Part shown: piece by piece, positions 1-64,000 of the stretch | Layout: every line of letters begins with the position of its first letter | Position numbering within the stretch: the first letter of the stretch is position 1 | DNA from: Amycolatopsis sp. NBC_01488 | GTDB lineage: Bacteria > Actinomycetota > Actinomycetes > Mycobacteriales > Pseudonocardiaceae | Assembly: GCF_036227105.1 (NCBI RefSeq) | Contig: NZ_CP109434.1 | Span: 4,282,001-4,346,000 of the forward strand | Direction of reading: 5' to 3' | Length of the DNA stretch: 64,000 nucleotides | Made by a program: the position numbers and the translations under genes | Notes under the pieces: model-generated | The model's input: only the letters and a program-made list of their open reading frames with translations | Database searches by the model: none | Told to the model about the DNA's origin: nothing

Positions 1-179
1 TCCTGATGCTGATGAACGTCGGCGACGGCTCGAACCTGGTGGTGCTGGCCAACCCGGGCTGCGACATCGGCCTGGTCGGCTACGAGATGACGCTGCTGGT
101 CGACCGGGTCGGGAAGATGGTCGAGACACCGGCGCGGCCCAGTCTGCACTCCCCGGCCGCCCCGGGGGCGAGCCGGTGA
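1..179 (+). CDS. cvnB: Roadblock/LC7-domain protein, C-terminal part (conservon B-type)
   Basis: Only the last 58 codons are in the window (reading frame starts at base 3); the 5' end lies upstream. The tail has the hydrophobic beta-strand [14 protein letters not shown] seen at the end of roadblock/LC7 (MglB-like) proteins, then a Pro/Ala-rich tail. In actinobacterial conservons this protein binds the partner small GTPase and a membrane histidine-kinase-like protein. The stop TGA (177-179) overlaps the GTG start of the DUF742 gene, and the GTPase follows, which is the cvnB-cvnC-cvnD order. The family call rests on this tail plus the order; the kinase-like cvnA should lie just outside the window. 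Confidence 0.8.
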
Positions 180-553
180 CCGAAGGCCGGCGACGCGAAG
201 GCGGGCGGCACGCGGCTTCGCTGGCCCGCCCGTACGCGTGGACCGCCGGCCGCACCCGGCCGACGGTCGACCTGGCGGTGGAAGCCCTCGTCGAGACGAC
301 GCCGGAGGGGCGGACGGCGCCCTTCAGCCCGACCAACCCGCTGGCCGCGGTGACGCAGCTGTGCCTGCACCAGCGCTCGGTGGCGGAGGTCGCGGTGCAC
401 CTGGGCGTGCCGCTGGGCGTGGCCCGGGTGCTCATCGGCGACCTGCTGGTCGCCGGCCAGGTGTCGATCCGCGACACGCTCACCGCGGACGCCTCCTTCG
501 ACGAACGCAACGACCTGCTCGAAAGGGTCCTCAGTGGACTACGTGCACTCTGA
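176..553 (+). CDS. cvnC: DUF742 family protein (conservon C-type)
   Basis: This 125-aa soluble protein starts at a GTG that overlaps the preceding stop. After a basic N-terminus it carries [12 protein letters not shown] near residues 19-30, the 'RPYxxTxGRT' signature of DUF742, followed by LTAVxxL-like and winged-helix-like segments ([20 protein letters not shown]). In conservons of Streptomyces the DUF742 protein joins the roadblock protein and GTPase in a membrane-associated complex resembling a eukaryotic GPCR/G-protein assembly; its biochemical role is not well defined. The end overlaps the GTPase start by 20 bases, so translation is probably coupled. Confidence 0.88.
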
Positions 554-1160
554 CAAGCGGATCACCTCGGCCAAGATCGTCGTGGCTGGCGGGTTCGGGG
601 CGGGCAAGACGACGTTCGTCGGCGCCGTCTCCGAGATCGACCCGCTGCGCACCGAAGCCGTGATGACGGCCGCGGCCGTCGGCGTCGACCGGACCGAGGC
701 GGTGCCGGGGAAGTTCGCCACGACGGTGGCGATGGACTTCGGCAGGCTCACCCTCGCCGACGACCTGATCCTCTACGTGTTCGGCACGCCGGGCCAGCAC
801 CGGTTCTGGTTCATGTGGGACGACCTGGTCTGCGGCGCGGTGGCGGCGATCGTCCTGGTCGACACGCGCCGGCTGGCGGACTGCTTCGCGTCCATCGACT
901 TCTTCGAGTCGCGCGGGCTGCCGTTCCTGGTCGCGGTCAACGAGTTCCAGGACACCCGCCAGCACCCGCCCGAGCAGGTGCGCGAAGCCCTCAAGATCCC
1001 GGCGGAGGTCCAGGTGATCACCTGCGACGCGCGGTCGCCGGAGTCGACGAAGCGGACCCTCATCGCCGCGGCCGAGTACGCGTTGGCCGCGTTGCACGCG
1101 CCACGCCTGCTTTCGGGGGGCCCAGGGGGGCTCGTTCCCCGGCCGGGGTCCGGGGTTTGA
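534..1160 (+). CDS. cvnD: Conservon small GTPase / ATP-GTP-binding protein
   Basis: The 208-aa product has a P-loop near residues 17-27 (GGFGAGKTTFV), a switch region with a conserved Thr, a G3-like FGTPGQHRF near residue 83, and VNEFQDT where G-domains carry the NKxD-type base-recognition motif. This matches the small GTPase of conservons, relatives of MglA/Ras-like switches. The start is GTG at 534, inside the end of the DUF742 gene. The last roughly 20 residues are Gly/Pro-rich and extend beyond the usual family end, perhaps because the original stop was lost. It probably cycles between GTP and GDP states under the roadblock partner. Confidence 0.9.
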   Translation: MDYVHSDKRITSAKIVVAGGFGAGKTTFVGAVSEIDPLRTEAVMTAAAVGVDRTEAVPGKFATTVAMDFGRLTLADDLILYVFGTPGQHRFWFMWDDLVCGAVAAIVLVDTRRLADCFASIDFFESRGLPFLVAVNEFQDTRQHPPEQVREALKIPAEVQVITCDARSPESTKRTLIAAAEYALAALHAPRLLSGGPGGLVPRPGSGV

Positions 1161-1197
1161 CCCCGGCCGACACAGAAAGCCTGACAGGAGCACGGAA

Positions 1198-1962
1198 ATG
1201 ACGATGGACCACGACGACTTCGCGATGGGCCACTGGCTCGTCGTGCTGGCCTACCTGACTTCGGTGGTGGGCTGCGCGCTCGGGCTCGCCTGCACGCTGC
1301 AGGCGCGGACCACGGACAACGCGCGCACCCGGCTGACCTGGCTCGGACTCGCGGCGCTGTCGATCGGCGGTGTCGGCATCTGGGTCATGCACTTCATCGC
1401 GATGCTCGGGTTCTCGACGCCCGGGCTGCCGGTGCGCTACGACATCCTGCGCACGGCGCTGTCGGCGATCCTGTCGGTGGTGGCGGTGTTCTGCGGCCTG
1501 CTGGTGTTCGGCGTCCGCAACCGGTTCGCCTGGAAGCGGCTGCTGCTCGGCGGGCTGCTGACCGGGCTCGCGGTGAACGTCATGCACTACACCGGGATGT
1601 GGGCGGTCCAGGTCAAGGGCACGATCAGTTACGACCCGACCTTGGTGGCCCTGTCGGTGGTGATCGCGGTCGTCGCGGCGACGGCGGCGCTGTGGTTCAC
1701 GGTCGGCCTGGACAAGCTCCTGCCCCGCCTGGCAGCCGGCCTGGTGATGGGCGCGGCGGTGACTGGCATGCACTACACGGGCATGGCGGCGGTCCGGCTG
1801 CACCTGGACCCGGCGGCGCCGGACCCGTCGGGCGCGGAGGTGTTCTCGTTCCTGTTCCCGGTGTTCGTCCTGGCGGCACTGGCGATGGCGGTCCCGATCT
1901 GCGCGGTGTTGATGGCGTCGTCGAGTTCGGAGTCTCCGCGGCACACGACCTTGGTGCCGTGA
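1198..1962 (+). CDS. MHYT-domain integral membrane sensor
   Basis: A 254-aa protein with about seven hydrophobic segments and repeated MHYT signatures: VMHFIAMLGF near residue 63, VMHYTGMWAV near 129 and GMHYTGMAAV near 190. The MHYT unit is a predicted sensor of a diatomic gas such as O2, CO or NO through bound copper; this copy is a stand-alone membrane domain with no attached GGDEF, EAL or HTH output domain. The ATG start is 37 bases after the conservon GTPase on the same strand, so it could be a membrane input for that system. That functional link is inferred from position only. Confidence 0.9.
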   Translation: MTMDHDDFAMGHWLVVLAYLTSVVGCALGLACTLQARTTDNARTRLTWLGLAALSIGGVGIWVMHFIAMLGFSTPGLPVRYDILRTALSAILSVVAVFCGLLVFGVRNRFAWKRLLLGGLLTGLAVNVMHYTGMWAVQVKGTISYDPTLVALSVVIAVVAATAALWFTVGLDKLLPRLAAGLVMGAAVTGMHYTGMAAVRLHLDPAAPDPSGAEVFSFLFPVFVLAALAMAVPICAVLMASSSSESPRHTTLVP

Positions 1963-2003
1963 GGGAGAAACACTGTTCCCCACCCACGACCGGGCCGGTG
2001 CCG

Positions 2004-2639
2004 TCAGTCCGATGTGGACACCGGCACCGGGAAGCGGTCGGCGCTGAAGTGCACCAGGAGGGCCTTCGCCGTCGCGCAGATCTCGTCGCCCGCGCGGAGG
2101 GTGGCCGTTGCGTGGAGCTTGCGGCCGTCGCGGTGGTCCAGGCGGCCTACGACGGTCAGCGGGACCGCGTACGGCGTTCCGCGGTGGTAGTCGACCGTCA
2201 GCGAGGCCGTCATGCCCGGGAAGCCCGCCGCCGCGGTCGCGCGGCCCAGGACGTGGTCGAGGACCGCCGCCACCCAGCCGCCGTGGACCCGGCCCGGGGG
2301 TCCCTCGTGCGCCGGGCCGAGGAGCACCTCGGCCCGGACCTCCGCAGGTCCGATGTGCACCCAGGACAGCGGCGGCGCCAACGGGTTCCCCGGTCCCTCG
2401 AGCGGGTTGTTGATGCTCAGGTGGCCGCCGCCTTCGAGCGCGGCCAGCAGCAACGGCGGCGACCCGCCCGCGGCGCGCAGGGCGGTGGTGACCGCTTCGA
2501 TCCGGCCGGCCGCGGCGGCCAGGCCGGCGTCGTCGGCCACGCACACCGACGCTGCGATCAGCTCGCGGATCCGGTCGGCGAGCAGCGCGCGCCCGGGCGG
2601 CACGCCGTCGACGACCGGGAAAGCCGGGCTTTCGGACAT
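2004..2639 (-). CDS. Hotdog-fold (PaaI/4HBT-like) acyl-CoA thioesterase
   Basis: The 211-aa product contains the hotdog helix signature GRVHGGWVAAVLDHVLG (about residues 115-131) followed by strand segments typical of PaaI-type thioesterases that hydrolyse acyl-CoA thioesters. The first 80 residues are an Ala-rich extension, as in mycobacterial-type steroid or fatty-acyl thioesterases. It lies 38 bases downstream of the SDR gene on the same strand, but a KstR-type palindrome fills that gap, so it probably also has its own promoter. The substrate is unknown; the box hints at sterol side-chain or ring catabolism. Confidence 0.8.
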   Translation of the reverse strand: MSESPAFPVVDGVPPGRALLADRIRELIAASVCVADDAGLAAAAGRIEAVTTALRAAGGSPPLLLAALEGGGHLSINNPLEGPGNPLAPPLSWVHIGPAEVRAEVLLGPAHEGPPGRVHGGWVAAVLDHVLGRATAAAGFPGMTASLTVDYHRGTPYAVPLTVVGRLDHRDGRKLHATATLRAGDEICATAKALLVHFSADRFPVPVSTSD

Positions 2640-2661
2640 TGCGCCCCCAGCACCCTGAAAC

Positions 2662-2675
2662 TAGAACACGTTCCA
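2662..2675. promoter_or_regulatory. KstR-type operator (TNNAACNNGTTNNA)
   Basis: The 14-mer TAGAACACGTTCCA fits the established KstR consensus TNNAACNNGTTNNA exactly, with flanking bases also near-palindromic. It sits 22 bases upstream of the thioesterase ATG, in the right place for a repressor site. KstR is the TetR-family repressor of cholesterol and sterol catabolism in actinobacteria. Confidence 0.65.
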
Positions 2676-2677
2676 GT

Positions 2678-3448
2678 CTACCAGGTCGGCCGGGCCGTGA
2701 CGCCGCCGTCGACGACGAGGTCGTGCCCGGTGATCCAGGACGCCAGCGGCGACGCCAGGAAGACGCACGCGTTGCCGACGTCGGCCGGCGTCCCCAGCCG
2801 GCCCAGCGGGGCGGCTCGCCGCCACCGCTCGACGCCGTCGGGCCAGTCCCGGTCCAGCCCGGCCCGCGAGATCAGCCCGGGCGACACCGTGTTGACGCGG
2901 ATCCCGCGCGGTCCGTACTCCAGCGCGGCGCCGCGGGCGTGCATCACCAGTGCGGCTTTGGCCGCGCTGTAGTGGACGTGCCCGGGCGCGGGCTGCCGGG
3001 CCTCGATCGACGCGACGTGCGTGACGCTGCCGCCGTCGCGCAGCAGCCGAGCGGCTGCTTGGGTGCAGGAGAACGCGCTGGTCAGGGTGCTGTCCAGCAT
3101 CGCCCGCCAGCGTCGCGCCGACAGGTCCGCGAGGGCTTCGACCGGTTGGACGCCGGCGTTGTTCACGAGCGCGTCGAGCCGCCCGCCCCAGTCCGCGACG
3201 GCTTCGAGCAGGGCGTCACAGGCGTCGTCGTCGGTGAGTTCGGCGGCGAACGCGCGCGCCCGGCCGCCCCCGGCCTCGATCGCCGCGACGACGTCGTCGC
3301 CCGCACCGGGACGCCGGTGGTGCACGGCCACCGCGCTGCCCGCTTCGGCGAACCGCAGCGCGATCCCGCGGCCGACGGTGCCGCTCGCGCCGGTGACGCA
3401 GGTGACCGTGCCGGAGAGGTCGGGCAGGGCCGTTCGGAGGCTCGTCAC
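2678..3448 (-). CDS. SDR family NAD(P)-dependent oxidoreductase
   Basis: A 256-aa classical short-chain dehydrogenase. Visible features are the cofactor motif TGASGTVGRG (about residues 19-28), LVNNAGVQP near 89 and the catalytic YSAAK near 160. The C-terminal VDGGVTARPTW replaces the frequent 'DGG' end. The acidic or basic preference for NAD or NADP is not clear from the sequence. The start is GTG at 3448, with AGGA about seven bases upstream. It is divergent from the ferritin gene, and the downstream thioesterase on the same strand may share its transcript. The substrate cannot be named. Confidence 0.88.
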   Translation of the reverse strand: MTSLRTALPDLSGTVTCVTGASGTVGRGIALRFAEAGSAVAVHHRRPGAGDDVVAAIEAGGGRARAFAAELTDDDACDALLEAVADWGGRLDALVNNAGVQPVEALADLSARRWRAMLDSTLTSAFSCTQAAARLLRDGGSVTHVASIEARQPAPGHVHYSAAKAALVMHARGAALEYGPRGIRVNTVSPGLISRAGLDRDWPDGVERWRRAAPLGRLGTPADVGNACVFLASPLASWITGHDLVVDGGVTARPTW

Positions 3449-3484
3449 GCGCAGATCCTAGAGTGCGCCGCTACCTTGTGAGGC

Positions 3485-4027
3485 ATGGCCGACACCCAGC
3501 GTTCGAAGTTCTCCGAGCTCCTGCAGGCCCAGATCCGGCACGAGTTCACCGCCGCGCAGCAGTACGTCGCCCTCGCCGTCTGGTTCGACGCGCGCGACCT
3601 GCCGAGGCTGGCGAAACGCTTCTACCGCCAGTCGCTCGAGGAGCGCAACCACGCGCTGGCGATGGTCCAGTACCTGCTCGACCGGGGCCAGCCGGTGGCG
3701 ATCCCGGGCAGCGGCGACGTCCGGAACGACTTCTCGAGCGCGCACGAGGCCATCGAGCTGGCGCTGGAGCAGGAACGGGCGGTGACCGCCGACATCGAGG
3801 CGATGGCGCGGGCCGCACGGGCGGAGGAGGACTACCTCGGCGAGCAGTTCGTGGCCTGGTTCCTCAAGGAGCAGGTCGAGGAGGTCTCGCAGATGTCCAC
3901 GCTGCTCACGGTCGTCGAGCGCGCCGCGGACAACCTCTTCGAGGTCGAGAACCACCTGTACCGCGAGGCGGCCACGGGCGTCGAGGACGCGCCGGACATG
4001 CCGCCGGTCGCGGGCGGGAAGCTCTGA
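3485..4027 (+). CDS. bfrB: Ferritin (BfrB type)
   Basis: This 180-aa four-helix protein closely resembles mycobacterial BfrB, a haem-free ferritin that oxidises Fe(II) and stores ferric mineral in a 24-mer shell. Ferroxidase ligands are recognisable as E20 (RHEFTAAQQY), E53 and H56 (LEERNHA), plus the later glutamates in LEQERAVT and GEQFVAWFLKEQVEE. Length is normal. The ATG lies 36 bases from the divergent SDR start, with a short GAGG just upstream. No clear iron box was found. It acts in the cytosol in iron storage and oxidative-stress protection. Confidence 0.93.
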   Translation: MADTQRSKFSELLQAQIRHEFTAAQQYVALAVWFDARDLPRLAKRFYRQSLEERNHALAMVQYLLDRGQPVAIPGSGDVRNDFSSAHEAIELALEQERAVTADIEAMARAARAEEDYLGEQFVAWFLKEQVEEVSQMSTLLTVVERAADNLFEVENHLYREAATGVEDAPDMPPVAGGKL

Positions 4028-4033
4028 CGCCGC

Positions 4034-4190
4034 TCAGCGCGTGAGGTCCGCCCCGAGCTGCCGGGCGGCGACGGCGTGGGCGTGCAGCTCCACCAGCGGC
4101 GGAACGAGACTTCCGGACAGCCCCGCACCGACGGCACCCACGGGTCGGGCCGTGAGGTGTCCTTCAGGTACACCGGCCGGTCGGCGCCGG
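4034..4190 (-). pseudogene. Remnant of a secreted alpha/beta-hydrolase gene
   Basis: On the minus strand 4123-4173 encodes VYLKDTSRPDPWVPSV, a near copy of the segment VSLVDSSRPDPWVPSV (residues 42-57) of the intact hydrolase gene just upstream. The DNA identity is 28 contiguous bases (4125-4152 against 5155-5182). After this segment the frame runs into unrelated sequence. A different minus frame ends with the plausible protein tail LVELHAHAVAARQLGADLTR stopping at 4034. So the stretch between ferritin and the hydrolase holds a decayed or truncated relative, possibly joined to the 3' end of another lost gene. No functional product is expected. Confidence 0.5.
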
Positions 4191-4213
4191 GAGCGCGAGT
4201 GTCGGTGTCGTCC

Positions 4214-5326
4214 TCATCCGATGAACGTCACTTCGGGGTAGGCGCGCGAAGGGGCCGCCAGCAGCGGCTGGGGCCGGCACCGCAGCTCCTGGTCGAAGAA
4301 AGCGCTCACGTAGTTCCGCGTGATCGCCAGCGCGCGGCCGGCGTCGATGTGCGCGCCGATGTCGACGCCCAGCTGCGCGGCGAGCACGCCGAGGTCGGTG
4401 AACGAGCTGTGCACCGTGCCGGACACCATGAGCCAGCGCTTCCACCCGGTGAGGTGCGTCCAGTCCGTCTCCCAGTCGTCGTACGGGCCCGGCGCGCCCG
4501 GGGTGTACTCGTCCATGCTGCCCAGGAACAGGAACGGCCGGGCCAGCCCGGACGCCGGGAGCGGGACGTGGATGCTGCCGTCGATGTCGGCCCCGGCCCG
4601 GATGCGCGGGTCGGCCAGCATCGCCTGCGTCGTGACGGCGCCGCCCGCGGAGTGCCCGGTCATGCCGATCCGCGCCGGGTCGATCAGCGCGCCCCACTTC
4701 TTCGAGCGCAGCAGCGAGTCGAGCACGAACGACGTGTCCTTCGACCGCACCTGCGCGACCTTCTCCCAGATGCCCGGCTGGTCGTCGACTTCGCAGGCGG
4801 CGCAGCCGGTGACGTGGCCGTCGGGGAACGTGGTGGCGCGGTTCTCGTAGGTGTGGTCGATCGCCGCGACGGCGTAACCGCGGCTGGCGAGGTCCTCGGC
4901 CAGCGCCGTCAGCGTGGCGCGCGGCTCCGTCCAGCCCGGCGACAGCACGACCAGGGGCAGGCCGTGCCACCGCCCGGCCGGTTTCGCGTCGACGACGGCG
5001 TTCGTCCGGACGGTGCTCAGGACGTCCAAGGGCAGCCCCGGGATGTTGTCCCGTTCGAGGTTGCGCTCGGACTCCAGCGGCGTCATGTACTGCTTCTTGG
5101 GCCCGTTCGCCGAGGTCGCCGGGTAGAAGACGGAGACCATCAGCTCCCGGTAGGGCACCGACGGCACCCACGGGTCGGGCCGCGAACTGTCCACAAGGGA
5201 CACTGAGGTGACGCCGACGGGCTCGTGGCCGGTCGGACGGGGCAGGGAGGGCGTCGTGGCCGCCGAAACGGCGGGCGACGCGGACAGGGCGAGGGTCAGA
5301 GCGGTGGCGACCGCGAGAGTGCGCAT
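4214..5326 (-). CDS. Secreted alpha/beta hydrolase (PAF-acetylhydrolase/lipase-like)
   Basis: The 370-aa preprotein begins with a Sec-type signal (MRTLAVATALTLALSASPAV, cleavage near residue 22). The nucleophile elbow GHSAGG places Ser226, with candidate acid in GADIDGS and His in TVHSSF, as in the PAF-acetylhydrolase-II/large lipase clan. A CAACE motif near residue 175 could form a disulfide or metal site. It is expected to hydrolyse esters outside the cell; the substrate is unknown. The start ATG is followed directly by the signal sequence, so start choice is secure. A fragment of a related gene lies just downstream (4123-4173). Confidence 0.88.
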   Translation of the reverse strand: MRTLAVATALTLALSASPAVSAATTPSLPRPTGHEPVGVTSVSLVDSSRPDPWVPSVPYRELMVSVFYPATSANGPKKQYMTPLESERNLERDNIPGLPLDVLSTVRTNAVVDAKPAGRWHGLPLVVLSPGWTEPRATLTALAEDLASRGYAVAAIDHTYENRATTFPDGHVTGCAACEVDDQPGIWEKVAQVRSKDTSFVLDSLLRSKKWGALIDPARIGMTGHSAGGAVTTQAMLADPRIRAGADIDGSIHVPLPASGLARPFLFLGSMDEYTPGAPGPYDDWETDWTHLTGWKRWLMVSGTVHSSFTDLGVLAAQLGVDIGAHIDAGRALAITRNYVSAFFDQELRCRPQPLLAAPSRAYPEVTFIG

Positions 5327-5345
5327 GATTCCCCCAGGAATCGAG

Positions 5346-6329
5346 TCAGGAAAGGTGCCGGAGGCGGCGGAAGCAGAACCAGGTGAGCAGGGCGGTCATC
5401 GCGAGGTAGAGCGCGAGTTCGAGCCACTGCAGCGGCCAGAACCGCGAGCCGGGCTGGTAGGTCAGGCGCTGCTGGTAGCCGTGCGCGCCCAGCTGCCCCA
5501 TGCACTGCTCGAGGGAGCCGCGTGCCGGCGGCCCGCCGCCCGGCCTCGGCAGGCAGTTCTGCACGAAGTTCGGCAGCGGGGAGGCCACGTTCCCGTTCGG
5601 GTCGACGGTTTCGTTCGCCAGCACCCACGCGCCGGCCGGGTTCCGCACCCCGATCTCCTGCACGGTGCCGGTTCCGTCGCCGGTGATGTTCGTGATGTCC
5701 TTGCTGACGATCGGGATCGTCGTCTGCACCGGCGGCAGCAGGTACGGCCGCACGAAGTCCGGCACCAGGAGCAGCACGGCGGCGAGCACGACGAGCGTGA
5801 CGGCCATGGCGGCCACCGTCCGCTTCAGCAGCATCCCGACCGCGACGCCGAGCGCGAGGGCGAAGGCCGCGTAGCCGATCGGGACGATGCCGCGCGCGCC
5901 GAACACCACCGGGGCGATGCGCGAGAGCATCCCGCGATCGGTCTGCTGCGCCGCGAGCGCGTCGATCGGGCTCGCCCACCACGACACCGCCCAGCCGAGC
6001 AGGCCGGCCGCGACCATCGCGGCCGGCAGGCCGAACCCGAGCTTGGTGGTGAGCCACCGCTTGCGGGTGACGGTCTGGTTCCACACCAGGCTGTGCGTGC
6101 CGCTCTCCAGCTCGCGCGTGATCATCGGGACGCCCCAGAACACGCCGATCGCCGCGGGCAGCAGGTAGAGCACCAGGATCGTCCCGCCGAAGAGGGTGTC
6201 CTGGTCGGAGAAGTCCGTGCGCCCGACCAGCTCCGGCCCGGTGATCGCGAGCACGACGCCGATCACGACCAGCGCGGCGAACACGGACAACGCGGGAATG
6301 CGGAACTGGCGCCAAGTCAGCCAGGTCAT
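5346..6329 (-). CDS. ABC transporter permease
   Basis: A 327-aa integral membrane protein with about six hydrophobic helices: one near residues 12-30, three around 95-190, and the last near 295-315. Between helices five and six a large extracytoplasmic loop of about 100 residues follows a PDFVRPYL segment. It starts MTWLTWRQFR, a frequent start of actinobacterial ABC-2-type permeases. The ATG overlaps the TGA of the ATPase gene (ATGA), so the two are translationally coupled. With its ATPase and the GntR/YtrA regulator it forms a likely exporter cassette responding to cell-wall-active compounds; the cargo is unknown. Confidence 0.88.
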   Translation of the reverse strand: MTWLTWRQFRIPALSVFAALVVIGVVLAITGPELVGRTDFSDQDTLFGGTILVLYLLPAAIGVFWGVPMITRELESGTHSLVWNQTVTRKRWLTTKLGFGLPAAMVAAGLLGWAVSWWASPIDALAAQQTDRGMLSRIAPVVFGARGIVPIGYAAFALALGVAVGMLLKRTVAAMAVTLVVLAAVLLLVPDFVRPYLLPPVQTTIPIVSKDITNITGDGTGTVQEIGVRNPAGAWVLANETVDPNGNVASPLPNFVQNCLPRPGGGPPARGSLEQCMGQLGAHGYQQRLTYQPGSRFWPLQWLELALYLAMTALLTWFCFRRLRHLS

Positions 6330-7207
6330 CTCAGGACCTCCAGGGCGGGGCGGGCGGCGGCGGGGTTGCTCATGTACTCGAGGACGAGGTCCTCGAGGCC
6401 GATCTGCGCGACCGTCCACGCGGGATCGAGGATGGGCGCCTCGGTGCGGACGAGCACGGTGGTCTGCCGGTCGGTGTGCGTCGCGGAGACGACGTGCTGC
6501 TCAGAAGGCAGCGAATCGAGCTCGCGGCGCGGCCCGGAGAGCCGGTGGTGCGTGGCGAGCAGCTCTTCGACGTCGCCCATCACCCGGACCTGGGAGTCCA
6601 CCAGCACGACGAGGTGGTCACAGACCCGTTCGAGGTCGTTGACCAGGTGCGAGGACATCACCACGGACAGCCCGTGCTCGGCGACGGCCTCCATCAGGTC
6701 CTGCAGGAACTCCCGGCGCGCCAACGGGTCCAGCGCGGCGACCGGCTCGTCGAGCAGCAGCAGCTCGGGGCGCTTGGCGATGCCGAGGGTGAGCGCGAGC
6801 TGCGCGCGCTGGCCGCCGGACAGCTTCCCGGCGTGCTGCTTCGGGTCGAGCCCCAGCCGTTCGACGCGCTTGGTGGCGAGCGAGTCGTCCCACCGCGGGT
6901 TGAGGTGCGCGCCGAGCCGCAGGTGCTCTTCGATGGTGAGGCCGGTGTAGACGGGCGTGCTCTGGGCGACGTAGCCGACCTTCGCCAGCTGGTCCGGGCC
7001 GCTGCCCGGCACCCCGCCGCAGACCTCGATGCTGCCGGTCGTCGGCTCCAGCATGCCGGAGGCGATGTTCAGCAGCGTGGACTTGCCGGCGCCGTTGGGG
7101 CCGACGAGCCCGGTCACGTGGCCGGCCTCGATTTCGAGCGTGCAGCCGGTCAGCGCCCACTTGCGCTGGTACTTCTTGCCCAGTCCCTGGGCACGCAGGA
7201 CGGTCAC
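6326..7207 (-). CDS. ABC transporter ATP-binding protein
   Basis: The 293-aa ATPase has all nucleotide-binding motifs: Walker A GPNGAGKST (about residues 36-44), Q-loop, signature LSGGQRAQ (about 133), Walker B LLLLDEPVAALD (about 153) and the H-switch in SSHLVND. The C-terminal 80 residues form the extra domain typical of ABC-2 exporters. The start GTG overlaps the stop of the GntR gene and the stop overlaps the permease start, giving a three-gene operon. It energises the permease; drug or lantibiotic export is a reasonable guess for YtrA-linked systems. Confidence 0.93.
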   Translation of the reverse strand: MTVLRAQGLGKKYQRKWALTGCTLEIEAGHVTGLVGPNGAGKSTLLNIASGMLEPTTGSIEVCGGVPGSGPDQLAKVGYVAQSTPVYTGLTIEEHLRLGAHLNPRWDDSLATKRVERLGLDPKQHAGKLSGGQRAQLALTLGIAKRPELLLLDEPVAALDPLARREFLQDLMEAVAEHGLSVVMSSHLVNDLERVCDHLVVLVDSQVRVMGDVEELLATHHRLSGPRRELDSLPSEQHVVSATHTDRQTTVLVRTEAPILDPAWTVAQIGLEDLVLEYMSNPAAARPALEVLR

Positions 7208-7599
7208 GCTATGTCCTCTCTGGCGGAGTCGCGAAACGTGGACATCAGCAGGGCCTCGATGCTCTCTTCGTCGAGGCCGGCCTGGCGCGCCTTGCCGAGC
7301 CAGCGGCGCAGGTCCTGCCGCAGCGGCCCGAGCACGGCGAAGGAGGCGGCGCCGTTCAGCGTCGCGGTCACGAAGGTGCCGACGCCGGGCCGCGCCGAGA
7401 CGAGGCCGTCGTGCTCCAGTTCGCGGTAGGCCTTGAGCACGGTGTTCGGGTTGATCGCGAGGGCGGCGACCACGTCCTTGACCTTCGGGAGCTGGTCTCC
7501 CTTTTCGAGCAGGCCCAGCCGGAGGGCGTGCCGTACCTGCTGGACCAGCTGCTGGTACGGCGACAGCCCGGACCGGGCGTCGAGGTGGAACTCGATCAT
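7204..7599 (-). CDS. GntR-family regulator, YtrA subfamily
   Basis: A short 131-aa GntR protein: winged helix in the first 75 residues (SPYQQLVQQVRHAL, then INPNTVLKAYRELE) and only a small dimerisation tail, as in YtrA. An upstream in-frame ATG at 7611 exists, but MIEFHLD at 7599 is the usual start of this subfamily and has GGAG six bases before it, so the shorter form is chosen. It should repress its own operon (ABC ATPase and permease) until a cell-envelope signal appears. Its stop overlaps the ATPase start. Confidence 0.88.
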   Translation of the reverse strand: MIEFHLDARSGLSPYQQLVQQVRHALRLGLLEKGDQLPKVKDVVAALAINPNTVLKAYRELEHDGLVSARPGVGTFVTATLNGAASFAVLGPLRQDLRRWLGKARQAGLDEESIEALLMSTFRDSAREDIA

Positions 7600-7602
7600 C
7601 GG

Positions 7603-7640
7603 CAACTCCATTTATCTAGTTACCTATCACTATAGCTAAA
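7603..7640 (-). promoter_or_regulatory. Promoter region of the GntR-ABC operon
   Basis: In an otherwise GC-rich window this patch is strikingly AT-rich. On the minus strand it holds TATAGT (7629-7634) as a good -10 element and the outer half-sites TAGCTA and TAACTA, which could be the GntR operator. The leader would then run to GGAG and the ATG at 7599. Confidence 0.5.
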
Positions 7641-7794
7641 AGGGAGAACTCAGCGCCAGAGATCTTTTCGGGAACCTTCCGCGGTCGTTCCGCGAAGGAC
7701 GGGTGGAACCTCGGCGGCCGCCCCGCGTCTGCAGAGGTGATCGTTTTCCTCGACGAAAGGGTTCTTCGTGCGTCGATTTCCTGGGGGAGGCATC

Positions 7795-9300
7795 GTGCGT
7801 GGCGTGGTCGTCGCGCTCGGCGTCTCGCTGGCCGTCGTGGCCGGGCCGGCCGTGGCTTCGGCCTCCATCGACAGCGTGCCGGCACCGAAGCTCGGCTGGA
7901 CCGACTGTGCCGACGGCTTCCAATGCGCCACCGCCTCGGTGCCGCTGGACTACGACCGGCCGTCCGGCGCGAAGATCGACCTCGCGCTGATCAAGCTGCC
8001 CGCCACCGATCCCGCCCGCAAGATCGGGACGCTGTTCGTCAACTTCGGCGGCCCGGGCGCGTCCGGCCTGCAACGGCTGCGAGAGCGCGGGAAGTGGCCG
8101 TGGCTGTTCTCCGACGAGCTGCGCGCGCGGTTCGACGTCGTCTCGTGGGACCCGCGCGGGATCGGGAACAGCGCCGCCGTCCGGTGCTTCGATTCGCTGG
8201 CCGAGCAGGAGTCCTTCTTCGGCTCGTTCCCGGAGATGCCCGGCGACCCGAGCGGCAACGCGGCCTTCTACGCGAAGTCCAAGGAGCTGGCCGACCGGTG
8301 CTCGGCGAAGGCCGGCCCGATCCTCGAGCACGTCTCGACGGCCAACACCGCGCGGGACCTGGAGCTGCTGCGCCGCGCCGTCGGTGACGCGAAGCTGACC
8401 TACCACGGCATTTCCTACGGGACGCAGCTCGGCGCCACGTACGCCAACCTGTTCCCGGACCGCATCCGCGCCATGGTGTTCGACGGCACGATGGACTTCG
8501 CCGGCAACGCCACCGGCCACGACGGCAGCGGCAAGAGCGTCCCGCTGGACACCCGGCAGGACGTCGCCACCGGCATCTCGCAGACGTTCGACCAGTTCCT
8601 GCGCCTGTGCACGGAAGCCGGGCCGAAGTGCGCGTTCTCCTCGGGCGACCCGAAGGCGAAGTGGGCTTCGATCACGGCGCGGGCCAAGCAGGCGCCGATC
8701 ACCGTGGACGGCGAGACGTGGACGTACTCCGGGATCATCAACGCGGCGGGCGACCTGTCCGACTCGCGGGGCTGGCCGGACATCGCTTCGCTGCTGCAGC
8801 GCCTGTACGACGCTCCGCCGGTTTCGGCTTTCGCGGCCGCTTCGGAGCCGTACACGTCCAACCGCACCGAAGCCTTCAACGCGATCCAGTGCAGTGACAG
8901 CGACGTCCCGACCGACCCGGCGATCTACAGCCGGTACGCGGAATCCGAGGACCAGCGGGTCCCGTACTTCGGCCGGATCGCGGTGCTGGACATGATGAGC
9001 TGCGCGTTCTGGCAGGCGAAGGACACGGATCGCTACACGGGCCCGTGGAACCGCCCGACGTCGGCGGAGATCCTGGTGCTGAACAACCGCCTCGACCCGT
9101 CGACCCCGCTGCCCGGCGCCCGCGACGGCGCGGCGGAGCTGGCCCGGGCGCGCGTGTTCGTCACCGAGGGGTACGGGCACTCGTCGATGTACGTGCCGAG
9201 CACGTGCACGGAGCAGGTGAAGCGCGACTACCTGATCTCCGGGACGTTCCCGGCGGCGGGCAAGACCTGCGCGATCGACGCGAGCCCGTTCGCGGGCTGA
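7795..9300 (+). CDS. Secreted alpha/beta hydrolase, TAP-like peptidase (S33)
   Basis: A 501-aa secreted hydrolase of the tripeptidyl-aminopeptidase family. A signal peptide covers about residues 1-27 (MRGVVVALGVSLAVVAGPAV). The oxyanion loop VNFGGPGASG is present, the nucleophile elbow is GISYG (Ser207), and the C-terminal TAP-like domain ends with the catalytic His in EGYGHSSM. A longer GTG start at 7768 is possible, but GTG 7795 has GGGGGAGG four bases upstream and gives a cleaner signal. The product should trim N-terminal peptides outside the cell. A 36-bp perfect palindrome follows the stop. A paralogue of the same family lies at 52218-53885. Confidence 0.9.
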   Translation: MRGVVVALGVSLAVVAGPAVASASIDSVPAPKLGWTDCADGFQCATASVPLDYDRPSGAKIDLALIKLPATDPARKIGTLFVNFGGPGASGLQRLRERGKWPWLFSDELRARFDVVSWDPRGIGNSAAVRCFDSLAEQESFFGSFPEMPGDPSGNAAFYAKSKELADRCSAKAGPILEHVSTANTARDLELLRRAVGDAKLTYHGISYGTQLGATYANLFPDRIRAMVFDGTMDFAGNATGHDGSGKSVPLDTRQDVATGISQTFDQFLRLCTEAGPKCAFSSGDPKAKWASITARAKQAPITVDGETWTYSGIINAAGDLSDSRGWPDIASLLQRLYDAPPVSAFAAASEPYTSNRTEAFNAIQCSDSDVPTDPAIYSRYAESEDQRVPYFGRIAVLDMMSCAFWQAKDTDRYTGPWNRPTSAEILVLNNRLDPSTPLPGARDGAAELARARVFVTEGYGHSSMYVPSTCTEQVKRDYLISGTFPAAGKTCAIDASPFAG

Positions 9301-9310
9301 GACCGGCGGC

Positions 9311-9346
9311 CCGAGGCGGCACTTTCCCGGGAAAGTGCCGCCTCGG
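9311..9346. terminator. Perfect 36-bp palindrome after the peptidase gene
   Basis: Bases 9311-9328 are the exact reverse complement of 9329-9346, centred on TTCCCGGGAA. It starts 11 bases after the TGA and would form an 18-bp stem with essentially no loop. There is no T-run, as is common for high-GC actinobacterial terminators. It could equally be a protein-binding or repeat element. Confidence 0.55.
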
Positions 9347-9578
9347 CGGGCTTTCACGGGCCTCGCCCGGCTGACCAGGATTCGGCCGTTGGCCCCAGGT
9401 CACCGACGGGCCCGGCGGTACCCGGCTCGCTCCAGGAGTGCTGCGAAACCCTCGTCCGGTGGCCCGCACACCGCGCTTCGGCGCCCGAGTTCCCGCGGGT
9501 GCCACCGTCGGCGCGTTCGTGCGGGTCACGGCGTCCACTGTGCCGGAACGGCCCTGCCCCGCCAGGGTGACCCCCGAC
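9347..9578. other. Non-coding stretch before the mutasome
   Basis: About 230 bases between the palindrome and the SOS promoter show no open frame with convincing codon use, no RNA gene and no strong hairpin that I can see. Confidence 0.4.
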
Positions 9579-9624
9579 TTGACAGGCGGGCCGCTCGTCT
9601 CGCACTATGCGAACAAGTGTTCGA
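9579..9624 (+). promoter_or_regulatory. SOS promoter with LexA box upstream of imuA'
   Basis: TTGACA (9579-9584) lies 18 bases before CACTAT (9603-9608). Overlapping the downstream edge is GCGAAC-AAGT-GTTCGA (9609-9624), one mismatch from the actinobacterial LexA consensus TCGAAC-N4-GTTCGA. LexA bound here would block the promoter until DNA damage. Confidence 0.85.
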
Positions 9625-9700
9625 TAACTTTCTCCTGGGTTCGCCCGCGCTTCGCGGCGTGGGTGTCTCCGGTGCGAGTACGTGGTGCTGGAGGTGAGCG

Positions 9701-10375
9701 GTGGTGGCGGTGCCGGAGGCGCTGGCCGGGCTCACGGCGATCCCGGGCGTCCGCACGGCCGCGGAGCTGAGCTCGGATTCGGTGCTGGCGGTGCTGCCGC
9801 CGTTGGCGCGGTTGCTGCCGGAGGGCGGGTTGCGCCGGGGCAGCACGATCGCGGTGGGCGGCGCGACATCACTGGTGCTGGCCCTGCTGGCGGCGGCCAC
9901 CCGCGACGGCTCGTGGGCGGCGGTGGCGGCCCTGCCGGAGCTGGGCCTGGCCGCGGCGGCGGAGTTCGGCGTCGACCTGGACCGGATCGCGCTGGTGCCG
10001 CACCCGGGCGCGGAGCTGCCGGGCGTGCTGTCGGCCCTGGTGGACGGCTTCGACCTGGTGGTGCTCGGCCCGGTCGCGGTCGAGCCGCAGCTGGCTCGGA
10101 GGCTGGCGGGCCGGGTGCGCAACCGGGGCACGGTGCTGCTGACGGTGGGCCCGTGGCCGGGCGCGGACGTGGAGTTACGGGTGTCGGGACGTCGCTGGCG
10201 CGGCTTGACGGCGGATGGGCACGGCCACCTCCGAGCGCGCGACGTGGTGGCGACGAGCCGAGGCCGCGGAGCGGCGGCGAGGCCGTTGTCGGTGCAGCTG
10301 CAGCTGCCAGGACCGGGCGGGAGCTTGGCACCGGGTGAGCCACCGGAGCGGCGGTTGGCCGGGGTGGCCGGGTGA
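9701..10375 (+). CDS. imuA: ImuA' mutasome accessory protein
   Basis: A 224-aa Ala/Leu/Val-rich protein with the fold outline of a RecA-like core lacking a clear Walker A. It has the LLPEGGLRRGSTIAVGG start region and a C-terminal RWRGLT segment, as in the mycobacterial ImuA' family. ImuA' is needed with ImuB and DnaE2 for damage-induced mutagenesis and tolerance. The GTG at 9701 (or 9704) has GGAG seven bases upstream. A LexA box lies about 77 bases ahead. The downstream imuB is separated by about 340 bases, an unusually long gap for this cassette. The call relies on sequence outline plus the gene order. Confidence 0.82.
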   Translation: MVAVPEALAGLTAIPGVRTAAELSSDSVLAVLPPLARLLPEGGLRRGSTIAVGGATSLVLALLAAATRDGSWAAVAALPELGLAAAAEFGVDLDRIALVPHPGAELPGVLSALVDGFDLVVLGPVAVEPQLARRLAGRVRNRGTVLLTVGPWPGADVELRVSGRRWRGLTADGHGHLRARDVVATSRGRGAAARPLSVQLQLPGPGGSLAPGEPPERRLAGVAG

Positions 10376-10714
10376 GCTTCGGTGCCGCGGGGGCCAGGGT
10401 TCACGTGGTGGCCGGGGTGTCGGGGTTTGTTCTTGCCGGCCGGGTGTTTTGCTGGCTGCGCGAGGAATCGTGGTTGTCGCGCCGCCCGCGTGATGACCGG
10501 CGACCGGCTGGGCTGCCCGGACGAGTGACGCTCGAGAGTTGTGCGAGCTTGCCGTGTGTTCTGCCGTGATCGCGCGCGCGGCCGGCCCGTGTTCTGCTGT
10601 GACTCATCCGGGGCCGCGCGATGAGCGGGCACCGAAGGCCGTCGATCCCGGGCCGGTGCTTTGCCGTGGCCGCACCATGAACCGGTCCCTCGAGCCGCTG
10701 GTCACGGCTGCGGG
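10376..10714 (+). other. Long imuA'-imuB spacer with degenerate repeats
   Basis: No convincing gene. Four imperfect copies of a motif like GGCCGG..GTGTTYTGCYGTGA occur near 10436-10456, 10554-10569, 10580-10602 and 10651-10670. They could be decayed repeats or part of an mRNA structure; no promoter or LexA box was found here. Confidence 0.4.
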
Positions 10715-12280
10715 ATGAGCGGTTCACCACGGCTGCTCGTGCTGTGGTGCCCGGACTGGCCGGTCGTCGCCGCCGGGGCCGTGGCCGGCACTTCGCCGCT
10801 TGCTGCCGCTGCCGTCTTCTCCGGCAACCGCGTCGTCGCCTGCTCTGCCGAAGCGCGCCGCAACGGGGTCGGGCGGGGGATGCGGCGGCGCGACGCTCAG
10901 TCCCGGTGCCCGGAACTCGTTGTGCACCAGCACGATCCGGACCGCGACGCCCGGCTCTTCGAACCCGTCGCCGCCGCGGTCGAAGCGCAGGCCGTCGGGG
11001 TCGAGGTCGTGCGGCCCGGGATCGTCGCCGTGCCCGTCACCGGGGCCGCCGGGTACTTCGGCGGCGAAGAAGCCCTCGGCGAGCTGCTCGTCAACGAGGT
11101 CGAAGCCCAAGCCGGCGTCGAATGCCAGGTCGGGATCGCCGACGGCCTCTTCGCCGCGACCCTCGCCGCCCGCCGCTCGGCCTTCGTCCCGCCCGGCGGC
11201 ACCCCGGCCTTCCTCGCGCCCCTTTCGATCGCCGAGCTGAACCAGCCCGGCGACGACCGCGGCGAGCTCGTCGACACGCTCCGCCGCCTCGGCCTGCGCA
11301 CCCTCGGCGCGTTCGCCGGCCTGGCCGAACGCGACGTCGCCGGCCGCTTCCCGAAGGACGCCGTCACCGCCCACCGCCTCGCCCGCGGCCTCGCCGAACG
11401 GCCGCCGCTGCGCCGCGCCCTCCCGCCGGACCTGGCCGTCACCGAAGAGTTCGACGATCCTCTCAAGAGAGTCGACGAAGCCGCGTTCGTCGCGAAGACC
11501 CTCGGCGAACGCTTCTTCGCCGGCCTCGCCCACCACGGCCTCGCCTGCACGCGGCTGGCCATCGTCGCCGTCACCGAAGCGGGCGAAGAACGCGTGCGCG
11601 TCTGGCGTTGCGCCGAACCCCTGACCGCCCGCGCGACGGCGGACCGCGTGCGCTGGCAGTGCGAAGGCTGGCTCACCACCCGGGACCGGCCCACCGCCGG
11701 GATCGTCCGGCTGCGCCTCGACCCCGAGGAGGTCGTCGGCGGGCAGGCGCTGCAGCTGCAGCTCGGATCGATGGGCCGCGACGCCGACGCCGCCGAGCGT
11801 GCCGGCCGTGCCCTGGTCCGCATCCAGGGCCTCCTCGGGCCCGACGCCGTGGTCACGCCGCTGCTCGACGGCGGCCGCGGGCCGGCCGAGCGCGTCCGCC
11901 TGGTCCCGTGGGGCGAGCCGCGGCGCCCGGCGGTCGAGGACCGGCCGTGGCCCGGGCGCCTGCCCGCACCGTCGCCGGCCCGGGTGGCACCCCGTCCACC
12001 GGCGGCCCTGGTGCTCGACGCGCTGGGCGACGAGGTCCGCTGCACCGAACGCGGCGAGCTCACCTACCCACCGGCGACGGTCGCGGTCGACGGCGGCCCG
12101 TCCCGCCGGGTCCTCGGCGCGGCGGGGCCGTGGGTCGTGCATTCGCCGTCGCCCGCGAAGCGCGGGGCGAGGGCGCGGATCCAGGTGGTGCTGGAAGGCG
12201 AGCACGACGATCTCGCGTTGCTGCTCCGGGTCACCGTCGGACTGGATCCACAGTGGACGGTCGAGGGCGTCTACGACTGA
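10715..12280 (+). CDS. imuB: ImuB, catalytically degenerate Y-family polymerase
   Basis: The 521-aa protein begins LVLWCPDWPVVAAG, where active Y-family polymerases have an Asp-bearing FxHxDxD-type motif, and retains the palm/finger outline (for example RRDAQSRCPELVV and the little-finger region). ImuB is known to have lost catalytic acidic residues and acts as the hub linking DnaE2, ImuA' and the beta clamp. The ATG at 10715 is chosen because it precedes the conserved start; an in-frame start at 10661 would add 18 unlike residues. No strong Shine-Dalgarno is visible. It is expressed as part of the SOS mutasome. Confidence 0.9.
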   Translation: MSGSPRLLVLWCPDWPVVAAGAVAGTSPLAAAAVFSGNRVVACSAEARRNGVGRGMRRRDAQSRCPELVVHQHDPDRDARLFEPVAAAVEAQAVGVEVVRPGIVAVPVTGAAGYFGGEEALGELLVNEVEAQAGVECQVGIADGLFAATLAARRSAFVPPGGTPAFLAPLSIAELNQPGDDRGELVDTLRRLGLRTLGAFAGLAERDVAGRFPKDAVTAHRLARGLAERPPLRRALPPDLAVTEEFDDPLKRVDEAAFVAKTLGERFFAGLAHHGLACTRLAIVAVTEAGEERVRVWRCAEPLTARATADRVRWQCEGWLTTRDRPTAGIVRLRLDPEEVVGGQALQLQLGSMGRDADAAERAGRALVRIQGLLGPDAVVTPLLDGGRGPAERVRLVPWGEPRRPAVEDRPWPGRLPAPSPARVAPRPPAALVLDALGDEVRCTERGELTYPPATVAVDGGPSRRVLGAAGPWVVHSPSPAKRGARARIQVVLEGEHDDLALLLRVTVGLDPQWTVEGVYD

Positions 12281-12309
12281 CCGTCCTTTGTGATCGAGGT
12301 GACTCCGAG

Positions 12310-12366
12310 TTGACACCGGGCGCTGCCCGGCTCAGGATCGACCCAGGTACTCGCACGTGTGTTCGA
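12310..12366 (+). promoter_or_regulatory. SOS promoter with LexA box upstream of dnaE2
   Basis: TTGACA (12310-12315) is followed about 16 bases later by CAGGAT as a weak -10. TCGCAC-GTGT-GTTCGA (12351-12366) differs from TCGAAC-N4-GTTCGA at one base. This lets dnaE2 respond to damage independently of imuB transcription. Confidence 0.8.
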
Positions 12367-12417
12367 ACAGTAGTCGCTGGCTTCCCCACAGCGAACTTCC
12401 TTGTGGGGAGCGGAGTC

Positions 12418-15400
12418 TTGGCGTTCAACAATCCGGGTGTGCCGTGGTCCGAAGTGGAGCGGATCGCCTCCGGGCGGCCGCCCGTGCCCGGCGACGGCAA
12501 CGATGCCCCGGCGTGGTCGCGCAAGCGCGAAGGGTATGCCGGGGCGCCGGAAGACCTCCGCGACCGCAAGAGCCGGGACGACGGCGGCGACCGGATCCGT
12601 GCCCCCTACGCCGAGCTGCACGTCCACTCCAACTTCAGCTTCCTCGACGGCGCGAGCCACCCCGAGACGCTCGTCGAGGAGGCCGCGCGGCTCGAGCTGG
12701 ACGCTCTCGTCCTCACCGACCACGACGGCCTCTACGGCGCGGTCCGGTTCAACGACGCCGCCCGGGAACTCGGCGTCCGCGTCGGGTTCGGGGCCGAGCT
12801 TTCGCTCGACCTGCCCGCGCCGCAGGCCGGCGAACCCGACCCGGACGGGACGCACCTGCTGGTGCTCGCCCGGCAGCAGGAGGGCTACCACCGGCTCTGC
12901 AAGGTCATCTCCCACGCGCAGATCGCCGGTGGCGAGAAGGGTCGTCCGGTCTACGACCTCGAGGAACTGGTCGACGAGCTGGCCGGGCACGTCGTCGTGC
13001 TCACCGGCTGCCGGAAGGGGCCCGTCCGGCGGGCGCTCGCCGAGCACGGGCCCGCCGCCGCGCGGGCCGAGCTCGGGCGGCTCGCCGACTGGTTCGGGCA
13101 CCGGCACGTGGCCGTCGAGCTGATCGACCACCGCCTGCCCCTCGACGACGCGGCCAACGACCACCTCGCCGAAATGGCGGGGGAGCTGCGCCTGCCGACC
13201 GTCGTCTCGAACAACGCGCACTACGCCCGGCCGGAGGACGCCGTCGTCGCGGACATGGTCGCCGCCGTCCGGGCGCGGCGCTCGGCCGAGGACCTGGAGG
13301 GCTGGCGGCCGCCGTCGGGGCAGGCGTTCCTGCGGTCCGGGATGGAGCAGCGGCGCCGCTTCGAGCGTCGCTACCCCGGCGCCGTCGGACGGGCCGCCGT
13401 CCTCGGCGTCGAGGTCGCGTTCGACCTGAAGCTCGTCGCCCCCGACCTCCCGCCGTTCCCGGTGCCGCCCGGCCACGACGAAATGTCGTTCCTCAGCGAG
13501 CTGACCTGGCGCGGCGCCGCGAAACGCTACGGCTCGCGCGAGGAGAACCCGAAGGCCTACGCCCAGCTCGACCACGAGCTCGCCATCGTCGAGAAGCTCC
13601 ATTTTCCCGGCTACTTCCTGGTGGTGTGGGACATCGTCCGGTTCTGCAAGGAGGCGGACATCCTCTGCCAGGGCCGCGGCTCCGCGGCGAACTCCGCGGT
13701 CTGCTACGCCCTGGAAATCTGCCACGCCGACCCGGTGAAGTGGAACCTGCTGTTCGAGCGCTTCCTCGCCCCGGAACGCGACGGGCCGCCGGACATCGAC
13801 ATCGACATCGAGTCCGACCGCCGCGAGGAGGCCATCCAGTACGTCTACGAAAAGCACGGCCGCTTCCACGCCGCGCAGGTCGCCAACGTGATCACCTACC
13901 GGGCGCCGTCCGCGATCCGCGACGCCGCGAAAGCCCTCGGTCACAGTCCGGGGCAGCAGGACGCCTACAGCAAGCTCGTGGATCGTTGGGGTGGCGGCAC
14001 GAAACAGCAGACGGCCGGCGACATCCCCGCCGACGTCCTCGACCTGGCCGGCCGGATCGAGGACTTCCCGCGCCACCTCGGCATCCACTCCGGTGGCATG
14101 GTCATCTCGAAGCAACCGGTGTCCGAAGTGGTCCCGGTCGAGTGGGCGACGATGGCCGACCGCAGCGTCCTGCAGTGGGACAAGGACGACTGCGCGACCG
14201 TCGGCCTGGTCAAGTTCGACCTGCTGGGCCTGGGCATGCTGTCCGCGCTGCACTACATGATCGACCTCGTCGCCGAACACCACGACGCCGTCGTCGACAT
14301 CGGAAAACTCGACCTCGCCGACCCCAAGGTCTACGACATGCTCTGCGAAGCCGACGCGGTCGGGGTGTTCCAGGTCGAGTCCCGCGCGCAGCTCGCCACG
14401 CTGCCGCGGCTGCGCCCGCGGGAGTTCTACGACCTCGTCGTCGAAGTCGCGCTGATCCGGCCCGGCCCGATCCAGGGCGGCTCGGTGCACCCCTACATCC
14501 GGCGGCGCCGCAAAGAAGAGAAATGGCAGCACGCCCACCCGCTGCTGGCGTCCAGTTTGGACCGGACGCTCGGCGTGCCGCTGTTCCAGGAGCAGGTGAT
14601 GCAGATGGCCGTCGACGTCGCGAGCTTCACCCCGGCCGAAGCCGACCAGCTGCGCCGCGCCATGGGCGCCAAGCGGTCCAGCGCGAAGATGCAGGCGCTG
14701 ATGGCGCGGTTCTTCGCCGGCTGCGAAGCCAACGGCCTCGACCGCGAGCTGGCGACGCGGATCTTCGAGCAGATCCACGCCTTCTCCGGCTACGGCTTCC
14801 CCGAAGCGCACTCGATGTCGTTCGCGCTGCTCGTCTACGCGTCGGCGTGGTTCAAGCGCTACTACCCGGCCGCGTTCTGCGCCGGCCTGTTGCGCGCGCA
14901 GCCGATGGGCTTCTACAGCCCGCAGTCCCTGGTCGCCGACGCCCGCCGCCACGGCGTCCGCGTCCGCGAACCCGACATCAACGCGAGCCTCGCGCACGCC
15001 ACCCTCGAACCCGACGCCGAAAGCACCGGCGGTGTCGCGCTCCGCCTGGGCCTCGCCGGGGTCCGGCACCTCGGCGACGACACCGCGGCGACGATCGTCG
15101 CCGAGCGCGACGCGAACGGTCCGTACGCGGGCGTCGGCGACCTCACCCGCCGCGTCCAGCTGAAGAAGAACGCCGTCGAAGCGCTGGCCACCGCGGGCGC
15201 GTTCGGCGGCGACCGGCGCCAGGACCTGTGGGCCGCCGGAGCCGCGGCGGCCACCCGGCCCGGGCACCTGCCCGGCCTGGCCCCGGGCCTCGACGCGCCC
15301 GCGCTGCCGGGCATGACGCGGCTGGAGGTCACCGCCGCGGACCTGTGGGCCACCGGCGTCTCGCCGGACAGCCACCCCGTCGAGTACCTGCGTGCGCTGC

Positions 15401-15729
15401 TCACCGCGCGCGGCGCGATCACCACGGCCGAGCTGGCGCGGGTCGAAGACGGGACGCGGGTGTGGGTCGGCGGCGCGGTCACCCACCGGCAGCGCCCGGC
15501 CACCGCCGGCGGGATCACGTTCCTCAACCTCGAGGACGAGACCGGCATGGCGAACGTCCTCGTCTCGCCCGGCCTGTGGCAGCGGCAGCGCCTGGTCGCC
15601 CGCACCAGCGCCGCGCTGTTGATCCGCGGGCAGGTGCAGGCCGCCGAGGGCGTCGTCACGCTCGTCGCGGACCGCCTCGAACGCCTCGACCTGTCCATGC
15701 GGCCGGGGCCGTCGCGGGACTTCCGTTGA
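12418..15729 (+). CDS. dnaE2: Error-prone DNA polymerase DnaE2
   Basis: A 1103-aa C-family polymerase. Domains in order: PHP domain (YAELHVHSNFSFLDGAS near residue 63), palm with catalytic acidic run PDIDIDIE (about 459-466), tandem HhH and C-terminal OB fold. The PHP histidines are partly retained. The start is best placed at TTG 12418, with GGAG seven bases upstream and the family-typical MAFNNPGVPWSEVE beginning; the open frame continues upstream only as non-homologous sequence. It performs translesion and mutagenic synthesis with ImuA' and ImuB. Its own LexA box lies about 50 bases ahead. Confidence 0.95.
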   Translation: MAFNNPGVPWSEVERIASGRPPVPGDGNDAPAWSRKREGYAGAPEDLRDRKSRDDGGDRIRAPYAELHVHSNFSFLDGASHPETLVEEAARLELDALVLTDHDGLYGAVRFNDAARELGVRVGFGAELSLDLPAPQAGEPDPDGTHLLVLARQQEGYHRLCKVISHAQIAGGEKGRPVYDLEELVDELAGHVVVLTGCRKGPVRRALAEHGPAAARAELGRLADWFGHRHVAVELIDHRLPLDDAANDHLAEMAGELRLPTVVSNNAHYARPEDAVVADMVAAVRARRSAEDLEGWRPPSGQAFLRSGMEQRRRFERRYPGAVGRAAVLGVEVAFDLKLVAPDLPPFPVPPGHDEMSFLSELTWRGAAKRYGSREENPKAYAQLDHELAIVEKLHFPGYFLVVWDIVRFCKEADILCQGRGSAANSAVCYALEICHADPVKWNLLFERFLAPERDGPPDIDIDIESDRREEAIQYVYEKHGRFHAAQVANVITYRAPSAIRDAAKALGHSPGQQDAYSKLVDRWGGGTKQQTAGDIPADVLDLAGRIEDFPRHLGIHSGGMVISKQPVSEVVPVEWATMADRSVLQWDKDDCATVGLVKFDLLGLGMLSALHYMIDLVAEHHDAVVDIGKLDLADPKVYDMLCEADAVGVFQVESRAQLATLPRLRPREFYDLVVEVALIRPGPIQGGSVHPYIRRRRKEEKWQHAHPLLASSLDRTLGVPLFQEQVMQMAVDVASFTPAEADQLRRAMGAKRSSAKMQALMARFFAGCEANGLDRELATRIFEQIHAFSGYGFPEAHSMSFALLVYASAWFKRYYPAAFCAGLLRAQPMGFYSPQSLVADARRHGVRVREPDINASLAHATLEPDAESTGGVALRLGLAGVRHLGDDTAATIVAERDANGPYAGVGDLTRRVQLKKNAVEALATAGAFGGDRRQDLWAAGAAAATRPGHLPGLAPGLDAPALPGMTRLEVTAADLWATGVSPDSHPVEYLRALLTARGAITTAELARVEDGTRVWVGGAVTHRQRPATAGGITFLNLEDETGMANVLVSPGLWQRQRLVARTSAALLIRGQVQAAEGVVTLVADRLERLDLSMRPGPSRDFR

Positions 15730-15758
15730 CTTCCGGGCCGCGCACTGGTTCTCTGCTC

Positions 15759-15772
15759 TGAGAGCGCTCTCA
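15759..15772. promoter_or_regulatory. CebR/LacI-type operator
   Basis: TGAGAGCGCTCTCA is a perfect 14-bp palindrome, two symmetric substitutions from the CebR box TGGGAGCGCTCCCA that controls cellulose and cello-oligosaccharide genes in Streptomyces. It sits 37 bases before the start of the CBM2-bearing glycoside hydrolase. Confidence 0.75.
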
Positions 15773-15809
15773 GCCATCCGTACGTCTCGACGAGTGAGGA
15801 TGGACATCC

Positions 15810-17783
15810 ATGACAGCTCGACGTCTGCGCTGGGTCGCGTGGCCGGTGGCCGCGGTGCTCGCGGCGGCCGTACCGGCGGCCGCGGCGGCGACCCCGCCCG
15901 AAGCGACCGTGACGGTCAACGCGCGAGCGGGGCTGGCCACCGTGCCGGACACCGCCCTCGGCGTCAACCACGCGGTGTGGGACAGCCAGCTCGGCACCGA
16001 TGCCGTGGCCGACCTGTACGGTGCCGCCGGGGTCCGCACGATGCGCTACCCCGGCGGCTCCTACGGCGACATCTACCACTGGAAGGACAACACCGCGCCC
16101 GGTGGCTACGTGGCGCCCGGCACGGACTTCGACACGTTCATGGGCGGCGTCCGGCGGGCCGGCGCGCAGCCGATCGTCATCGCCAACTACGGCACCGGGA
16201 CACCGCAGGAAGCCGCCGACTGGGTGCGGTACGCGAACGTCACGAAGGGCTACGGCGTCAAGTACTGGGAGATCGGCAACGAGCTGTACGGCAACGGCCA
16301 CTACGGCGCGAACTGGGAGGCCGACAACCACGCGGACAAGAGCCCGGCCGCGTACGCCGCGGGCGTCGTCGCCTACGCCGACGCGATGAAGGCCGTCGAC
16401 CCGTCGGTGAAGATCGGCGTGGTGCTCACGACGCCGGCGAACTGGCCGGACGGCATCGTGGCCGCCGGCGACACCGGCACGTGGAACCAGACGGTCCTGT
16501 CGATCGCGGGCCCGCACGTCGACTTCGCCGTGCTGCACTGGTACCCGAGCGCGGCGACGGCGGCGGACGCGCTCACGAAGACCGAGCAGGTGGACGACAT
16601 GATCTACCTTGCCCGCGACCAGATCACGCGGTACGCGGGCCGGCCGCTCGGCATCGCACTGACCGAGACGAACACGCCGGTCGGCATGGACACCCAGCCC
16701 GGCGCGCTGTTCGCGGCGGAGGCGTACGCGTCCCTGCTGGAGAACGGCGTCTTCACGGTCGACTGGTGGGACACGCACAACGGCGGGACCGCACTGTCCA
16801 CAGTGGCCGGATACCCGGACTACGGCGACTCCGGCCTGCTGTCCAGCGCGACCTGTCTCGACGGCGGGTGCGAGCCCGCGCTCAACACGCCGTTCGCGCC
16901 TTACTACGGGCTGAAGATGCTGAGCACGTTCGCGCGGCCGGGCGACCAGTTCGTCCGGGCCGGTGCGGACGATCCGCTGCTGGACGTGCACGCGGTCCGC
17001 CGTCCGGACGGCGATCTCGCGGTGCTGCTGGTCAACAAGGACCCCGTGCGGGCCCGGCTGGTGAACCTGGACTACCCGGCGTCGGCCGTTTCCGACGTCT
17101 TCACGTTCACGAACGGCGCGACGTCGATCACCCACGCGTCTTCGTGGGACCGGACGGTGCCGCCGTACTCACTGACGACGGTGGTGCTGCATCCTGCCGT
17201 CGCTTCGGTTGCTTTGAGCGCACCCGGACAGCCGACCGCGACGACGACCGACACGACGGCGACGATCAGCTGGCCCCCGTCGGCGCCCGGCGTGAAGTAC
17301 GAGGTGTACCGGCAGGCGGGCGTGGTCAGCGAAGAGTGGGGCGAGACGGCGGGAACGTCGCTGACCGTCGGGAACCTGGTCCCGGGAACGCGGTACACGG
17401 TGAACGTGCTGGCGCGGGACGCGACGGGGAACCTGTCCTGGGCCTCGCCGCCGCTGACCCTCACCACGGGCGCGCCTTCGTCCAGCAGCTGCACGGTCCG
17501 GATGACGGACGTCAACGACTGGGCGAGCGGGTTCGTCGGCGGCATCCACGTGGTGTCCCCCGTGGCCGGCGACTGGACGTTGACGTTCACGTGGCCGACC
17601 GCGCGCCAGCACGTCACGAGCGGCTGGAACGGGACGTGGACGCAGGAGGGAACGGCGGTGAAGGTGACGTCGTCGGCGCCGCTGGCGTCCGGAGCGGATG
17701 TCGGGTTCGTGGCGGACTACGGCGGCCCGAACATCCTGCCGACGGCGTTCCGGCTGAACGGGACTCTCTGCTCGGTGGGCTGA
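15810..17783 (+). CDS. Secreted clan-A glycoside hydrolase with FN3 and CBM2
   Basis: 657 aa in order: signal peptide (about 1-27), a (beta/alpha)8 GH domain resembling alpha-L-arabinofuranosidase/GH39-GH51 enzymes, a beta-sandwich to about 460, a fibronectin type III domain (about 475-550) and a C-terminal family 2 carbohydrate-binding module (about 560-657). The acid/base is probably E158 in WEIGNELYG and the nucleophile E286 in LTETN. The CBM2 keeps two surface Trp (NDW, GWNG), but the third usual Trp position reads SSAPL. It likely degrades plant polysaccharide outside the cell. GAGGA precedes the ATG, and a CebR-like box gives regulation. Confidence 0.88.
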   Translation: MTARRLRWVAWPVAAVLAAAVPAAAAATPPEATVTVNARAGLATVPDTALGVNHAVWDSQLGTDAVADLYGAAGVRTMRYPGGSYGDIYHWKDNTAPGGYVAPGTDFDTFMGGVRRAGAQPIVIANYGTGTPQEAADWVRYANVTKGYGVKYWEIGNELYGNGHYGANWEADNHADKSPAAYAAGVVAYADAMKAVDPSVKIGVVLTTPANWPDGIVAAGDTGTWNQTVLSIAGPHVDFAVLHWYPSAATAADALTKTEQVDDMIYLARDQITRYAGRPLGIALTETNTPVGMDTQPGALFAAEAYASLLENGVFTVDWWDTHNGGTALSTVAGYPDYGDSGLLSSATCLDGGCEPALNTPFAPYYGLKMLSTFARPGDQFVRAGADDPLLDVHAVRRPDGDLAVLLVNKDPVRARLVNLDYPASAVSDVFTFTNGATSITHASSWDRTVPPYSLTTVVLHPAVASVALSAPGQPTATTTDTTATISWPPSAPGVKYEVYRQAGVVSEEWGETAGTSLTVGNLVPGTRYTVNVLARDATGNLSWASPPLTLTTGAPSSSSCTVRMTDVNDWASGFVGGIHVVSPVAGDWTLTFTWPTARQHVTSGWNGTWTQEGTAVKVTSSAPLASGADVGFVADYGGPNILPTAFRLNGTLCSVG

Positions 17784-17806
17784 CGGCTCGGTGGAGTGAC
17801 GGCGAG

Positions 17807-17833
17807 CGGGTGGCGGGCGAACCCCGCCACCCG
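17807..17833. terminator. Bidirectional hairpin terminator
   Basis: CGGGTGGCGGG (17807-17817) pairs perfectly with CCCGCCACCCG (17823-17833) around a 5-base loop. It lies between the convergent stops of the glycoside hydrolase and the MarR gene. Confidence 0.7.
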
Positions 17834-18244
17834 TCAGCCCGAGTGAGCCAGATGAGCCAACCCCGCCCGCAGCGCCCGCCGCTCCTCGGGGCGCAACCCC
17901 GTCAGCAGCCGCTCCTCCACCGCCCGGATCGCGTCGCGCACCGCGGCGTGGCGCTGGGCGCCGAGGTCCGTCAGCCGCACCACCCGGGCCCGGCGGTCCG
18001 AAGGGTCCGGTGAACGGCTCACCAGACCCGCCGCGACCAGGGCGTCCAGCAGCGCGATCAACCGCGTCTTGTCGTAGTGGATCTGCTGGGCCAGCGCCAG
18101 CTGGCTCGGCGCCGCGCCCGGGGACAGTGCCGAGAGCACCACGTACTGCCACATCGAGAGCCCGTGCGCCTCCAGCACCGGGCGCTCGGCCTCGGCCAGC
18201 GCGCGAGCCGCGCCGGCGCACAACGCTCCGAGATCCTGGTTCAC
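17834..18244 (-). CDS. MarR-family transcriptional regulator
   Basis: A 136-aa winged-helix regulator: dimer helices at both ends, HTH with GAAPSQLALAQQIHYDKTRL and the wing DPSDRRARVVRLT. An in-frame TTG at 18268 would extend it by eight residues, but the probable -10 (TATGAT, 18269-18274 on the minus strand) would place transcription start downstream of that codon, so GTG 18244 is preferred. It is divergent from an SRPBCC gene with a perfect 16-bp palindrome between them, so it probably autoregulates and represses that gene. The effector is unknown. Confidence 0.86.
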   Translation of the reverse strand: MNQDLGALCAGAARALAEAERPVLEAHGLSMWQYVVLSALSPGAAPSQLALAQQIHYDKTRLIALLDALVAAGLVSRSPDPSDRRARVVRLTDLGAQRHAAVRDAIRAVEERLLTGLRPEERRALRAGLAHLAHSG

Positions 18245-18268
18245 CGGCCAGATCTTACGCGTGGACAA

Positions 18269-18290
18269 ATCATACGCACCTGCGTATCGT
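18269..18290. promoter_or_regulatory. MarR operator overlapping divergent promoters
   Basis: ATACGCA-CC-TGCGTAT (18272-18287) is a perfect inverted repeat. It overlaps TATGAT on the minus strand and TATCGT (18285-18290) on the plus strand. The latter is eight bases before the SRPBCC ATG at 18298, implying a leaderless transcript. Confidence 0.75.
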
Positions 18291-18297
18291 TTGCCTC

Positions 18298-18702
18298 ATG
18301 ACAGCATCCGAGCCAGGGCGGGCCGAGACGCGCACGATCTCCGTTTCCGCGCCGCCCGCAACGGTTTTCGACTACCTCTCCGACGGGCGCCACCTGCCCG
18401 AATGGGCACCCGGCTTCGCGCCCGCCATCGAACACGAACACGGCGACGTCTGGCGCATCCCCGGCGAAGGCGAACCGCGGCGGGTCGTCGTGCGCACCGC
18501 GAAAGACCACGGCGTCGTCGACTTCGTCAGCGCCGACGCCCCGAACCGCGGCCTCTTCACGCGCGTGGTGCCCAACCTGACCGGCGCCGAGCTGATCTTC
18601 AGCCTCTTCTTCCCCGGCGGAGCCGACCCGGCGGCGGTCGACGCGCAGATGGCCGTCGTCGACGAGGAGCTCGAGGCCGTGCGCGAGCACGTCGAGCGGT
18701 GA
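18298..18702 (+). CDS. SRPBCC family protein (polyketide cyclase/dehydrase-like)
   Basis: A 134-aa START-like fold protein: N-terminal ISVSAPPATVFDYLSDGRHLPEW, central beta-strands and the long C-terminal helix (VVDEELEAVREHVE) that closes the ligand pocket. Such proteins bind hydrophobic ligands or catalyse aromatase/cyclase reactions; the ligand here is unknown. There is no Shine-Dalgarno and the -10 element is eight bases from the ATG, so it is probably translated leaderless. The MarR gene is divergent and likely controls it. The stop overlaps the start of a broken methyltransferase gene. Confidence 0.85.
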   Translation: MTASEPGRAETRTISVSAPPATVFDYLSDGRHLPEWAPGFAPAIEHEHGDVWRIPGEGEPRRVVVRTAKDHGVVDFVSADAPNRGLFTRVVPNLTGAELIFSLFFPGGADPAAVDAQMAVVDEELEAVREHVER

Positions 18703-18944
18703 ACCGCGACATCCGGTCGGTCGCGGGCGGCCGCGCGCTGGAGCTGGGCTGCGGGCCGGGCCGCAACACACGAAGGCTCGCCGAAGTCGGCTACGAGGTC
18801 GACGCAGTAGACCGGTCGTCTACCGCGATCGCGGCACCGGCTTCCACCAGCCGAACGTCTTCGCCATGGACCTGCCGCAGGAAACCGGACACCGGCCTCT
18901 TCGGCATGCCGCTCCTACTGGCCGGGCTGTTCCGCAAGGACTGA
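18699..18944 (+). pseudogene. Truncated SAM-dependent methyltransferase
   Basis: The frame starts at GTG 18699, overlapping the SRPBCC stop, and has a good methyltransferase motif I (ALELGCGPGRNTRRLA) and the acidic loop (YEVDAVDRS). It then loses homology and ends after only 81 codons with LFGMPLLLAGLFRKD, which looks like a genuine C-terminus. Another frame in the middle reads FHQPNVFAMDLPQ. The usual length is 200 aa or more, so an internal deletion with frame changes is likely. It also overlaps the convergent debranching-type gene by 30 bases. A functional enzyme is not expected. Confidence 0.65.
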
Positions 18945-20942
18945 GAACCCCGGCGGCAGCCGCAGCCCGGTGACCTCGCCGGACGCGTCGACGGTCACGT
19001 CGAGGGTGCCGCCCGCCAGTGGCAGCCCGGTCACCCGCAGCGCGCCGACCGGGCTGGGCCGGGGCGGGGTCAAGGTCACCGTCCCGGCCGGGACGTCGAC
19101 CTCCAGGCCGAGGAACGCCACGAGCAGGCTCACCGCGGCCGCCGCCGACCACGCCTGGGGGCGGCACGACGCCGGGTAGGGGAGGGGTGACGACGTCTCT
19201 TCGGCGCTGTGGCCGGAGAACAGCTCCGGCAGCCGGTAATCGAACGCCGGAGCGGCCGACAGCAGCTGGCTCGCCAAGGTGGCGGCAAGGGCACCCTGCC
19301 CCGAGCGCTGCAGGCCCCGGATGACGATCGCCGTGTCGTGCGGCCAGACCGAGCCGCAGTGGTAGCTCAACGGCGAGTAGCCGCCCGCGGACGCGCTCAT
19401 CGTGCGCAGGCCGAACCCCGATGCCAGTGCGGGATCCACCAGGAGCGCCCCGATCGACGCGCTCTCGGCGTCGGACAACAGCCCGGTGCCGAGGAGGTGG
19501 CCGATGTTGCTCGTCAGGGCGTCCACCGGCCGCTTGGCGCCGTCCAGGGCCAACGCCGGGTAGTGACCGTCCGAAGTGGACACCCAGAACCGGTCGCGGA
19601 AGCGGGCCCGCAAGGCCGACGCCCAGTCCGCCAGCCCGTCGGCGGGCTCCCCCAAAGCCGTCAACAGCGCGGCCGCGCGCACGACCGCTTCGTGCTGGTA
19701 CGCCTGGACCTCGGCCAGCGCGATCGGCGGGTTCGCCTGCTCGCCGTCGTGGAAGCGGACGGCGTCGCCGGAGTCCTTCCACCCCTGGTTGGCCAGGCCG
19801 TGGCCACTTTCGTCGCGGTACTCGGCGAACCCGTCGCCGTCCGAGTCCGCCGCGCCGGTGATCCAGGACAACGCGAACCGCAGCGTCGGCAGCAAGTCGC
19901 GGACCTCGTCCTCGGGCAGGCCCCAGCGCCAGGCGTCGTGCAGCAGGCACACCCACAACGCCGTCGCGTCGACCGTCCCGTAGTACTCGGCGGGCAGCGA
20001 GGCGCCGTCGATCGTCTCGAAGGTGTCCCGGCGCCGCTCGTGCAGGATCTTGCCCGGCGCCTCGCCGGTCGCCGGGTCGTGCCGGGTGCCCTGGGCGCGG
20101 GCGAGTGTCCGGAGCGTGCCGCCCGCGAGATCGACCGACAGCGGCAACGCGAGCCGCGCGGCCCAGAGGCTGTCGCGGCCGAACAGCGTCAGGAACCAGG
20201 GCGCGCCCGCGCCGGCGAACGCGTCGGCGGGGTGGTCGGGCTCGGCGAGCAGGAGGCCGTCGAGGTCGTCGAGGGCGCGGTCGAGCAGCGCGGTGAACCG
20301 GCGGTCGTCGGCGTGCACCGCCGGCCGCGGCAGTCGAGTGCCGGCCGGGACGAACCGGGCCCGCTCGTCGGAAACCCGCAGTGACCAGCGCACCGTGGCC
20401 GGTCCGTCGATCGTCCAGCGCAGCCGGAGCCGGGGCCCGTCGGCGACGACTTCGGCGCCCTCGGCCGTCACCTCGGAGACCGCGTCGTCGGTGGCCCACC
20501 GCGAGCCGGCCGGCGTCACCGGTGCGCGGCGGCCGCCGGACTTGATCTCGTCGATCGGCGCGAAGTCGGCCGCCAGCACCACTTCCACGACGCAGCGTCG
20601 GCGCACCCCGTCCGTCGAGACGAGCGAAAGCTCCTCGGTCATCCCGGCCGCCGTGACGCGGCGGTCGCGCCGCAGCCACACCGTCGGATCGGGGCCGGGG
20701 CTGCCGAGCGGGCGCAGCAGCCCGGTGAACCGCGCGCGGTCGGCGCCCGGCTCGTCGCCGCCGATGGGCTCCGGCTCGTGGCCGTCGACCGTCACGACGG
20801 CTTCGCTGAGCAGGCGCAGGTCCCCGTGCAGGAGACCCTGCGTCCCGCCGCCGCGGATCTGCCCGTCGCGGCCGGAGAGGACGACGGTCGGCGCGTGCAG
20901 GGCGATCGCGAGGTCGTGGAGCAGGGGCTGGAGGTCGGCCAT
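18915..20942 (-). CDS. Glycogen-debranching-type protein (GDE_N plus alpha/alpha toroid)
   Basis: The 675-aa product has an N-terminal beta domain of the GDE_N_bis type (TQGLLHGDLRLLSE, residues about 34-47) and a C-terminal six-hairpin (alpha/alpha)6 barrel like amylo-alpha-1,6-glucosidases. Visible segments include FGRDSLWAARLALPL, NQGWKDSGD and CGSVWPHDTA, the last two carrying likely catalytic acids. It probably cleaves an alpha- or beta-linked oligosaccharide in the cytosol. The ATG at 20942 is preferred over an in-frame start at 20978 because the conserved MADLQPLL begins there. It is divergent from the LacI regulator, with operator palindromes between. Confidence 0.85.
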   Translation of the reverse strand: MADLQPLLHDLAIALHAPTVVLSGRDGQIRGGGTQGLLHGDLRLLSEAVVTVDGHEPEPIGGDEPGADRARFTGLLRPLGSPGPDPTVWLRRDRRVTAAGMTEELSLVSTDGVRRRCVVEVVLAADFAPIDEIKSGGRRAPVTPAGSRWATDDAVSEVTAEGAEVVADGPRLRLRWTIDGPATVRWSLRVSDERARFVPAGTRLPRPAVHADDRRFTALLDRALDDLDGLLLAEPDHPADAFAGAGAPWFLTLFGRDSLWAARLALPLSVDLAGGTLRTLARAQGTRHDPATGEAPGKILHERRRDTFETIDGASLPAEYYGTVDATALWVCLLHDAWRWGLPEDEVRDLLPTLRFALSWITGAADSDGDGFAEYRDESGHGLANQGWKDSGDAVRFHDGEQANPPIALAEVQAYQHEAVVRAAALLTALGEPADGLADWASALRARFRDRFWVSTSDGHYPALALDGAKRPVDALTSNIGHLLGTGLLSDAESASIGALLVDPALASGFGLRTMSASAGGYSPLSYHCGSVWPHDTAIVIRGLQRSGQGALAATLASQLLSAAPAFDYRLPELFSGHSAEETSSPLPYPASCRPQAWSAAAAVSLLVAFLGLEVDVPAGTVTLTPPRPSPVGALRVTGLPLAGGTLDVTVDASGEVTGLRLPPGFSVLAEQPGQ

Positions 20943-20980
20943 GCCTACGATTGGATCGATCAAACGAAAGAATGTCAACT

Positions 20981-21042
20981 GACTTCGAAGTCTTGACAGC
21001 TCAGCGTCGCGGGTTCAGAGTGACCGGCAGTTGAACGTTCAA
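20981..21042 (+). promoter_or_regulatory. Divergent promoter region with two palindromes
   Basis: GACTTCGAAGTC (20981-20992) is a perfect palindrome touching TTGACA (20993-20998); a weak -10, CAGAGT, follows at 21016. TTGAACGTTCAA (21031-21042) is a second perfect palindrome of LacI-operator type, 28 bases before the lacI-type ATG. Either can serve autoregulation and control of the debranching-type gene. Confidence 0.7.
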
Positions 21043-21070
21043 ACCAGTGCTTACTCGGGCGGAGGCGTGC

Positions 21071-22183
21071 ATGGGACGGCCCACGCTGAACTCGGTGGCC
21101 GAAGCGGCCGCGGTGTCGCGGCAGACCGTGTCCAACGTGATCAACTCGCCCGAGGTGGTCAGCCCCGAGACGCGCGAACGCGTCCTGGCCGCGATCGAGC
21201 GGCTGGGCTACCGGCCGAACACCGCGGCGCGGCAGATGCGCACCACGCGGTCGCAGATCATCGGGCTGTGCATCCCGCCGTCGGGCAACGGCGTCAGCGG
21301 CGTCGTGCTCGACCAGTTCCTGCACTCGCTCACCGCGACCGCCGAGCGCTACGACCACCGGATCATGCTGTTCACCGCGGCCGACGACGAGGCCGAGACC
21401 CGCGCGTACGCGGATTTGATCGCCTCGGTCGGCATCGACGGCTTCGTGCTGACCAACACCCACCACGACGACCTGCGCACCCGCTGGCTGCTGGAGCGCG
21501 AGCTGCCGTTCGTCACGTTCGGGCGCCCGTGGGGTGCCGAGGACACGCACCCGTGGGTCGACGTCGACGGCGCCGCGGGCACCCGGCTGGCCACCGACCA
21601 CCTGGTGCGGCAGGGCCACCGCCGGATCGCGTTCGTCGGCTGGCCCGAGGGCTCCGGCAGCGGCGACGACCGCCGCGCGGGCTGGGCGGCGGGGCTGGCC
21701 GCCGCGGGGTTGGGCGAAGGCCCGCAGGTCGCGGTGTTCGACGGGGTGGAGGGCGGCCGGTCGGCCGCCGCCCGGCTGCTGGACGCCACCGGAAGCGCCG
21801 CGAACTCGCCCGGCGGAGGGCTGGCCGGGGGTGGTGAGGCCGGCCGGGTTGCCCACTCACCCGGCGGGGCAGCCGACAGCCGCGAAGGCGCCCATCCCGC
21901 AGCCGGCGCGCCCACCGCGTTCGTCTGTGCCAGTGACTCGCTCGCCCTCGGCGTCACCGCCGAACTGCGGGACCGCGGCATCCGCCCGGGCGCCGATGCT
22001 TCCGTGATCGGCTTCGACGACACCCCCACCGCGTCCGTGCTCGGGCTGAGCAGCGTCGCGCAGCCCATCGCCGACGTCGCCGCCGAGTGCGTGCGGCAGC
22101 TGCGCGCCATCCTGCGCGGCGAAGCCCCTTCCGAGCCCGTGACCACCCTCTTCACCCCGCACCTCGTGCTCCGCACCACCTGA
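21071..22183 (+). CDS. LacI-family transcriptional regulator
   Basis: A 370-aa LacI/GalR regulator with HTH (TLNSVAEAAAVSRQTVSNVIN), hinge helix (PNTAARQMRT) and periplasmic-binding-like sensor domain. The ATG has GGAGG five to six bases upstream. Unusually, residues about 240-277, between RLLDA and the conserved TAFVCASDSLALG, are a Gly/Ala/Pro-rich insertion absent from typical family members, which have only a few residues there. It heads a sugar ABC importer operon and faces a debranching-type enzyme, so it should control uptake and use of an oligosaccharide. Confidence 0.9.
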   Translation: MGRPTLNSVAEAAAVSRQTVSNVINSPEVVSPETRERVLAAIERLGYRPNTAARQMRTTRSQIIGLCIPPSGNGVSGVVLDQFLHSLTATAERYDHRIMLFTAADDEAETRAYADLIASVGIDGFVLTNTHHDDLRTRWLLERELPFVTFGRPWGAEDTHPWVDVDGAAGTRLATDHLVRQGHRRIAFVGWPEGSGSGDDRRAGWAAGLAAAGLGEGPQVAVFDGVEGGRSAAARLLDATGSAANSPGGGLAGGGEAGRVAHSPGGAADSREGAHPAAGAPTAFVCASDSLALGVTAELRDRGIRPGADASVIGFDDTPTASVLGLSSVAQPIADVAAECVRQLRAILRGEAPSEPVTTLFTPHLVLRTT

Positions 22184-22208
22184 GTCCCCGCGCGATCAAG
22201 GAGGATCG

Positions 22209-23444
22209 ATGCTTCCCCGCCGAACTGTGGCCGCCTTCGCGGCGGCCGGCCTGCTGCTCCCGCTTTCCGCCTGCGGCAGTGGTTTCGACGATTCGTCCCA
22301 GCCGGCCACCCAGCAGGCCGGGCCCGCCACGCTCAAGGTGATGATCGCCGCGAGCGGCGGCGCCGAGCTGAAGGCCATGCAGGACGCCGCCGCCGCGTGG
22401 AGCACGGCCAGCGGCGGCTCCAAAGCCGAGGTCGTGAGTGCCAACGACCTCGCCCAGCAGCTCAGCCAGGGCTTCGCCGCGGGCAGCCCGCCGGACGTCT
22501 TCGCCGTCGACGCGACGAAGTTCCAGGGTTACGCCGCCGAAATGCTCCCGTACGGCGACGGGCTGTCCTACAAGGACGACATCTACCCGACCCTGCGCAC
22601 GACGTTCACCCAAGGCGGCAAGCTCTACTGCGCCCCCAAGGACTTCTCGACGCTCGCGCTCGCGATCAACACCGACGACTGGGCCGCGGCCGGCCTCACC
22701 GACGCCGACTTCCCCAAGACGTGGGACCAGCTCAAGGCCGTGGCGCAGAAGCTCACCACCGGCGGCCGCACCGGGCTCGTCTTCAACGACACCCGCGACC
22801 GGATCGGCTCCTTCCTGGTGCAGGCCGGCGGCTGGGTGGTCGACGCCGACCAGAAGAAGGCCACCGCGGACACCCCGCAGAACCTCCAGGCCCTGACCTA
22901 CGTCCACGACCTGCTCGCGTCCGGCGTCGCGAAGTACCCGAAGCAGATCGGGGCCGGCGACTCCGGCGAGGCGTTCGGCCAGCACAAGGCGTCGATGAGC
23001 ATCGACGGCAACTGGATGGTCGGCGGCATGAAGAAGGACTACCCGAACGTCAAGTACCGCGTCGTCGCGCTGCCCGCCGGGCCGGCCGGGCCCGGGACGC
23101 TGTCGTTCACGCAGTGCTGGGGCATCGCCGCCAAGAGCAAGTTCCAGGAGCAGGCCAAACAGCTCGTCGACTCGTTCATGCAGCCGCAGCAGGAGCTCGC
23201 GTTCGCCGAGGCGTTCGGCGTGATCCCGTCGCGGCAGTCCGTGCGGGCGCAGTACGAGCAGAAGTTCCCCGCGCAGGCCGCGTTCGTCGCCGGCGCCGAC
23301 CACGCGCACGGGCCCGTCACGCTGACCAAGATGGACCCCGTGCTGACCGACTTCGACGCCCAGCTGCAGCAGCTGCCGGGCGCCGACCCGAAGCGGATCC
23401 TGCAGCAGCTGCAGCAGAACACCGCGGCCGCGCTGGGGCAGTGA
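22209..23444 (+). CDS. Sugar ABC transporter substrate-binding lipoprotein
   Basis: A 411-aa family 1 extracellular solute-binding protein. The lipobox LSAC places the lipid-modified Cys at residue 22, so it is anchored to the outer face of the membrane. The body has the usual two-lobe pattern (KVMIAASGGAELKAMQDA, GSPPDVFAVD, FSTLALAINTD). AAGGAGG precedes the ATG. It follows the LacI gene by 25 bases and precedes two permease genes; no dedicated ATPase lies in the operon, so a shared MsiK-type ATPase is likely. The ligand is probably an oligosaccharide. Confidence 0.93.
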   Translation: MLPRRTVAAFAAAGLLLPLSACGSGFDDSSQPATQQAGPATLKVMIAASGGAELKAMQDAAAAWSTASGGSKAEVVSANDLAQQLSQGFAAGSPPDVFAVDATKFQGYAAEMLPYGDGLSYKDDIYPTLRTTFTQGGKLYCAPKDFSTLALAINTDDWAAAGLTDADFPKTWDQLKAVAQKLTTGGRTGLVFNDTRDRIGSFLVQAGGWVVDADQKKATADTPQNLQALTYVHDLLASGVAKYPKQIGAGDSGEAFGQHKASMSIDGNWMVGGMKKDYPNVKYRVVALPAGPAGPGTLSFTQCWGIAAKSKFQEQAKQLVDSFMQPQQELAFAEAFGVIPSRQSVRAQYEQKFPAQAAFVAGADHAHGPVTLTKMDPVLTDFDAQLQQLPGADPKRILQQLQQNTAAALGQ

Positions 23445-23448
23445 CGCC

Positions 23449-24504
23449 GTGAGCACCGTCCTCACCGCTCCGGCCGCCGCGCCCGCGCGCGGTGGCCGGA
23501 GCCGTCGCCCCCTCCGGCGCGAGGGCCGGGCCGGCTGGCTGTTCCTCGCCCCGACGCTGATCGTGCTCGGGCTGTTCATGGTGCTGCCGATCCTGATGGC
23601 GCTCTGGGTGAGCGTCAGCGACTGGACCGGCAACGGCAGCCCGTTCTCCTCCCGCGTGCACTTCGTCGGCGGGGACAACTACGCCGCGCTGCTCGCCGAA
23701 CCCGGGCTGACCCGGCAGAACTTCGCCACCAGCGTCCGGAACAACGGCTATTTCGTGCTGTTCGTCGTGCCGCTGCAGACGACGCTGGCGCTGTTCCTCG
23801 CGCTGCTGCTGCACCGGAAGAAGCTGAAGGGCCGCCAGTTCTTCCGGACCGCCTTCTACTTCCCGACCGTGACCAGCTCGGTCGCGATCTCGGTGGTGTT
23901 CCTGTTCCTGTTTTCCAGCACCGGCACGGTGAACGCCGCGCTGAAGCTGTTCGGAGTGGACGGACCCAGCTGGTTCGCCGACCCGCGCGGCCTCTTCCAC
24001 CTCGCGCTCGGCGACCCCGCCGATCCGCCGTCCGCCCTGGCCGGCCACGGTTTCCTGGGACTGTCCTGGTGGGACTGGCTGGCCGGCCCGAGCGTGGCGA
24101 TGTGCTCGATCATCGTGCTCGTCGTCTGGACCTCCACCGGCGGCTTCATGCTGATGTTCTACGCGGCGCTGCAGAACCTGCCGCCGTCCGTCGACGAAGC
24201 CGCGCTCATCGACGGCGCGACGACGTGGCAGCGCTTCTGGCGCGTCACGCTGCCGCAGCTGCGCCCGACGCTGTTCCTCGTGCTGACACTCGGCTTGATC
24301 GGCACCTGGCAGGTCTTCGACCAGGTGTACGTGCTCAGCCGCGGCAACCCGGCCAACACCACGCTGACCCCGGCGTACCTGTCCTACTCGACGTCGTTCA
24401 TCGGCCACCAGTGGGGCCAGGGGGCGGCGATCGCGTTCCTCCTCTTCCTCGTGATCGTGGCCTTCACGCTGGTGCAGCGCTGGGCCCTGCGGGAGCGCCG
24501 ATGA
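23449..24504 (+). CDS. Sugar ABC transporter permease (MalF type)
   Basis: A 351-aa permease with six or more membrane helices and the EAA motif EAALIDGATTWQRFWRVTLPQL near residue 250, which contacts the ATPase. It is longer than typical because of two periplasmic insertions: one after the first helix (NGSPFSSRVHF) and one of about 50 residues near 165-205 containing a Pro/Asp-rich stretch. The GTG start lies four bases after the binding-protein stop. It pairs with the next permease as the transmembrane channel of the importer. Confidence 0.93.
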   Translation: MSTVLTAPAAAPARGGRSRRPLRREGRAGWLFLAPTLIVLGLFMVLPILMALWVSVSDWTGNGSPFSSRVHFVGGDNYAALLAEPGLTRQNFATSVRNNGYFVLFVVPLQTTLALFLALLLHRKKLKGRQFFRTAFYFPTVTSSVAISVVFLFLFSSTGTVNAALKLFGVDGPSWFADPRGLFHLALGDPADPPSALAGHGFLGLSWWDWLAGPSVAMCSIIVLVVWTSTGGFMLMFYAALQNLPPSVDEAALIDGATTWQRFWRVTLPQLRPTLFLVLTLGLIGTWQVFDQVYVLSRGNPANTTLTPAYLSYSTSFIGHQWGQGAAIAFLLFLVIVAFTLVQRWALRERR

Positions 24505-25316
24505 AGAAACGCTGGCTCGGGTACGCGGTCCTGATCCTGGTCGCGGCGCTGTACATCTACCCCTTCCTCATCCAGCTCGCGACGGCGTTCAAGACCGACG
24601 CCGACGCCACCGCGCACCCGCTCCTGCCCTGGCCCCGGCAGTGGTCGGTGACTGTCTTCCGGACGCTCGCCGAGCAGGACTTCCCGCGCTGGGCGGCGAA
24701 CTCGGTGTTCGTCTCGGTGACGATCACCGTCGGCCGGGTCGTGTTCGACTCGCTCGCGGGGTACGCCCTGTCCCGGCTGCGCTTCCGCGGCCGGAACGCG
24801 GTCTTTGGGGCCGTCCTGGCGGTCATCGCGGTCCCCAGCGTGGTGCTGCTGATCCCGAAGTTCCTGGTGCTCAACCAGCTCGGCATGTACGACAGCTACT
24901 CGGGGATGATCATCCCGCTGCTGGTCGACGGCGCCGGGGTGTTCATCATGAAGCAGTTCTTCGACACCGTCCCGGTGAGCGTCGAGGAGGCCGCGCGCAT
25001 CGACGGCGCCGGCCCGCTGCGCACGTTCTGGTCGGTGGTGCTGCCGATGTCGAAACCCGCGCTGATCACCGTGACCATCCTGTCGTTCCAGGGCTCCTGG
25101 AACGAGCTGCCGCACTTCATCGTGTCCCGCCAGGACCCGGCGCTGAACACGTTGACCTCCGGGGTGGCGACCCTGGTGTCCGGCCAGCTGGGCCAGGGCA
25201 ACCAGTTCCCGCTGAAGCTCGCCGCGGCCCTGCTGATGACGGTGCCGGTGGCGATCGTGTACTTCGTGTTCTCGCGCCGGTTCACCCAGGGCACCTACGA
25301 AGGGGTCGACAAGTAG
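24501..25316 (+). CDS. Sugar ABC transporter permease (MalG type)
   Basis: A 271-aa inner-membrane permease with six helices and the EAA motif EAARIDGAGPLRTFWSVVLPM near residue 165. The ATG overlaps the TGA of the first permease (ATGA). The C-terminus (GVDK) follows the RRFTQGTYEG segment typical of MalG-like subunits. No ATPase gene follows; the next gene is convergent and ends two bases away. The pair plus the binding protein imports the sugar controlled by the LacI regulator. Confidence 0.93.
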   Translation: MKKRWLGYAVLILVAALYIYPFLIQLATAFKTDADATAHPLLPWPRQWSVTVFRTLAEQDFPRWAANSVFVSVTITVGRVVFDSLAGYALSRLRFRGRNAVFGAVLAVIAVPSVVLLIPKFLVLNQLGMYDSYSGMIIPLLVDGAGVFIMKQFFDTVPVSVEEAARIDGAGPLRTFWSVVLPMSKPALITVTILSFQGSWNELPHFIVSRQDPALNTLTSGVATLVSGQLGQGNQFPLKLAAALLMTVPVAIVYFVFSRRFTQGTYEGVDK

Positions 25317-25317
25317 G

Positions 25318-26172
25318 TCAGCGGATCAGTTCGTCGGCGACCCACCGCACGACACCGTCCGGGTACGGGTTCCCCAGGCCGAGCACGACGTGCCCGAAGC
25401 CCGCACCGACGGCCTCGTCGATCTTCTCGCGCGTGGCGGCGGGCTTGTCGTAGTCCACCGGGAGGAAGATCGAGCGGGTGATCGACGCGGGGTCGCGGCC
25501 GATCTCGGCGCAGTAGCGGTCGAGCAGCCTGCTGCGGCCGGCGAGGTCGTCGATGTCGCCGCCGCCGGGGATGTTCCACAGGTCGGCGTGCTCGGCGACC
25601 ACGCGCAGCGTCGCGCTCGCGCGGCCGCCGATCATGATCGGCGGGTGCGCCTGGACCGGCTTCGGGTTGCCGAACGCGCCCTTGAGCTGGACGTGCTCGC
25701 CGTCGAAGTCGAACGGTGCATTCTCTGTCCACAAGCGACGGATGACCGTGCAGGCTTCGGCCAGCGCGGCCACGGCGTCGTCCTGGCTGTGGTAAGGCAG
25801 GCCGTGGCCGTCGTACTCGCGCCGGGCCAGGGGATGGCTCGGGCGGGAGCCCGCGCCGATGCCGAAGTCGAGGCGTCCGCCGGACACGATGTCCACGGTG
25901 GTCGCGATCTTCGCCAGCACCGCCGGCGGGCGGAAGCGGTTGCTGGTGACCAGGAGGCCGAGGCGCAGCCGCTCGGTCTGCGCGGCCAGCGCCGAAAGCA
26001 GCGTCCAGCCTTCGAAGATCGGGCCGTCCGGGTCGCCGCCGATCGGCATGAGGTGGTCGAACAGCCACGCGTGCTCGATCTCGGGGACGGTGTCGGCCTC
26101 GCGCCAGACGCGCCGGATGTCGTCGTAGCCGACGTTCATCGGTGCGGTCAGGATGCCGAAACGGGGTGTCAT
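25318..26172 (-). CDS. LLM-class flavin-dependent oxidoreductase
   Basis: A 284-aa luciferase-like monooxygenase-fold protein: FGILTAP strand 1, EHAWLFDHL, TSNRFRPPAVLAKIATTVD and FGIGAGSRPSHPLARREYDG (flavin/substrate loop). The motif set fits FMN- or F420-dependent oxidoreductases; which cofactor is used cannot be decided by eye. The ATG overlaps the stop of the aldo/keto reductase gene, so the two are translationally coupled and both likely controlled by the divergent TetR. Confidence 0.88.
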   Translation of the reverse strand: MTPRFGILTAPMNVGYDDIRRVWREADTVPEIEHAWLFDHLMPIGGDPDGPIFEGWTLLSALAAQTERLRLGLLVTSNRFRPPAVLAKIATTVDIVSGGRLDFGIGAGSRPSHPLARREYDGHGLPYHSQDDAVAALAEACTVIRRLWTENAPFDFDGEHVQLKGAFGNPKPVQAHPPIMIGGRASATLRVVAEHADLWNIPGGGDIDDLAGRSRLLDRYCAEIGRDPASITRSIFLPVDYDKPAATREKIDEAVGAGFGHVVLGLGNPYPDGVVRWVADELIR

Positions 26173-27191
26173 CAACGCCTCCGGAGGGACGGGTCGAGCA
26201 GGGCGGGCGGGGTGTCGAACTTTTCGTGGGCGGCCAGGTCGACGCCGGGGGCGACGATCGTGTCGATCTCGTCGAGCACGTCGGCGGGCAGCACGGTGTC
26301 GGCGGCCGCCAGTTGCGACTCGAGGTGGCCGAGCGTGCGCGGGCCGATGAGCGCGCTGGTCACGCCCGGGTGCGCGGTGACGAACCCGAGGGCGAGCTGG
26401 ATCAGCGTGAGCCCGGCCTGCTCGGCGAGCTTGGCGAGCTTCTCGACGGCGTCGAGCCGGGCCTGGTTGGCCGGGTCGGTGAGGTCGAAGCGCTGGGGCA
26501 CGACCTGCGAGCGGTTGGTGGTGATCTCGCGCCCGGCGCGGACCGCGCCGGAGAGCCAGCCCGAGGCCAGCGGGCTCCAGGCCAGCACGCCGAGCCCGTA
26601 TTCCTGCGTCACCGGGAGCACGTGGGCCTCGATGCCGCGCTGCAGCATCGAGTAGCTGGGCTGCTCGGTGACGTACCGGCCGAGGTGGTGCTCGCGCGCG
26701 GCCCACTGGGCCTGGACGATCCGGTACGCGGGGAACGTCGACGAGCCGAAGTAGCGGATCTTGCCGGCGCGCTGGAGGTCGGTCAGCGCGGAAAGCGCTT
26801 CCTCGTCGCTCGTGGCGGGGTCCCAGCGGTGCATCTGGTAGAGGTCGACGTGGTCGACGTCGAGCCGGCGCAGGCTGTCGTCCAGTGCCTTGAAGATCCA
26901 GCGGCGCGAGGTGCCGCGGTGGTTGCGCTCCTCGCCCATCGGCATGGCGGCCTTGGTCGCGAGCACGAGGTCGTCGCGGCGGTTCTTGATCGCCTTGCCG
27001 ACCATCACCTCCGATTCGCCCTGGCCGTACATGTCGGCGGTGTCGACGAGGTTGATCCCGCCTTCGAGGGCGGCGTCGACGATGGCGGTGGCCTCGTCCT
27101 GGGTGGTGCGGCCGATGGCGCCGAAGTTCATCGCGCCGAGCGCGAGGCTGCTGACCTGGACGCCGGTGCGGCCCAAGGTGCGGTACTGCAT
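26172..27191 (-). CDS. Aldo/keto reductase
   Basis: A 339-aa (beta/alpha)8 NADPH-dependent reductase. The catalytic tetrad region is visible: Asp and Tyr in LVDTADMYGQGESE (about residues 48-61), Lys in LVLATKAAM and His in YQMHRWDP. The C-terminal cofactor-binding segment TSALIGPRTLGHLE is intact. It reduces carbonyls or oxidises alcohols; the substrate is unknown. It is divergent from the TetR gene across a long inverted repeat and coupled to the downstream LLM gene. Confidence 0.92.
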   Translation of the reverse strand: MQYRTLGRTGVQVSSLALGAMNFGAIGRTTQDEATAIVDAALEGGINLVDTADMYGQGESEVMVGKAIKNRRDDLVLATKAAMPMGEERNHRGTSRRWIFKALDDSLRRLDVDHVDLYQMHRWDPATSDEEALSALTDLQRAGKIRYFGSSTFPAYRIVQAQWAAREHHLGRYVTEQPSYSMLQRGIEAHVLPVTQEYGLGVLAWSPLASGWLSGAVRAGREITTNRSQVVPQRFDLTDPANQARLDAVEKLAKLAEQAGLTLIQLALGFVTAHPGVTSALIGPRTLGHLESQLAAADTVLPADVLDEIDTIVAPGVDLAAHEKFDTPPALLDPSLRRR

Positions 27192-27223
27192 GGGAAGGTC
27201 CTCCGTATGACATCATGGGCAAG

Positions 27224-27262
27224 CGGAACGTTGCTCCGTTAAACATGCGGAGCATTGTTCCG
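27224..27262. promoter_or_regulatory. TetR operator between AKR and tetR genes
   Basis: CGGAACGTTGCTCCG (27224-27238) and CGGAGCATTGTTCCG (27248-27262) form an inverted repeat matching at 13 of 15 positions around a 9-base spacer. It covers the short divergent promoter region, 22 bases before the TetR ATG. Confidence 0.7.
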
Positions 27263-27283
27263 GTTAGCAACCCGGGAGGTGTG

Positions 27284-27823
27284 ATGAGCAAGCCCAAGCG
27301 CGCGGACGCCCGGCGCAACGAGAAGACGTTGCTCGACGCGGCGGCCGCGGTCTTCGTCGCGTCGGGGGTGGACGCGCCGGTGCGGGACATCGCGGCGAAG
27401 GCCGGCGTCGGGATGGGCACGATCTACCGCCACTTCCCGACGCGGGCCGACCTGATCGTCGCGGTCTACCGGCACCAGGTGGAGGCGTGCGCCGCCGCGG
27501 GTCCCGCGCTGCTGGAGACGGCGTCCTCGCCGCACGCGGCGCTGGCCGAGTGGATCGACCTGTTCGTCGACTTCCTGGTGACCAAGCACGGGCTCGCGGG
27601 GGTCCTGCAGGGCGACGGCTTCGCCTCGCTGCACGCGTACTTCCTCGATCGCCTGGTCCCGGTGTGCGGCCGGCTGCTCGAAGCCGCCGAGCTGACCGCG
27701 AAGGTGCGGCCGCTGGAGCTGATGCGCGGGGTGGGCAACCTGTGCGTCGGCGCCGAGGACAACAACCCGGACTACGACGCGCGTCGCCTGGTCGGGCTGC
27801 TCATCGCGGGGCTGCGAGCGTGA
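27284..27823 (+). CDS. TetR-family regulator
   Basis: A 179-aa regulator with the N-terminal HTH (VRDIAAKAGVGMGTIYRHFPTRADLI) and a ligand-binding C-terminal helical domain. GGGAGG lies five bases before the ATG. The gene faces the AKR/LLM operon and its stop overlaps the GTG of a P450 gene, so it is cotranscribed with that P450. It probably represses both directions through the 27224-27262 inverted repeat. Confidence 0.9.
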   Translation: MSKPKRADARRNEKTLLDAAAAVFVASGVDAPVRDIAAKAGVGMGTIYRHFPTRADLIVAVYRHQVEACAAAGPALLETASSPHAALAEWIDLFVDFLVTKHGLAGVLQGDGFASLHAYFLDRLVPVCGRLLEAAELTAKVRPLELMRGVGNLCVGAEDNNPDYDARRLVGLLIAGLRA

Positions 27824-28962
27824 CGATCGAGCAGCTCACGACCGACCCGTACCCGCTGCTGGCCCGGCTCCGGGCGACCGAGCCGGTGGCCTGGCTCCCG
27901 GAGCTGAACGGCTGGCTGGTCACCCGGCACGACCTGGCGCTGCGGGTGCTGCGCGACGCGGCGACCTTCACCGTGGACGACCCCCGCTTCTCGACGGCCC
28001 GGGTCGTCGGCCCGTCGATGCTTTCGCTCGACTCCGGCGAGCACACCCGGCACCGGACGCCGTTCGCCCGGCACTTCCGGCCTCGCGAGATCGAGGCCCG
28101 GTTCGCCGGGTTCGTCCGCGCCGAGTGCGCCCGGCTGGTCGACGGGTTCGCCGCGGCCGGTCAGGCGGAGCTGCGGCGCGCGTTGGCCGGGCCACTCGCG
28201 GTCGCCGTGGTGGCCGAAGCGCTGGGCCTGGCCGACACCGACGCCGTGCGGGTGCTGGCCTGGTACGACGCGATAGTGTCCACAGTGGACGACATCTCGG
28301 CCGGGCGTGAGCCGGGAGACCGCGGCGCGGAGGCGTTCGGCGAGCTGCGCGCGCACATCGAGGGCACGGTGGGGCGGCCCTCGCTGCTCACCGAGGCGGC
28401 GACCGCGTTGGAGCTGCCGGAGGTGGTGTCGAACGCGGCGGTGCTGATGTTCGGCGGCATCGAGACGACCGAGGGCATGATCGCCAACCTCCTGCTGCAC
28501 CTGCTGCGCGACCCGGCGCGGCTCGAAGCGGTGCGCGCGGACCGCGCGCTCGCCCCGGCCGCGATCGAAGAGTCGCTGCGCCTCGAACCCGCGGCGGCGG
28601 TGGTCGACCGGTACGCGACGAGCGACGTCGAGCTGGCCGGGGCGTCGATCGCGCGGGGCGACCTCGTGACGGTCTCGCTCACGGCCGCCAACCGCGATCC
28701 GGCGGTGTTCGCGAACCCGGACGTCTTCGACCCGGGCCGTCCGGACCTGGGCAAACAGCTGGCGTTCGCGCACGGCCCGCACTTCTGCCTCGGCGCGGAC
28801 CTGGCCCGGCTGGAGACGCGGATCGCCGTGGAGACCGTGCTCGACCGGCTGCCCGGCATCGCGCTGGCGGAGCCGGCCGCGCCGTCGGGGCTGGTGTTCC
28901 GCAAACCCGTCGCCGTCCCCGCGCGGTGGCTGCCATCATGGCCGGATGACGGCGTGGCGTGA
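27820..28962 (+). CDS. Cytochrome P450 (short form)
   Basis: A 380-aa bacterial P450. The I-helix reads FGGIETTEG, the K-helix ExxR is EESLRLEP, and the haem loop FAHGPHFCLG places the thiolate Cys323. It is slightly shorter than the usual roughly 400 aa, mostly at the N-terminus. The GTG start overlaps the TetR stop. No ferredoxin gene is adjacent, so it must borrow electrons, perhaps from the redox pair at 31340-32712. The substrate is unknown. Confidence 0.92.
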   Translation: MTIEQLTTDPYPLLARLRATEPVAWLPELNGWLVTRHDLALRVLRDAATFTVDDPRFSTARVVGPSMLSLDSGEHTRHRTPFARHFRPREIEARFAGFVRAECARLVDGFAAAGQAELRRALAGPLAVAVVAEALGLADTDAVRVLAWYDAIVSTVDDISAGREPGDRGAEAFGELRAHIEGTVGRPSLLTEAATALELPEVVSNAAVLMFGGIETTEGMIANLLLHLLRDPARLEAVRADRALAPAAIEESLRLEPAAAVVDRYATSDVELAGASIARGDLVTVSLTAANRDPAVFANPDVFDPGRPDLGKQLAFAHGPHFCLGADLARLETRIAVETVLDRLPGIALAEPAAPSGLVFRKPVAVPARWLPSWPDDGVA

Positions 28963-29377
28963 GTTCGAGGCGGCGGAACCGGAGTTCGCTCAGCACGTGC
29001 GGACGTTGTTCGACGCGCGCAGGCACCAGACGATGGCGACCCTCCGGGCCGACGGTTCGCCCCGGATCTCGGGCATCGAAATGAAGTTCGACGACGGCGA
29101 GCTGACGTTCGGGTCGATGCCGAACGCGCGCAAGGGCGCCGACCTGCGGCGGGACCCGCGGGTGGCGCTGCACAGCGCGACGATCGACCCGGTCGACGGC
29201 GAAGAGGCGAAGTGGCCGGGAGAGGCGAAGATCTCCGGCCGGGCCGTCGACGACGGCGAGCGGTTCCGCGTGGACGTCGCCGAGGTGGTCCACACCCACT
29301 TGAACGAGGCGGCGACGCTGCTGGTCGTCGAGTGGTGGACGCCCGAGGGCGGCCTGCGCAAGGTCGAGCGCGAGTAG
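28946..29377 (+). CDS. Pyridoxamine 5'-phosphate oxidase-like (split-barrel) protein
   Basis: A 143-aa split-barrel FMN- or F420-binding protein. The N-terminal TLRADGSPRISGIEMKFDDG, the strand LTFGSMPNARKGADLRRDPRVALH and SGRAVDD are typical. Real pyridoxamine oxidase residues are not evident; actinobacterial relatives often use F420. The ATG at 28946 overlaps the P450 end by 17 bases in another frame, so it is in the same operon as TetR and P450. It probably carries out a small-molecule oxidoreduction. Confidence 0.82.
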   Translation: MTAWREFEAAEPEFAQHVRTLFDARRHQTMATLRADGSPRISGIEMKFDDGELTFGSMPNARKGADLRRDPRVALHSATIDPVDGEEAKWPGEAKISGRAVDDGERFRVDVAEVVHTHLNEAATLLVVEWWTPEGGLRKVERE

Positions 29378-29422
29378 CCCGGCCGAAGCGTCCGGGTGGA
29401 TCCCGGCATCACCGGCGTTTAA

Positions 29423-29460
29423 GTCAAGCGCTTGACGTAATCGGGTTTCGTGGTCATGCT
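29423..29460 (+). promoter_or_regulatory. Promoter with TetR-type palindrome before the P450 operon
   Basis: GTCAAGCGCTTGAC (29423-29436) is a perfect 14-bp palindrome. Its right half supplies the -35 TTGACG (29432-29437); CATGCT (29455-29460) follows after 17 bases as the -10. The TetR encoded in the operon is the likely ligand-responsive repressor. Confidence 0.72.
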
Positions 29461-29496
29461 GCGTCGTAGGGGTCATTCACCAACGAGGAGACCGCC

Positions 29497-30696
29497 ATGA
29501 CGCAAAGCCACACCGAGCTGCCGCGCTTCCCGTTCGTCGCCGAAACCGCGCTGGCGCCGCCGGCCGAGTGGGCGGAGTTCCGTGCGAAGTGCCCCGTCGC
29601 GCACGTGCAGCTGGCCAGCGGGGACGAAGCCGCCCTGATCACCCGCTACGCCGACGTCAAGAACGTCCTCTCGGACCCGCGGTGGACGCGGCCCACGCCG
29701 GCCGACAACGCCGCCCGGGTCGCCGACACCGAGTCCGGCGGGGTCTTCAACAGCGAGATGGCGACCGTCCTCCCGCAGCACGGCGAAGCCCACCTCACCT
29801 GGCGCCGCACGCTCGGGAAGTGGTTCACCGCCAAGCGGATGAACGCGCTGCGCCCCGGCATGGCGGCGATGGCCGAGCAGCTCATCGACGACCTCGTCGC
29901 CAAGGGCGCGCCCGGGGACCTCAAGGCCGGGCTCGCCTTCCCGCTGCCCGTCTGGGTCATCTGCGACATGCTCGGCGTGCCGGACTCCGACCGCGACCGG
30001 TTCGCGCACTGGTCGGACGTCATGCTCAGCATGACCCGCTACACGCAGGCCGAGTTCGACGCCGCGCAGCAGGACTTCGGCCGCTACATGGGCGGCCTCA
30101 TCGCCGCCAAGCGCGCCGAGCCCGGCGAGGACATCCTCAGCGCGCTGCTGCCCGAGGACTGGTCCGACGCCATGCTGATCGCCACCGGCATCGGCCTGCT
30201 GGTCGCCGGCCACGAGACCACCGCGAACATGATCGCCAAGATGGTCGCGATGCTGCTCGCCGACCGGAGCCGGTGGGAGCGGCTGCTGGCCGAGCCGGCG
30301 CTGGTGCGCACCGCCGTCGAGGAGTCGCTGCGGCTGGACGCCAACGCGGGCGTCGGGATGATGCGCTACTTCACCGACGACTTCGAGGTCGGCGGCACCG
30401 TGCTACCCGGCGGCACCACCGCGATGTGCAGCATGGCCGCGGCCAACCGCGACGACAGCGCGTTCGAGAACGCCGCCGAGATGGACCTGGGCCGCAGCCC
30501 GAACCCGCACCTGGCGTTCGGCGCCGGCGCGCACGCGTGCCTCGGGCAGCCGCTGGCCCGCACCGAGCTGCAGGTCGTCCTGGAGGTCCTGCTGCGCAAG
30601 CTGCCCTCGCTCGAGCTCGCCGTCCCGGCGGACGAGCTGCGCCGGGTCGAGGGGCTCGCCGTCGGCGGCCTGCGGGAACTCCCCGTGCGCTGGTGA
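29497..30696 (+). CDS. Cytochrome P450
   Basis: A 399-aa P450. The I-helix AGHETTANM, the K-helix EESLRLD and the haem loop FGAGAHACLG (Cys348) are all intact. GGAG lies upstream of the ATG. It is the first gene of a four-gene operon (P450, TetR, ferredoxin, ferredoxin reductase) whose members overlap by four bases each, so the complete NAD(P)H electron chain is supplied with the oxygenase. The likely role is hydroxylation of a lipid, terpenoid or xenobiotic. Confidence 0.95.
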   Translation: MTQSHTELPRFPFVAETALAPPAEWAEFRAKCPVAHVQLASGDEAALITRYADVKNVLSDPRWTRPTPADNAARVADTESGGVFNSEMATVLPQHGEAHLTWRRTLGKWFTAKRMNALRPGMAAMAEQLIDDLVAKGAPGDLKAGLAFPLPVWVICDMLGVPDSDRDRFAHWSDVMLSMTRYTQAEFDAAQQDFGRYMGGLIAAKRAEPGEDILSALLPEDWSDAMLIATGIGLLVAGHETTANMIAKMVAMLLADRSRWERLLAEPALVRTAVEESLRLDANAGVGMMRYFTDDFEVGGTVLPGGTTAMCSMAAANRDDSAFENAAEMDLGRSPNPHLAFGAGAHACLGQPLARTELQVVLEVLLRKLPSLELAVPADELRRVEGLAVGGLRELPVRW

Positions 30697-31343
30697 CCAC
30701 CGTGGACCGGGCCTCCGCGACGCGCGAGGCGATCCTCACGGCGGCCGAGCGGCTCTACGCCGAGCACGGCGTGCTCGCCGTGTCGAACCGGCAGATCAGC
30801 GAGGCCGCCGGGCAGGGCAACAACACCGCCGTCGGCTACCACTTCGGCACCCGGGTCGACCTCGTCCGGGCCATCGCCCGGCGGCGTTCCGCGGCCGTCG
30901 AAGAGCTGCGCGGACGCATGCTCGCCGAGGTCGGGGCCGACGCGGGCCTGCGCGACTGGGTCCGCTGCCTGGTCCACCCGTCCACCGAGTACCTGGCCGC
31001 GGCGGGCCGGCCGAGCTGGTTCGCCCGGTTCACCGCGCAGGTGATGACCGAGCCGTCGCTGCGGCCGGCCGTCGCCGTGGAGACGCTCTCGTCGCCGTCG
31101 CTGGCGCGGACCGTCGAAGGGCTCAGCCGGTGCCTGCCGCAGCTGCCCGCCGAAGTCCGCGCCGAACGCAGCGCCATGACCCGCCTGCTGCTGATCCACA
31201 CGATGGCCGAGCGAGAACGCGCGTTGGCCGAAGGCGGCGACACCCCGCGAGCCAGCTGGCGTGCGGCCGCCACCGGCCTGACCGACGCACTGATCGGCCT
31301 GTGGCTCGCACCCGTTACCCACCAAGGAGAGGAACGACAATGA
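30693..31343 (+). CDS. TetR-family regulator inside the P450 operon
   Basis: A 216-aa regulator. The HTH (VSNRQISEAAGQGNNTAVGYHFGTRVDLV) is followed by a C-terminal domain with WFARFTAQVM. The GTG overlaps the P450 stop and its own stop overlaps the ferredoxin ATG, so synthesis is coupled to the enzymes it probably controls. It likely binds the 29423-29436 palindrome and releases it with the P450 substrate or a related inducer. Confidence 0.9.
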   Translation: MTTVDRASATREAILTAAERLYAEHGVLAVSNRQISEAAGQGNNTAVGYHFGTRVDLVRAIARRRSAAVEELRGRMLAEVGADAGLRDWVRCLVHPSTEYLAAAGRPSWFARFTAQVMTEPSLRPAVAVETLSSPSLARTVEGLSRCLPQLPAEVRAERSAMTRLLLIHTMAERERALAEGGDTPRASWRAAATGLTDALIGLWLAPVTHQGEERQ

Positions 31344-31540
31344 AGGTCACTGTGGACGAAGGCAAGTGCTGCGGCGCCGGCACCTGCGTGATGCTCGCGC
31401 CGGACGTGTTCGACCAGCGCGACGACGACGGCATCGTGATCCTGCTCGACGAGACGCCGGGTGCGGCGCTCCACGCGACGGTCCGGGAGGCGGCGAGCGT
31501 GTGCCCGGGTGTCGCGATCTCGGTGAGCGAGGACGCGTGA
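31340..31540 (+). CDS. P450-type 3Fe-4S/4Fe-4S ferredoxin
   Basis: A 66-aa small ferredoxin with KCCGAGTCVM and the C-terminal SVCPGVAI, giving the C-x5-C..C-P spacing of P450 ferredoxins that bind a 3Fe-4S cluster. The first Cys is doubled (KCC), so the exact ligand is open. AAGGAGAGG lies upstream. It should shuttle single electrons from the downstream reductase to the operon P450. Confidence 0.93.
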   Translation: MKVTVDEGKCCGAGTCVMLAPDVFDQRDDDGIVILLDETPGAALHATVREAASVCPGVAISVSEDA

Positions 31541-32712
31541 CGGTCCTGGTCGTCGGTGCGTCGGCCGCCGGGCTCGCCACGGTGGAAGCGTTGCGCCGCA
31601 AGGGTTACCAGGAGCGCGTGACCGTGCTGGGCGCCGAAGCGCACCTGCCGTACGACCGGCCGCCGCTGTCCAAGCAGGTCCTCGCCGGGAGCTGGGCGCC
31701 GGACCAGGCCAGGCTCCGCACACCGGAAGCCCTGGCTGCCTTGGACGCCGAGTTCGTGCTCGGCGACCCGGCGGCTCGACTGGACGCCCGCGCGCTCTCG
31801 GTGCACACGCGGAGCGGGCGTACCCTGACCGCGGACGCGATCGTGCTCGCCACCGGCCTGCGGCCGCGCACCCTGCCGGGCCAGGACGGCCTGGCGGGCG
31901 TCCACGTGCTGCGCACGCTCGACGACACGCTGGCCCTGCGCGCGGAACTGGCGCCGGACAAGAACGTGGTCGTCGTCGGCGACGGCGTCCTCGGCGCCGA
32001 GATCGCGGCGACCGTGTGCGGCCTGGGCGTGCCGGTCACGCTGGCCGGGCCGCAGCCCGCGCCGCTCGCGTACCAGTTCGGGCCGTTGGCCGCGGGACTG
32101 CTCGCGTCGCTGCACGCCGACCGCGGTGTCCACTTGCGACTCGGCGCGGCGGTCACCGGACTGTCCTCTTCGGACGGACGCGTCGACGGAGTGTGCTTGG
32201 AGACGGGCGAAGTGCTGCCCGCCGACGTCGTCGTGGTGGCGTTCGGTGCCGCCCCGGCGACGGAGTGGCTGGCGGGCAGCGGGGTGCTGTGCGACAACGG
32301 CGTCGTGTGCGACTCCCGGTGCCGCGCGGCGGACGGGATCTACGCTGCCGGGGACGTCGCCCGCTGGCACCACGAAGGCCTGGACGTGCTGCTGCGCCTG
32401 GAGAACCGGACCAACGCGACTGAGCAGGCGGTCGCCGTCGCGGGCAACATCCTCGGCGACGACCGGCCGTACACGCCGGTGCCGTACTTCTGGACCCACC
32501 AGTTCGACGCGCGGATCCACGTGCACGGGACGCTCTCCGGGGCCGCCGAAGTATCCATTGTGGAGGGTGACGTGCGGGCCGGCCGGTTCGTGGCCGAGTA
32601 CCGCGAGGAGGGCCGCGTGACCGGGGTGCTGGGGTGGAACATGCCCAAGCAGGCCCGGGTTCACTCCACCGTGACGGACTTGGCCAGGTTGCGCGGCTTG
32701 TCGATGTCGTAG
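31537..32712 (+). CDS. NAD(P)H-dependent ferredoxin reductase (FAD)
   Basis: A 391-aa reductase of the AIF/putidaredoxin-reductase class: FAD GxGxxG-like VVGASAAGLATVEALR at the N-terminus, PYDRPPLSK, the NAD motif VVVVGDGVLGAEIAA near residue 147 and GIYAAGDVARW near 267. GTG overlaps the ferredoxin stop. The last 17 or so residues (HSTVTDLARLRGLSMS) do not look like the family and are read through the convergent end of glmS, suggesting that the original stop was lost. It supplies electrons to the ferredoxin. Confidence 0.9.
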   Translation: MTVLVVGASAAGLATVEALRRKGYQERVTVLGAEAHLPYDRPPLSKQVLAGSWAPDQARLRTPEALAALDAEFVLGDPAARLDARALSVHTRSGRTLTADAIVLATGLRPRTLPGQDGLAGVHVLRTLDDTLALRAELAPDKNVVVVGDGVLGAEIAATVCGLGVPVTLAGPQPAPLAYQFGPLAAGLLASLHADRGVHLRLGAAVTGLSSSDGRVDGVCLETGEVLPADVVVVAFGAAPATEWLAGSGVLCDNGVVCDSRCRAADGIYAAGDVARWHHEGLDVLLRLENRTNATEQAVAVAGNILGDDRPYTPVPYFWTHQFDARIHVHGTLSGAAEVSIVEGDVRAGRFVAEYREEGRVTGVLGWNMPKQARVHSTVTDLARLRGLSMS

Positions 32713-34484
32713 CCCAGGGTCAGCGCGGCGTGGTAGGCGAGCAGCTGCAGCGGGATGGTCAGCAGGATCGGGTCGAGCTCCGGCTCGGTCCGCGGGACGA
32801 CGATCCGCGGGACGTCGAGGTCGCCGAAGTCGACGTCGTCGTGCGTGACCGCGAGGACCGCGCCGCCGCGGGCGCGGATCTGCTGCATCGCGGCCAGGTT
32901 GCGGTCGGCCAGCTCGTCGGCGGGCACGATCGCGACCGTCGGGAGCGACTCGTCGATCAGCGCGAGCGGACCGTGCTTCAGCTCGGACGTCTGGTACGCC
33001 TCGGCGTGGCGGTAGGAGATCTCCTTGAACTTCTGCGCGCCTTCGCGGGCCACCGGGAAGCCTCGGACGCGGCCGATGAAGAACAGGCTGTTCGCGGCCG
33101 CGGCGGTCTTCGCGTGCTCGGCGATCCGGGCCTCGGCGGCCAGGACCGTCCGGATCTGGTCCGGCAGCGCGCGGATCGCGTCGATGATCCGCTGTCCGTC
33201 CGCATTGGACAGATCGCGGACCCGGCCGAGGGACAGCGCGATCAGCGCGAACCCGACGGCCATGTTCGTCAGCGCCTTCGTCGAGGCGACCGCGATCTCC
33301 GGGCCGGCGTGCAGGTAGACGCCGCCGTCGCAGGCACGGGCGATGGTCGAGCCGACGACGTTGACCAGGCCGGCGACCCGGCCGCCCTTGCGCTTGATCT
33401 CCTCGACGGCGAACGCGGTGTCGATCGTCTCGCCGGACTGGCTGACCGCGATGTAGAGCGTGTCCGCCTCGATGATCGGGTTGCGGTAGCGGAACTCCGA
33501 CGCGGCTTCGGCGTCGGCCGGGATCCGCGCCAGCTCCTCGATCATCGTTGCGCCGATCTGGCCGACGTAGTACGCCGAGCCGCAGCCGAGGATCTTCACC
33601 CGGCTGAACCCGCGCAGTTCCCGGGGCGTCAGGTTGAGCCCGTCGAGGCGGGCGACGCCGAACCGGCGGTCCAGCCGGCCGCGGATCATCCGCTCGACGG
33701 ACTCGGGCTGCTCCTGGATCTCCTTGGCCATGTAGTGCGGGAACCCGCCGAGGTCGAGGTCTTCCGCGGCGATGTCGATCTCGGTGGCCGGCTTGGTGGT
33801 GTCGCTCTCGTCGACGGTGAAGGTGCGGTAGCCGGTCGCGAAGACCGTCGCGAACTCGCCGTCGTCGAGGTGCGCGACCTGCGAGGTGTGCCGGACGAGC
33901 GCGGCGAGGTCGCTGGCGACGAACATCTCGCGCTCGCCGACGCCGATGATCAGCGGCGAGCCGTTGCGCGCGATGACCAGCCGGTCCGGGTGCGCCGAGT
34001 CGGTGACGGCGATCGCGTACGTGCCGGTGATCCGCGAAACCGCCTCGACGACGGCGTCTTCGAGCGTGTCGGCGGCCGAGCGCGCGATCAGGTGGGCGAG
34101 GACCTCGGTGTCGGTCTCGGAAGTGAGCTCGACGCCGGCGTCGGCGAGCTGGGCGCGCAGCGCGTCGGCGTTGTCGATGATGCCGTTGTGGACCACGGAG
34201 ATCCGGCCGTCTTCCGAGGTGTGCGGGTGCGCGTTGGCCTCCGACGCCGGCCCGTGCGTGGCCCACCGCGTGTGGCCGATGCCGACCTTCCCGTTCAGGC
34301 GCTTGGGCAGCGCGGCGGCGAGGTTGCGGACCCGGCCGACGACGCGGTGGACCCGCGCGGTGTCCTTCGGGCCGAGGACGGCGATGCCCGCGGAGTCGTA
34401 CCCGCGGTACTCGAGGCGGGTCAGGCCCTCGAGCAGGATGGGGGCGGCGTTCTGGCCGCCGATGTAACCGACGATCCCGCACAT
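32661..34484 (-). CDS. glmS: Glucosamine-fructose-6-phosphate aminotransferase (isomerizing)
   Basis: The 607-aa GlmS makes glucosamine-6-phosphate from fructose-6-phosphate and glutamine, the first step to UDP-GlcNAc for peptidoglycan. It has an N-terminal Ntn glutaminase domain with nucleophile Cys2 (MCGIVGYIGG) and HTRWATHG, then two SIS sugar-isomerase domains (CGSAYYVGQ, SQSGETIDT). It ends DKPRNLAKSVTVE, matching the family tail. Length is normal. It is the third gene of an operon after dapA and a 90-aa protein. No glmS ribozyme fold was seen in the short leader. Confidence 0.97.
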   Translation of the reverse strand: MCGIVGYIGGQNAAPILLEGLTRLEYRGYDSAGIAVLGPKDTARVHRVVGRVRNLAAALPKRLNGKVGIGHTRWATHGPASEANAHPHTSEDGRISVVHNGIIDNADALRAQLADAGVELTSETDTEVLAHLIARSAADTLEDAVVEAVSRITGTYAIAVTDSAHPDRLVIARNGSPLIIGVGEREMFVASDLAALVRHTSQVAHLDDGEFATVFATGYRTFTVDESDTTKPATEIDIAAEDLDLGGFPHYMAKEIQEQPESVERMIRGRLDRRFGVARLDGLNLTPRELRGFSRVKILGCGSAYYVGQIGATMIEELARIPADAEAASEFRYRNPIIEADTLYIAVSQSGETIDTAFAVEEIKRKGGRVAGLVNVVGSTIARACDGGVYLHAGPEIAVASTKALTNMAVGFALIALSLGRVRDLSNADGQRIIDAIRALPDQIRTVLAAEARIAEHAKTAAAANSLFFIGRVRGFPVAREGAQKFKEISYRHAEAYQTSELKHGPLALIDESLPTVAIVPADELADRNLAAMQQIRARGGAVLAVTHDDVDFGDLDVPRIVVPRTEPELDPILLTIPLQLLAYHAALTLGYDIDKPRNLAKSVTVE

Positions 34485-34508
34485 GGCGGACCTCTTTTCG
34501 TGGCTGGG

Positions 34509-34781
34509 TCAGCCGTAGACGATGCGGCGCAGCTGCCGTTCGGACAGGTCGGGCGCGGCCACCAGGCGCCCCCGGAGCTCGGCGGCGATCAGCGGGAAGA
34601 TCTCGGGGTTCTTCCGGCCCTCGGCCTGCAGCTCGCTGTGCCTGCGCCGGACGTACTGCTCGGTGGGTGTCCGGTAGAAGGCGAGGACGTCGTCGACGAC
34701 GCGCGCGGCCACGCCCGGCGGCAAGCCGGTGGACGCGGCCACGTGTTCGACGATGTCGGTGTCCTCCACGCCGGACATCAT
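34509..34781 (-). CDS. Conserved 90-aa protein between dapA and glmS
   Basis: A small charged helical protein with no named family that I can assert. Segments such as STGLPPGVAARVVDDVLAFY, QYVRRRHSELQAEG and RQLRRIVYG look conserved and resemble small actinobacterial proteins of unknown function with a possible HTH-like core. The ATG overlaps the dapA stop (ATGA) and glmS begins 24 bases after its stop, so all three share a transcript linking lysine/diaminopimelate and amino-sugar supply for the cell wall. Confidence 0.78.
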   Translation of the reverse strand: MMSGVEDTDIVEHVAASTGLPPGVAARVVDDVLAFYRTPTEQYVRRRHSELQAEGRKNPEIFPLIAAELRGRLVAAPDLSERQLRRIVYG

Positions 34782-35665
34782 GCACTGCGGGCCGCGCGAA
34801 CTTCAAACTCTTGCCCGAAATCGGGCAAGTTTGTCGGGGTGGTCTCGACCAGGGGTAGCCGCACCGTCGCGTGCGGGATGACTCCCAGCTCCGCCAGCAC
34901 GGCCTTGGCCATCGTCACGCCGGGGCCCGAGCGCATGATCGCGTCCGTCAGCGGAAGCAGCGAAGCCTGGATCTCGCGAGCCCTCCCCAGGTCACTGCGG
35001 TGGACGGCCTCGATGAGGGCCGCGGTGCGGTCGGCCGCCACGTTGGCCACGACGCTCACGAGGCCCGCCGCGCCGCACGCCAGGTACGGCAGGTTCAGCT
35101 CGTCGATGCCGCAGTAGTACGCCAGTCCCGTGCGGGTCATGACCGTCATCGCCTCGAACAGGTCGCCCTTGGCGTCCTTGACCGCCCGGATCCGGGGGTG
35201 GGCGGCCAGCTCGACCAGCGTTTCCGGCGTCATCGCGAGGCCCGCCCGCGCCGGGACGTCGTAGAGCATCACCGGCAGCTCGGTCGCGTCGGCCACCGCG
35301 AGGCAGTGGGCGATCACCCCGGCCTGCGTCGGCCGGGAGTAGTAGGGGCAGACCAGCAGCAGCCCGTCGGCGCCGGCCGCCTCGGCGGCACGGGCCCGGC
35401 GGATGCTCGCGGCCGTGTCGTAGGTGCCGACGCCGGCGAGCACGCGGGCCCGGCTCCCGGCCTGGGCGACGACGCTCCGGACGAGCCCGGCGGCTTCGCG
35501 TTCGGTCAGGGTGGGGGACTCGCCGGTGGTCCCGCCGACGACGAGGCCGTCGCACCCGGTGGCCAGCAGGTGGTCGAGGAGGCCCGCGAGGCCGGGTTCG
35601 CTGAGCGTCCCGCCGGGCTGCATGGGGGTCACCATCGCGACGAGGTTGGTGCCGAAGTCGGTCAT
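34778..35665 (-). CDS. dapA: 4-hydroxy-tetrahydrodipicolinate synthase family protein
   Basis: A 295-aa DapA-type aldolase condensing pyruvate with aspartate semialdehyde in the diaminopimelate/lysine pathway. The Schiff-base Lys163 is in AVKDAKGD, the catalytic Tyr135 in MLYDVPAR, and the pyruvate-binding GGTTGES is near residue 44. Length is normal. It may be a second dapA or a related aldolase such as N-acetylneuraminate or oxo-acid lyase, since it sits by glmS and not in the main dap cluster. A LysR gene is divergent 73 bases away. Confidence 0.85.
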   Translation of the reverse strand: MTDFGTNLVAMVTPMQPGGTLSEPGLAGLLDHLLATGCDGLVVGGTTGESPTLTEREAAGLVRSVVAQAGSRARVLAGVGTYDTAASIRRARAAEAAGADGLLLVCPYYSRPTQAGVIAHCLAVADATELPVMLYDVPARAGLAMTPETLVELAAHPRIRAVKDAKGDLFEAMTVMTRTGLAYYCGIDELNLPYLACGAAGLVSVVANVAADRTAALIEAVHRSDLGRAREIQASLLPLTDAIMRSGPGVTMAKAVLAELGVIPHATVRLPLVETTPTNLPDFGQEFEVRAARSA

Positions 35666-35738
35666 GGCGTCGACCCTGCCCGCCGCGACTGGTGCGGTCC
35701 AGCGACGCTTTCTTGCCGATACTGCGTAATCTGGCTTC

Positions 35739-36626
35739 ATGATCGAGGTCGGTGCGCTGCGGGCGTTGCGGTCGGTGGCGGCGCTCGGGACCCTGGCCCG
35801 GGCGGCCGAGGAGCTGGGGTTCACGGCGTCGGCGGTGTCGCAGCAGATCAAGCGGCTGGAACGCCAGGTCGGGGTGCCGGTGCTCGCGCCGGCGGGCCGC
35901 GGCGTCGTGCTGACACCGGCCGGGCAGGCCATCGCCGACTCGGCGCCGGACGTGTTCCAGGCGCTCGAACGCTGTGCCGAAGCGGCCCAGTCGGTCTCGG
36001 AGGGTGCGCCGCGCGGCACGCTCCGGGTAGTGGCGTTTTCGACCGCCATCCGCGGCCTGCTCGCGCCGGTGCTGCGCGGATTGTCCGTGCGCTGTCCCGA
36101 CTTGCGCGTCCAGATCACCGAACAGGATCCTGCGGAAGCGTTGCGGGGTGTCGACGCGGGGACCGCCGACCTCGCTCTCGTCCACGACGCCGACGGGCTG
36201 CCCGCCGCACAGCCGCCGTCGCTGACGCGGCGGCTGGTGCACACCGACGTCGGTGACGTGGTGCTGAGCCGGGCGCACCCGCTCGCGTCGGCCGCCGAAC
36301 CGCTCGGCCGCCTCGATCTCGCCGGGCACGCGTGGGTGACCAGCCCGCCGGGAACCGTGTGCCACCAATGGTTCCGGCGCCTGTTGGCGGACGCGCCGGA
36401 GGAGCCGGACGTGCGTCACCTGGTCGACGACTTCGCGACGCAGCTGTCGCTGGTCGCGTCCGGCGAGGTGATCGCGCTGATCCCGCGCCTGGCCCGGCCG
36501 CCGCTGGGCGACGACCTGATCGCGCGTCCGCTGCGACGGCAGCCGAAGCGCGAAGTTCACGCGGCGTGGCGGCGCAGCGCGGACGCGAGCCCGGCGATCC
36601 GGGCACTGCTCGCGGAACTCGGCTAG
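35739..36626 (+). CDS. LysR-family transcriptional regulator
   Basis: A 295-aa LysR protein with N-terminal HTH (GTLARAAEELGFTASAVSQQIKRLERQ) and a periplasmic-binding-like effector domain. It is transcribed divergently from dapA, the standard arrangement for a LysR and its target. A likely role is control of the dapA-glmS operon in response to an amino acid or aldol product. No obvious T-N11-A box was confirmed in the 73-base gap. Confidence 0.9.
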   Translation: MIEVGALRALRSVAALGTLARAAEELGFTASAVSQQIKRLERQVGVPVLAPAGRGVVLTPAGQAIADSAPDVFQALERCAEAAQSVSEGAPRGTLRVVAFSTAIRGLLAPVLRGLSVRCPDLRVQITEQDPAEALRGVDAGTADLALVHDADGLPAAQPPSLTRRLVHTDVGDVVLSRAHPLASAAEPLGRLDLAGHAWVTSPPGTVCHQWFRRLLADAPEEPDVRHLVDDFATQLSLVASGEVIALIPRLARPPLGDDLIARPLRRQPKREVHAAWRRSADASPAIRALLAELG

Positions 36627-36633
36627 AGGGGAG

Positions 36634-36691
36634 CCGCCGGTCGTGAGTGAGAAACCGTGTTCTAGCACTGTTTCTCACTCACGACCGGCGG
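36634..36691. terminator. Long inverted repeat with GTCGTGAGTGAGAAAC core
   Basis: Bases 36634-36655 and 36670-36691 are perfect 22-bp inverted arms around a 14-base loop. It lies between convergent LysR and infA genes, so it can end both. The core GTCGTGAGTGAGAAAC is shared with the element at 50663-50708. Confidence 0.7.
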
Positions 36692-36694
36692 TGG

Positions 36695-36919
36695 TCAGGT
36701 GCGGTAGCGGAACAGGATCCGGCCTCGGGCGAGGTCGTACGGGCTCAGCTCCACCAGGACCCGGTCGTACGGCAGGATCTTGATGTAGTTCTTCCGGATC
36801 TTGCCGCTGATGTGCGCGAGGACCTGGTGCCCGTTCGGCAGCTCCACCTTGAACGTGGCGTTGCGCAGGCACTCCAGCACGGTGCCCTCGACTTCGATGC
36901 CACCCGCCTTATTCGCCAT
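36695..36919 (-). CDS. infA: Translation initiation factor IF-1 (stand-alone paralogue)
   Basis: A 74-aa S1/OB-fold protein with the IF-1 signatures [21 protein letters not shown] and [16 protein letters not shown]. It is clearly IF-1-like, but it sits outside the ribosomal-protein operon in which actinobacterial infA normally lies and differs from the usual MAKKDGAIEVEG start (here [12 protein letters not shown]). It is therefore probably a second copy. It overlaps the upstream GNAT gene by 11 bases and ends at the 36634-36691 inverted repeat. Confidence 0.92.
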
Positions 36920-37703
36920 GGCGCACCAGTTCCAGGGTGCTGGCCGTGCGCCGCGCGCCGACGCCCTCGAACAACGCCGTCGCCGCCGGGTTGGCTTCGT
37001 TCACTTCGGCCGACGCCGCCGGGATTCCCGCGTAGTGGAGGGCGCCCAGCACCTGCGCCAGCAGTGCGCGGGCGACGCCCCGGCGCCGGCGGTCGGCGCG
37101 GACCGCGATCAGGCCGATGCGGGGCAGCCGGGTCACCTGGACCACCCGGACCAGACCCACGTACTCGCCCGCTTCGGCCGCGACCGCGTACTTGGCCGGG
37201 TCGACCACGGTGTCCCCGTCCCGCCCGGCCAGCAGCTCGGCCGGCATCTCCGGCCAGCCGACGGTCGCCTCGACCTCCGCGCGGATCACGCGGTCCAGCG
37301 CACGCAGCGGGCCTTCTTCAGCCGCGCCCAGGGGCACGACCGTGACGCCCGGCGGCGGTACCGCGCCGAGCCCCGTGACCGCCGGATCGGTGGGCACGGC
37401 GTACTCCCACTCGCGGCGCCGGGCCGTGAAGCCGGCTCGTTCCCAGCCGGCCGTCAGCTCGACGTCGGCCTCGTCGACGATCGTGTGGAGCGGGGCCGGG
37501 AGATCCGCCAGCATCGCGGCGGCGAGCCGGTCGAAGACCGAGCGGTGCCAGGCATCCACGCTGAGGAAGGTCCGGCCGTCGGGCCGGGTCGAGGTTTCGC
37601 CGCGGCCGACCACCCGGTCGTCCTCCAGCGCGTGCCAGAGCCGGTCCGCCGCCCGCGTGATCACCACCGCGGGCTCACCGGACGTGAAATGCGTAGTATT
37701 CAT
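36909..37703 (-). CDS. GNAT-family N-acetyltransferase
   Basis: A 264-aa protein with a C-terminal GNAT domain: [31 protein letters not shown] gives strand 4 and the acetyl-CoA pyrophosphate loop ([10 protein letters not shown]). The N-terminal half looks like a degenerate second GNAT domain ([20 protein letters not shown]). The substrate could be an antibiotic, a peptide or a ribosomal protein. The ATG is preceded by AAAGG, a hairpin and a 17-codon upstream reading frame, suggesting ribosome-mediated attenuation. It overlaps infA and so shares its transcript. Confidence 0.85.
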
Positions 37704-37717
37704 GGGCTCGTACCTTT

Positions 37718-37740
37718 CGGGAGTGCTCGAAGCGCTCCCG
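37718..37740 (-). promoter_or_regulatory. Attenuator-like hairpin before the GNAT gene
   Basis: On the minus strand CGGGAGCGCT-TCG-AGCACTCCCG pairs at nine of ten positions. It is directly followed by AAAGG (37713-37717) and lies 12 bases after the leader-peptide stop, where it could be opened or closed by a stalled ribosome. Confidence 0.5.
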
Positions 37741-37752
37741 GCGACCCCTACG

Positions 37753-37806
37753 TCAGTCGCCCGACCGTGACGACGAGGGGAGCACCCACATCGAAACAGC
37801 GTTCAT
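37753..37806 (-). CDS. Possible 17-aa leader peptide upstream of the GNAT gene
   Basis: A 17-codon frame (MNAVSMWVLPSSSRSGD) with a strong Shine-Dalgarno GGAGGTGAG four bases before its ATG and a -10 TATCGT about 40 bases upstream. It is too short for a protein with a known fold. Its position, its good ribosome site and the hairpin between it and the GNAT start make a translation-attenuation leader plausible. The codon run SMWVLPSSSR could be the stalling element. Confidence 0.55.
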   Translation of the reverse strand: MNAVSMWVLPSSSRSGD

Positions 37807-37874
37807 GGGGCTCACCTCCCGGCGTCGAGTCACGGTCTCCGGCACGATAGCGGCCCGGCACCCCCGCGCCCAAC

Positions 37875-38504
37875 TCATTTGACGGCGGCGCGGCGCGCCA
37901 GCAGCCAGCCGGCGATCCTGGCCGGGAACAGCAGCAACAGCAGCACGTAGTAGGCGAGGCTGGGCTTGACGAGCGCCACCACGACCGCGAGCGCGAACAC
38001 GCCCGCGCTCAGCACGTGGGTCCAGAACGTCTCGTCCGACACGGGTTCGGCGTCCGCGCGGATCTCCGGGTCGCGGCGGATGATGAACACCATCGTGGTG
38101 TGGCACAGGCTGCTGGCCAGCAGCGTCCCCAGGTAGAACAAGACGGTGAAGCGCTCGGTCTGGTACGCGCCGATCAGCTCGGTGGGGAAGGGCAGCAAGG
38201 CGATCGTCAGCAGCCAGAGGAAGTTCACGTACACGAGCGCGGTGCTGTACCTCCGCACGTGCTCGAAGATGGCGTGGTGCACGGACCAGAACCGGCCGAT
38301 GACGGCGAAGCTCAGCACGAAGCTGAAGATCTTCGACCAGTTGGCCGTCACCGCCTCCACCGCGGGCCGGTGCTCCACGACCAGCTCGGGCACGAGGTCG
38401 GTGAGCGGCAGGACCAGCAACGTCAGGGCGATCGCGACCACGGCGTCGGTGAAGAACACCAGCCGCTCGGACGACTTCTTCTGCTCCACGCGAACATCAA
38501 ACAC
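37875..38504 (-). CDS. TMEM175-like (DUF1211) membrane protein
   Basis: A 209-aa protein with six hydrophobic helices. The first carries FTDAVVAIALTLLVLPL, the FSDxxxAIxxTLL signature of the TMEM175 potassium-channel family. The second Asp/Ser-rich elements are partly changed, so channel function is inferred. Start GTG 38504 has GGAG six bases upstream; GTG 38489 would also work. It is divergent from a small membrane protein gene with the start sites only 16 bases apart, both using the CCTCCGGAGG stretch as ribosome site. Confidence 0.85.
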   Translation of the reverse strand: MFDVRVEQKKSSERLVFFTDAVVAIALTLLVLPLTDLVPELVVEHRPAVEAVTANWSKIFSFVLSFAVIGRFWSVHHAIFEHVRRYSTALVYVNFLWLLTIALLPFPTELIGAYQTERFTVLFYLGTLLASSLCHTTMVFIIRRDPEIRADAEPVSDETFWTHVLSAGVFALAVVVALVKPSLAYYVLLLLLFPARIAGWLLARRAAVK

Positions 38505-38519
38505 TAGACTCCGGAGGTC

Positions 38520-38930
38520 ATGACCGTTGCCGCCGCGATCACCTTCACCTGGCTGGGCATGGTGCTGGCCATCTCGTTCCTGGAAGCACCGCTGAAGTTC
38601 CGCGTTCCCGGGGTCACCCTGCCGCTGGGGCTCGGCATCGGCCGCGCGGTGTTCGCCGCGCTCAACAAGGTCGAGGCGGTGCTCGCGGCCGGGCTGGTCG
38701 TGAGCCTGGCCGTCGGCACCCGGACGACCCTGGCGGTCGTCTTCGCGGCCGTCGTGGTGCTGGCCCTGCTCGTCCAGCTCGTCGCGGTGCGTCCCGCGCT
38801 GACGCGCCGCTCCGACCGCGTGCTGGCGGGCGAAGAGGGGCCCCGCAGCCACGCCCACCTCGGTTACGTCGGGCTCGAGGTGCTCAAGGTGGCCGGGCTG
38901 CTCGCGTTCGGTGTCGCCGCGCTGGCCTGA
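38520..38930 (+). CDS. Small four-helix membrane protein
   Basis: A 136-aa protein with four hydrophobic helices and a short charged loop (RRSDRVLAGEEGPRSHAHLG). The N-terminal half contains SFLEAPLKFRVPGVTLPLGLGIGRAVFAALNKVE. Similar small membrane proteins occur in actinobacteria, but I recognise no named function. The GGAGG ribosome site is three bases from the ATG. It faces the TMEM175-like gene and converges with the NAGPA-like gene. Confidence 0.8.
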   Translation: MTVAAAITFTWLGMVLAISFLEAPLKFRVPGVTLPLGLGIGRAVFAALNKVEAVLAAGLVVSLAVGTRTTLAVVFAAVVVLALLVQLVAVRPALTRRSDRVLAGEEGPRSHAHLGYVGLEVLKVAGLLAFGVAALA

Positions 38931-38931
38931 G

Positions 38932-40434
38932 TCACCGCCGCGGCAGCACGAGCAGCGCGTCGCCGACCGGGCGCTCGCCCGTCGCGTCCGAAGGGGAGCT
39001 GACGAGCTTGCCGTCGATCGCCATCGCCGTCGAGCCGCCGCCGTCGAGGTTGATCGCGGTCACCGCGCCCAGCCGCGCCATCAGCCGCGCGCCCTCGAGC
39101 AGCGAAAGCCCTTCGGCGAAGCCCGGCTGACGGCCGTCGGCGGTGACGATCAGCAGCCGCCCCTGGCGGTCCAGGCCGACCATCGTGCGCGGATTCCGCT
39201 TGACACCCCAGCCGTACACGTACGACGGGTCGCCGGGGTGCACGACGCCGTCGGCGGCCGCGTCCACCGAGATCCGGCCGTCGCGGACCAGCCACGGGCC
39301 GCCGTTGACGACGCCGGCGGGGTGGACCGGCCGGCCGGATTCGAAGATCCGCGTGCCGACCGGCAGCCTGGTGCCCGGCCGCACGTGCGCGGTCAGCCAG
39401 GTCGCCGCCGCGCCGATACCCTGCACGGTGTGCCCGCCCGCGGGCACGTCGCCGCCCGCGGGACGCACCGCGGTGACGACGTCGCGGGCGTCCAGGACGG
39501 CCTCGACGCCGTCGCCGGCCGGGGTCGGCGTGCCGAGCTGCGGGGTGAACAGCACCAGGTCGTCGGGGTGGGTGCAGGTGGTGTCGTGCAGCGGCCGATC
39601 CGTCGGGACGTCGCCGGGCTCACCGCAGTTGCGGACGAGACCGGGCTTGCGGTCGACGCCGTCGACCTCGTGCCCGCCGACGGTGAGCGCGGTCCGCGGC
39701 ACGCCGATCGACGGCCGGTCCCCGAGCAGCAGCGCGGGCCGCCCGGCGGTCGCTTCGCTCTGCAGGAGGCCCTGGTAGACGCCGATACCGGCCGGTTCGC
39801 CGGGAATGCCGTCGCGCGGGTCGATGACGAAGAAGCCGCCGTTGGTCCCGACGAGCGCCCCGGCGGCGGCCGACAGGGCCGACGTCGTGCGCCGCCCCGC
39901 CACCGACTCGCCGTGGGAAGCGACGACGCTCCCGCGGAACCGCCGCGGATCGACGACGGCGACGCGGATGCGCTGCGGCCCCTGCGCCTCGGGCCCGTCC
40001 TGGCCGGTCCACTCGACGGAGCCGGTGAAGCCGTTCGCGCTCATGGCGCTCGCGGTGGCGGCGGCCTGCGCGCGGTCCGCGAAGGCGCCGACGCGCACCC
40101 GCCAGCCGAGGGCGCCGCGCGGCGTGTCGGCGAACGCGGGCCAGTCGACCTGCTCGGCGCGCGCGTCGAAACCCTTGCCGCGCAAGGAAGTCACGAGCGT
40201 ACCGGCGTGCTCACGGCTGCCGAGCGCGGCCGGCGGCGCGTCCGGATCGGGGCTGGACCCGCCGGGCACGAGCGCGGTGACGGTCCAGAAGCCGGTCCCG
40301 GTCCCCTCGCCGGTCACCGTGGTGGTGACGGTCAGGCCCGGCGCGAGCTCGGCACCGGCGGCCGAGGCCGGGGTGCCGAGCGCGAACGTGAGCGCGGCGG
40401 ACAGGGCCAGTGCGAGCGGCATCCTCGTCTTCAC
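38932..40434 (-). CDS. Secreted phosphodiester glycosidase-like (NAGPA) protein
   Basis: A 500-aa preprotein: signal peptide (about 1-26, ending SALTFALGTPASAAG region), a SPOR-like stretch near residues 75-140 (LVTSLRGKGFDARAEQVDW, RVRVGAFADRAQAAATASAM) and a C-terminal NAGPA domain (LVGTNGGFFVI near 200 and INLDGGGSTAMAIDGK near 455). Such domains cleave GlcNAc-phosphodiester or related links on cell-wall glycans. An internal Cys pair (RNCGEPGD...TTCTHPDD) may form a disulfide. The GTG at 40434 is chosen. The probable role is remodelling of exopolysaccharide or teichoic-acid modifications. Confidence 0.85.
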   Translation of the reverse strand: MKTRMPLALALSAALTFALGTPASAAGAELAPGLTVTTTVTGEGTGTGFWTVTALVPGGSSPDPDAPPAALGSREHAGTLVTSLRGKGFDARAEQVDWPAFADTPRGALGWRVRVGAFADRAQAAATASAMSANGFTGSVEWTGQDGPEAQGPQRIRVAVVDPRRFRGSVVASHGESVAGRRTTSALSAAAGALVGTNGGFFVIDPRDGIPGEPAGIGVYQGLLQSEATAGRPALLLGDRPSIGVPRTALTVGGHEVDGVDRKPGLVRNCGEPGDVPTDRPLHDTTCTHPDDLVLFTPQLGTPTPAGDGVEAVLDARDVVTAVRPAGGDVPAGGHTVQGIGAAATWLTAHVRPGTRLPVGTRIFESGRPVHPAGVVNGGPWLVRDGRISVDAAADGVVHPGDPSYVYGWGVKRNPRTMVGLDRQGRLLIVTADGRQPGFAEGLSLLEGARLMARLGAVTAINLDGGGSTAMAIDGKLVSSPSDATGERPVGDALLVLPRR

Positions 40435-40492
40435 GCGGAGCAAGCTACCCCGCCGGGGTGGACCGCGCGTGGGTTCCGGTTGAACTCCCGGA

Positions 40493-40522
40493 GCGCGGCG
40501 CGACCCCTCGGACGCGCCGCGC
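40493..40522 (-). terminator. Hairpin terminator of the DUF3618/holin operon
   Basis: GCGCGGCGCG (40493-40502) pairs perfectly with CGCGCCGCGC (40513-40522) around ACCCCTCGGA. It lies 11 bases beyond the stop of the DUF3618 gene. Confidence 0.65.
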
Positions 40523-40532
40523 CGGTGGGGTC

Positions 40533-41141
40533 TCACGACGAGCGGACGTTCCGCTGGGCCTCCTGCGCGCGGTCGGTGACGTCGCCGGTCGCCGAGCGCG
40601 CCTCCTCCTGGACCGTGGACGCGCTTTCGGCGGCTTCGGACCGCACCGACTCGGCGGCCTGCCGCACCGGCTCGCGCAGGTTCTCCTGGACCTCTTCGGC
40701 CGCGTGCTTGGCCGCCGGGGCCAGCTGCTCGCGCGCCAGGTCCGTCGCCTGGCCCGCCAGCTTGCGTTCGGGCTCGCTCGCCGGCAGCAGGGACGAGACC
40801 AGCCAGCCGGCGCCGAACGCGATCAGGCCGGCCGCCAGGGGGTTGCCCTGCGTGCCGCGGCGGATCGACTCCGGGGCGTCGGAGACGGTGTCGGCCGCGG
40901 CGCTCACCTTGTCCTGCGCGGTGGCGGCGACCGAGCCGACCTTGTCGCCCGCCGCCGACGCGTGGTCGTTCGCGGTGCCCATCACGCGGTCCTTCGCGCT
41001 GCCGAACGCCGTGCGCAGCCGGCCGACCCGGCGTTCGACGATGCGGCCCGGACTCACCTTCTCGGTCAGCGCGTCGACGTCCGTGCTGAGATTGCGCTGC
41101 GTGCCTTCGATCTCCCGGCGGATCCGGTCGGGTTCGGTCAT
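40533..41141 (-). CDS. DUF3618 membrane-associated stress protein
   Basis: A 202-aa protein. The N-terminus MTEPDRIRREIEGTQRNLSTDVDALTEKV is the DUF3618 signature, followed by an Ala/Asp/Lys-rich coiled helix, a membrane helix (AAGLIAFGAGWLVSSLL near 105-122) and a long amphipathic coiled-coil tail. It is the third gene of an operon with a holin-like protein and a coiled-coil/TM protein; each stop overlaps the next start. The function is unknown, but such proteins are osmotic or envelope-stress induced. Confidence 0.88.
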   Translation of the reverse strand: MTEPDRIRREIEGTQRNLSTDVDALTEKVSPGRIVERRVGRLRTAFGSAKDRVMGTANDHASAAGDKVGSVAATAQDKVSAAADTVSDAPESIRRGTQGNPLAAGLIAFGAGWLVSSLLPASEPERKLAGQATDLAREQLAPAAKHAAEEVQENLREPVRQAAESVRSEAAESASTVQEEARSATGDVTDRAQEAQRNVRSS

Positions 41142-41566
41142 GATCGCTCGCCTTTCAGTGCGTCCGGAACCCGTTGCAGGGTTTCGACGGTGCGTTCGGG
41201 TTTCGGGTTGATCCGGCGGAATTCGCTGCGCCCGGTGGCGTACAGGACCGCGCCGACGACCAGCCAGAGGGCCGCGACGATCAGCGCGGCCCAGCCGCCG
41301 TCCAGCACGTTCTCCAGGCCCTGCCACAGCGCGACGGACAGGAACAGCACGACCATGTAGCCGGCGAACCCGGCGCCCCCGACCATGCCCGCGCCCTTGG
41401 CCGCCTTGGCCGCCTCGGCCTTCGTTTCCGCCTTGGCCAGCTCGACTTCCTGCCGCAGCAGCGTCGAGACGTCCTTCATGACGTTGGACATCAGCTCGCC
41501 GACCGAGGAGCCGGCGACGTCGGCCGGCGGGTCCGCCTGCGGTGCGGGGCCGGGTGGCTGCGTCAT
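41138..41566 (-). CDS. Phage-holin-family (Actinobacterial Holin-X) membrane protein
   Basis: A 142-aa protein with a Pro-rich N-terminus, an amphipathic helix (SNVMKDVSTLLRQEVELAKAE) and two membrane helices (FAGYMVVLFLSVALWQGLEN; AALIVAALWLVVGAVLYA). This matches the DUF1469/holin superfamily III proteins that are chromosomal, not phage lysis genes. The ATG overlaps the upstream stop and the stop overlaps the DUF3618 start. It probably acts with them in membrane stress adaptation. Confidence 0.9.
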   Translation of the reverse strand: MTQPPGPAPQADPPADVAGSSVGELMSNVMKDVSTLLRQEVELAKAETKAEAAKAAKGAGMVGGAGFAGYMVVLFLSVALWQGLENVLDGGWAALIVAALWLVVGAVLYATGRSEFRRINPKPERTVETLQRVPDALKGERS

Positions 41567-42348
41567 CACGGCACCTGCCCCGGGGTCGTGTGGCGGCTCG
41601 GCTGGGGCAGGGGCTCCGGCGGGGCGGCGTACTCGCCCGGCTGCGGTGCGGTGAAGCCGGTGGGCGTGGTCGGGGGCGCGACACCGCCGGGGCCGGGCTG
41701 CGGCGCAGTGTAGCCGCCCGGAGCGACCGGAGGCGGATAGCCCGTCCCGCCCGGCCCGGGAGCCGGTGGCACGGGCGGGATCCCGGCCGGTCCCGGGTGC
41801 GACGGCGGGACGGCCGCGGCCGCCTGGCCGTTCGGCGAGCTGCCCGAGCTCTTCTCCTGCTGCTGCGCGACGACACCCCGGGTCAGCCGTCCGACCACCG
41901 CGCCGGCCACGGCCGCGCCCACCAGGAACGTGCCCGGGCGGCGGCGGGCGAAGCGCCGCACTTCGTCGAGCAGGTCGCCGGGTTCGCGGTGCTCCAGCCA
42001 GTCCGCGACCGACCGGGTCCGGTCCGACACCTGCCGCGCGACGTCCCCGGCGACACCCGGGGAGTCGGCCTGCTCGGCCATCCGGTCCAGCTGGCCGGCC
42101 AGCTCGTGGAGGCTCCGCGCCGCCTTCCGCTGGCCGTCGCGGGCCTGCGCCTCCAGCTGCTCCCGGCCTTCGCGGAGCAGGTCGCCCGCTTCCCGCTGGG
42201 CGTGCTCCGCGACGTGCTTCGCTTCCTGTGCCGCGGTCTGCGCGACCTCGCCGCCGCGGTCGGCGGCCGTCGTGGCCACCTCGCGGGCTTCGTCCTTGGC
42301 CGTTTCCGTCGTCGACGGCGGCGACTGGCCGCCGGATCCCTGTGTCAT
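41566..42348 (-). CDS. Coiled-coil/TM protein with Pro-Gly-rich tail
   Basis: A 260-aa protein: a long Ala/Glu/Arg amphipathic helix (about residues 15-130), a membrane helix (GTFLVGAAVAGAVVGRL near 138-155) and a 100-residue tail made of Pro/Gly/Tyr repeats such as GGYTAPQPG and TGFTAPQPG. No named family. It is the first gene of the stress operon; GGAGG precedes the ATG. The tail repeats (about residues 205-245) suggest an extracellular or low-complexity interaction region. Confidence 0.8.
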   Translation of the reverse strand: MTQGSGGQSPPSTTETAKDEAREVATTAADRGGEVAQTAAQEAKHVAEHAQREAGDLLREGREQLEAQARDGQRKAARSLHELAGQLDRMAEQADSPGVAGDVARQVSDRTRSVADWLEHREPGDLLDEVRRFARRRPGTFLVGAAVAGAVVGRLTRGVVAQQQEKSSGSSPNGQAAAAVPPSHPGPAGIPPVPPAPGPGGTGYPPPVAPGGYTAPQPGPGGVAPPTTPTGFTAPQPGEYAAPPEPLPQPSRHTTPGQVP

Positions 42349-42399
42349 CGCGTCCTCCTTGCGGGCGAGGCACTTCCCGTGCCCTCGGTGGGCGGCGGG

Positions 42400-42424
42400 C
42401 TACCCGGGCGGTCCGGGGATAAAC
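42400..42424 (-). promoter_or_regulatory. SigB/SigF-type promoter of the stress operon
   Basis: On the minus strand GTTT (42421-42424) is followed after exactly 15 bases by GGGTAG (42400-42405), matching the actinobacterial general-stress sigma consensus GTTT-N15-GGGTAT. It lies 52 bases before the first ATG of the operon. Confidence 0.7.
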
Positions 42425-42494
42425 CGGTCACCGCGGGCGTGCGTACCCGGCGCCGGAGGGGGTAGCCCCGGACGCGGAGGAGGTGAGCGGGCGG

Positions 42495-44477
42495 TCAGCC
42501 GCCGACGTGGATGCCCGGGCGGCGGGCGGGGTCCTTTTCCGTGCTGCGGATGATTTCCCGGACCACCGGGGCCGTGTCGCCGCGGCCCAGGATCAGGTAG
42601 CGGAACAGGTGCCCGAGCGGGTTTCCTTCGGACCACTCGAAGTGGCACTGCGGCTTGACGCCCGTCACGTCGCGCAGGGCCAGCAGGATCGCCGCGATCG
42701 CGTTCGGCGCCGCGGGGCTGTCCGCCCGCAGGATCCGGTAGCCGTCGACCTCGACGCCGCGCACCTCGAGCACGTTGGCGAACGCCGACGGGTCCACCAC
42801 GTCGATCTCGAGGAACAGGATGTCGGCGGCGCCCGGAACCGGGTTCATCGTGCGCTGTTCGGCTTCCTTGGCCGAGTACTCGGCTTCGTCACCGCCCTGG
42901 CGCTTGTTGGCGATGATGTGCAGCGCGCCGTCGTTGGCCAGGGAGTCGGCGATGAACCGGCGGGCTTCGTCGTCGAACTCGATGCGCTCGGCCCGCAGCT
43001 CGGTCGTCCGCGAAACCCGCGAAACGAGCGAGACGACGATGATCCCGAGGATGAACAGGCCGGAAATGGCGATGCCGTCCGGCTTTTCGATGACGTTCTC
43101 GACGAGCGCGTACAGCAGGACGAGTGTCAGGACGAGGAACCCGATCGCCGCGCCGCGCCGGCGGCGCCGGATCGCCGAGATGCTCACCGCGACCGCGCCC
43201 GAGACCATCATCGCCAGGATCCCGGTCGCGTAGGCGCCGGCCTGCGCGTTGACGTCGGCACCGAACGCGACGGTGATGAGGATGCTGATCACGGTGTAGA
43301 CGAGCACGACCGGCCGCACCGCGCGGCCCCACTCCGGCGCCATGCCGTAGGAGGGCAGGTAGCGCGGGACGATGTTGATCAGCCCGGCCATCGCCGACGC
43401 GCCGGCGAACCACAGGATCAGGACGCTGCTGATGTCGTAGCCGGTGCCGAAGATCTCGCCCAGCTCGTGGTGCGCGAGGTACGCCATCGCCCGGCCGTTG
43501 GCTTCGCCGCCGTCCTTGAACGCGTCCGCCGGGATCAGGACGGTGGTGATGAAGCTCGTCGCGATCAGGAACACGGACATGATCAGCGCGGCGGCCGTCA
43601 GCAGCTTGCGCGTGTTGCGGATCCGCGACTCCAGCCGCTCCTCGGCGGTCTTCCCCTGCGCGGCCACCAGCGGCATCATGCTGACCCCGGTTTCGAAGCC
43701 CGAGAGCCCCAGCACCAGCAGCGGGAACGCGACGACGGCCGGCCCGACGACGCCGGTGAACCCGCCGCCGCCCGCGGTCAGCGCGTCGGTCCAGCGGGAG
43801 AAGTCCGCGGAGTCGCCGAGCAGGTCGATCACGCTGACGACCGTGACCACGGCGTTGAGCAGCAGGAAGACCGCGACGAGCGGGATCGCGACGCCGACCG
43901 CCTCGCTGAAGCCCAAGAGGAAGACGCCGCCGAGGATCAGCAGCAGCACGACGGTGATGAGCACGGCGTGGCCGTGCAGGAAGCCCGGTAGGTACGGGTT
44001 CTCCAGCATGTGCACGGTGGCGTCCGCCGACGACAGCGTGATCGTGATGATCCACGACGTCGCGACGAAGCCGAGGAGCGTGAGGACGAACAGCTTCCCG
44101 CGCCAGAACGGCAGCAGGTCCTCCAGCATCGCCACCGAGCCCTGCCCGTGCGGGCTTTCGCGGGCGACGCGGCGGTACATCGGCAGCATGCCGAGCAACG
44201 TCAGCGCGACGATCAGCAAGGTCGCCACCGGCGAGAGCGCCCCGGCGGCGAGCGCGGCGATTCCGGGCAGGTAGGAGAGGGTGGAGAAGTAGTCGACGCC
44301 GGTCAGGCACATGACCTTCCACCAGGCCTGCGGTGTGCCGTGGTCCTCGCCGCCCTGGCGGCCGACCGGGGCCACCCGGTGCTCCAGCAGCCAGCGGGCG
44401 ACTCCGGAGGCCGGCGGTTTCGGCGGTACCGGGCTCTCGACGCTCGCCGGCACGGTCACCTCGGCTGAAGCACCCAT
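42495..44477 (-). CDS. APC-superfamily amino-acid permease with large C-terminal domain
   Basis: A 660-aa transporter with about 12 membrane helices (residues about 55-500) and a soluble C-terminal part of about 160 residues. The N-terminal membrane segment ([25 protein letters not shown]) and the helix [17 protein letters not shown] are typical of bacterial APC members. ATG 44477 is used because GAGG lies eight bases upstream; an in-frame GTG 44501 adds eight residues with no ribosome site. It follows the MerR gene by 31 bases, so it is probably its target. The substrate is unknown. Confidence 0.85.
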
Positions 44478-44508
44478 CTTCGTCCCCTCGTCCCTGGACA
44501 CAGCGGGT

Positions 44509-45351
44509 CTAAGGATGCCGGACGCCGGTGGGAGGCGCGCTCCAGGTGGGCCGGTCGCCTCCGGTCAGCAGCGCGACGGCTTCGGCGAGCGTCGCCGGGC
44601 GCGCGGCCCGTCCGGTCCGGCGTGGCCAGCCGGGTCCGGCGAGCACGAGCCGGGGCGCGGGCACCCGGCGCGGCGGAACCGCCGGGCGGCTGCTCCACAG
44701 GACCACCGCGGCGGGGTCGGTGCGGGCGACGGCGGCGCGCAGCGCGGTGTCCGGAATGGACCCGCCGAGGAACAAGGCCGCGCGGCTGTGTTCGGCCAGC
44801 GCCGCGCGGAGCGCCTCCATCGGCAGGGTGTGCCGTTCGCCCTCGGGACAGGCCAGCAGCACCGGCCGGGCGGCGCTGCGGGGCGCCGGGACGCGGTGCA
44901 GGGCCGCGGCGATCGCCCACGAAAGGCCGTGCACGAGGTCGACGCAGCGGTCGGCGTCCGCCAGCGCGGCCAGCGCGGGCCGGCACAGGCGTTCCCAGGT
45001 GCCGACGACGTCGTGGTCGACGAGGTGGGCGTCCAGGAGCGCGGTGGCGGTGTCGATCTTGAGGTCGCGGACCGCGGTCAGCAGCGTCGCGACATCGGTG
45101 CCGCCACCGTCGTGGAACGCGCGTGCCGCCGCGGTCTCCGTGCCGAGCCCCTGCTCGATCAGGTGTTTCATGCGGAGCAACGCGTCGACGTCGGCGCGGC
45201 CGTAGCGGCGGTGGCTGCCGGTCTGGGGCGCCGACAACGGGAGGCCGTACCGGCGGTGCCACGCGCGCAGCGTCGACGGCGGCAGGTCGAGCATCCGGGC
45301 GACCGCCCCCGCCGTCCAGGTGACGGCGGGGGCGGTGGCCGGTGGGTCCAT
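44509..45351 (-). CDS. MerR-family regulator with B12-binding-like domain
   Basis: A 280-aa regulator. The N-terminal MerR HTH ([28 protein letters not shown]) is followed by a helical linker and a C-terminal region resembling the cobalamin-binding MerR regulators (LitR/CarH class), including [24 protein letters not shown]. The expected DxHxxG cobalamin motif is absent ([12 protein letters not shown] instead), so light or B12 sensing may be lost or changed. The stop is 31 bases from the APC permease start, and a hidden acidic gene lies immediately upstream. Confidence 0.85.
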
Positions 45352-45354
45352 CGC

Positions 45355-45651
45355 TCAATCATGGACCCGGGTGGCCCGCGCCGCTCGGCTCCCGGGCCGC
45401 TCGACGTCGCCCCGCCACGCGCCGGTCTCGCGCCCGCCGCGCTCCTCGACGAAGGTCTTGGACCGGCCCAGGTCGCCCTTGCCGCGGCGGTCGTGGCCGC
45501 CGAGCTCGTCGGCCACGTTCTCGACGAAGCCCTCGGAGTCGATGTCCAGCTGCGCGGTGACCCGCGTGTGCGTGTCGTCGAGCCGGCGGATCTCGTCGGC
45601 ACCTTCGATGAAGTCCTGATGGGTCCCGTCCCGGTTACCCCGCGAATCGAT
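45355..45651 (-). CDS. Hidden ~98-aa acidic hydrophilic protein, start unclear
   Basis: On the minus strand a frame of about 98 codons ending at 45355 has strong third-position GC and a protein-like sequence: THQDFIEGADEIRRLDD, AQLDIDSEGFVENVADELGG, RSKTFVEERGGRETGAWRG. It ends three bases before the MerR start, so it belongs to that operon. No ATG, GTG or TTG precedes it in frame; the frame runs back only to about 45651. Either a non-standard start (ATC/ATT) is used or the start was lost by mutation or sequencing error. An in-frame GTG would leave only about 53 codons. Function is unknown. Confidence 0.5.
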   Translation of the reverse strand: MDSRGNRDGTHQDFIEGADEIRRLDDTHTRVTAQLDIDSEGFVENVADELGGHDRRGKGDLGRSKTFVEERGGRETGAWRGDVERPGSRAARATRVHD

Positions 45652-45704
45652 GACAAAACGATGCGGGACGCTTAAAGTCGGGCACCGGCGGGAGGAGGAA
45701 CGCG

Positions 45705-46076
45705 ATGACCGGCGAGCGGACGCTGACGGTGCGGGTGCGCACGGTGCCCGAAGCCGTCGTGGTCGCGGCCATCGGCGACCTCGACCTGGGGACGGCCCCG
45801 ATGCTGCTGGCCCGGGCCGGAGCGGTGCTGGCCGGCCGGCCGGGGGCGCTCATCGTCGACCTGGACGGGATCGGGTTCTGCGGCTCGGCTGGCCTGCAGG
45901 TGCTGGCGCAGCTCGTCGCGCGGACCTCGGCGGGCGGCGTCCCGCTCGCCGTCGTCGCGAACCGCCACGCGGTGCTGCGCGTGGTGCGCCTGACCCGGCT
46001 GGACGAGGTGTTCACCCTGCACGCCACGGTCGACGACGCGTGCGCGTGGGTGCGGCGACAGCGGGGGAGTGATTGA
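45705..46076 (+). CDS. STAS-domain anti-sigma factor antagonist
   Basis: A 123-aa STAS protein: strand VVVAAIGDLDLGTAPMLL, then LIVDLDGIGFCGSAGLQVLAQL with the phosphorylatable Ser in the DxxxFCGSAGL motif (about residue 64). Such proteins release a sigma factor by binding its anti-sigma kinase when unphosphorylated. GGAGGAGGA precedes the ATG. No anti-sigma kinase gene is adjacent. It may act with the STAS gene at 47773-48162 and the SigB-type promoter nearby. Confidence 0.88.
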   Translation: MTGERTLTVRVRTVPEAVVVAAIGDLDLGTAPMLLARAGAVLAGRPGALIVDLDGIGFCGSAGLQVLAQLVARTSAGGVPLAVVANRHAVLRVVRLTRLDEVFTLHATVDDACAWVRRQRGSD

Positions 46077-46120
46077 CCGGTCTACTGTGGACAGTGTGTC
46101 CGTCCACTGTGGACCGGCGT

Positions 46121-46399
46121 TCAGGCGGCCGGTTCGGAGCGGTGGTGCCGGGCGGCACCGGTGACCGCGGCGACCACGGCGTCCGCGTCCAGGGCCGGGT
46201 CCCACAGCGCGCAGCCGACGACGTGGGCGAGCCGGCGCCGGGGGTGCGGCCCGGAGTCGGTGAGCGCGACGTCGGTCGGGCGGCCGTTCTTGACCGCGTG
46301 GACCGCGCGGGTGACCAGGACCGCCTCCTGGCGGGTGGTGCCGAGTTCGGCGGCCGCGGCGAAGATCTTCTCCGCCGCGGCGCGGGCGGGATCGTCCAT
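46121..46399 (-). CDS. Hypothetical 92-aa protein
   Basis: A small alpha-helical protein: ARAAAEKIFAAAAELGTTRQEAVLVTRAVHAVKNGRPTDV, then a short Ala-rich C-terminal helix. I recognise no family; the repeated helices may be a degenerate ANTAR- or HTH-like fold. It lies downstream of the hsp20 gene on the same strand but behind a strong hairpin (46424-46457), so it may be only partly cotranscribed. Confidence 0.6.
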   Translation of the reverse strand: MDDPARAAAEKIFAAAAELGTTRQEAVLVTRAVHAVKNGRPTDVALTDSGPHPRRRLAHVVGCALWDPALDADAVVAAVTGAARHHRSEPAA

Positions 46400-46423
46400 C
46401 GCTTTCGTCCCTCGAAGGCGCCG

Positions 46424-46457
46424 CCGCGGCGGACCGGCCGGCGCCGGTCCGCCGCGG
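46424..46457 (-). terminator. Strong hairpin terminator after hsp20
   Basis: CCGCGGCGGACCGG (46424-46437) is the exact inverse of 46444-46457 around a 6-base loop, 10 bases beyond the hsp20 stop. Confidence 0.7.
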
Positions 46458-46466
46458 ACGGGAGCG

Positions 46467-46904
46467 TCAGGCCTTGAGCTGCTTCCGGTCGGACTCCGCG
46501 CCGGCGATCTCGATGCGGCGCGGCTTGGCCTTCTCGGCGATCGGGATGCGCAAGGTCAGCACGCCGGCCTCGTAGTCGGCCGCGATGTGGTCGGTGTCGA
46601 GGGTGTCGCCGAGGAACAGCTGCCGGGAGAAGACGCCGAGGGGGCGTTCGGAGACCTGCATCTGCACGTCGTCGCCGCCGGGACGGGGCCGTCGTTCGGC
46701 CTTGACGGTCAGGACGTTGCGTTCGAGGTCGAGGTCGATGGCGTCCTTGGTGACGCCGGGCAGGTCGAAGCAGACGACGAACTCGTCGCCGGCGCGGTAG
46801 GCGTCCATCGGCATCGCGGCCGGCTTGGACCAGGTGCCGGGGCTGCCGAAGACCTGCTGGGTGAACCGGTCCAGCTCGCGGAACGGGTCGGTGCGCATCA
46901 ACAT
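46467..46904 (-). CDS. Hsp20/alpha-crystallin small heat shock protein
   Basis: A 145-aa chaperone with the alpha-crystallin domain (about residues 38-128): [27 protein letters not shown] and the closing [26 protein letters not shown], which contains the conserved GVLTLRIP. It holds unfolding proteins in heat or stress as an oligomer. The short N-terminus is like Streptomyces Hsp18. GGAGGA precedes the ATG. The promoter (-35 TTGTCA, -10 TAGAAC on the minus strand) overlaps an RheA-type operator. Confidence 0.93.
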
Positions 46905-46955
46905 CGTGTCCTCCTGTTCGACGATCGGGCGTCAACACGCACCACCGTTCTAACA

Positions 46956-47000
46956 TGTCGTCGAAAGGATGACAAGAGTGCTGTCGTCGATATGATGACG
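46956..47000. promoter_or_regulatory. Two RheA-like operators controlling hsp20
   Basis: TGTCGTC-GAAAG-GATGACA (46956-46974) and TGTCGTC-GATAT-GATGACG (46982-47000) are near-identical copies of the RheA operator TGTCATC-N5-GATGACA known for Streptomyces hsp18. The first overlaps TTGTCA, the -35 of the hsp20 promoter; the second abuts the ANTAR gene stop. The two lie 26 bases apart, start to start. Confidence 0.72.
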
Positions 47001-47783
47001 TCAGCCGGGGAGGTCGATCTCCGCGTGCCGCTCGGTGAGCGTGCGGGCCAGCTCGGCCAGCTTCACGTTCAGGTCCTGCGACGTGCGCCGCAGGACGTCG
47101 AACGCCTCCTCCGCCGACACGCCCCGGCGGGCCATGATGATGCCCTTCGCCTGGCCGATCACGTCCCGGCTGTCGATCGCCTTGCGCAGGTGCGCGGCCT
47201 GCAGCTCGCTGCGCGTCACGGCATCGGTGGCCGCGACGGCCAGTGATGCGTGCGTGGCCAGCAGCAGCAGGACGTCGCGGTCGGCTTCGTCCAGGCCGTT
47301 CGGGGAGCGCGAGTAGACGTTGAGCGCGCCGACCGACCGGCCGGTCGGCGCGCCGGGGATGAGCGCGGTGGAGAGGACGGCGCGCACGCCGAGCCCGCAG
47401 GCGGCCGGCGCCCACTGCGGCCAGCGCGGTTCCGCGGCCAGGTCCGGCGCGATCGCCACGGCCGGGCCGGCCGGCTCGGCGGCCTCGACGCACGGCCCTT
47501 CGCGGAAGCGGTACTGCAGCCGGTCCAGCTCGACGGCGACCTCGCCGGTCTCCGCCGGCGTGTGGAAGTGTCCGTCGGTGTCGATCAGCGTGAAGCTGGC
47601 CAGGTCGGCGGAAGGCACCATGAGCGTGGTGGCCTCGAGGACACGCTCCAGGACGTCCTCGACGCGGGGGGCGGTGAGCAGCCGGGCCGTCAGCCGCGCG
47701 AACTCCGCGGCCAGCGGCCCCGGCCGGTCCGCGCCGGAGACGAAGATCTCCTTGTCGCGCCGCCACTCCTGCTCACTGGTCAT
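47001..47783 (-). CDS. GAF-ANTAR domain protein
   Basis: A 260-aa signal protein: N-terminal GAF domain (about residues 30-170; RVLEATTLMVPSADLASFTLID, FREGPCVEA) and C-terminal ANTAR RNA-binding domain (QAAHLRKAIDSRDVIGQAKGIIMARRGVSAEEAFDVLRR). ANTAR proteins stabilise antiterminator hairpins in target mRNAs when the sensor domain is activated. It overlaps the STAS gene by 11 bases, so the two are coupled and likely part of a stress network. Confidence 0.93.
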   Translation of the reverse strand: MTSEQEWRRDKEIFVSGADRPGPLAAEFARLTARLLTAPRVEDVLERVLEATTLMVPSADLASFTLIDTDGHFHTPAETGEVAVELDRLQYRFREGPCVEAAEPAGPAVAIAPDLAAEPRWPQWAPAACGLGVRAVLSTALIPGAPTGRSVGALNVYSRSPNGLDEADRDVLLLLATHASLAVAATDAVTRSELQAAHLRKAIDSRDVIGQAKGIIMARRGVSAEEAFDVLRRTSQDLNVKLAELARTLTERHAEIDLPG

Positions 47784-48162
47784 GGTGGCCGCCCAGCCAG
47801 TCCTCCGCCTCGGCGAGCGTGCGGAACAGCGGCAGCACGTCCTCGAGCTCCAATGCTTCGACCGGGCGCAGCACCGCCCGGCCGTCGGCGACGACGGCCA
47901 CCGGGATGTCCGCGGCCACCGCGTCCAGCAGGACGCCCAGCCCGCGGGCCGAGCAGAACGTGAGGTCGCTCAGGTCGATGACCAGCGCGCGCGGCGCGAG
48001 ATCGAGCTCTTCGCCGAGCCGGGCCGCGAGGCGGCCGGTCACCGCCAGGTCCAGCTCGCCGGTGACGGCCACGACCGTGCGTTCGGCCGTCGCGGTGATC
48101 GTGATCCGGGGTGGTGCGCCCAGCAGCAGGGCGACGCCCGGCCGGATGGTGGTGTCGTGCAT
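47773..48162 (-). CDS. STAS-domain anti-sigma factor antagonist
   Basis: A 129-aa STAS protein: TVVAVTGELDLAVTGRLAARLGEEL then LVIDLSDLTFCSARGLGVLLDAV. The DLTFCSARGL motif holds the regulatory Ser (about residue 71). It is coupled to the GAF-ANTAR gene. A second STAS gene lies at 45705-46076. No anti-sigma kinase is in view; the sigma partner may be elsewhere. Confidence 0.9.
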   Translation of the reverse strand: MHDTTIRPGVALLLGAPPRITITATAERTVVAVTGELDLAVTGRLAARLGEELDLAPRALVIDLSDLTFCSARGLGVLLDAVAADIPVAVVADGRAVLRPVEALELEDVLPLFRTLAEAEDWLGGHHDQ

Positions 48163-48329
48163 GACTTCCTCACCTCGGTGAGGCGGGCCGAGCCCGCCGT
48201 CCCGGCCGGCGCGCGGCGCGCTCGGCGGATGGGTGCCAGGGGGCGGCTGCTCTGCTCAACCGCAGCGAGCCTGACAGTACCCCGCGCGCCACCCCGAGTC
48301 ACCACGCCCGCGCCGGTACCTTGGCCCGC

Positions 48330-49100
48330 GTGGGTGACGACACGTGGGCCGCGCTGGCCGGCCAGTTCGCCGACGGCGCCTACGCGTCGGTGAAGGGCCG
48401 GGTGCGCACCTACGTGCTGCACCGGCAGCTGCTGGCGCACCTGCCGCCCCCGCCGGCGACCGTGCTCGACGTCGGCGGCGGGGCGGGCCACCAGTCCTTC
48501 CCGCTGGCCGCGGCCGGTTACGACGTCACCCTGCTGGACTCGTCACCGGCGATGCTGGACAAGGCGCGGGACCGGCTGACGCCCGAGCTCCGGGACCGCG
48601 TGACGTTCGTGCGGGCCGACGGCGAACACGCCGAAGAGGCGGTCGGCGGGCGGCGCTTCGACGCCGTCCTGTGCCACGGCGTCCTCGGGTACCTCGAGCG
48701 GCCGGAGCCGCTGGCCGACCAGCTGTGCCGCTGCGCGGCCACCGGGGGCGTGGTCTCGATCATGACGGGCAACGCCGACGCGATGGCGGTGCGCCCGGCG
48801 CTGGAACAGCGCTGGGAGGACGCACTGGCGGCGTTCGACGCCCGCCGCGAGATCGGCGTGCTGGGCGTCCCGACCCGGGCCGACACGGTCGGGGAACTGA
48901 GCGGGATCCTGCGCGGCCGGGGCGTGGAACCCGTGGCGTGGTACGGGGTCTGGCTGTTCGTCGACTGGCTCGGGTTCGGCGGGGTCGAGGTGGACCCGGC
49001 TGACGTGGAACGGGTGGCCGCCGTCGAGTTCGAAGCCGGCCGCCGGGATCCCTACCGCCGGCTCAGCCGCGTCTTTCACCTCGTGGGGCGCAAGGCCTGA
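48330..49100 (+). CDS. Class I SAM-dependent methyltransferase (CmoM-like)
   Basis: A 256-aa enzyme with motif I VLDVGGGAGHQSFPLA (about residues 46-61), motif II VTLLDSSPAML and VLCHGVLGYLERP. The N-terminus DGAYASVKGRVRTYVLHRQLL resembles the SmtA/CmoM group that methylates 5-carboxymethoxyuridine in tRNA wobble positions; that substrate is a guess. GTG 48330 is used, but TTG 48321 is also possible. Its end overlaps the convergent TetR gene by 25 bases. Confidence 0.83.
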   Translation: MGDDTWAALAGQFADGAYASVKGRVRTYVLHRQLLAHLPPPPATVLDVGGGAGHQSFPLAAAGYDVTLLDSSPAMLDKARDRLTPELRDRVTFVRADGEHAEEAVGGRRFDAVLCHGVLGYLERPEPLADQLCRCAATGGVVSIMTGNADAMAVRPALEQRWEDALAAFDARREIGVLGVPTRADTVGELSGILRGRGVEPVAWYGVWLFVDWLGFGGVEVDPADVERVAAVEFEAGRRDPYRRLSRVFHLVGRKA

Positions 49101-49663
49101 GCGGCCGTTTCGGCCAGTGACAGCAGTTCGGCCAGCACTTCCGACGCGAGTTCGGCCAGGGACCGCTCCTCGTGCAGCCACCGGGTGAACGCGATCCCGA
49201 ACACGGTCGCCCCCGACTCGGCCGCCAGCGTGGCCGCGGGTTCGCCGACGCCGCGGGCGCGCAGGGCGTCGGCGACCGTCGTGGCCAGGGTGGTCAGCTT
49301 GTGGTGCTCCCGTTCCTGCAGCGCGGGGTTCCGGTCGATGACGGCCTGCCGCGTGCGGGAGTGCGGGCGCCGCTCGTCCGGGAAGAAGGACGCCGCCGAG
49401 TCCAGCGCGGAAGCAACGACTTCCAGGGGCGACGCGTGCGGGGGTGCGGCCTCGACGCCGTCGAGGAACGCCTGGACCAGCAGCTGCTGACCGTGGAAGA
49501 GCACCTCGCGCTTGTCGCTGAAGTGGCGGAAGAAGGTGCGTTCGGTCAGGCCGACGGCCTGCGCGATCTCCGCGGCGGTCGTCTGCTCGTACCCGCGGGT
49601 GGCGAACAGTTCCATCGCGGCCTTCTGCAGCCGCTCCGCGGTTCCGGGTTCCCAGCGCACCAT
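49076..49663 (-). CDS. TetR/AcrR-family regulator
   Basis: A 195-aa regulator with HTH (TTAAEIAQAVGLTERTFFRHFSDKREVLF) and a helical ligand domain. The ATG 49663 (MVRWEPGTAERLQ) gives the usual length; an in-frame start 33 bases further upstream is less likely. It is divergent from an NAD(P)-binding gene, with nested inverted repeats between. It probably represses that gene. The C-terminus overlaps the convergent methyltransferase end. Confidence 0.87.
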   Translation of the reverse strand: MVRWEPGTAERLQKAAMELFATRGYEQTTAAEIAQAVGLTERTFFRHFSDKREVLFHGQQLLVQAFLDGVEAAPPHASPLEVVASALDSAASFFPDERRPHSRTRQAVIDRNPALQEREHHKLTTLATTVADALRARGVGEPAATLAAESGATVFGIAFTRWLHEERSLAELASEVLAELLSLAETAAQALRPTR

Positions 49664-49688
49664 GCGGCCGAGTCTAGTGATGACAGCG

Positions 49689-49744
49689 GCTGACATGTAG
49701 GCGTAAGGTGCGTATGTCAGCGACTGACGTCGGTCACTGACATC
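49689..49744. promoter_or_regulatory. Nested TetR operator repeats
   Basis: GCTGACAT (49689-49696) and ATGTCAGC (49714-49721) form an inverted repeat with a 17-base spacer. TGTCAG (49716) and CTGACA (49737) give a second, overlapping pair, and the half-site CTGAC recurs four times within 56 bases. The sites lie between the divergent TetR and epimerase-like genes. Confidence 0.65.
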
Positions 49745-49770
49745 AGAGACCTCTCGAAGGAGTGCACGTC

Positions 49771-50673
49771 ATGCGCGTTTTCGTCACCGGAGCCTCCGGC
49801 TGGATCGGCTCCGCCGTCGTCGACGAGCTGCTCGCCGCGGGCCACGAGGTCAGCGGGCTGGCCCGCTCGGCCGCGTCCGCCGCGAAGCTCGAAGCGAAGG
49901 GCGTCCAGGTCCGCCGCGGCGACCTCGACGACCCGGCCGGCATCCGCGCCGGCGCCGAGGCCGCCGAAGCCGTCATCCACCTGGCGAACAAGCACGACTT
50001 CGCCAACCAGGCGGTGTCGAACGCGGCCGAGCGCGGCGCCGTCCAGACCATCGGCGACGCGCTCGCCGGCAGCGGCCGGCCGTTCCTGCTGGCGTCCGGG
50101 ATCGGCGGCCTGACGCAGGGCCGCCCGGTCACCGAAGCCGACCCGTCCCCGTTCCACGGCCCGGAGTCCCCGCGCGGCGGCTCCGAGAACCTCGCGCTGG
50201 AGTTCGTCGACCGCGACGTGCACTCGGTCAGCCTGCGGTTCTCGCCGACCGTGCACGGCACGGGTGATCACGGGTTCATCGCGGTCCTGTCCGCGATCGC
50301 GCGCGAAAAGGGCGTGGCCGGCTACCCCGGCGACGGCACGAACCGCTGGGCCGCGGTGCACGTGACGGACGCGGCGCGCATGGTCGTCCGCGGCTTGGAG
50401 AAGGCGCCGGCGGGCAGCCGCCTGCACGCCGTCGCCGAGGAAGGCGTGCCGACGAAGGACATCGCGGCGGCGATCGGCCGGGCGTTCGACCTGCCGGTGG
50501 CGTCGATCGATCCGGCCGACGTCCCGGAGCACTTCGGCTGGATCGGCGGGTTCTTCGCGCTGGACCTGGTCGCGACGAGCGGCGCCACGCAGGAGCTGCT
50601 CGGGTGGACGCCGACCGGGAAGACGCTGATCGAGGACCTCGACACGGGGGCGTACTCGGGCGGTCGTGAGTGA
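49771..50673 (+). CDS. NAD(P)-dependent epimerase/SDR-like protein
   Basis: A 300-aa extended-SDR: Rossmann VFVTGASGWIGSAVVDELL (about residues 3-21), NADP-binding loop, and AIGRAFDLPVASIDPADV. The canonical YxxxK is not clear in this copy, so it may be a redox-type or NmrA-like protein without epimerase activity. GAAGGA is nine bases before the ATG. The stop lies inside a long inverted repeat that starts at 50663. The TetR gene is divergent. Confidence 0.86.
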   Translation: MRVFVTGASGWIGSAVVDELLAAGHEVSGLARSAASAAKLEAKGVQVRRGDLDDPAGIRAGAEAAEAVIHLANKHDFANQAVSNAAERGAVQTIGDALAGSGRPFLLASGIGGLTQGRPVTEADPSPFHGPESPRGGSENLALEFVDRDVHSVSLRFSPTVHGTGDHGFIAVLSAIAREKGVAGYPGDGTNRWAAVHVTDAARMVVRGLEKAPAGSRLHAVAEEGVPTKDIAAAIGRAFDLPVASIDPADVPEHFGWIGGFFALDLVATSGATQELLGWTPTGKTLIEDLDTGAYSGGRE

Positions 50674-50708
50674 GAAACAGGGTTAGAACCCTGTTTCTCA
50701 CTCACGAC
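50663..50708. terminator. 46-bp perfect inverted repeat with GTCGTGAGTGAGAAAC core
   Basis: Bases 50663-50684 pair perfectly with 50687-50708 around only AG. The stop TGA of the upstream gene (50671-50673) lies within the left arm. The core sequence is shared with the element at 36634-36691. Confidence 0.72.
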
Positions 50709-50828
50709 AAGCCGCGGCAGACCACCTGACCGGTCCGGCCGACGTTCGCGGCCACGGGCTAGTACTACAGGGCTAGATCTTGCGTGTCGGTTCGTGGTAT
50801 CGGCTGCTGACTGTGCGAGTGTTTGGGG

Positions 50829-52019
50829 GTGACCATTCCTTCTGCTGGACGGGCTGACGTGGCGGGCGGTGCATCTCGGGGAGATCTGGCCGCGTGGGAT
50901 CAGGAGTTTCGGAATGTGTGCGCGCGTCTTGACGGATTGTTCTACCGAACAGATTCGCGTGCGCATGCCCGGCATTATGTGCGCGGGTTGATCGCGCCGC
51001 TGGAACGGAAGAACGGCTGGACGATCGCGGAGTATTCCGGGGATCCGGAGCCGAAGGCGCTTCAGCGCCTGTTGAATCTGTCGCCGTGGGATGCCGACGA
51101 GGCGCGGGATCTGGTACGCGCGTACGCGATGGAGCATTTCGCTGATCCGCGCGGTGTGCTGATCGCGGACCCGACCGGGTTTGCCAAGAAGGGAAATAAG
51201 TCGGCGGGTGTTCAACGTCAGTATTCGGGAACCCTGGGACGGATCGATAACTGTCAGATCGGTGTGTTCCTGGCCTATGCCAATACGGCCGGCGATCGGG
51301 TGCTCATTGACCGCGAGCTGTATCTGCCCGATGAGTCGTGGTGTGCTGATCCCCGGCGTCGAGCCGAGGCGCGCGTGCCGGAGAAGGTGACGTTCGCTAC
51401 CCGTCCAAAGCAGGTCCAGGCCATGATCACGCGGACGGTGGCGGCCGGGGTGCCGTTCGCGTGGTTCGCCGCAGACGAGGAGTTCGGGCAGAATCCGGGG
51501 CTGCGTTCGTATCTGGAAGCCAAGGGAATCGCTTATGCAATGGCCGTGCCCAAGAACACCGATATCGTCACAGGCGGCATCTCCTCGGCATCCAGTCTGC
51601 CGACGCTGGTCAAAAATGCCGCATCCCGGCTGAAGTGCCACGACTGGTCCCGTCGTTCTTGCGGGATCGGCGCAAAGGGTTTCCGGGTCTACGACTGGGC
51701 GATGGTCGATGCCGGTGACGGCCATCAGTACTTGTTCCGGCGGAGCATCTCAGACGGCGAACTCGGCTACTTTCACTGCTTCAACCCGCGCGGAGAATCA
51801 CTGGCAGAACTTGTCCGCGTCATCGGCGCCCGCTGGCCGATCGAAGAATGTTTCGAAGCAGCCAAGAATGAAGCAGTACTCGACAACTACCAGGTCCGCC
51901 TCTATCACGCCTGGTACCGGCATATCACACTGTCGATGCTGGCCATGGCATTCCTCGCGGTGATGAGACACCAAGCAAAAAAAGAGCAGCGCGACCTGTG
52001 GACAAGCCACACACCATGA
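50829..52019 (+). CDS. IS701-family DDE transposase, main reading frame
   Basis: A 396-aa transposase. DDE residues are visible: LIADPTGFAKKG (D), WFAADEEFGQ (D) and PIEECFEAAKNE (E). The start is GTG 50829 (a TTG at 50823 is also possible). The frame ends at 52019 with RDLWTSHTP, but homology to the family continues in the -1 frame after an A7 run (51977-51983); see the next entry. The G+C content is clearly lower than host genes. Confidence 0.92.
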   Translation: MTIPSAGRADVAGGASRGDLAAWDQEFRNVCARLDGLFYRTDSRAHARHYVRGLIAPLERKNGWTIAEYSGDPEPKALQRLLNLSPWDADEARDLVRAYAMEHFADPRGVLIADPTGFAKKGNKSAGVQRQYSGTLGRIDNCQIGVFLAYANTAGDRVLIDRELYLPDESWCADPRRRAEARVPEKVTFATRPKQVQAMITRTVAAGVPFAWFAADEEFGQNPGLRSYLEAKGIAYAMAVPKNTDIVTGGISSASSLPTLVKNAASRLKCHDWSRRSCGIGAKGFRVYDWAMVDAGDGHQYLFRRSISDGELGYFHCFNPRGESLAELVRVIGARWPIEECFEAAKNEAVLDNYQVRLYHAWYRHITLSMLAMAFLAVMRHQAKKEQRDLWTSHTP

Positions 52020-52207
52020 CCACCCGAACCCGCCGCTTGATCGCGCTCTCCATCGCCGAGATCCGACATCTGTTCAACCTCATCGGCAAAGACGATCAAG
52101 CCATCGACCAGGGCCTTCGGGCGTCTGCCTGGCGCCGCGGACACCAGGCAGACGCCCGACGAAGTCACTTCAGACGACGCCTCCGACTCCAGATGCTAGA
52201 GATCTAG
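51977..52207 (+). other. Transposase C-terminal tail in the -1 frame
   Basis: After the A7 run at 51977-51983 the -1 frame reads on for about 70 codons with family-typical sequence (LIALSIAEIRHLFNLIG, SAWRRGHQADARRSHF) and stops at 52207 inside the right inverted repeat. The heptamer A AAA AAA in zero frame is a classic slippery site. Either programmed -1 frameshifting makes a full-length transposase of about 460 aa, or a one-base change broke the gene. Confidence 0.6.
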
Positions 52208-52217
52208 CCCTGTAGTA

Positions 52218-53885
52218 CTAGTCCCCGCGGTTGACCGCGCTGATCCGGTCCTGGAGCCGTTGCCGCGTGGACGAAAGCGCGTCCCGCGGCTCCGGCTCGG
52301 GGGCCTGCTGCTCCGGCGCGTCGCCCGCCGGGCCGACCACCGGGAAGACCTGCTTCTCCCCGGGCAGCGGGACGCCGGGGCAGATGGTCGCCGCGGGGCG
52401 GGGGGCGCCGAGGAAGTAGCCGCTCACCAGTCCGTCCACACAGGAGTTCCCGCTGACCGCGTACTGGCCGTGGAACGGGGAATCCGCCACCGAGACCATC
52501 GGCACCCCGGCCGCCCGCGCCGCCGACTCGGCCTGCTCGTAGCCGGTCTGCGGGTCGAACTCGCCCTGGACGACGAGCACGTTCTTCGCCGCTTCCGGCG
52601 ACAGCGTCGGCAGGGGGTGGCGGGGCGGGTCCGACCAGTAGCCGCACGGCTCGCTGAGCCCGTACGCCCAGCCGAACAGCGGGTACTGCGGGCCCTGCAG
52701 GTCGCTGAGCAGCTTGTACCAGGTCGCCGCGCGCGTCGGCTGGTCGCCGCACGCGACGGCCAGCCGGGTGCCGCCCACGTCCGCGTAGTCGGGCTCGGCC
52801 GGCGCCACGTCCGCCGCCGTCAGCCGCGCCGCCGGGCGGCCGAACTCCAGGCGCGCCACGCGGTCCAGGTCGTCCGACGGCGGTACGGGCTTGCCGTCGA
52901 GGGCCGCCAGGCCCTTCGTGAGGATCAGCGCGCCGACCAGCCACTGCTTCGGGCTGCCGTTGCCGACGAAGACGTGGTCGAAGACGTCCGGCGACACGCC
53001 CTGAGTGCGGAAGTAGGCCCGCACCCGCTCCCAGTTCTTCTTGACGTCGGCGACGGTCCGGCCCAGCTGGTCCGGGAACCGGCGGGCCAGCCACGGCGCG
53101 TAGACGCGGTCGAACTGGCGCTGGTCGATCTTCGGGAACGCCTCGAAGGCGGCCTGGAGCCGGCCTTCGAAGTCGACGCTCGAGTCGAGGACGATCCGCC
53201 CGGCGTGCTCCGGGAACAGCGACGCGTACTTCGCGCCGAGCCAGGTGCCGTAGGAGTAGCCGAGGTAGTTCAGCTTCCCGTCGCCCAGCAGCGCGCGGAT
53301 CAGGTCCATGTCGTGCGTCGTCTGCCAGGTCGTGATGAACGGCGCGAGCGCGTCGCTCTGGCAGGCCTCGGCCACCGCGCGCGGCGTCCGCTGGTGCAGC
53401 GCGATACTGGCGGGCGACCGGTCGCGCGCGTCCAGGTCGTCTTCGGCCGGCAGCCGCCCGGTCGGCACGTGGCAGACGAACCCGGCGTCGTCGCCGCCCT
53501 CCTGGCCGGTGCCGCGCGGGTCCATGCCGACGAAGTCGTAGTGCGCGTTCACCGCCGGCTCCAGGGAAGCCAGCACGCCGGCGAGCGACGTGCCCTGGCC
53601 GCCGGGCCCGCCGGGGTTCACCAGGATCGCGCCCCGCCGCTCGCCGGTCGCGGCGGCCCGGCTGATCGCCACCTTCAGGTCCTTGCCCGCGGCCGGCGCC
53701 GCCCAGTCCCGCGGGACGGTGATCCGCGCGCACCGGGCCTGCTCGCCCTTGAAGGGACAGGCGCCCCACTCGACCCGCTGGGTCAGGTAGGGCGCGAGTG
53801 GATCGGGCGTGGTCGCGGCGGCCGGCGCCGTGGCCACCACCAGCACCGAGACGGCCACCGCCAACCCCGCTCGCGACGTCCGCAC
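52218..53885 (-). CDS. Secreted alpha/beta hydrolase, TAP-like peptidase
   Basis: A 555-aa secreted peptidase related to the 7795-9300 gene: signal peptide (VRTSRAGLAVAVSVLVVATAPAAA), oxyanion loop VNPGGPGGQGT, nucleophile elbow GYSYGTWLG and catalytic His in DSPFHGQYA. It is longer by a C-terminal Pro/Glu-rich tail. The start is GTG 53885 with GGGAGG eight bases upstream. Its TAG stop (52218-52220) is formed by the CTAG target duplication of the adjacent insertion sequence, so the gene is intact. It probably acts as an extracellular aminopeptidase. Confidence 0.9.
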   Translation of the reverse strand: MRTSRAGLAVAVSVLVVATAPAAATTPDPLAPYLTQRVEWGACPFKGEQARCARITVPRDWAAPAAGKDLKVAISRAAATGERRGAILVNPGGPGGQGTSLAGVLASLEPAVNAHYDFVGMDPRGTGQEGGDDAGFVCHVPTGRLPAEDDLDARDRSPASIALHQRTPRAVAEACQSDALAPFITTWQTTHDMDLIRALLGDGKLNYLGYSYGTWLGAKYASLFPEHAGRIVLDSSVDFEGRLQAAFEAFPKIDQRQFDRVYAPWLARRFPDQLGRTVADVKKNWERVRAYFRTQGVSPDVFDHVFVGNGSPKQWLVGALILTKGLAALDGKPVPPSDDLDRVARLEFGRPAARLTAADVAPAEPDYADVGGTRLAVACGDQPTRAATWYKLLSDLQGPQYPLFGWAYGLSEPCGYWSDPPRHPLPTLSPEAAKNVLVVQGEFDPQTGYEQAESAARAAGVPMVSVADSPFHGQYAVSGNSCVDGLVSGYFLGAPRPAATICPGVPLPGEKQVFPVVGPAGDAPEQQAPEPEPRDALSSTRQRLQDRISAVNRGD

Positions 53886-53974
53886 CGCAGCTTCCTCCCT
53901 CGATCCCGGCAAACCCGGGAACACCCAAGCACGGCGACCGGGGCGCGGGCAGCCCGATTCGCTCGATCCGGTGA

Positions 53975-54133
53975 TCAGCTGGGCGGTTCCGCCTCACCGG
54001 CGTCCTCCTGGACGTCCTGGTGCTCCGGCTTCGCACGCTCGGTGCCGGGCACCTCGATGTCGAGGTCGACGTCCGGGGCGCCGGGCGGGCGGGGCACGTC
54101 GGGGCTGATGGGTTCCTTCTCGGCTTCGGTCAT
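53975..54133 (-). CDS. Small acidic protein (52 aa)
   Basis: A 52-residue acidic, Pro-rich, probably disordered protein (MTEAEKEPISPDVPRPPG... ending AGEAEPPS). No family recognised. No Shine-Dalgarno is visible: the bases before the ATG are C-rich, and a strong inverted repeat ends five bases upstream. Codon use is host-like. It may be real and leaderless, or a chance frame next to a terminator. Confidence 0.4.
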   Translation of the reverse strand: MTEAEKEPISPDVPRPPGAPDVDLDIEVPGTERAKPEHQDVQEDAGEAEPPS

Positions 54134-54137
54134 GGGA

Positions 54138-54182
54138 AGGGGGTACCCGGGAGCTGCCGTCTCAAGCACCGGGGTACCCCCT
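54138..54182 (-). terminator. Inverted repeat after the beta-lactamase-type gene
   Basis: AGGGGGTACCC (54138-54148) and GGGTACCCCCT (54172-54182) are perfect inverted arms, beginning five bases beyond the stop of the serine hydrolase gene. Confidence 0.6.
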
Positions 54183-54186
54183 CCGG

Positions 54187-55308
54187 TCACTTGCAGAAGG
54201 CGGTATCCACAGTGGACAGGACGGCGGTCTCGGCCTGCTCCGGGTCGCCGAAGGTGCCCGGCAGCGCGGTCACCGCGAGCCCGACCGAACGGCCGTCTTC
54301 CGTTGCGCCGCCCCGGGTTTCGTAGCCGTCGATGTCGCCGCCGTGTCCCCAGTAGACGCCGCCGCAGCTCAGCGGGACGCGGAACAGGCCGAGGCCGTAC
54401 TGCCACCCGGGGAACAGCGGCGCGTCGACGGTCTTGCGCATCTCGGCCAGCTGCGCGGGCGCCAGCAGCTTGCCGCCGAGCAGCGCACGCGAGACCTGCG
54501 CGAGGTCACTCGGCGTCGAGATCAGCTGGCCGGCCGCCCAGCCCCACGACGGGTCCAGCTCCGTCGCGTCGACCACCTCGGCCGACGTGCTGCTCGCGAG
54601 CGCGTAGCCGTGCGGGTGCGGCCCCTGGATGGTCTCGTCGCCCGGCTGCGGCCAGTACGTGTCGCGCAGCCCCGCCTTTTCGATCACCCGCTGGGTGATC
54701 TGCTCCTGCACCGGACGTCCCGTGACGCGCTCGATCAGCAGGCCGGCCAGCAGGTAGTTGGTGTTGCTGTAGTCCCACTTCGTGCCGGGCGGGAACTTCG
54801 CCGGGTGGGCCAGCGCCGCGGCGAGCAGGTCGTAGGGCTGGAAGAACTTGTGCTGGACGGCTTGGAAGTTCTCCACGCCGAGGTACTCGGTGTAGTTCGG
54901 CAGCCCGCTGGTGTGCTGCAGCAGCTGCCGGACGGTGATGGCGGTCCCGTCGATGCCCTCCCCGCGCACCAGGCCGGGCAGGTACCGCTCGATCGGCGCG
55001 TCCAGCTCGACCTTGCCCTCGGCCACCAGCTGCAGGACGACGACCGCGGTGAAGGTCTTCGTGTTGCTGCCCGCCCGGACCCGGCCGTCACGCGGGACCG
55101 GGACGGGGCGGTCGAGCCGGGCGGACCCGGCGACCGGCGACGTCGCCGAGCCGGGGCGGCCCACCCAGGCCAGCGCGGCCGGGAACTTCTCCTGGCTCAC
55201 CAGCGAATCCAGGCTTTCCTGCACGGGCGACTTCGGGCTCGCCGCCGCCGTCGTGGTCAGGCCGCCCAGCAGTCCCGCCACCGTCAAGAGCACTGCGGTC
55301 TTGCGCAT
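54187..55308 (-). CDS. Serine beta-lactamase-type hydrolase (DD-peptidase R61-like)
   Basis: A 373-aa secreted enzyme: signal peptide (MRKTAVLLTVAGLLGGLTTTAAA), SxxK motif in AGSNTKTFTA (catalytic Ser), YxN in YSNTN, and WGHGGDIDG for the HxG triad element. This is the pattern of class C beta-lactamase/DD-carboxypeptidase R61 relatives, which act on D-Ala-D-Ala peptides, beta-lactams or esters. GGAGGAG precedes ATG 55308. It is divergent from an MDR gene with an 11-bp-arm inverted repeat in the 149-base gap. Confidence 0.92.
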   Translation of the reverse strand: MRKTAVLLTVAGLLGGLTTTAAASPKSPVQESLDSLVSQEKFPAALAWVGRPGSATSPVAGSARLDRPVPVPRDGRVRAGSNTKTFTAVVVLQLVAEGKVELDAPIERYLPGLVRGEGIDGTAITVRQLLQHTSGLPNYTEYLGVENFQAVQHKFFQPYDLLAAALAHPAKFPPGTKWDYSNTNYLLAGLLIERVTGRPVQEQITQRVIEKAGLRDTYWPQPGDETIQGPHPHGYALASSTSAEVVDATELDPSWGWAAGQLISTPSDLAQVSRALLGGKLLAPAQLAEMRKTVDAPLFPGWQYGLGLFRVPLSCGGVYWGHGGDIDGYETRGGATEDGRSVGLAVTALPGTFGDPEQAETAVLSTVDTAFCK

Positions 55309-55389
55309 CGGTTCTCCTCCAGGTCCGGATCGATACCGGAAATGCTTCTCGAAACCGGCGCGAAGATCAGTAGCGCGGGCCACCGGATC

Positions 55390-55413
55390 CGCGGTAGCGC
55401 TGGCGCTACCGCG
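55390..55413. promoter_or_regulatory. Inverted repeat between divergent genes
   Basis: CGCGGTAGCGC-TG-GCGCTACCGCG has perfect 11-bp arms, in the middle of the beta-lactamase-type/MDR intergenic region. It is the likely site of an unlinked regulator. Confidence 0.55.
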
Positions 55414-55457
55414 TAAAAGACGTTGCCGCGGGGATCTTCCCCTGCAACGGTGACGCC

Positions 55458-56414
55458 GTGAGCGAGACGATGCGCGCGGCGGTCTGCGTCGGGGCGGGTG
55501 GCCCGGAGGTGCTGGAGGTCCGTGAGCTGCCGATCCCGGCGGTCCGGGCGGGCTGGAGCCTGGTCCGGGTGCGGGGCGCGGGCCTGAACCGGTCGGAGCT
55601 GCGGACCCGGCAGGGGCATTCGCCGGGCGTGCGGTTCCCGCGCGTGCTCGGGATCGAATGCGTCGGCGTCGTGGCCGCGTCGACCGACCCGGCGCTGCCG
55701 GAGGGCACGACCGTCGCGGCGGTGATGGGCGAGATGGGCCGCGAGTTCGACGGCGGCTACGCGGACTACGCGCTGTTGCCGAACGCGCTGCTGATGCCGA
55801 TCACCACGACGTTGTCCTGGGAAGTCCTGGCCGCGCTGCCCGAGACGTACCTGACGGCCCAGGGCGCGCTGGACGCGCTGGGCATCGAACGCGGGACGCG
55901 GCTGCTGATCCGCGGCGGGACGTCCTCGGTCGGCCTGGCGGCGGCGTCGATCGCGGCGGGCCACGGCGTCGAGATCGCTTCGACGACCCGGCAGCCGGAG
56001 AAGGCGGGCGTGCTGACCGCGGCGGGCGTCTCCCAGGTCGTGATCGACGACGGACCGCTGGAGCTGCCCTGGGAGCCGGACCACGTGCTGGACCTCGTCG
56101 GCGCGCGCACGGCGGTGGACTCGCTGCGCCGGGTCCGCCGCGGCGGCACGGTCTGCGTGGCGGGCTCGCTGAGCGGCTGGTCGATCGCGGACTTCCAGCC
56201 GGTGGCGATGATCCCGTCCGGCACCCGGCTGACGGCCTTCCACAGCAACGACCTGAAAGGCCGGACGGCCGTCCTGCAGCGGATCGTCGGCGAGGTCGAG
56301 GCGGGCGTCTACCGGCCGAACGTCGACCGCGTCTTCGGGCTGGCCGAGATCGCCGAGGCCCACCGGTACATGGAAGCGGACCGGGCGAGCGGGAAGCTCG
56401 TCGTGATCCCCTAG
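55458..56414 (+). CDS. MDR-superfamily quinone reductase/alcohol dehydrogenase-like
   Basis: A 318-aa zinc-independent medium-chain reductase: N-terminal GroES-like fold (GAGLNRSELRTRQGHSPGVRFPRVLGIECVGVV) and a Rossmann domain (RGGTSSVGLAAASIAAG near residue 152). The zinc ligands are missing, as in quinone oxidoreductases. The start is GTG 55458. It probably reduces enones or quinones with NADPH. Its end overlaps the convergent cupin gene by four bases. Confidence 0.88.
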   Translation: MSETMRAAVCVGAGGPEVLEVRELPIPAVRAGWSLVRVRGAGLNRSELRTRQGHSPGVRFPRVLGIECVGVVAASTDPALPEGTTVAAVMGEMGREFDGGYADYALLPNALLMPITTTLSWEVLAALPETYLTAQGALDALGIERGTRLLIRGGTSSVGLAAASIAAGHGVEIASTTRQPEKAGVLTAAGVSQVVIDDGPLELPWEPDHVLDLVGARTAVDSLRRVRRGGTVCVAGSLSGWSIADFQPVAMIPSGTRLTAFHSNDLKGRTAVLQRIVGEVEAGVYRPNVDRVFGLAEIAEAHRYMEADRASGKLVVIP

Positions 56415-56839
56415 GCCTCGGGCACCTCGACCGGCGCCCACAGGCTCGGCAGGTTGACCACGATCCCCTCCTGGCTGCTGCGCGCGATGATCACCACGGC
56501 CTCTTCGTCCGTCGGGTTCTCCTCGCGGTGCGGCACGTACGGCGGCACGAAGACGTAGTCCCCGGGCCCGGCCTCGATGCGGACCTCCTCCTCGCCGTCG
56601 GCGAAGACGAACACCGGGTGGCCCGACTTCACGTAGATCGCCGTCTCGGCTTCGCCGTGGTGGTGGTCGCCCGAGTTCGTCACCGGCGCCACGTGCGTCT
56701 CGCCCATCCAGACCTTCGACGACCCCACCGTCTTGCCGGAGATCGCCTCCAGGCGCTTCATCCCGCTCGTCTGGTTCGTGTCGCCGGTCAGGTCCGCGCC
56801 GCGGATGTGCCGCAGCGGCTGGTGCCAGAGGTCGGTCAT
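56411..56839 (-). CDS. Cupin-domain protein
   Basis: A 142-aa cupin with both metal motifs: GDHHHGEAETAIYVKSG (HxH..E) and PGDYVFVPPYVPHREENP (the closing His). It is a single-domain metalloprotein, perhaps a dioxygenase or isomerase of an aromatic substrate. It lies 45 bases after the oxygenase reductase on the same strand, so it is probably the last gene of that operon. The substrate is unknown. Confidence 0.87.
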   Translation of the reverse strand: MTDLWHQPLRHIRGADLTGDTNQTSGMKRLEAISGKTVGSSKVWMGETHVAPVTNSGDHHHGEAETAIYVKSGHPVFVFADGEEEVRIEAGPGDYVFVPPYVPHREENPTDEEAVVIIARSSQEGIVVNLPSLWAPVEVPEA

Positions 56840-56884
56840 CGGGGTCGTCCCTTTCGTCGCGCCACCATCTTCCCCGAGCCGGGC

Positions 56885-57814
56885 TCAGAGGTCGAGGACC
56901 AGCCGGGCCGAGCACGAGCGGGAAACGCAGATCATCAGGACGTCCCCGGCCCGTCGTTCCGCCGCGGTGAGCACCGAGTCGCGGTGGTCCGGGGTGCCGC
57001 CGAGCACGCCGGTTTCGCAGGTGCCGCACGTGCCTTCCCGGCACGACGACAGCACGGGGACCCCCGATTCTTCGACCACCTCCAGGATCGACCGGTCCGC
57101 CGGGACCCGCAGGACGCGCCCCGACCCGGCCAGCTCGACCTCGAACGCGGTCCGCGCGCCCTCGTCCGGCAGCGGGGTGAACCGCTCGACGCGCAGGGCG
57201 TCCGCGGGCCAGCCGGCGCAGTGCCGCTCCACCGCGGCCAGCAGCGGTTCCGGGCCGCAGCAGTACACCGCGGTGTCCGGCCGCGGCTCGGCCAGCAGCG
57301 CGGCCAGGTCGAGCAGCCCGTGTTCGTCCTGCGGCCGGAGCGTCACCCGGTCCTCGTACCGGCGCAGATCGGCGGTGAAGGCCATCGACGAGCGCGTCCG
57401 GCCGCCGTAGACGAGCTGCCATTCGCGGCCCGTCCCGGCGACCCGGTCGAGCATCGGCAGGATCGGCGTGATGCCGATGCCGCCCGCGACGAACAGGTAG
57501 CGCTTGGCGTCGACGAGCGGGAAGTGGTTGCGTGGCCCGTCCAGGGAAACCCGTTGCCCGGCAACGAGTTCGTCGTGGACGTACGCCGAACCGCCGCGCC
57601 CGCCGGGTTCGCGCAGGACCGCCACCTGGTAGGCCGACGTGTCCTCCGGGCGTCCGTACAGCGAGTACTGCCGGACGCCGCCGGGGAGGACGAGGTCGAC
57701 GTGCGCACCCGGTTCCCAGGGCGGGAGGGGCCGCCCGTCCGGTGCCCGGAGCGTCAGCCGGACGACGCCGTCGGCGATCTCTTCCTTGTCCGCCACCACC
57801 AGGTCGAGCGTCAT
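56885..57814 (-). CDS. Oxygenase reductase component (FMN/FAD, NAD, C-terminal 2Fe-2S)
   Basis: A 309-aa PDR/VanB-type reductase: flavin motif RQYSLYG, NAD motif VAGGIGITPILPML and a C-terminal plant-type ferredoxin domain with CREGTCGTCETGVL and the fourth Cys in ICVSRSCS. It transfers electrons from NADH to the Rieske oxygenase of the same operon. The ATG overlaps the stop of the 54-aa gene. The domain order (flavin, NAD, ferredoxin) is that of VanB and phthalate dioxygenase reductase. Confidence 0.93.
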   Translation of the reverse strand: MTLDLVVADKEEIADGVVRLTLRAPDGRPLPPWEPGAHVDLVLPGGVRQYSLYGRPEDTSAYQVAVLREPGGRGGSAYVHDELVAGQRVSLDGPRNHFPLVDAKRYLFVAGGIGITPILPMLDRVAGTGREWQLVYGGRTRSSMAFTADLRRYEDRVTLRPQDEHGLLDLAALLAEPRPDTAVYCCGPEPLLAAVERHCAGWPADALRVERFTPLPDEGARTAFEVELAGSGRVLRVPADRSILEVVEESGVPVLSSCREGTCGTCETGVLGGTPDHRDSVLTAAERRAGDVLMICVSRSCSARLVLDL

Positions 57815-57975
57815 GCGTCGTGCCCTTCCGGATGGGCCAGGAGCCATTCCCACAGCTGCACCGGGTCGTCGAACTCCCGCTCGGCCGAGCAGTGGCAGAC
57901 CGCGCGCAGCCGGTCGGTGCCGAGCACCCAGTGGATCCGGTACACGCGGTCGCCGGTGAGCATCGGGCGCGTCAC
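57811..57975 (-). CDS. 54-aa protein between Rieske oxygenase and reductase
   Basis: A small protein starting at GTG 57975 (VTRPMLTGDRVYRIHWVLG) with a CHC motif and an LWEWLLAHPEG tail. Its start overlaps the oxygenase stop (GTGA) and its stop overlaps the reductase start (ATGA), which strongly supports translation. No family recognised; it resembles small proteins that accompany vanillate-type demethylases. The CHC could bind a metal. It may be a stability or activity factor of the oxygenase. Confidence 0.8.
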   Translation of the reverse strand: MTRPMLTGDRVYRIHWVLGTDRLRAVCHCSAEREFDDPVQLWEWLLAHPEGHDA

Positions 57976-59003
57976 GACGTCACCAGCCGCTGCAGCAGCC
58001 GGCGCGCCGCGAGACCGCCGGTGTCGATGTTGATCGACAGCTCCTGGTAGCCGTCCGGTTCGGCGGCGATCACCCGCTCGAGGACGTCGAGCGCTTCGAC
58101 GTCCTGCAGGACGACCGTGCGGTTGTTCTCCGCGAGGAACGCCGACACGCCTTCGTCGTCGAGGGCGAAATCCCGGGCCACCGCCCAGAAGTCGTGCGTC
58201 GAGTGCTCGGTCTCGGGCGTGATCGCGTAGACGACCTCGACGTGGAAGGCGTCCGGGTCGCTGCCGTCCGGGTGCGGCACCGAGCCGACCGGCGCGATGC
58301 GGCTGTGCAGCTTGTAGAGGCACGGCGGCGTGTACTCGATGTCCTGCCACCGCGCGATCCGGCCCTGCAGCCCGGTCGACTTCGCGTAGAACGGCGGGCA
58401 CGCCGCGTCGGCCATGTGCCGCGAGACGTAGACGATCCCGGCCTCGTCGTCGACCTCGGTCGTGATCGGCGTTTCGGCGACCTCCGGCGTGCCGATGTAG
58501 CCGCCGTGCAGGTACGTCTCGTGCGAGAGGTCGAGCAGGTTGTCGACCAGCAGCGAGTACCGCGCCTTCAGCGGCTCCATGCCGGCGACGGTCGTGTAGC
58601 CCGGGGAGTCGAGGTACGGCGCTCGCGGGATCTTCGCGGTGTCCGCCTTCTCGGGGTCGCCGATGAACACCCAGACGAAGGAGTCCTGTTCCACCAGCGG
58701 ATACCGCCGCAGCCGCGCGGTCCGCGGCACCCGGGTCTGGCCGGGCACCGCCACGCACTTGCCGTCGGCGCCGTAGGTGAAGCCGTGGTAGCCGCAGACG
58801 ACCTGGTCGTCGACGAGCCGGGACGGCGCCTGCGACAACGGGAACCGGCGGTGCACGCAGCGGTCGGCGACCGCCGTGACGCCGCCGTCGCGGGTCCGCC
58901 AGAACAGGATCGGCTCACCGCAAATGGTGCGGCTGAACAGGTCCTGGCCGATTTCGGAGCCGTACGCGGCGACGTACCACTGGTCGCGGGGGATGGCGCT
59001 CAT
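57972..59003 (-). CDS. Rieske oxygenase (VanA-like) large subunit
   Basis: A 343-aa aromatic ring-hydroxylating/demethylating oxygenase. The Rieske 2Fe-2S ligands are CVH (about residue 49) and CGYH (about residue 70); the mononuclear iron motif is DNLLDLSHETYLH. No beta subunit gene is nearby, so it is of the single-subunit vanillate O-demethylase type. The ATG is at 59003. An IclR-type box lies about 66 bases upstream. The substrate is likely a methoxy- or carboxy-aromatic acid. Confidence 0.93.
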   Translation of the reverse strand: MSAIPRDQWYVAAYGSEIGQDLFSRTICGEPILFWRTRDGGVTAVADRCVHRRFPLSQAPSRLVDDQVVCGYHGFTYGADGKCVAVPGQTRVPRTARLRRYPLVEQDSFVWVFIGDPEKADTAKIPRAPYLDSPGYTTVAGMEPLKARYSLLVDNLLDLSHETYLHGGYIGTPEVAETPITTEVDDEAGIVYVSRHMADAACPPFYAKSTGLQGRIARWQDIEYTPPCLYKLHSRIAPVGSVPHPDGSDPDAFHVEVVYAITPETEHSTHDFWAVARDFALDDEGVSAFLAENNRTVVLQDVEALDVLERVIAAEPDGYQELSINIDTGGLAARRLLQRLVTS

Positions 59004-59068
59004 CGGGTTCGTCCTCTCGTGGCGGGGCTCACAGCGTGCGCGACCGCCGCGGCGCCCACGAAGGGCGT

Positions 59069-59083
59069 TTCCATAAGATGGAA
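59069..59083. promoter_or_regulatory. IclR-type operator
   Basis: TTCCAT-AAG-ATGGAA is a perfect inverted repeat of the kind bound by IclR-family regulators of aromatic catabolism. It lies 66 bases upstream of the Rieske gene; an IclR gene lies at 59278-60036. Confidence 0.65.
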
Positions 59084-59087
59084 GGAT

Positions 59088-59215
59088 GCGTCACGCGTGC
59101 TGGGAGGGGCATCTCGCGTGATTGAGCGGGCATCTCGCGTGATTGGCGGGGCATCTCGCGTGACCCGGGCCGTCATTCGCGTGATTCGCGACGTCACTCG
59201 CGTGATTGGAGGCGG
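59088..59215. repeat. Six degenerate tandem repeats around CTCGCGTGATT
   Basis: About six units of roughly 21 bases share (C)TCGCGTGATT (59091-59100, 59110-59123, 59131-59144, 59151-59163, 59173-59186, 59195-59207). They fill the gap between the Rieske promoter and the IclR gene. They are too short and unspaced for CRISPR. They could be a cooperative binding array or a decayed minisatellite. Confidence 0.6.
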
Positions 59216-59277
59216 AACTGGGTGATCGAGAGGTCGGCACCAGTCCGGACGTGGATGACAGGCCAGGGCGGAAAGCT

Positions 59278-60036
59278 TCAGCCGAGGGCGCGCGAGATCG
59301 CGCGGGCGCTGGTCATCACCAGCGGAGCCAGCGCGTGCGGCGCCGCGCTGCCGTGCCGCACGACGAGCGACACGGCGGCGACGACCTGCCCGCGCGCGTC
59401 GTGGATCGGCGCGCCGACCGAAAGGCTGTCGAGGGTCACCTGGCGCTCGCTGATGGAGAACCCGTGCGTGCGCACGTCGGCCAGCAGGTGCCGCAGCCGG
59501 TCCGGGTCGGTGACGGTCTCGGGGGTGTAGCGCTCGATCGGGCTGCGCAGGACGTCTTCCTGCACGTCGGCGGGCGCGTGGGCGAGCAGGACGAGCCCGA
59601 CCCCGGTCGCGGTGAGCGCGAACCGCCCGCCGACGCGCGTGCGCACCGGCACGGCCCCGGTCCCGGCGATCCGCTCGATGTAGACGACTTCGGTGCCTTC
59701 GCGCACGGCCAGTTGGACGTTCTCGCGGGTGATCTGCGAGAGGTCTTCGAGGAACGGCAGCGCGCGCTCGCGCAGCCCGAGGCCCCGCGGCGCGAGCGAC
59801 CCGAGCTCCCACAGCCGCAGCCCGACGCGGTAGACCCCGGACTCGTCCCGCTCGAGCGCACCCCACTCGCAGAACTCCCGCAGGACGCGGTGCGCGGTGG
59901 CCGCGGGCATCCCCGCCCGGCGCGCGATCTCGCTCAGCCGCAGGGCGGGCCGGTCGGGCGTGAACGCTCCGAGGACCCGCAGCGCCCGCCCGAGCACGGG
60001 CCCGGTGGCCCCCGGAGCACGACCTCGACCCGGCAT
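59278..60036 (-). CDS. IclR-family transcriptional regulator
   Basis: A 252-aa regulator: winged HTH (LSEIARRAGMPAATAHRVLREF, about residues 35-56) and an effector-binding GAF-like domain (RYTPETVTDP, SVGAPIHDARGQVVAAVSLV). IclR proteins of this type usually activate or repress genes for aromatic-acid degradation. The ATG 60036 is used; a GTG six bases further is possible. It lies upstream of the Rieske operon on the same strand, with the TTCCAT-N3-ATGGAA box between them. Confidence 0.9.
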   Translation of the reverse strand: MPGRGRAPGATGPVLGRALRVLGAFTPDRPALRLSEIARRAGMPAATAHRVLREFCEWGALERDESGVYRVGLRLWELGSLAPRGLGLRERALPFLEDLSQITRENVQLAVREGTEVVYIERIAGTGAVPVRTRVGGRFALTATGVGLVLLAHAPADVQEDVLRSPIERYTPETVTDPDRLRHLLADVRTHGFSISERQVTLDSLSVGAPIHDARGQVVAAVSLVVRHGSAAPHALAPLVMTSARAISRALG

Positions 60037-60053
60037 GACCACCGAGCATAGCT

Positions 60054-61238
60054 TCAGCTGAACAGTGCCTCGTCTGTCCAGTCCAACCCCTTGACGACGT
60101 CTCCGGCGGCCAGTGCCGAGTGGAACGCTCCGGCCGCGGTCACCTCGCCGGGCCGGATGCGGGCGGCGATGGCCCCGCTGACCGTCGCGGTGGCGAACGA
60201 CGTGCCGCGCCAGGTCGCGTAGCCCTCGAAGTCCTGGACGTCACCGCTGCGCAGCGTCACCTTGCCGGACAGGTAGGTGCTGACGACTTCGTCGCCGAGG
60301 GCGGTGCAGGTGACCCACGGCAGGTCGGGGCTGTACGGCGCCAGGGTGCCGTCCGCCTTGGTGGCCCCGGCCGCGATGACGCCGGTCAGTGCGGCCGGCC
60401 AGGTGGGCGAGGTCCGCGTGAGGCCGTTGCGGATCCCCGGGATCCCGCCGTGGTTGCCGGCCGCGGCGACGATCGTCAGGTGCGGGCTGAGCCGCTCGAC
60501 GGCGCGCCGGACGATCAGCGGGCAGTCGCCGTCCTGGGCCCGGGTCCCGATCGCCAGGTTGAGGACGTCGACGCCGTCGTCGAGGAACCCGGCCAGCTCC
60601 ACGACCGTGTCCCACGCGCTCGCCCGGCCGTTCGCGTCCAGGACGTCGCGCACGACCAGGGTCGCCGCCGGCGCCTGGGCCAGGATCATCCCCGCCACGA
60701 ACGTCGCGTGCCCGTTCTCCCACGGGGTGGCCGTGCCGGGGTCGGGCAGGTCGAAGGTGCTGTCGCCGGCCGGGGTCTCGTAGTGCCCGTCGAGGTCGGG
60801 GTGGCGGTACAGCTTGGTGTCGAGGAGCCCGATCCGGACTCCGCGCCCGGCGGCCGGATCGGCGCCGGTGGTGTCCGGCCGGGCCGCTCGCACGGGATCG
60901 AAGTCGCCTTGGGACTGGGTCTGCGGGTAGGCGCCGAACTGGTTGCTCAGCGTCCGGTTCTTGCCGAGCAGCGGGACCCAGCCGCCGCAGCGCGCGGCGA
61001 ACCGGCGGCGCAGCTCGGACAGCACGGCGTCGATTTCCATGACGAACGGCAGATCGGGGGCCATGCTGAAGCCGTAGGTGAGCTTCAGCTTGGCCAGGTC
61101 GAACGGCGGGATCTCGCCGTCCCGGGTGACGATGACGCCGAGGTCCACGAGCGCCGCTTCGACGAGCGGGCGTTCGCGCAGGTCGACGATCAGCTCGTCG
61201 GGCGGGGCGTCCTCGGGTACGTCGGGCAGGTAGTACAC
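60054..61238 (-). CDS. Intracellular subtilisin-like S8 serine protease
   Basis: A 394-aa protease with complete catalytic triad: D140 (GLLDTKLYRHPD), H177 (NGHATFVAG), S347 (GTSFATATVSG), and oxyanion Asn262 (AAAGNHGG). The first 135 residues are a domain unlike usual prodomains (MYYLPDVPEDAPPDEL.. then VIVTRDGEIPP), and there is no signal peptide. The start is GTG 61238 with GGAGGG six bases upstream. It faces a TPR-CHAT protease gene across an 88-base gap. The pair suggests regulated proteolysis or defence. Confidence 0.88.
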   Translation of the reverse strand: MYYLPDVPEDAPPDELIVDLRERPLVEAALVDLGVIVTRDGEIPPFDLAKLKLTYGFSMAPDLPFVMEIDAVLSELRRRFAARCGGWVPLLGKNRTLSNQFGAYPQTQSQGDFDPVRAARPDTTGADPAAGRGVRIGLLDTKLYRHPDLDGHYETPAGDSTFDLPDPGTATPWENGHATFVAGMILAQAPAATLVVRDVLDANGRASAWDTVVELAGFLDDGVDVLNLAIGTRAQDGDCPLIVRRAVERLSPHLTIVAAAGNHGGIPGIRNGLTRTSPTWPAALTGVIAAGATKADGTLAPYSPDLPWVTCTALGDEVVSTYLSGKVTLRSGDVQDFEGYATWRGTSFATATVSGAIAARIRPGEVTAAGAFHSALAAGDVVKGLDWTDEALFS

Positions 61239-61326
61239 GCAATTCCCTCCTCGATGTGGTGACACCTGTTCAGACGCGCGCGGCCACCGCCCTGATACGT
61301 GCTGGCGGACGACCGCGCCGCCGGGA

Positions 61327-63975
61327 ATGCTGAAACCCATGGTGGCGGACTCAGCCCTCGCCGAGGCGCGAGCGGCCATGCGGCTGGCCGATCTGCAGCC
61401 CGGAAGGGCAGTACCGGCCGCCGCCGCGGCCGTCCGGCGGGCCCTGCGCGAGCGCGACACGGCGGCGGCCGCGCTCGCCGAACAGGCGTGGGGCCACGCG
61501 CTGCTGCAGTGCAGCGAGGTCGGCGAGGCCGTCGCGCACCTGCGTCGCGCGGTGCGCCACGGCGAGCGGGCCGGCCGGCGGGCACTCGCCGGGGAAAGCC
61601 GGATGAAGCTCGCGTTCGCGTTGGTCCAGCGGGGCAGCTCGCGGGCCGCGCTGCGCGAGATCGACGTCGCGGTGCGGGAGCTCGACGGGATCGCGAGCGG
61701 CAAGGCCCTCGCCCAGCGCGCGGTGATCCGCTACCACGTGGGCCGGCTCGACGAAGCGGCCGTGGACTACCAGGCCGCGGTCCGGGAGCTGCGGCGCGGC
61801 GACGACCGGCTCGGGCTGCAGCGCGCCCTGATGAACCGGGGGATCCTGCACGCCGAGCGCTACGACTTCGACGCCGCGGTCCGCGACCTGGCCGAGGCCG
61901 ACGTCCTCGCGCGAGAGCTCGGCCGCGACCTCGTCGTCGGGATCATCGCGGAGAACCTCGGGTTCGTGGAGAGCCAGCGCGGCGACGTCCCGGCCGCGCT
62001 CGCCTGCCTGGCCAGGGCCGAGGAGATCATCGGCGCGCACGGCGGCCAGCTCGCGCCGGTGCTGCAGGACCGGGCGGAGCTGCTGCTGTCGGCCGGCCTC
62101 GTCACCGAGGCCCGCCGGACCGCCGAGCGCGCGGTGCGCGTGTTCGCCGCGGAGAACCGGCGGCTCAAGGTTCCCGAGATGCGGCTCCTGCTCGCCCAGA
62201 TCGCGGTGCTGGCCGAAGAGTGGACGACGGCCGCGGAGCAGGCCCGCGCGGCGTTGCGCGCCTTCACCCGGCAGGGGCGTGCGCAGTGGGCCGCGCTGGC
62301 CCGCTCGGCGGAGCTGCGCGCGCGGCTCGGCGCGGGAGAGCGCAGCCGCGTCGGCGGCGGCGTGGTCGACGCGATGGTGTCCACAGTGGACGCCAACGGC
62401 CGTCCGCTGGCGGCGGTGCAGGCCCGGCTGGACGCGGCCCGGCTCGCCGAGGTCCGGGGCCGGACGGCAGTGGCCGCGGAGCACCTGGCCGTCGCGGCGA
62501 AAGCCGCGCGCGGATCCGGACCGGCCACCCTGCGGGCACGCGGCTGGTACGCGGAGGCGTTGCGACGCCGCCGCGAGAACCCGCGCGGGGCGCTCACCGC
62601 CGCGCGGACCGGGCTGCGGATCCTCGACGACCACCACGCCGCGCTCGGAGCGAGCGACCTGCGGGCGTACTCGGCGTCGCACCGCGCGGACCTCGTCCGG
62701 CTCGGCCTCCGCATCGCGCTGGACGAGGGCCGGGTGCCCGGGATCTTCGAGTGGGCGGAGCGCGGCCGGGCGAGCCGGTCGCTGCACCGCTCGGCGCTGC
62801 CGCCGGACGACCCCGAGCTGGCCGCCCTGATGCCCCGGCTGCGCGCCACCGCGGGCGCGCTCGAACAGGCCCGTGCCGCGGGCGAGCCGACCGCCCGGCT
62901 GCTGCACCGGCAGGTCGAGCTGGAACGGCGGATCCGCGACCGCACCAGGCTGCTGCCCGCGGCGGCGGGAGCGGACGTGCCGCGGCCGGTGTCCGTCGGC
63001 GCGCTCGCCGAAGCCCTCGGCGAGCGCGCGCTGGTGGAGTTCGTCGAAGCCGACGGGACGGTCCTGGCCCTGTGCCTGGTGGCGGGCAGGCTGCGGCTGC
63101 ACGCCCTCGGGTCCGCGGCCGAAGTGGCCGGCCTGCTCGACCGGATCCCGTTCGCCCTGCGCAAGCTCGCCGTCCCCGGCCCCGGCCGGTCGCGGATGCC
63201 GGTCGAGCAGCTGCTGCACGGCGCGGCCGTGCGCCTCGACGCCGTCGTGCTGGCGCCGCTGGGCGAGCTCGGCGACCGCCCGCTCGTCGTGGTCCCGAGC
63301 GGGATCCTGCACAACGTGCCGTGGGCGGTGCTGCCGTCCTGCGCGGGCCGGCCGGTGGCCGTCGCGCCGTCGGCGACGCTCTGGCACGCGGCGGCGACCC
63401 GGCCGCCGGGGCCGGCGCGCGAGGTGGCCGTGGCCGGCGGGCCGGGACTGCCGGGCGCGCGCGAGGAGGCCTTGGCCGTGGCGGAAATCCACGGGCGGAC
63501 CGCTCTGGTGGACGAGGCCGCGACCGTCGAGGCGGTACTGGCGGCGCTGACGACGGCGGGCACGGTGCACCTCGCGGCCCACGGCCGGCTGGCGGCGGAC
63601 AACCCGCTGTTTTCGGCGCTGCGCCTGCACGACGGCCCGCTTCTCGTGCACGACGTCCGGCGCCTGCCCCGCGTGCCGGAAACGGTGCTGCTGGCCGCGT
63701 GCGACGTCGGCCGGTCGGTGGTGTGCCCGGGCAACGAGCTGCTCGGGCTGAGCGCCACCTTCATCGAGCGGGGCACCGCCCAGCTCGTCGCGTCAGTCGT
63801 GCCGGTGCCGGACCTCGCCACGACGTCGCTGATGACGGAGGTCCACCGCCGGCTCGCGGCGGGCGAGGCACCGGCCGCCGCGCTGGCTTCCGCGCAGCAG
63901 AAGGTGGCGGCGGACGGCCCGGCCGAGCTCGCGGCGTCGGCCGGGTTCGTCTGCGTCGGCGCCGGGTCCCGCTAG
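61327..63975 (+). CDS. TPR-CHAT (caspase-HetF-like) cysteine protease
   Basis: An 882-aa protein: long N-terminal TPR-like helical repeats (about residues 10-450) then a C-terminal CHAT domain. The catalytic dyad is His752 in LAAHGRL and Cys792 in LAACDVG, both intact. The start ATG 61327 has little ribosome site; ATG 61339 is an alternative. TPR-CHAT proteases are activated by binding a partner and cleave specific proteins, for example in type III-E CRISPR and other defence systems. Here the partner candidate is the divergent S8 protease. Confidence 0.9.
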   Translation: MLKPMVADSALAEARAAMRLADLQPGRAVPAAAAAVRRALRERDTAAAALAEQAWGHALLQCSEVGEAVAHLRRAVRHGERAGRRALAGESRMKLAFALVQRGSSRAALREIDVAVRELDGIASGKALAQRAVIRYHVGRLDEAAVDYQAAVRELRRGDDRLGLQRALMNRGILHAERYDFDAAVRDLAEADVLARELGRDLVVGIIAENLGFVESQRGDVPAALACLARAEEIIGAHGGQLAPVLQDRAELLLSAGLVTEARRTAERAVRVFAAENRRLKVPEMRLLLAQIAVLAEEWTTAAEQARAALRAFTRQGRAQWAALARSAELRARLGAGERSRVGGGVVDAMVSTVDANGRPLAAVQARLDAARLAEVRGRTAVAAEHLAVAAKAARGSGPATLRARGWYAEALRRRRENPRGALTAARTGLRILDDHHAALGASDLRAYSASHRADLVRLGLRIALDEGRVPGIFEWAERGRASRSLHRSALPPDDPELAALMPRLRATAGALEQARAAGEPTARLLHRQVELERRIRDRTRLLPAAAGADVPRPVSVGALAEALGERALVEFVEADGTVLALCLVAGRLRLHALGSAAEVAGLLDRIPFALRKLAVPGPGRSRMPVEQLLHGAAVRLDAVVLAPLGELGDRPLVVVPSGILHNVPWAVLPSCAGRPVAVAPSATLWHAAATRPPGPAREVAVAGGPGLPGAREEALAVAEIHGRTALVDEAATVEAVLAALTTAGTVHLAAHGRLAADNPLFSALRLHDGPLLVHDVRRLPRVPETVLLAACDVGRSVVCPGNELLGLSATFIERGTAQLVASVVPVPDLATTSLMTEVHRRLAAGEAPAAALASAQQKVAADGPAELAASAGFVCVGAGSR

Positions 63976-64000
63976 CACCCCCGGCCTTCAGAGGCTGCGC
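63976..64000 (-). other. Possible end of a further gene
   Basis: A TGA on the minus strand (63988-63990) is preceded by CGC AGC CTC. This might be the 3' end of a gene outside the window; too short to judge. Confidence 0.2.

Follow-up and report, generated by a model that had tools for sequence, protein, structure and literature searches.

The divergent protease genes near one end of the window, i.e., the whole stretch of 64,000 nucleotides analysed here, raise the question of whether a subtilisin-like S8 protease and a TPR-CHAT protease work as a self-contained switch or act on partners encoded elsewhere in the chromosome.

Two protease genes with complete active sites

First, we focus on the proteins themselves. 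The S8 gene (60054..61238, minus strand) encodes 394 aa and has no sigma gene beside it. It begins with GTG, preceded by a GGAGGG ribosome-binding site (61245..61250, minus strand), and a 549-aa TTG open reading frame spanning it was discarded as a mechanical extension. The protein matches Pfam Peptidase_S8 (E 4.9e-25, profile search) and carries the Asp/His/Ser(/Asn) residues of peptidase family S8, confirming the triad Asp140/His177/Ser347 noted in the sequence-only reading. Of 34 S8 sequences, all retain His, Asn and Ser, and 33 retain Asp (one gap). As judged by eye, there is no signal peptide. The nearest solved sequences to the catalytic domain belong to bacterial intracellular subtilisins (PDB 4zoq, 2xrm and others). 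They resemble the S8 protease in this domain only, as the matches begin at profile position 117 or later and leave the N-terminal domain uncovered.

This N-terminal domain (60840..61217, minus strand) aligns, albeit weakly, in A-type and C-type relatives and matches no family. An I9 prodomain was considered and rejected, as none of 24 members matched I9; a single Fervidolysin-prodomain match was obtained among them (E 0.23), and a sequence search of solved structures returned no prodomain. The earlier statement that the N-terminus is not a standard prodomain thus holds at the level of sequence matches. It does not extend to a diverged prodomain, which the domain may be, since the predicted model, of poor quality (pLDDT 39), shows a beta-alpha-beta-beta-alpha order over residues 15-80.

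The TPR-CHAT caspase-like protease (61327..63975, plus strand) has 882 aa, with His752 and Cys792 located within LAAHG and AACDVG. The Pfam CHAT match (E 3.3e-36, profile search) bears out the His752-Cys792 assignment made before, and these catalytic residues are kept in 35/35 CHAT sequences. Matches to TPR profiles (E 1.6e-5 and 3.8e-5) fall under the curated cut-offs. In the predicted model, helical repeats at residues 10-540 match TPR structures, and the CHAT domain is poorly modelled (residues 693-833 below 50). With a CHAT profile, its His/Cys residues and an N-terminal TPR array, the protein belongs to the TPR-CHAT group. The intergenic region between the two genes (61239..61326) comprises the 88 bases that had been counted between the starts. 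In relatives, the aligned CHAT start corresponds to the ATG at 61339 rather than to 61327; hence, the distance may be 100 bases, the protein 878 aa long and the CHAT numbering four lower.

Conservation of the pair and its sigma-linked modules

The sequence-only reading had proposed a search for co-occurrence of the two genes, and the pair is indeed kept beyond close relatives. Within the family, CHAT adjoins 26 of the 29 S8 relatives found (S8 E<=1e-35), 24 times head to head and twice tail to tail, and further pairs occur outside the family (Sphaerisporangium L043 and L078-L081). Both the pairing and the catalytic residues are found again in divergent relatives, which argues against chance; by gene context, S8 and TPR-CHAT are a conserved two-gene unit. 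Each genome yielded only 4-21 scored candidates in the one-protein scans, so that weak relatives may slip through: the S8 scan overlooked the pairs in G141, G615, G744, G656 (L162) and G665 (L163), which CHAT scans recovered, and orphan pairs under the scan threshold were possibly missed.

The 26 places differ in what lies beside the proteases. Thirteen have a linked ECF sigma gene and SM, a protein of ~150 aa adjoining the sigma factor and S8-CHAT in linked loci, one has ECF only (G630) and 12 have neither. Relatives thus contain linked four-gene modules (TPR-CHAT, S8, ECF sigma and SM), from which the window's clade departs by lacking linked ECF sigma and SM and retaining both proteases with their active sites. 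At the window locus (L010), searches returned no ECF match and no SM match. In the CHAT tree, the 12 window-type rows form a single clade nested in linked A-type modules.

The linked arrangement resembles the neighbourhoods of ECF54 sigma factors, for which the review's passages on this group describe subtilase, CHAT and carboxypeptidase-domain proteins and propose proteolytic control, as a proposal drawn from gene neighbourhoods (PMC8999054). Our use of the name ECF54 rests on the gene context given there (PMC8999054). Linked relatives likewise combine an ECF sigma with subtilase and CHAT. For the carboxypeptidase domain, CarboxypepD_reg gave weak matches to some SM proteins (E 0.003-0.05), all under the cut-off. 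The window locus has subtilase and CHAT together and no ECF sigma beside them, the candidate sigma being 3.39 Mb off. Compared with the published neighbourhoods (PMC8999054), sigma and SM are unlinked here, and the pair seemingly operates in trans, its sigma belonging to a paralogous module.

The unlinked ECF-B-SM locus

This candidate is a paralogous ECF-B sigma gene with SM at chromosome positions 949981-950975. Syntenic relatives carry their own S8-CHAT at the ECF-B locus, whereas the genome of the window does not, and in the ECF tree the orphan ECF-B proteins group with linked B-type ECF. An ECF-B-SM locus without proteases (ECF-B E<=1e-52) is present in 13/13 genomes with an orphan pair of this kind and in 0/13 linked genomes. 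The orphan set comprises the 12 pairs with neither ECF nor SM plus G694, whose S8 gene lies at a contig end with no ECF on the other side; among the linked genomes, G109 (A module) has a sigma just outside the threshold (E 7.2e-52) with no SM match beside it. Conversely, with all ECF-B rows scored and two set aside, a separate pair accompanies 16 of 18 orphan ECF-B-SM loci and 3 of 20 linked ones. An ECF without SM (L065) was not favoured as partner, no match of that strength being found in G007 or G051.

The genus of the window (g1) offers the closest comparison. In five of its genomes, the ECF-B locus has lost its S8-CHAT genes, leaving a gap of 37-430 bp compared with 3.8-5.8 kb and, in G615, a 91-aa CHAT remnant. 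A separate pair is found in all five, compared with none of the 12 genomes compared in synteny (Fisher 1.6e-4). When G656 and G665 are added, the contrast is 5/5 versus 2/14 genomes with an intact locus (Fisher 0.0018). In these two, an S8-CHAT pair lacking both sigma and SM (L162, L163) coexists with an intact ECF-B module; genome scans of G688 and G696 found no orphan pair despite an orphan ECF-B-SM. All four go against a strict dependence of orphan pair and orphan ECF-B-SM. G591 has CHAT without S8.

Shared ancestry or genome size could account for the co-occurrence, if large genomes contain additional paralogous modules and randomly lose pieces of them. The association is not significant by independent contrasts, of which only four involve supported branches (sign test, median p 0.25), the genomes listed as having these genes are mostly larger than 8 Mb, and the exceptions run both ways. 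We nevertheless regard this explanation as very improbable, as the contrast within g1 and the matching of four pair lineages (window type, L084, L085, L075/L144) to loss at one locus speak against it.

From these gene contexts, the pair is probably the protease half of an ECF54-type sigma switch that has been split from its sigma/SM unit. In such a switch, TPR-CHAT, with TPR as sensor and CHAT as caspase-like protease, would together with S8 control an ECF sigma in trans, most likely through cleavage of SM. SM might act like an anti-sigma or a stability partner of the sigma, and the freed sigma would switch on both S8 and its own gene. We infer the proteolysis, signal and output of this chain of cleavage, which we hold to be somewhat less likely than not.

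A promoter-like motif bears on the last step. Upstream of S8, GTATCA-N15-GCGTC (61273..61298, minus strand) differs by one mismatch from ATCA-N15-GCATC of relatives. The latter motif, in its exact form, precedes S8 in 8/12 window-type pairs and ECF-B in 9/20 orphan cases. Linked A-type S8 genes have it in 0/15 cases, compared with 8/1141 control genes. In sister genera, the motif is common to S8 and ECF-B. It was derived from Lentzea rows with other genera visible alongside, so the counts are not blind. The shared form is absent from ECF-B in the genome of the window (GTATTT-N15-GCTC there; GCGTC upstream of S8). In Lentzea, the S8 genes of linked B-type modules (L127, L129, L132) likewise lack the ECF-B motif.

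The proposed chain has counterparts. The Craspase/CASP locus likewise has a TPR-CHAT protease (Csx29), a small ECF sigma inhibitor (Csx30) and CASP-sigma, but acts with Cas7-11 and RNA, and its description there does not mention an S8 protease (PMC10028731); the TPR-CHAT protein of the window matches no NCBIfam model, Csx29 included, at E<=0.001. CalpL/CalpT/CalpS follows the same order of protease, anti-sigma and ECF sigma, but is described with a Lon-type protease with a SAVED sensor instead of CHAT/S8 (PMC11417357). If the split switch exists, caspase-like and subtilisin-like proteases would be tied to gene control in actinomycetes, much as in the Craspase and Calp chains yet outside CRISPR. 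Moreover, a split module would offer a natural test, as its halves lie apart and each has paralogues, so that the match of protease pair to sigma/SM can be asked directly.

Other partners and stand-alone functions

Instead of ECF-B, the trans partner might be another sigma-SM locus, chiefly the D-type (L067, chromosome ~2.057 Mb). At this locus, CHAT is missing from all six genomes that have a pair, either separate or of A type (G000, G141, G110, G007, G051, G030), and present in 4/4 without one (G054, G124, G085, G127; Fisher 0.0048). This count covers 10 usable loci of 12 genomes fetched, not chosen blind, and leaves out G140, where the contig stops directly behind SM, and G109, whose sigma shares only 47% identity and is not clearly of D type. 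As the CHAT genes present at the locus in four genomes have no adjoining S8 and D-type sigma genes lack the shared motif, replacement of ECF-B by this locus is improbable. It may be a client in addition to ECF-B.

The pair might even be a trans-acting protease hub serving several unlinked sigma-SM units (ECF-B, ECF-D, perhaps more). Sigma-SM units would then have lost their private proteases repeatedly because a free pair exists, and the S8 promoter in sister genera would resemble that of the unlinked sigma because the free pair serves it. Protease pairs and sigma-SM pairs would be interchangeable halves. We consider such a hub rather doubtful, if conceivable.

The sequence-only reading had instead suggested a switch or abortive-infection module made up of the two proteases. 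A stand-alone two-protease switch whose sigma link was lost agrees with the 12/26 pairs lacking an adjoining sigma or SM, with the active sites retained in the window's clade, with the orphan pairs of G656 and G665, which have no orphan ECF-B, and with a NACHT gene just outside the window. We judge it unlikely: half of the places bring an ECF sigma and SM, a sigma-SM in trans is indicated here, and each of the 13 genomes carrying an orphan pair of this kind keeps an orphan ECF-B-SM, which independence would not predict.

Abortive infection found no support in this analysis. No PADLOC model matches CHAT, and S8 matches only a generic subtilase (PDLC03014, 4e-11). The scanned neighbours of the pair in the window comprise a Rieske/VanA-type oxygenase with its reductase, an IclR regulator and a cupin, together with a zinc-type dehydrogenase, a beta-lactamase-fold protein, a DUF4097 protein and the NACHT gene. 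Neighbours vary between loci, and gene lists inspected by eye gave no third gene common to the surroundings of window-type pairs across genera. A defence island was rejected on this ground and because a search of the other loci gave no relative of the NACHT gene. Separately, a zinc carboxypeptidase adjoins S8 in five Lentzea loci scanned, which we take as local to the genus Lentzea.

The protease pair and its relatives

The sequence-only reading described an S8 protease gene facing a TPR-CHAT gene, both with intact catalytic residues, and this arrangement is real according to Pfam matches, the residues themselves and its recurrence in relatives. The S8 gene (60054-61238, minus strand; Asp140, His177, Ser347) has a GGAGGG site at its start and lies head to head with the TPR-CHAT gene (61327-63975, plus strand; His752, Cys792) at the right edge of the window, which is G000:C1:4282001-4346000. 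Going by the alignment of relatives, the CHAT start is probably 61339. Nothing else in the window matches the S8 protein at E<=0.001. In predicted structures, the TPR part is well modelled and resembles LGN and, at rank 3, separase, and the S8 model is poor. Downstream of S8, an IclR regulator ORF (59278-60042, also on the minus strand) opens 12 bases past the stop codon; it is next to VanA-like oxygenase and reductase genes (56885-59003), with which it probably belongs. About 800 bases past the window's right end lies a NACHT-type NTPase (G000:C1 4346803-4349898; 16803-19898 of L010, the stretch around the pair) carrying an NNH7 N-terminal domain (Pfam 3.6e-62), and no relatives of it were found in the other loci searched.

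At E<=1e-10, S8 matches occur in 52/150 family genomes and 27/396 phylum genomes, many of them other S8 proteases; E<=1e-35 gives 29 places in 27/390 family genomes. The stretches around these were tagged by S8, CHAT, ECF and SM profiles built from the first loci, SM being the protein of ~150 residues beside an ECF sigma factor. CHAT adjoins S8 at 26/29 places; 24 of these pairs are head to head and 2 (G734, G748) are tail to tail. The other three places are a contig end (G694), a weak CHAT match (G692:C8) and a place with no CHAT match (G140:C43). Remoter pairs with S8 ~35% identical (L052-L061, L063, L078-L081) have the same layout. In alignments excluding the duplicate locus L046, the S8 His, Asn and Ser are kept in 34/34 sequences and Asp in 33/34 (a gap in one fragment), as are His and Cys in 35/35 CHATs. 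Titles, abstracts and passages in one open-licence library, including those of a review (PMC8103513), contain no account of the pair itself or of a split module.

Linked modules and the probable split

ECF sigma and SM adjoin S8 in 13 of the 26 pairs, following it at 11 and preceding it at 2 (G734, G748); G630 has an ECF beyond CHAT and no SM, and 12 pairs have neither. The sigmas scanned match Sigma70_r2. SM is without a firm family, and some members give weak CarboxypepD_reg matches. The neighbourhood is known in kind because a review, in its passages on ECF54, places these sigmas with carboxypeptidase, subtilase and CHAT proteins (PMC8999054, after Casas-Pastor 2021 and Huang 2015), and the linked relatives likewise combine S8 (a subtilase), CHAT and ECF sigma. 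According to the same passages, proteolytic control of ECF54 sigmas has been proposed.

The window's genome (G000, 9.5 Mb) also holds a full S8-ECF-SM-CHAT module on a single strand (L066, G000:C1 3083000-3101000), whose layout is identical in all nine further genomes of the genus that were fetched. A small clade of ECFs lacks SM (L065, which is the one in G000, L074, L076, L048, L098, L085); the ECF adjoins an S8 with no or weak CHAT match in L048 and L098 and a pair in L085.

Neither the window pair nor its nearest relatives have ECF or SM in the ~6-9 kb fetched on each side. In a CHAT tree built by a quick method, the 12 window-type CHATs form one clade within linked A-type modules. A sigma profile run over 15 genomes found several related sigmas in G000, three of them with an adjoining SM match. 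One is ECF-B (chromosome 949981-950541), with its SM at 950538-950975. Across 390 genomes, ECF-B is present in 45 at E<=1e-52 and in 40 at E<=1e-56, in neighbourhoods either with B-type S8 and CHAT (ECF -> SM -> <- S8 -> CHAT) or without them.

The synteny of the ECF-B locus, a comparison of gene order, is the strongest single piece of evidence. We compared 17 of the 19 genomes of the genus with ECF-B, leaving out G656 and G665, whose B modules are intact and whose ECF-B is less closely related. Both flanking genes were located in 16/17, the lower flank of G614 lying beyond its stretch. The gap from SM to the next conserved gene is 3845-5836 bp in 11 genomes, where S8 and CHAT occupy it, versus 217 (G000), 37 (G620), 122 (G630), 143 (G141) and 430 bp (G615), and the G615 gap retains a CHAT remnant (91 residues, 94.5% identity). 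All five short-gap genomes have a separate S8-CHAT pair (that of G630 with an ECF), drawn from four lineages (window type, L084, L085, L075/L144). S8 and CHAT scans found no orphan pair in the 12 genomes with S8-CHAT in place (5/5 vs 0/12, Fisher 1.6e-4; with G656 and G665, 5/5 vs 2/14, Fisher 0.0018); CHATs of 36-37% there, in the eight genomes checked, belong to linked S8-ECF-SM-CHAT modules, and G614 has no CHAT above the scan threshold. Since B-type linked modules occur in other genera too (L118, L119, L127, L129, L132), it is more parsimonious to assume that the five genomes lost S8-CHAT than that all the others acquired it. The pair is real and conserved. Subject to the exceptions named below, it most likely makes up one half of a sigma switch that is split. 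The stand-alone switch or abortive-infection module proposed from the sequence is less likely than this; no sign of defence appeared in what was examined.

Beside ECF-B and SM, L069 in G127 (9968-11410) has a short S8 and a short CHAT, the CHAT matched only in its C-terminal part, and is a reduced module. The B-type CHAT beside ECF-B in L129 (G693) is in four separate reading-frame pieces and is probably decayed or misassembled.

Association of the two halves and their promoters

All 13 genomes with an orphan pair (S8 E<=1e-35; G000, G110, G589, G702, G051, G007, G140, G687, G691, G692, G694, G704, G620) have an orphan ECF-B-SM. The halves lie 3.4, 1.7 and 4.1 Mb apart in the single-contig genomes G000, G110 and G620, share a contig in G702 (184 kb) and G691 (262 kb), and are on different contigs in the other eight. 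Orphan ECF-B (E<=1e-52) occurs in 0/13 genomes with a linked A module; three of these (G636, G656, G665) carry an intact B module. Setting the 12 genomes with window-type S8 (E<=1e-80) against the 40/390 with ECF-B gives a hypergeometric value of 2.6e-13, relatedness ignored.

Conversely, 16/20 orphan ECF-B-SM genomes have a separate pair, namely the 13 plus G141, G615 and G744 (~22 kb from ECF-B-SM on the same contig); none was found in G688 and G696. G630 (pair with ECF, no SM) and G591 were set aside, and G739 (contig end) was excluded. In G591, a window-type TPR-CHAT without an adjoining S8 match (L142) accompanies an orphan ECF-B-SM. Of the linked ECF-B rows, 3/20 come from genomes that also contain an orphan pair. 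One is G691, where linked and orphan ECF-B loci coexist. The others are G656 and G665, in which the orphan pair (L162, G656:C1; L163, G665:C15) accompanies an intact ECF-B module, a counter-example to a strict split. The contrast of 16/18 vs 3/20 (Fisher 1.0e-5) ignores relatedness; supported branches give only 4 independent contrasts, with a mean of 2.9 agreeing and a median p of 0.25.

A promoter-like motif, ATCA-N15-GCATC, drawn from Lentzea rows and not blind, precedes window-type S8 exactly in 8/12 (10/12 with <=1 mismatch) and orphan ECF-B in 9/20 (13/20), versus 0/15 (1/15) for linked A-type S8 and 8/1141 (53/1141) for control genes. Linked A-type S8 mostly has a GTATCA or GCATCA half with different second halves (e.g. 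GCTCC, ACTCC). The exact matches at pair and orphan ECF-B come from Lentzea and another genus of the family (g21). The linked ECF-B of Lentzea L127 carries the motif, and it is absent at the B-type S8 of L127, L129 and L132. The window S8 and the separate pair of G615 have GTATCA-N15-GCGTC, and ECF-B in the window's genus has GTATTT-N15-GCTC or GATC; because these elements differ, promoter sharing is not demonstrated for the window itself.

Possible action and a possible second client

Two parallels suggest SM as the target of the pair, through which the sigma would be affected. In passages on the CASP locus, Csx29 (a TPR-CHAT protein) works with Cas7-11 to cut Csx30, which inhibits CASP-sigma (PMC10028731), and CalpL is described as cutting the anti-sigma CalpT, which is bound to CalpS (PMC11417357). 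The wording of the ECF54 passages favours sigma degradation without an anti-sigma (PMC8999054).

Judging by gene content, a further client of the pair might possibly be the sigma-SM of L067, the second orphan ECF-SM pair of G000 (D-type; G000:C1 ~2057455-2058422, ~2.057 Mb). The shared promoter motif is absent there. Among 10 usable D-type loci including L067 (G140 and G109 excluded), the linked CHAT is missing in 6/6 whose genomes have a pair, A-type or separate; it remains in 4/4 whose genomes have none (G054, G124, G085, G127). This contrast was not chosen blind (Fisher 0.0048).
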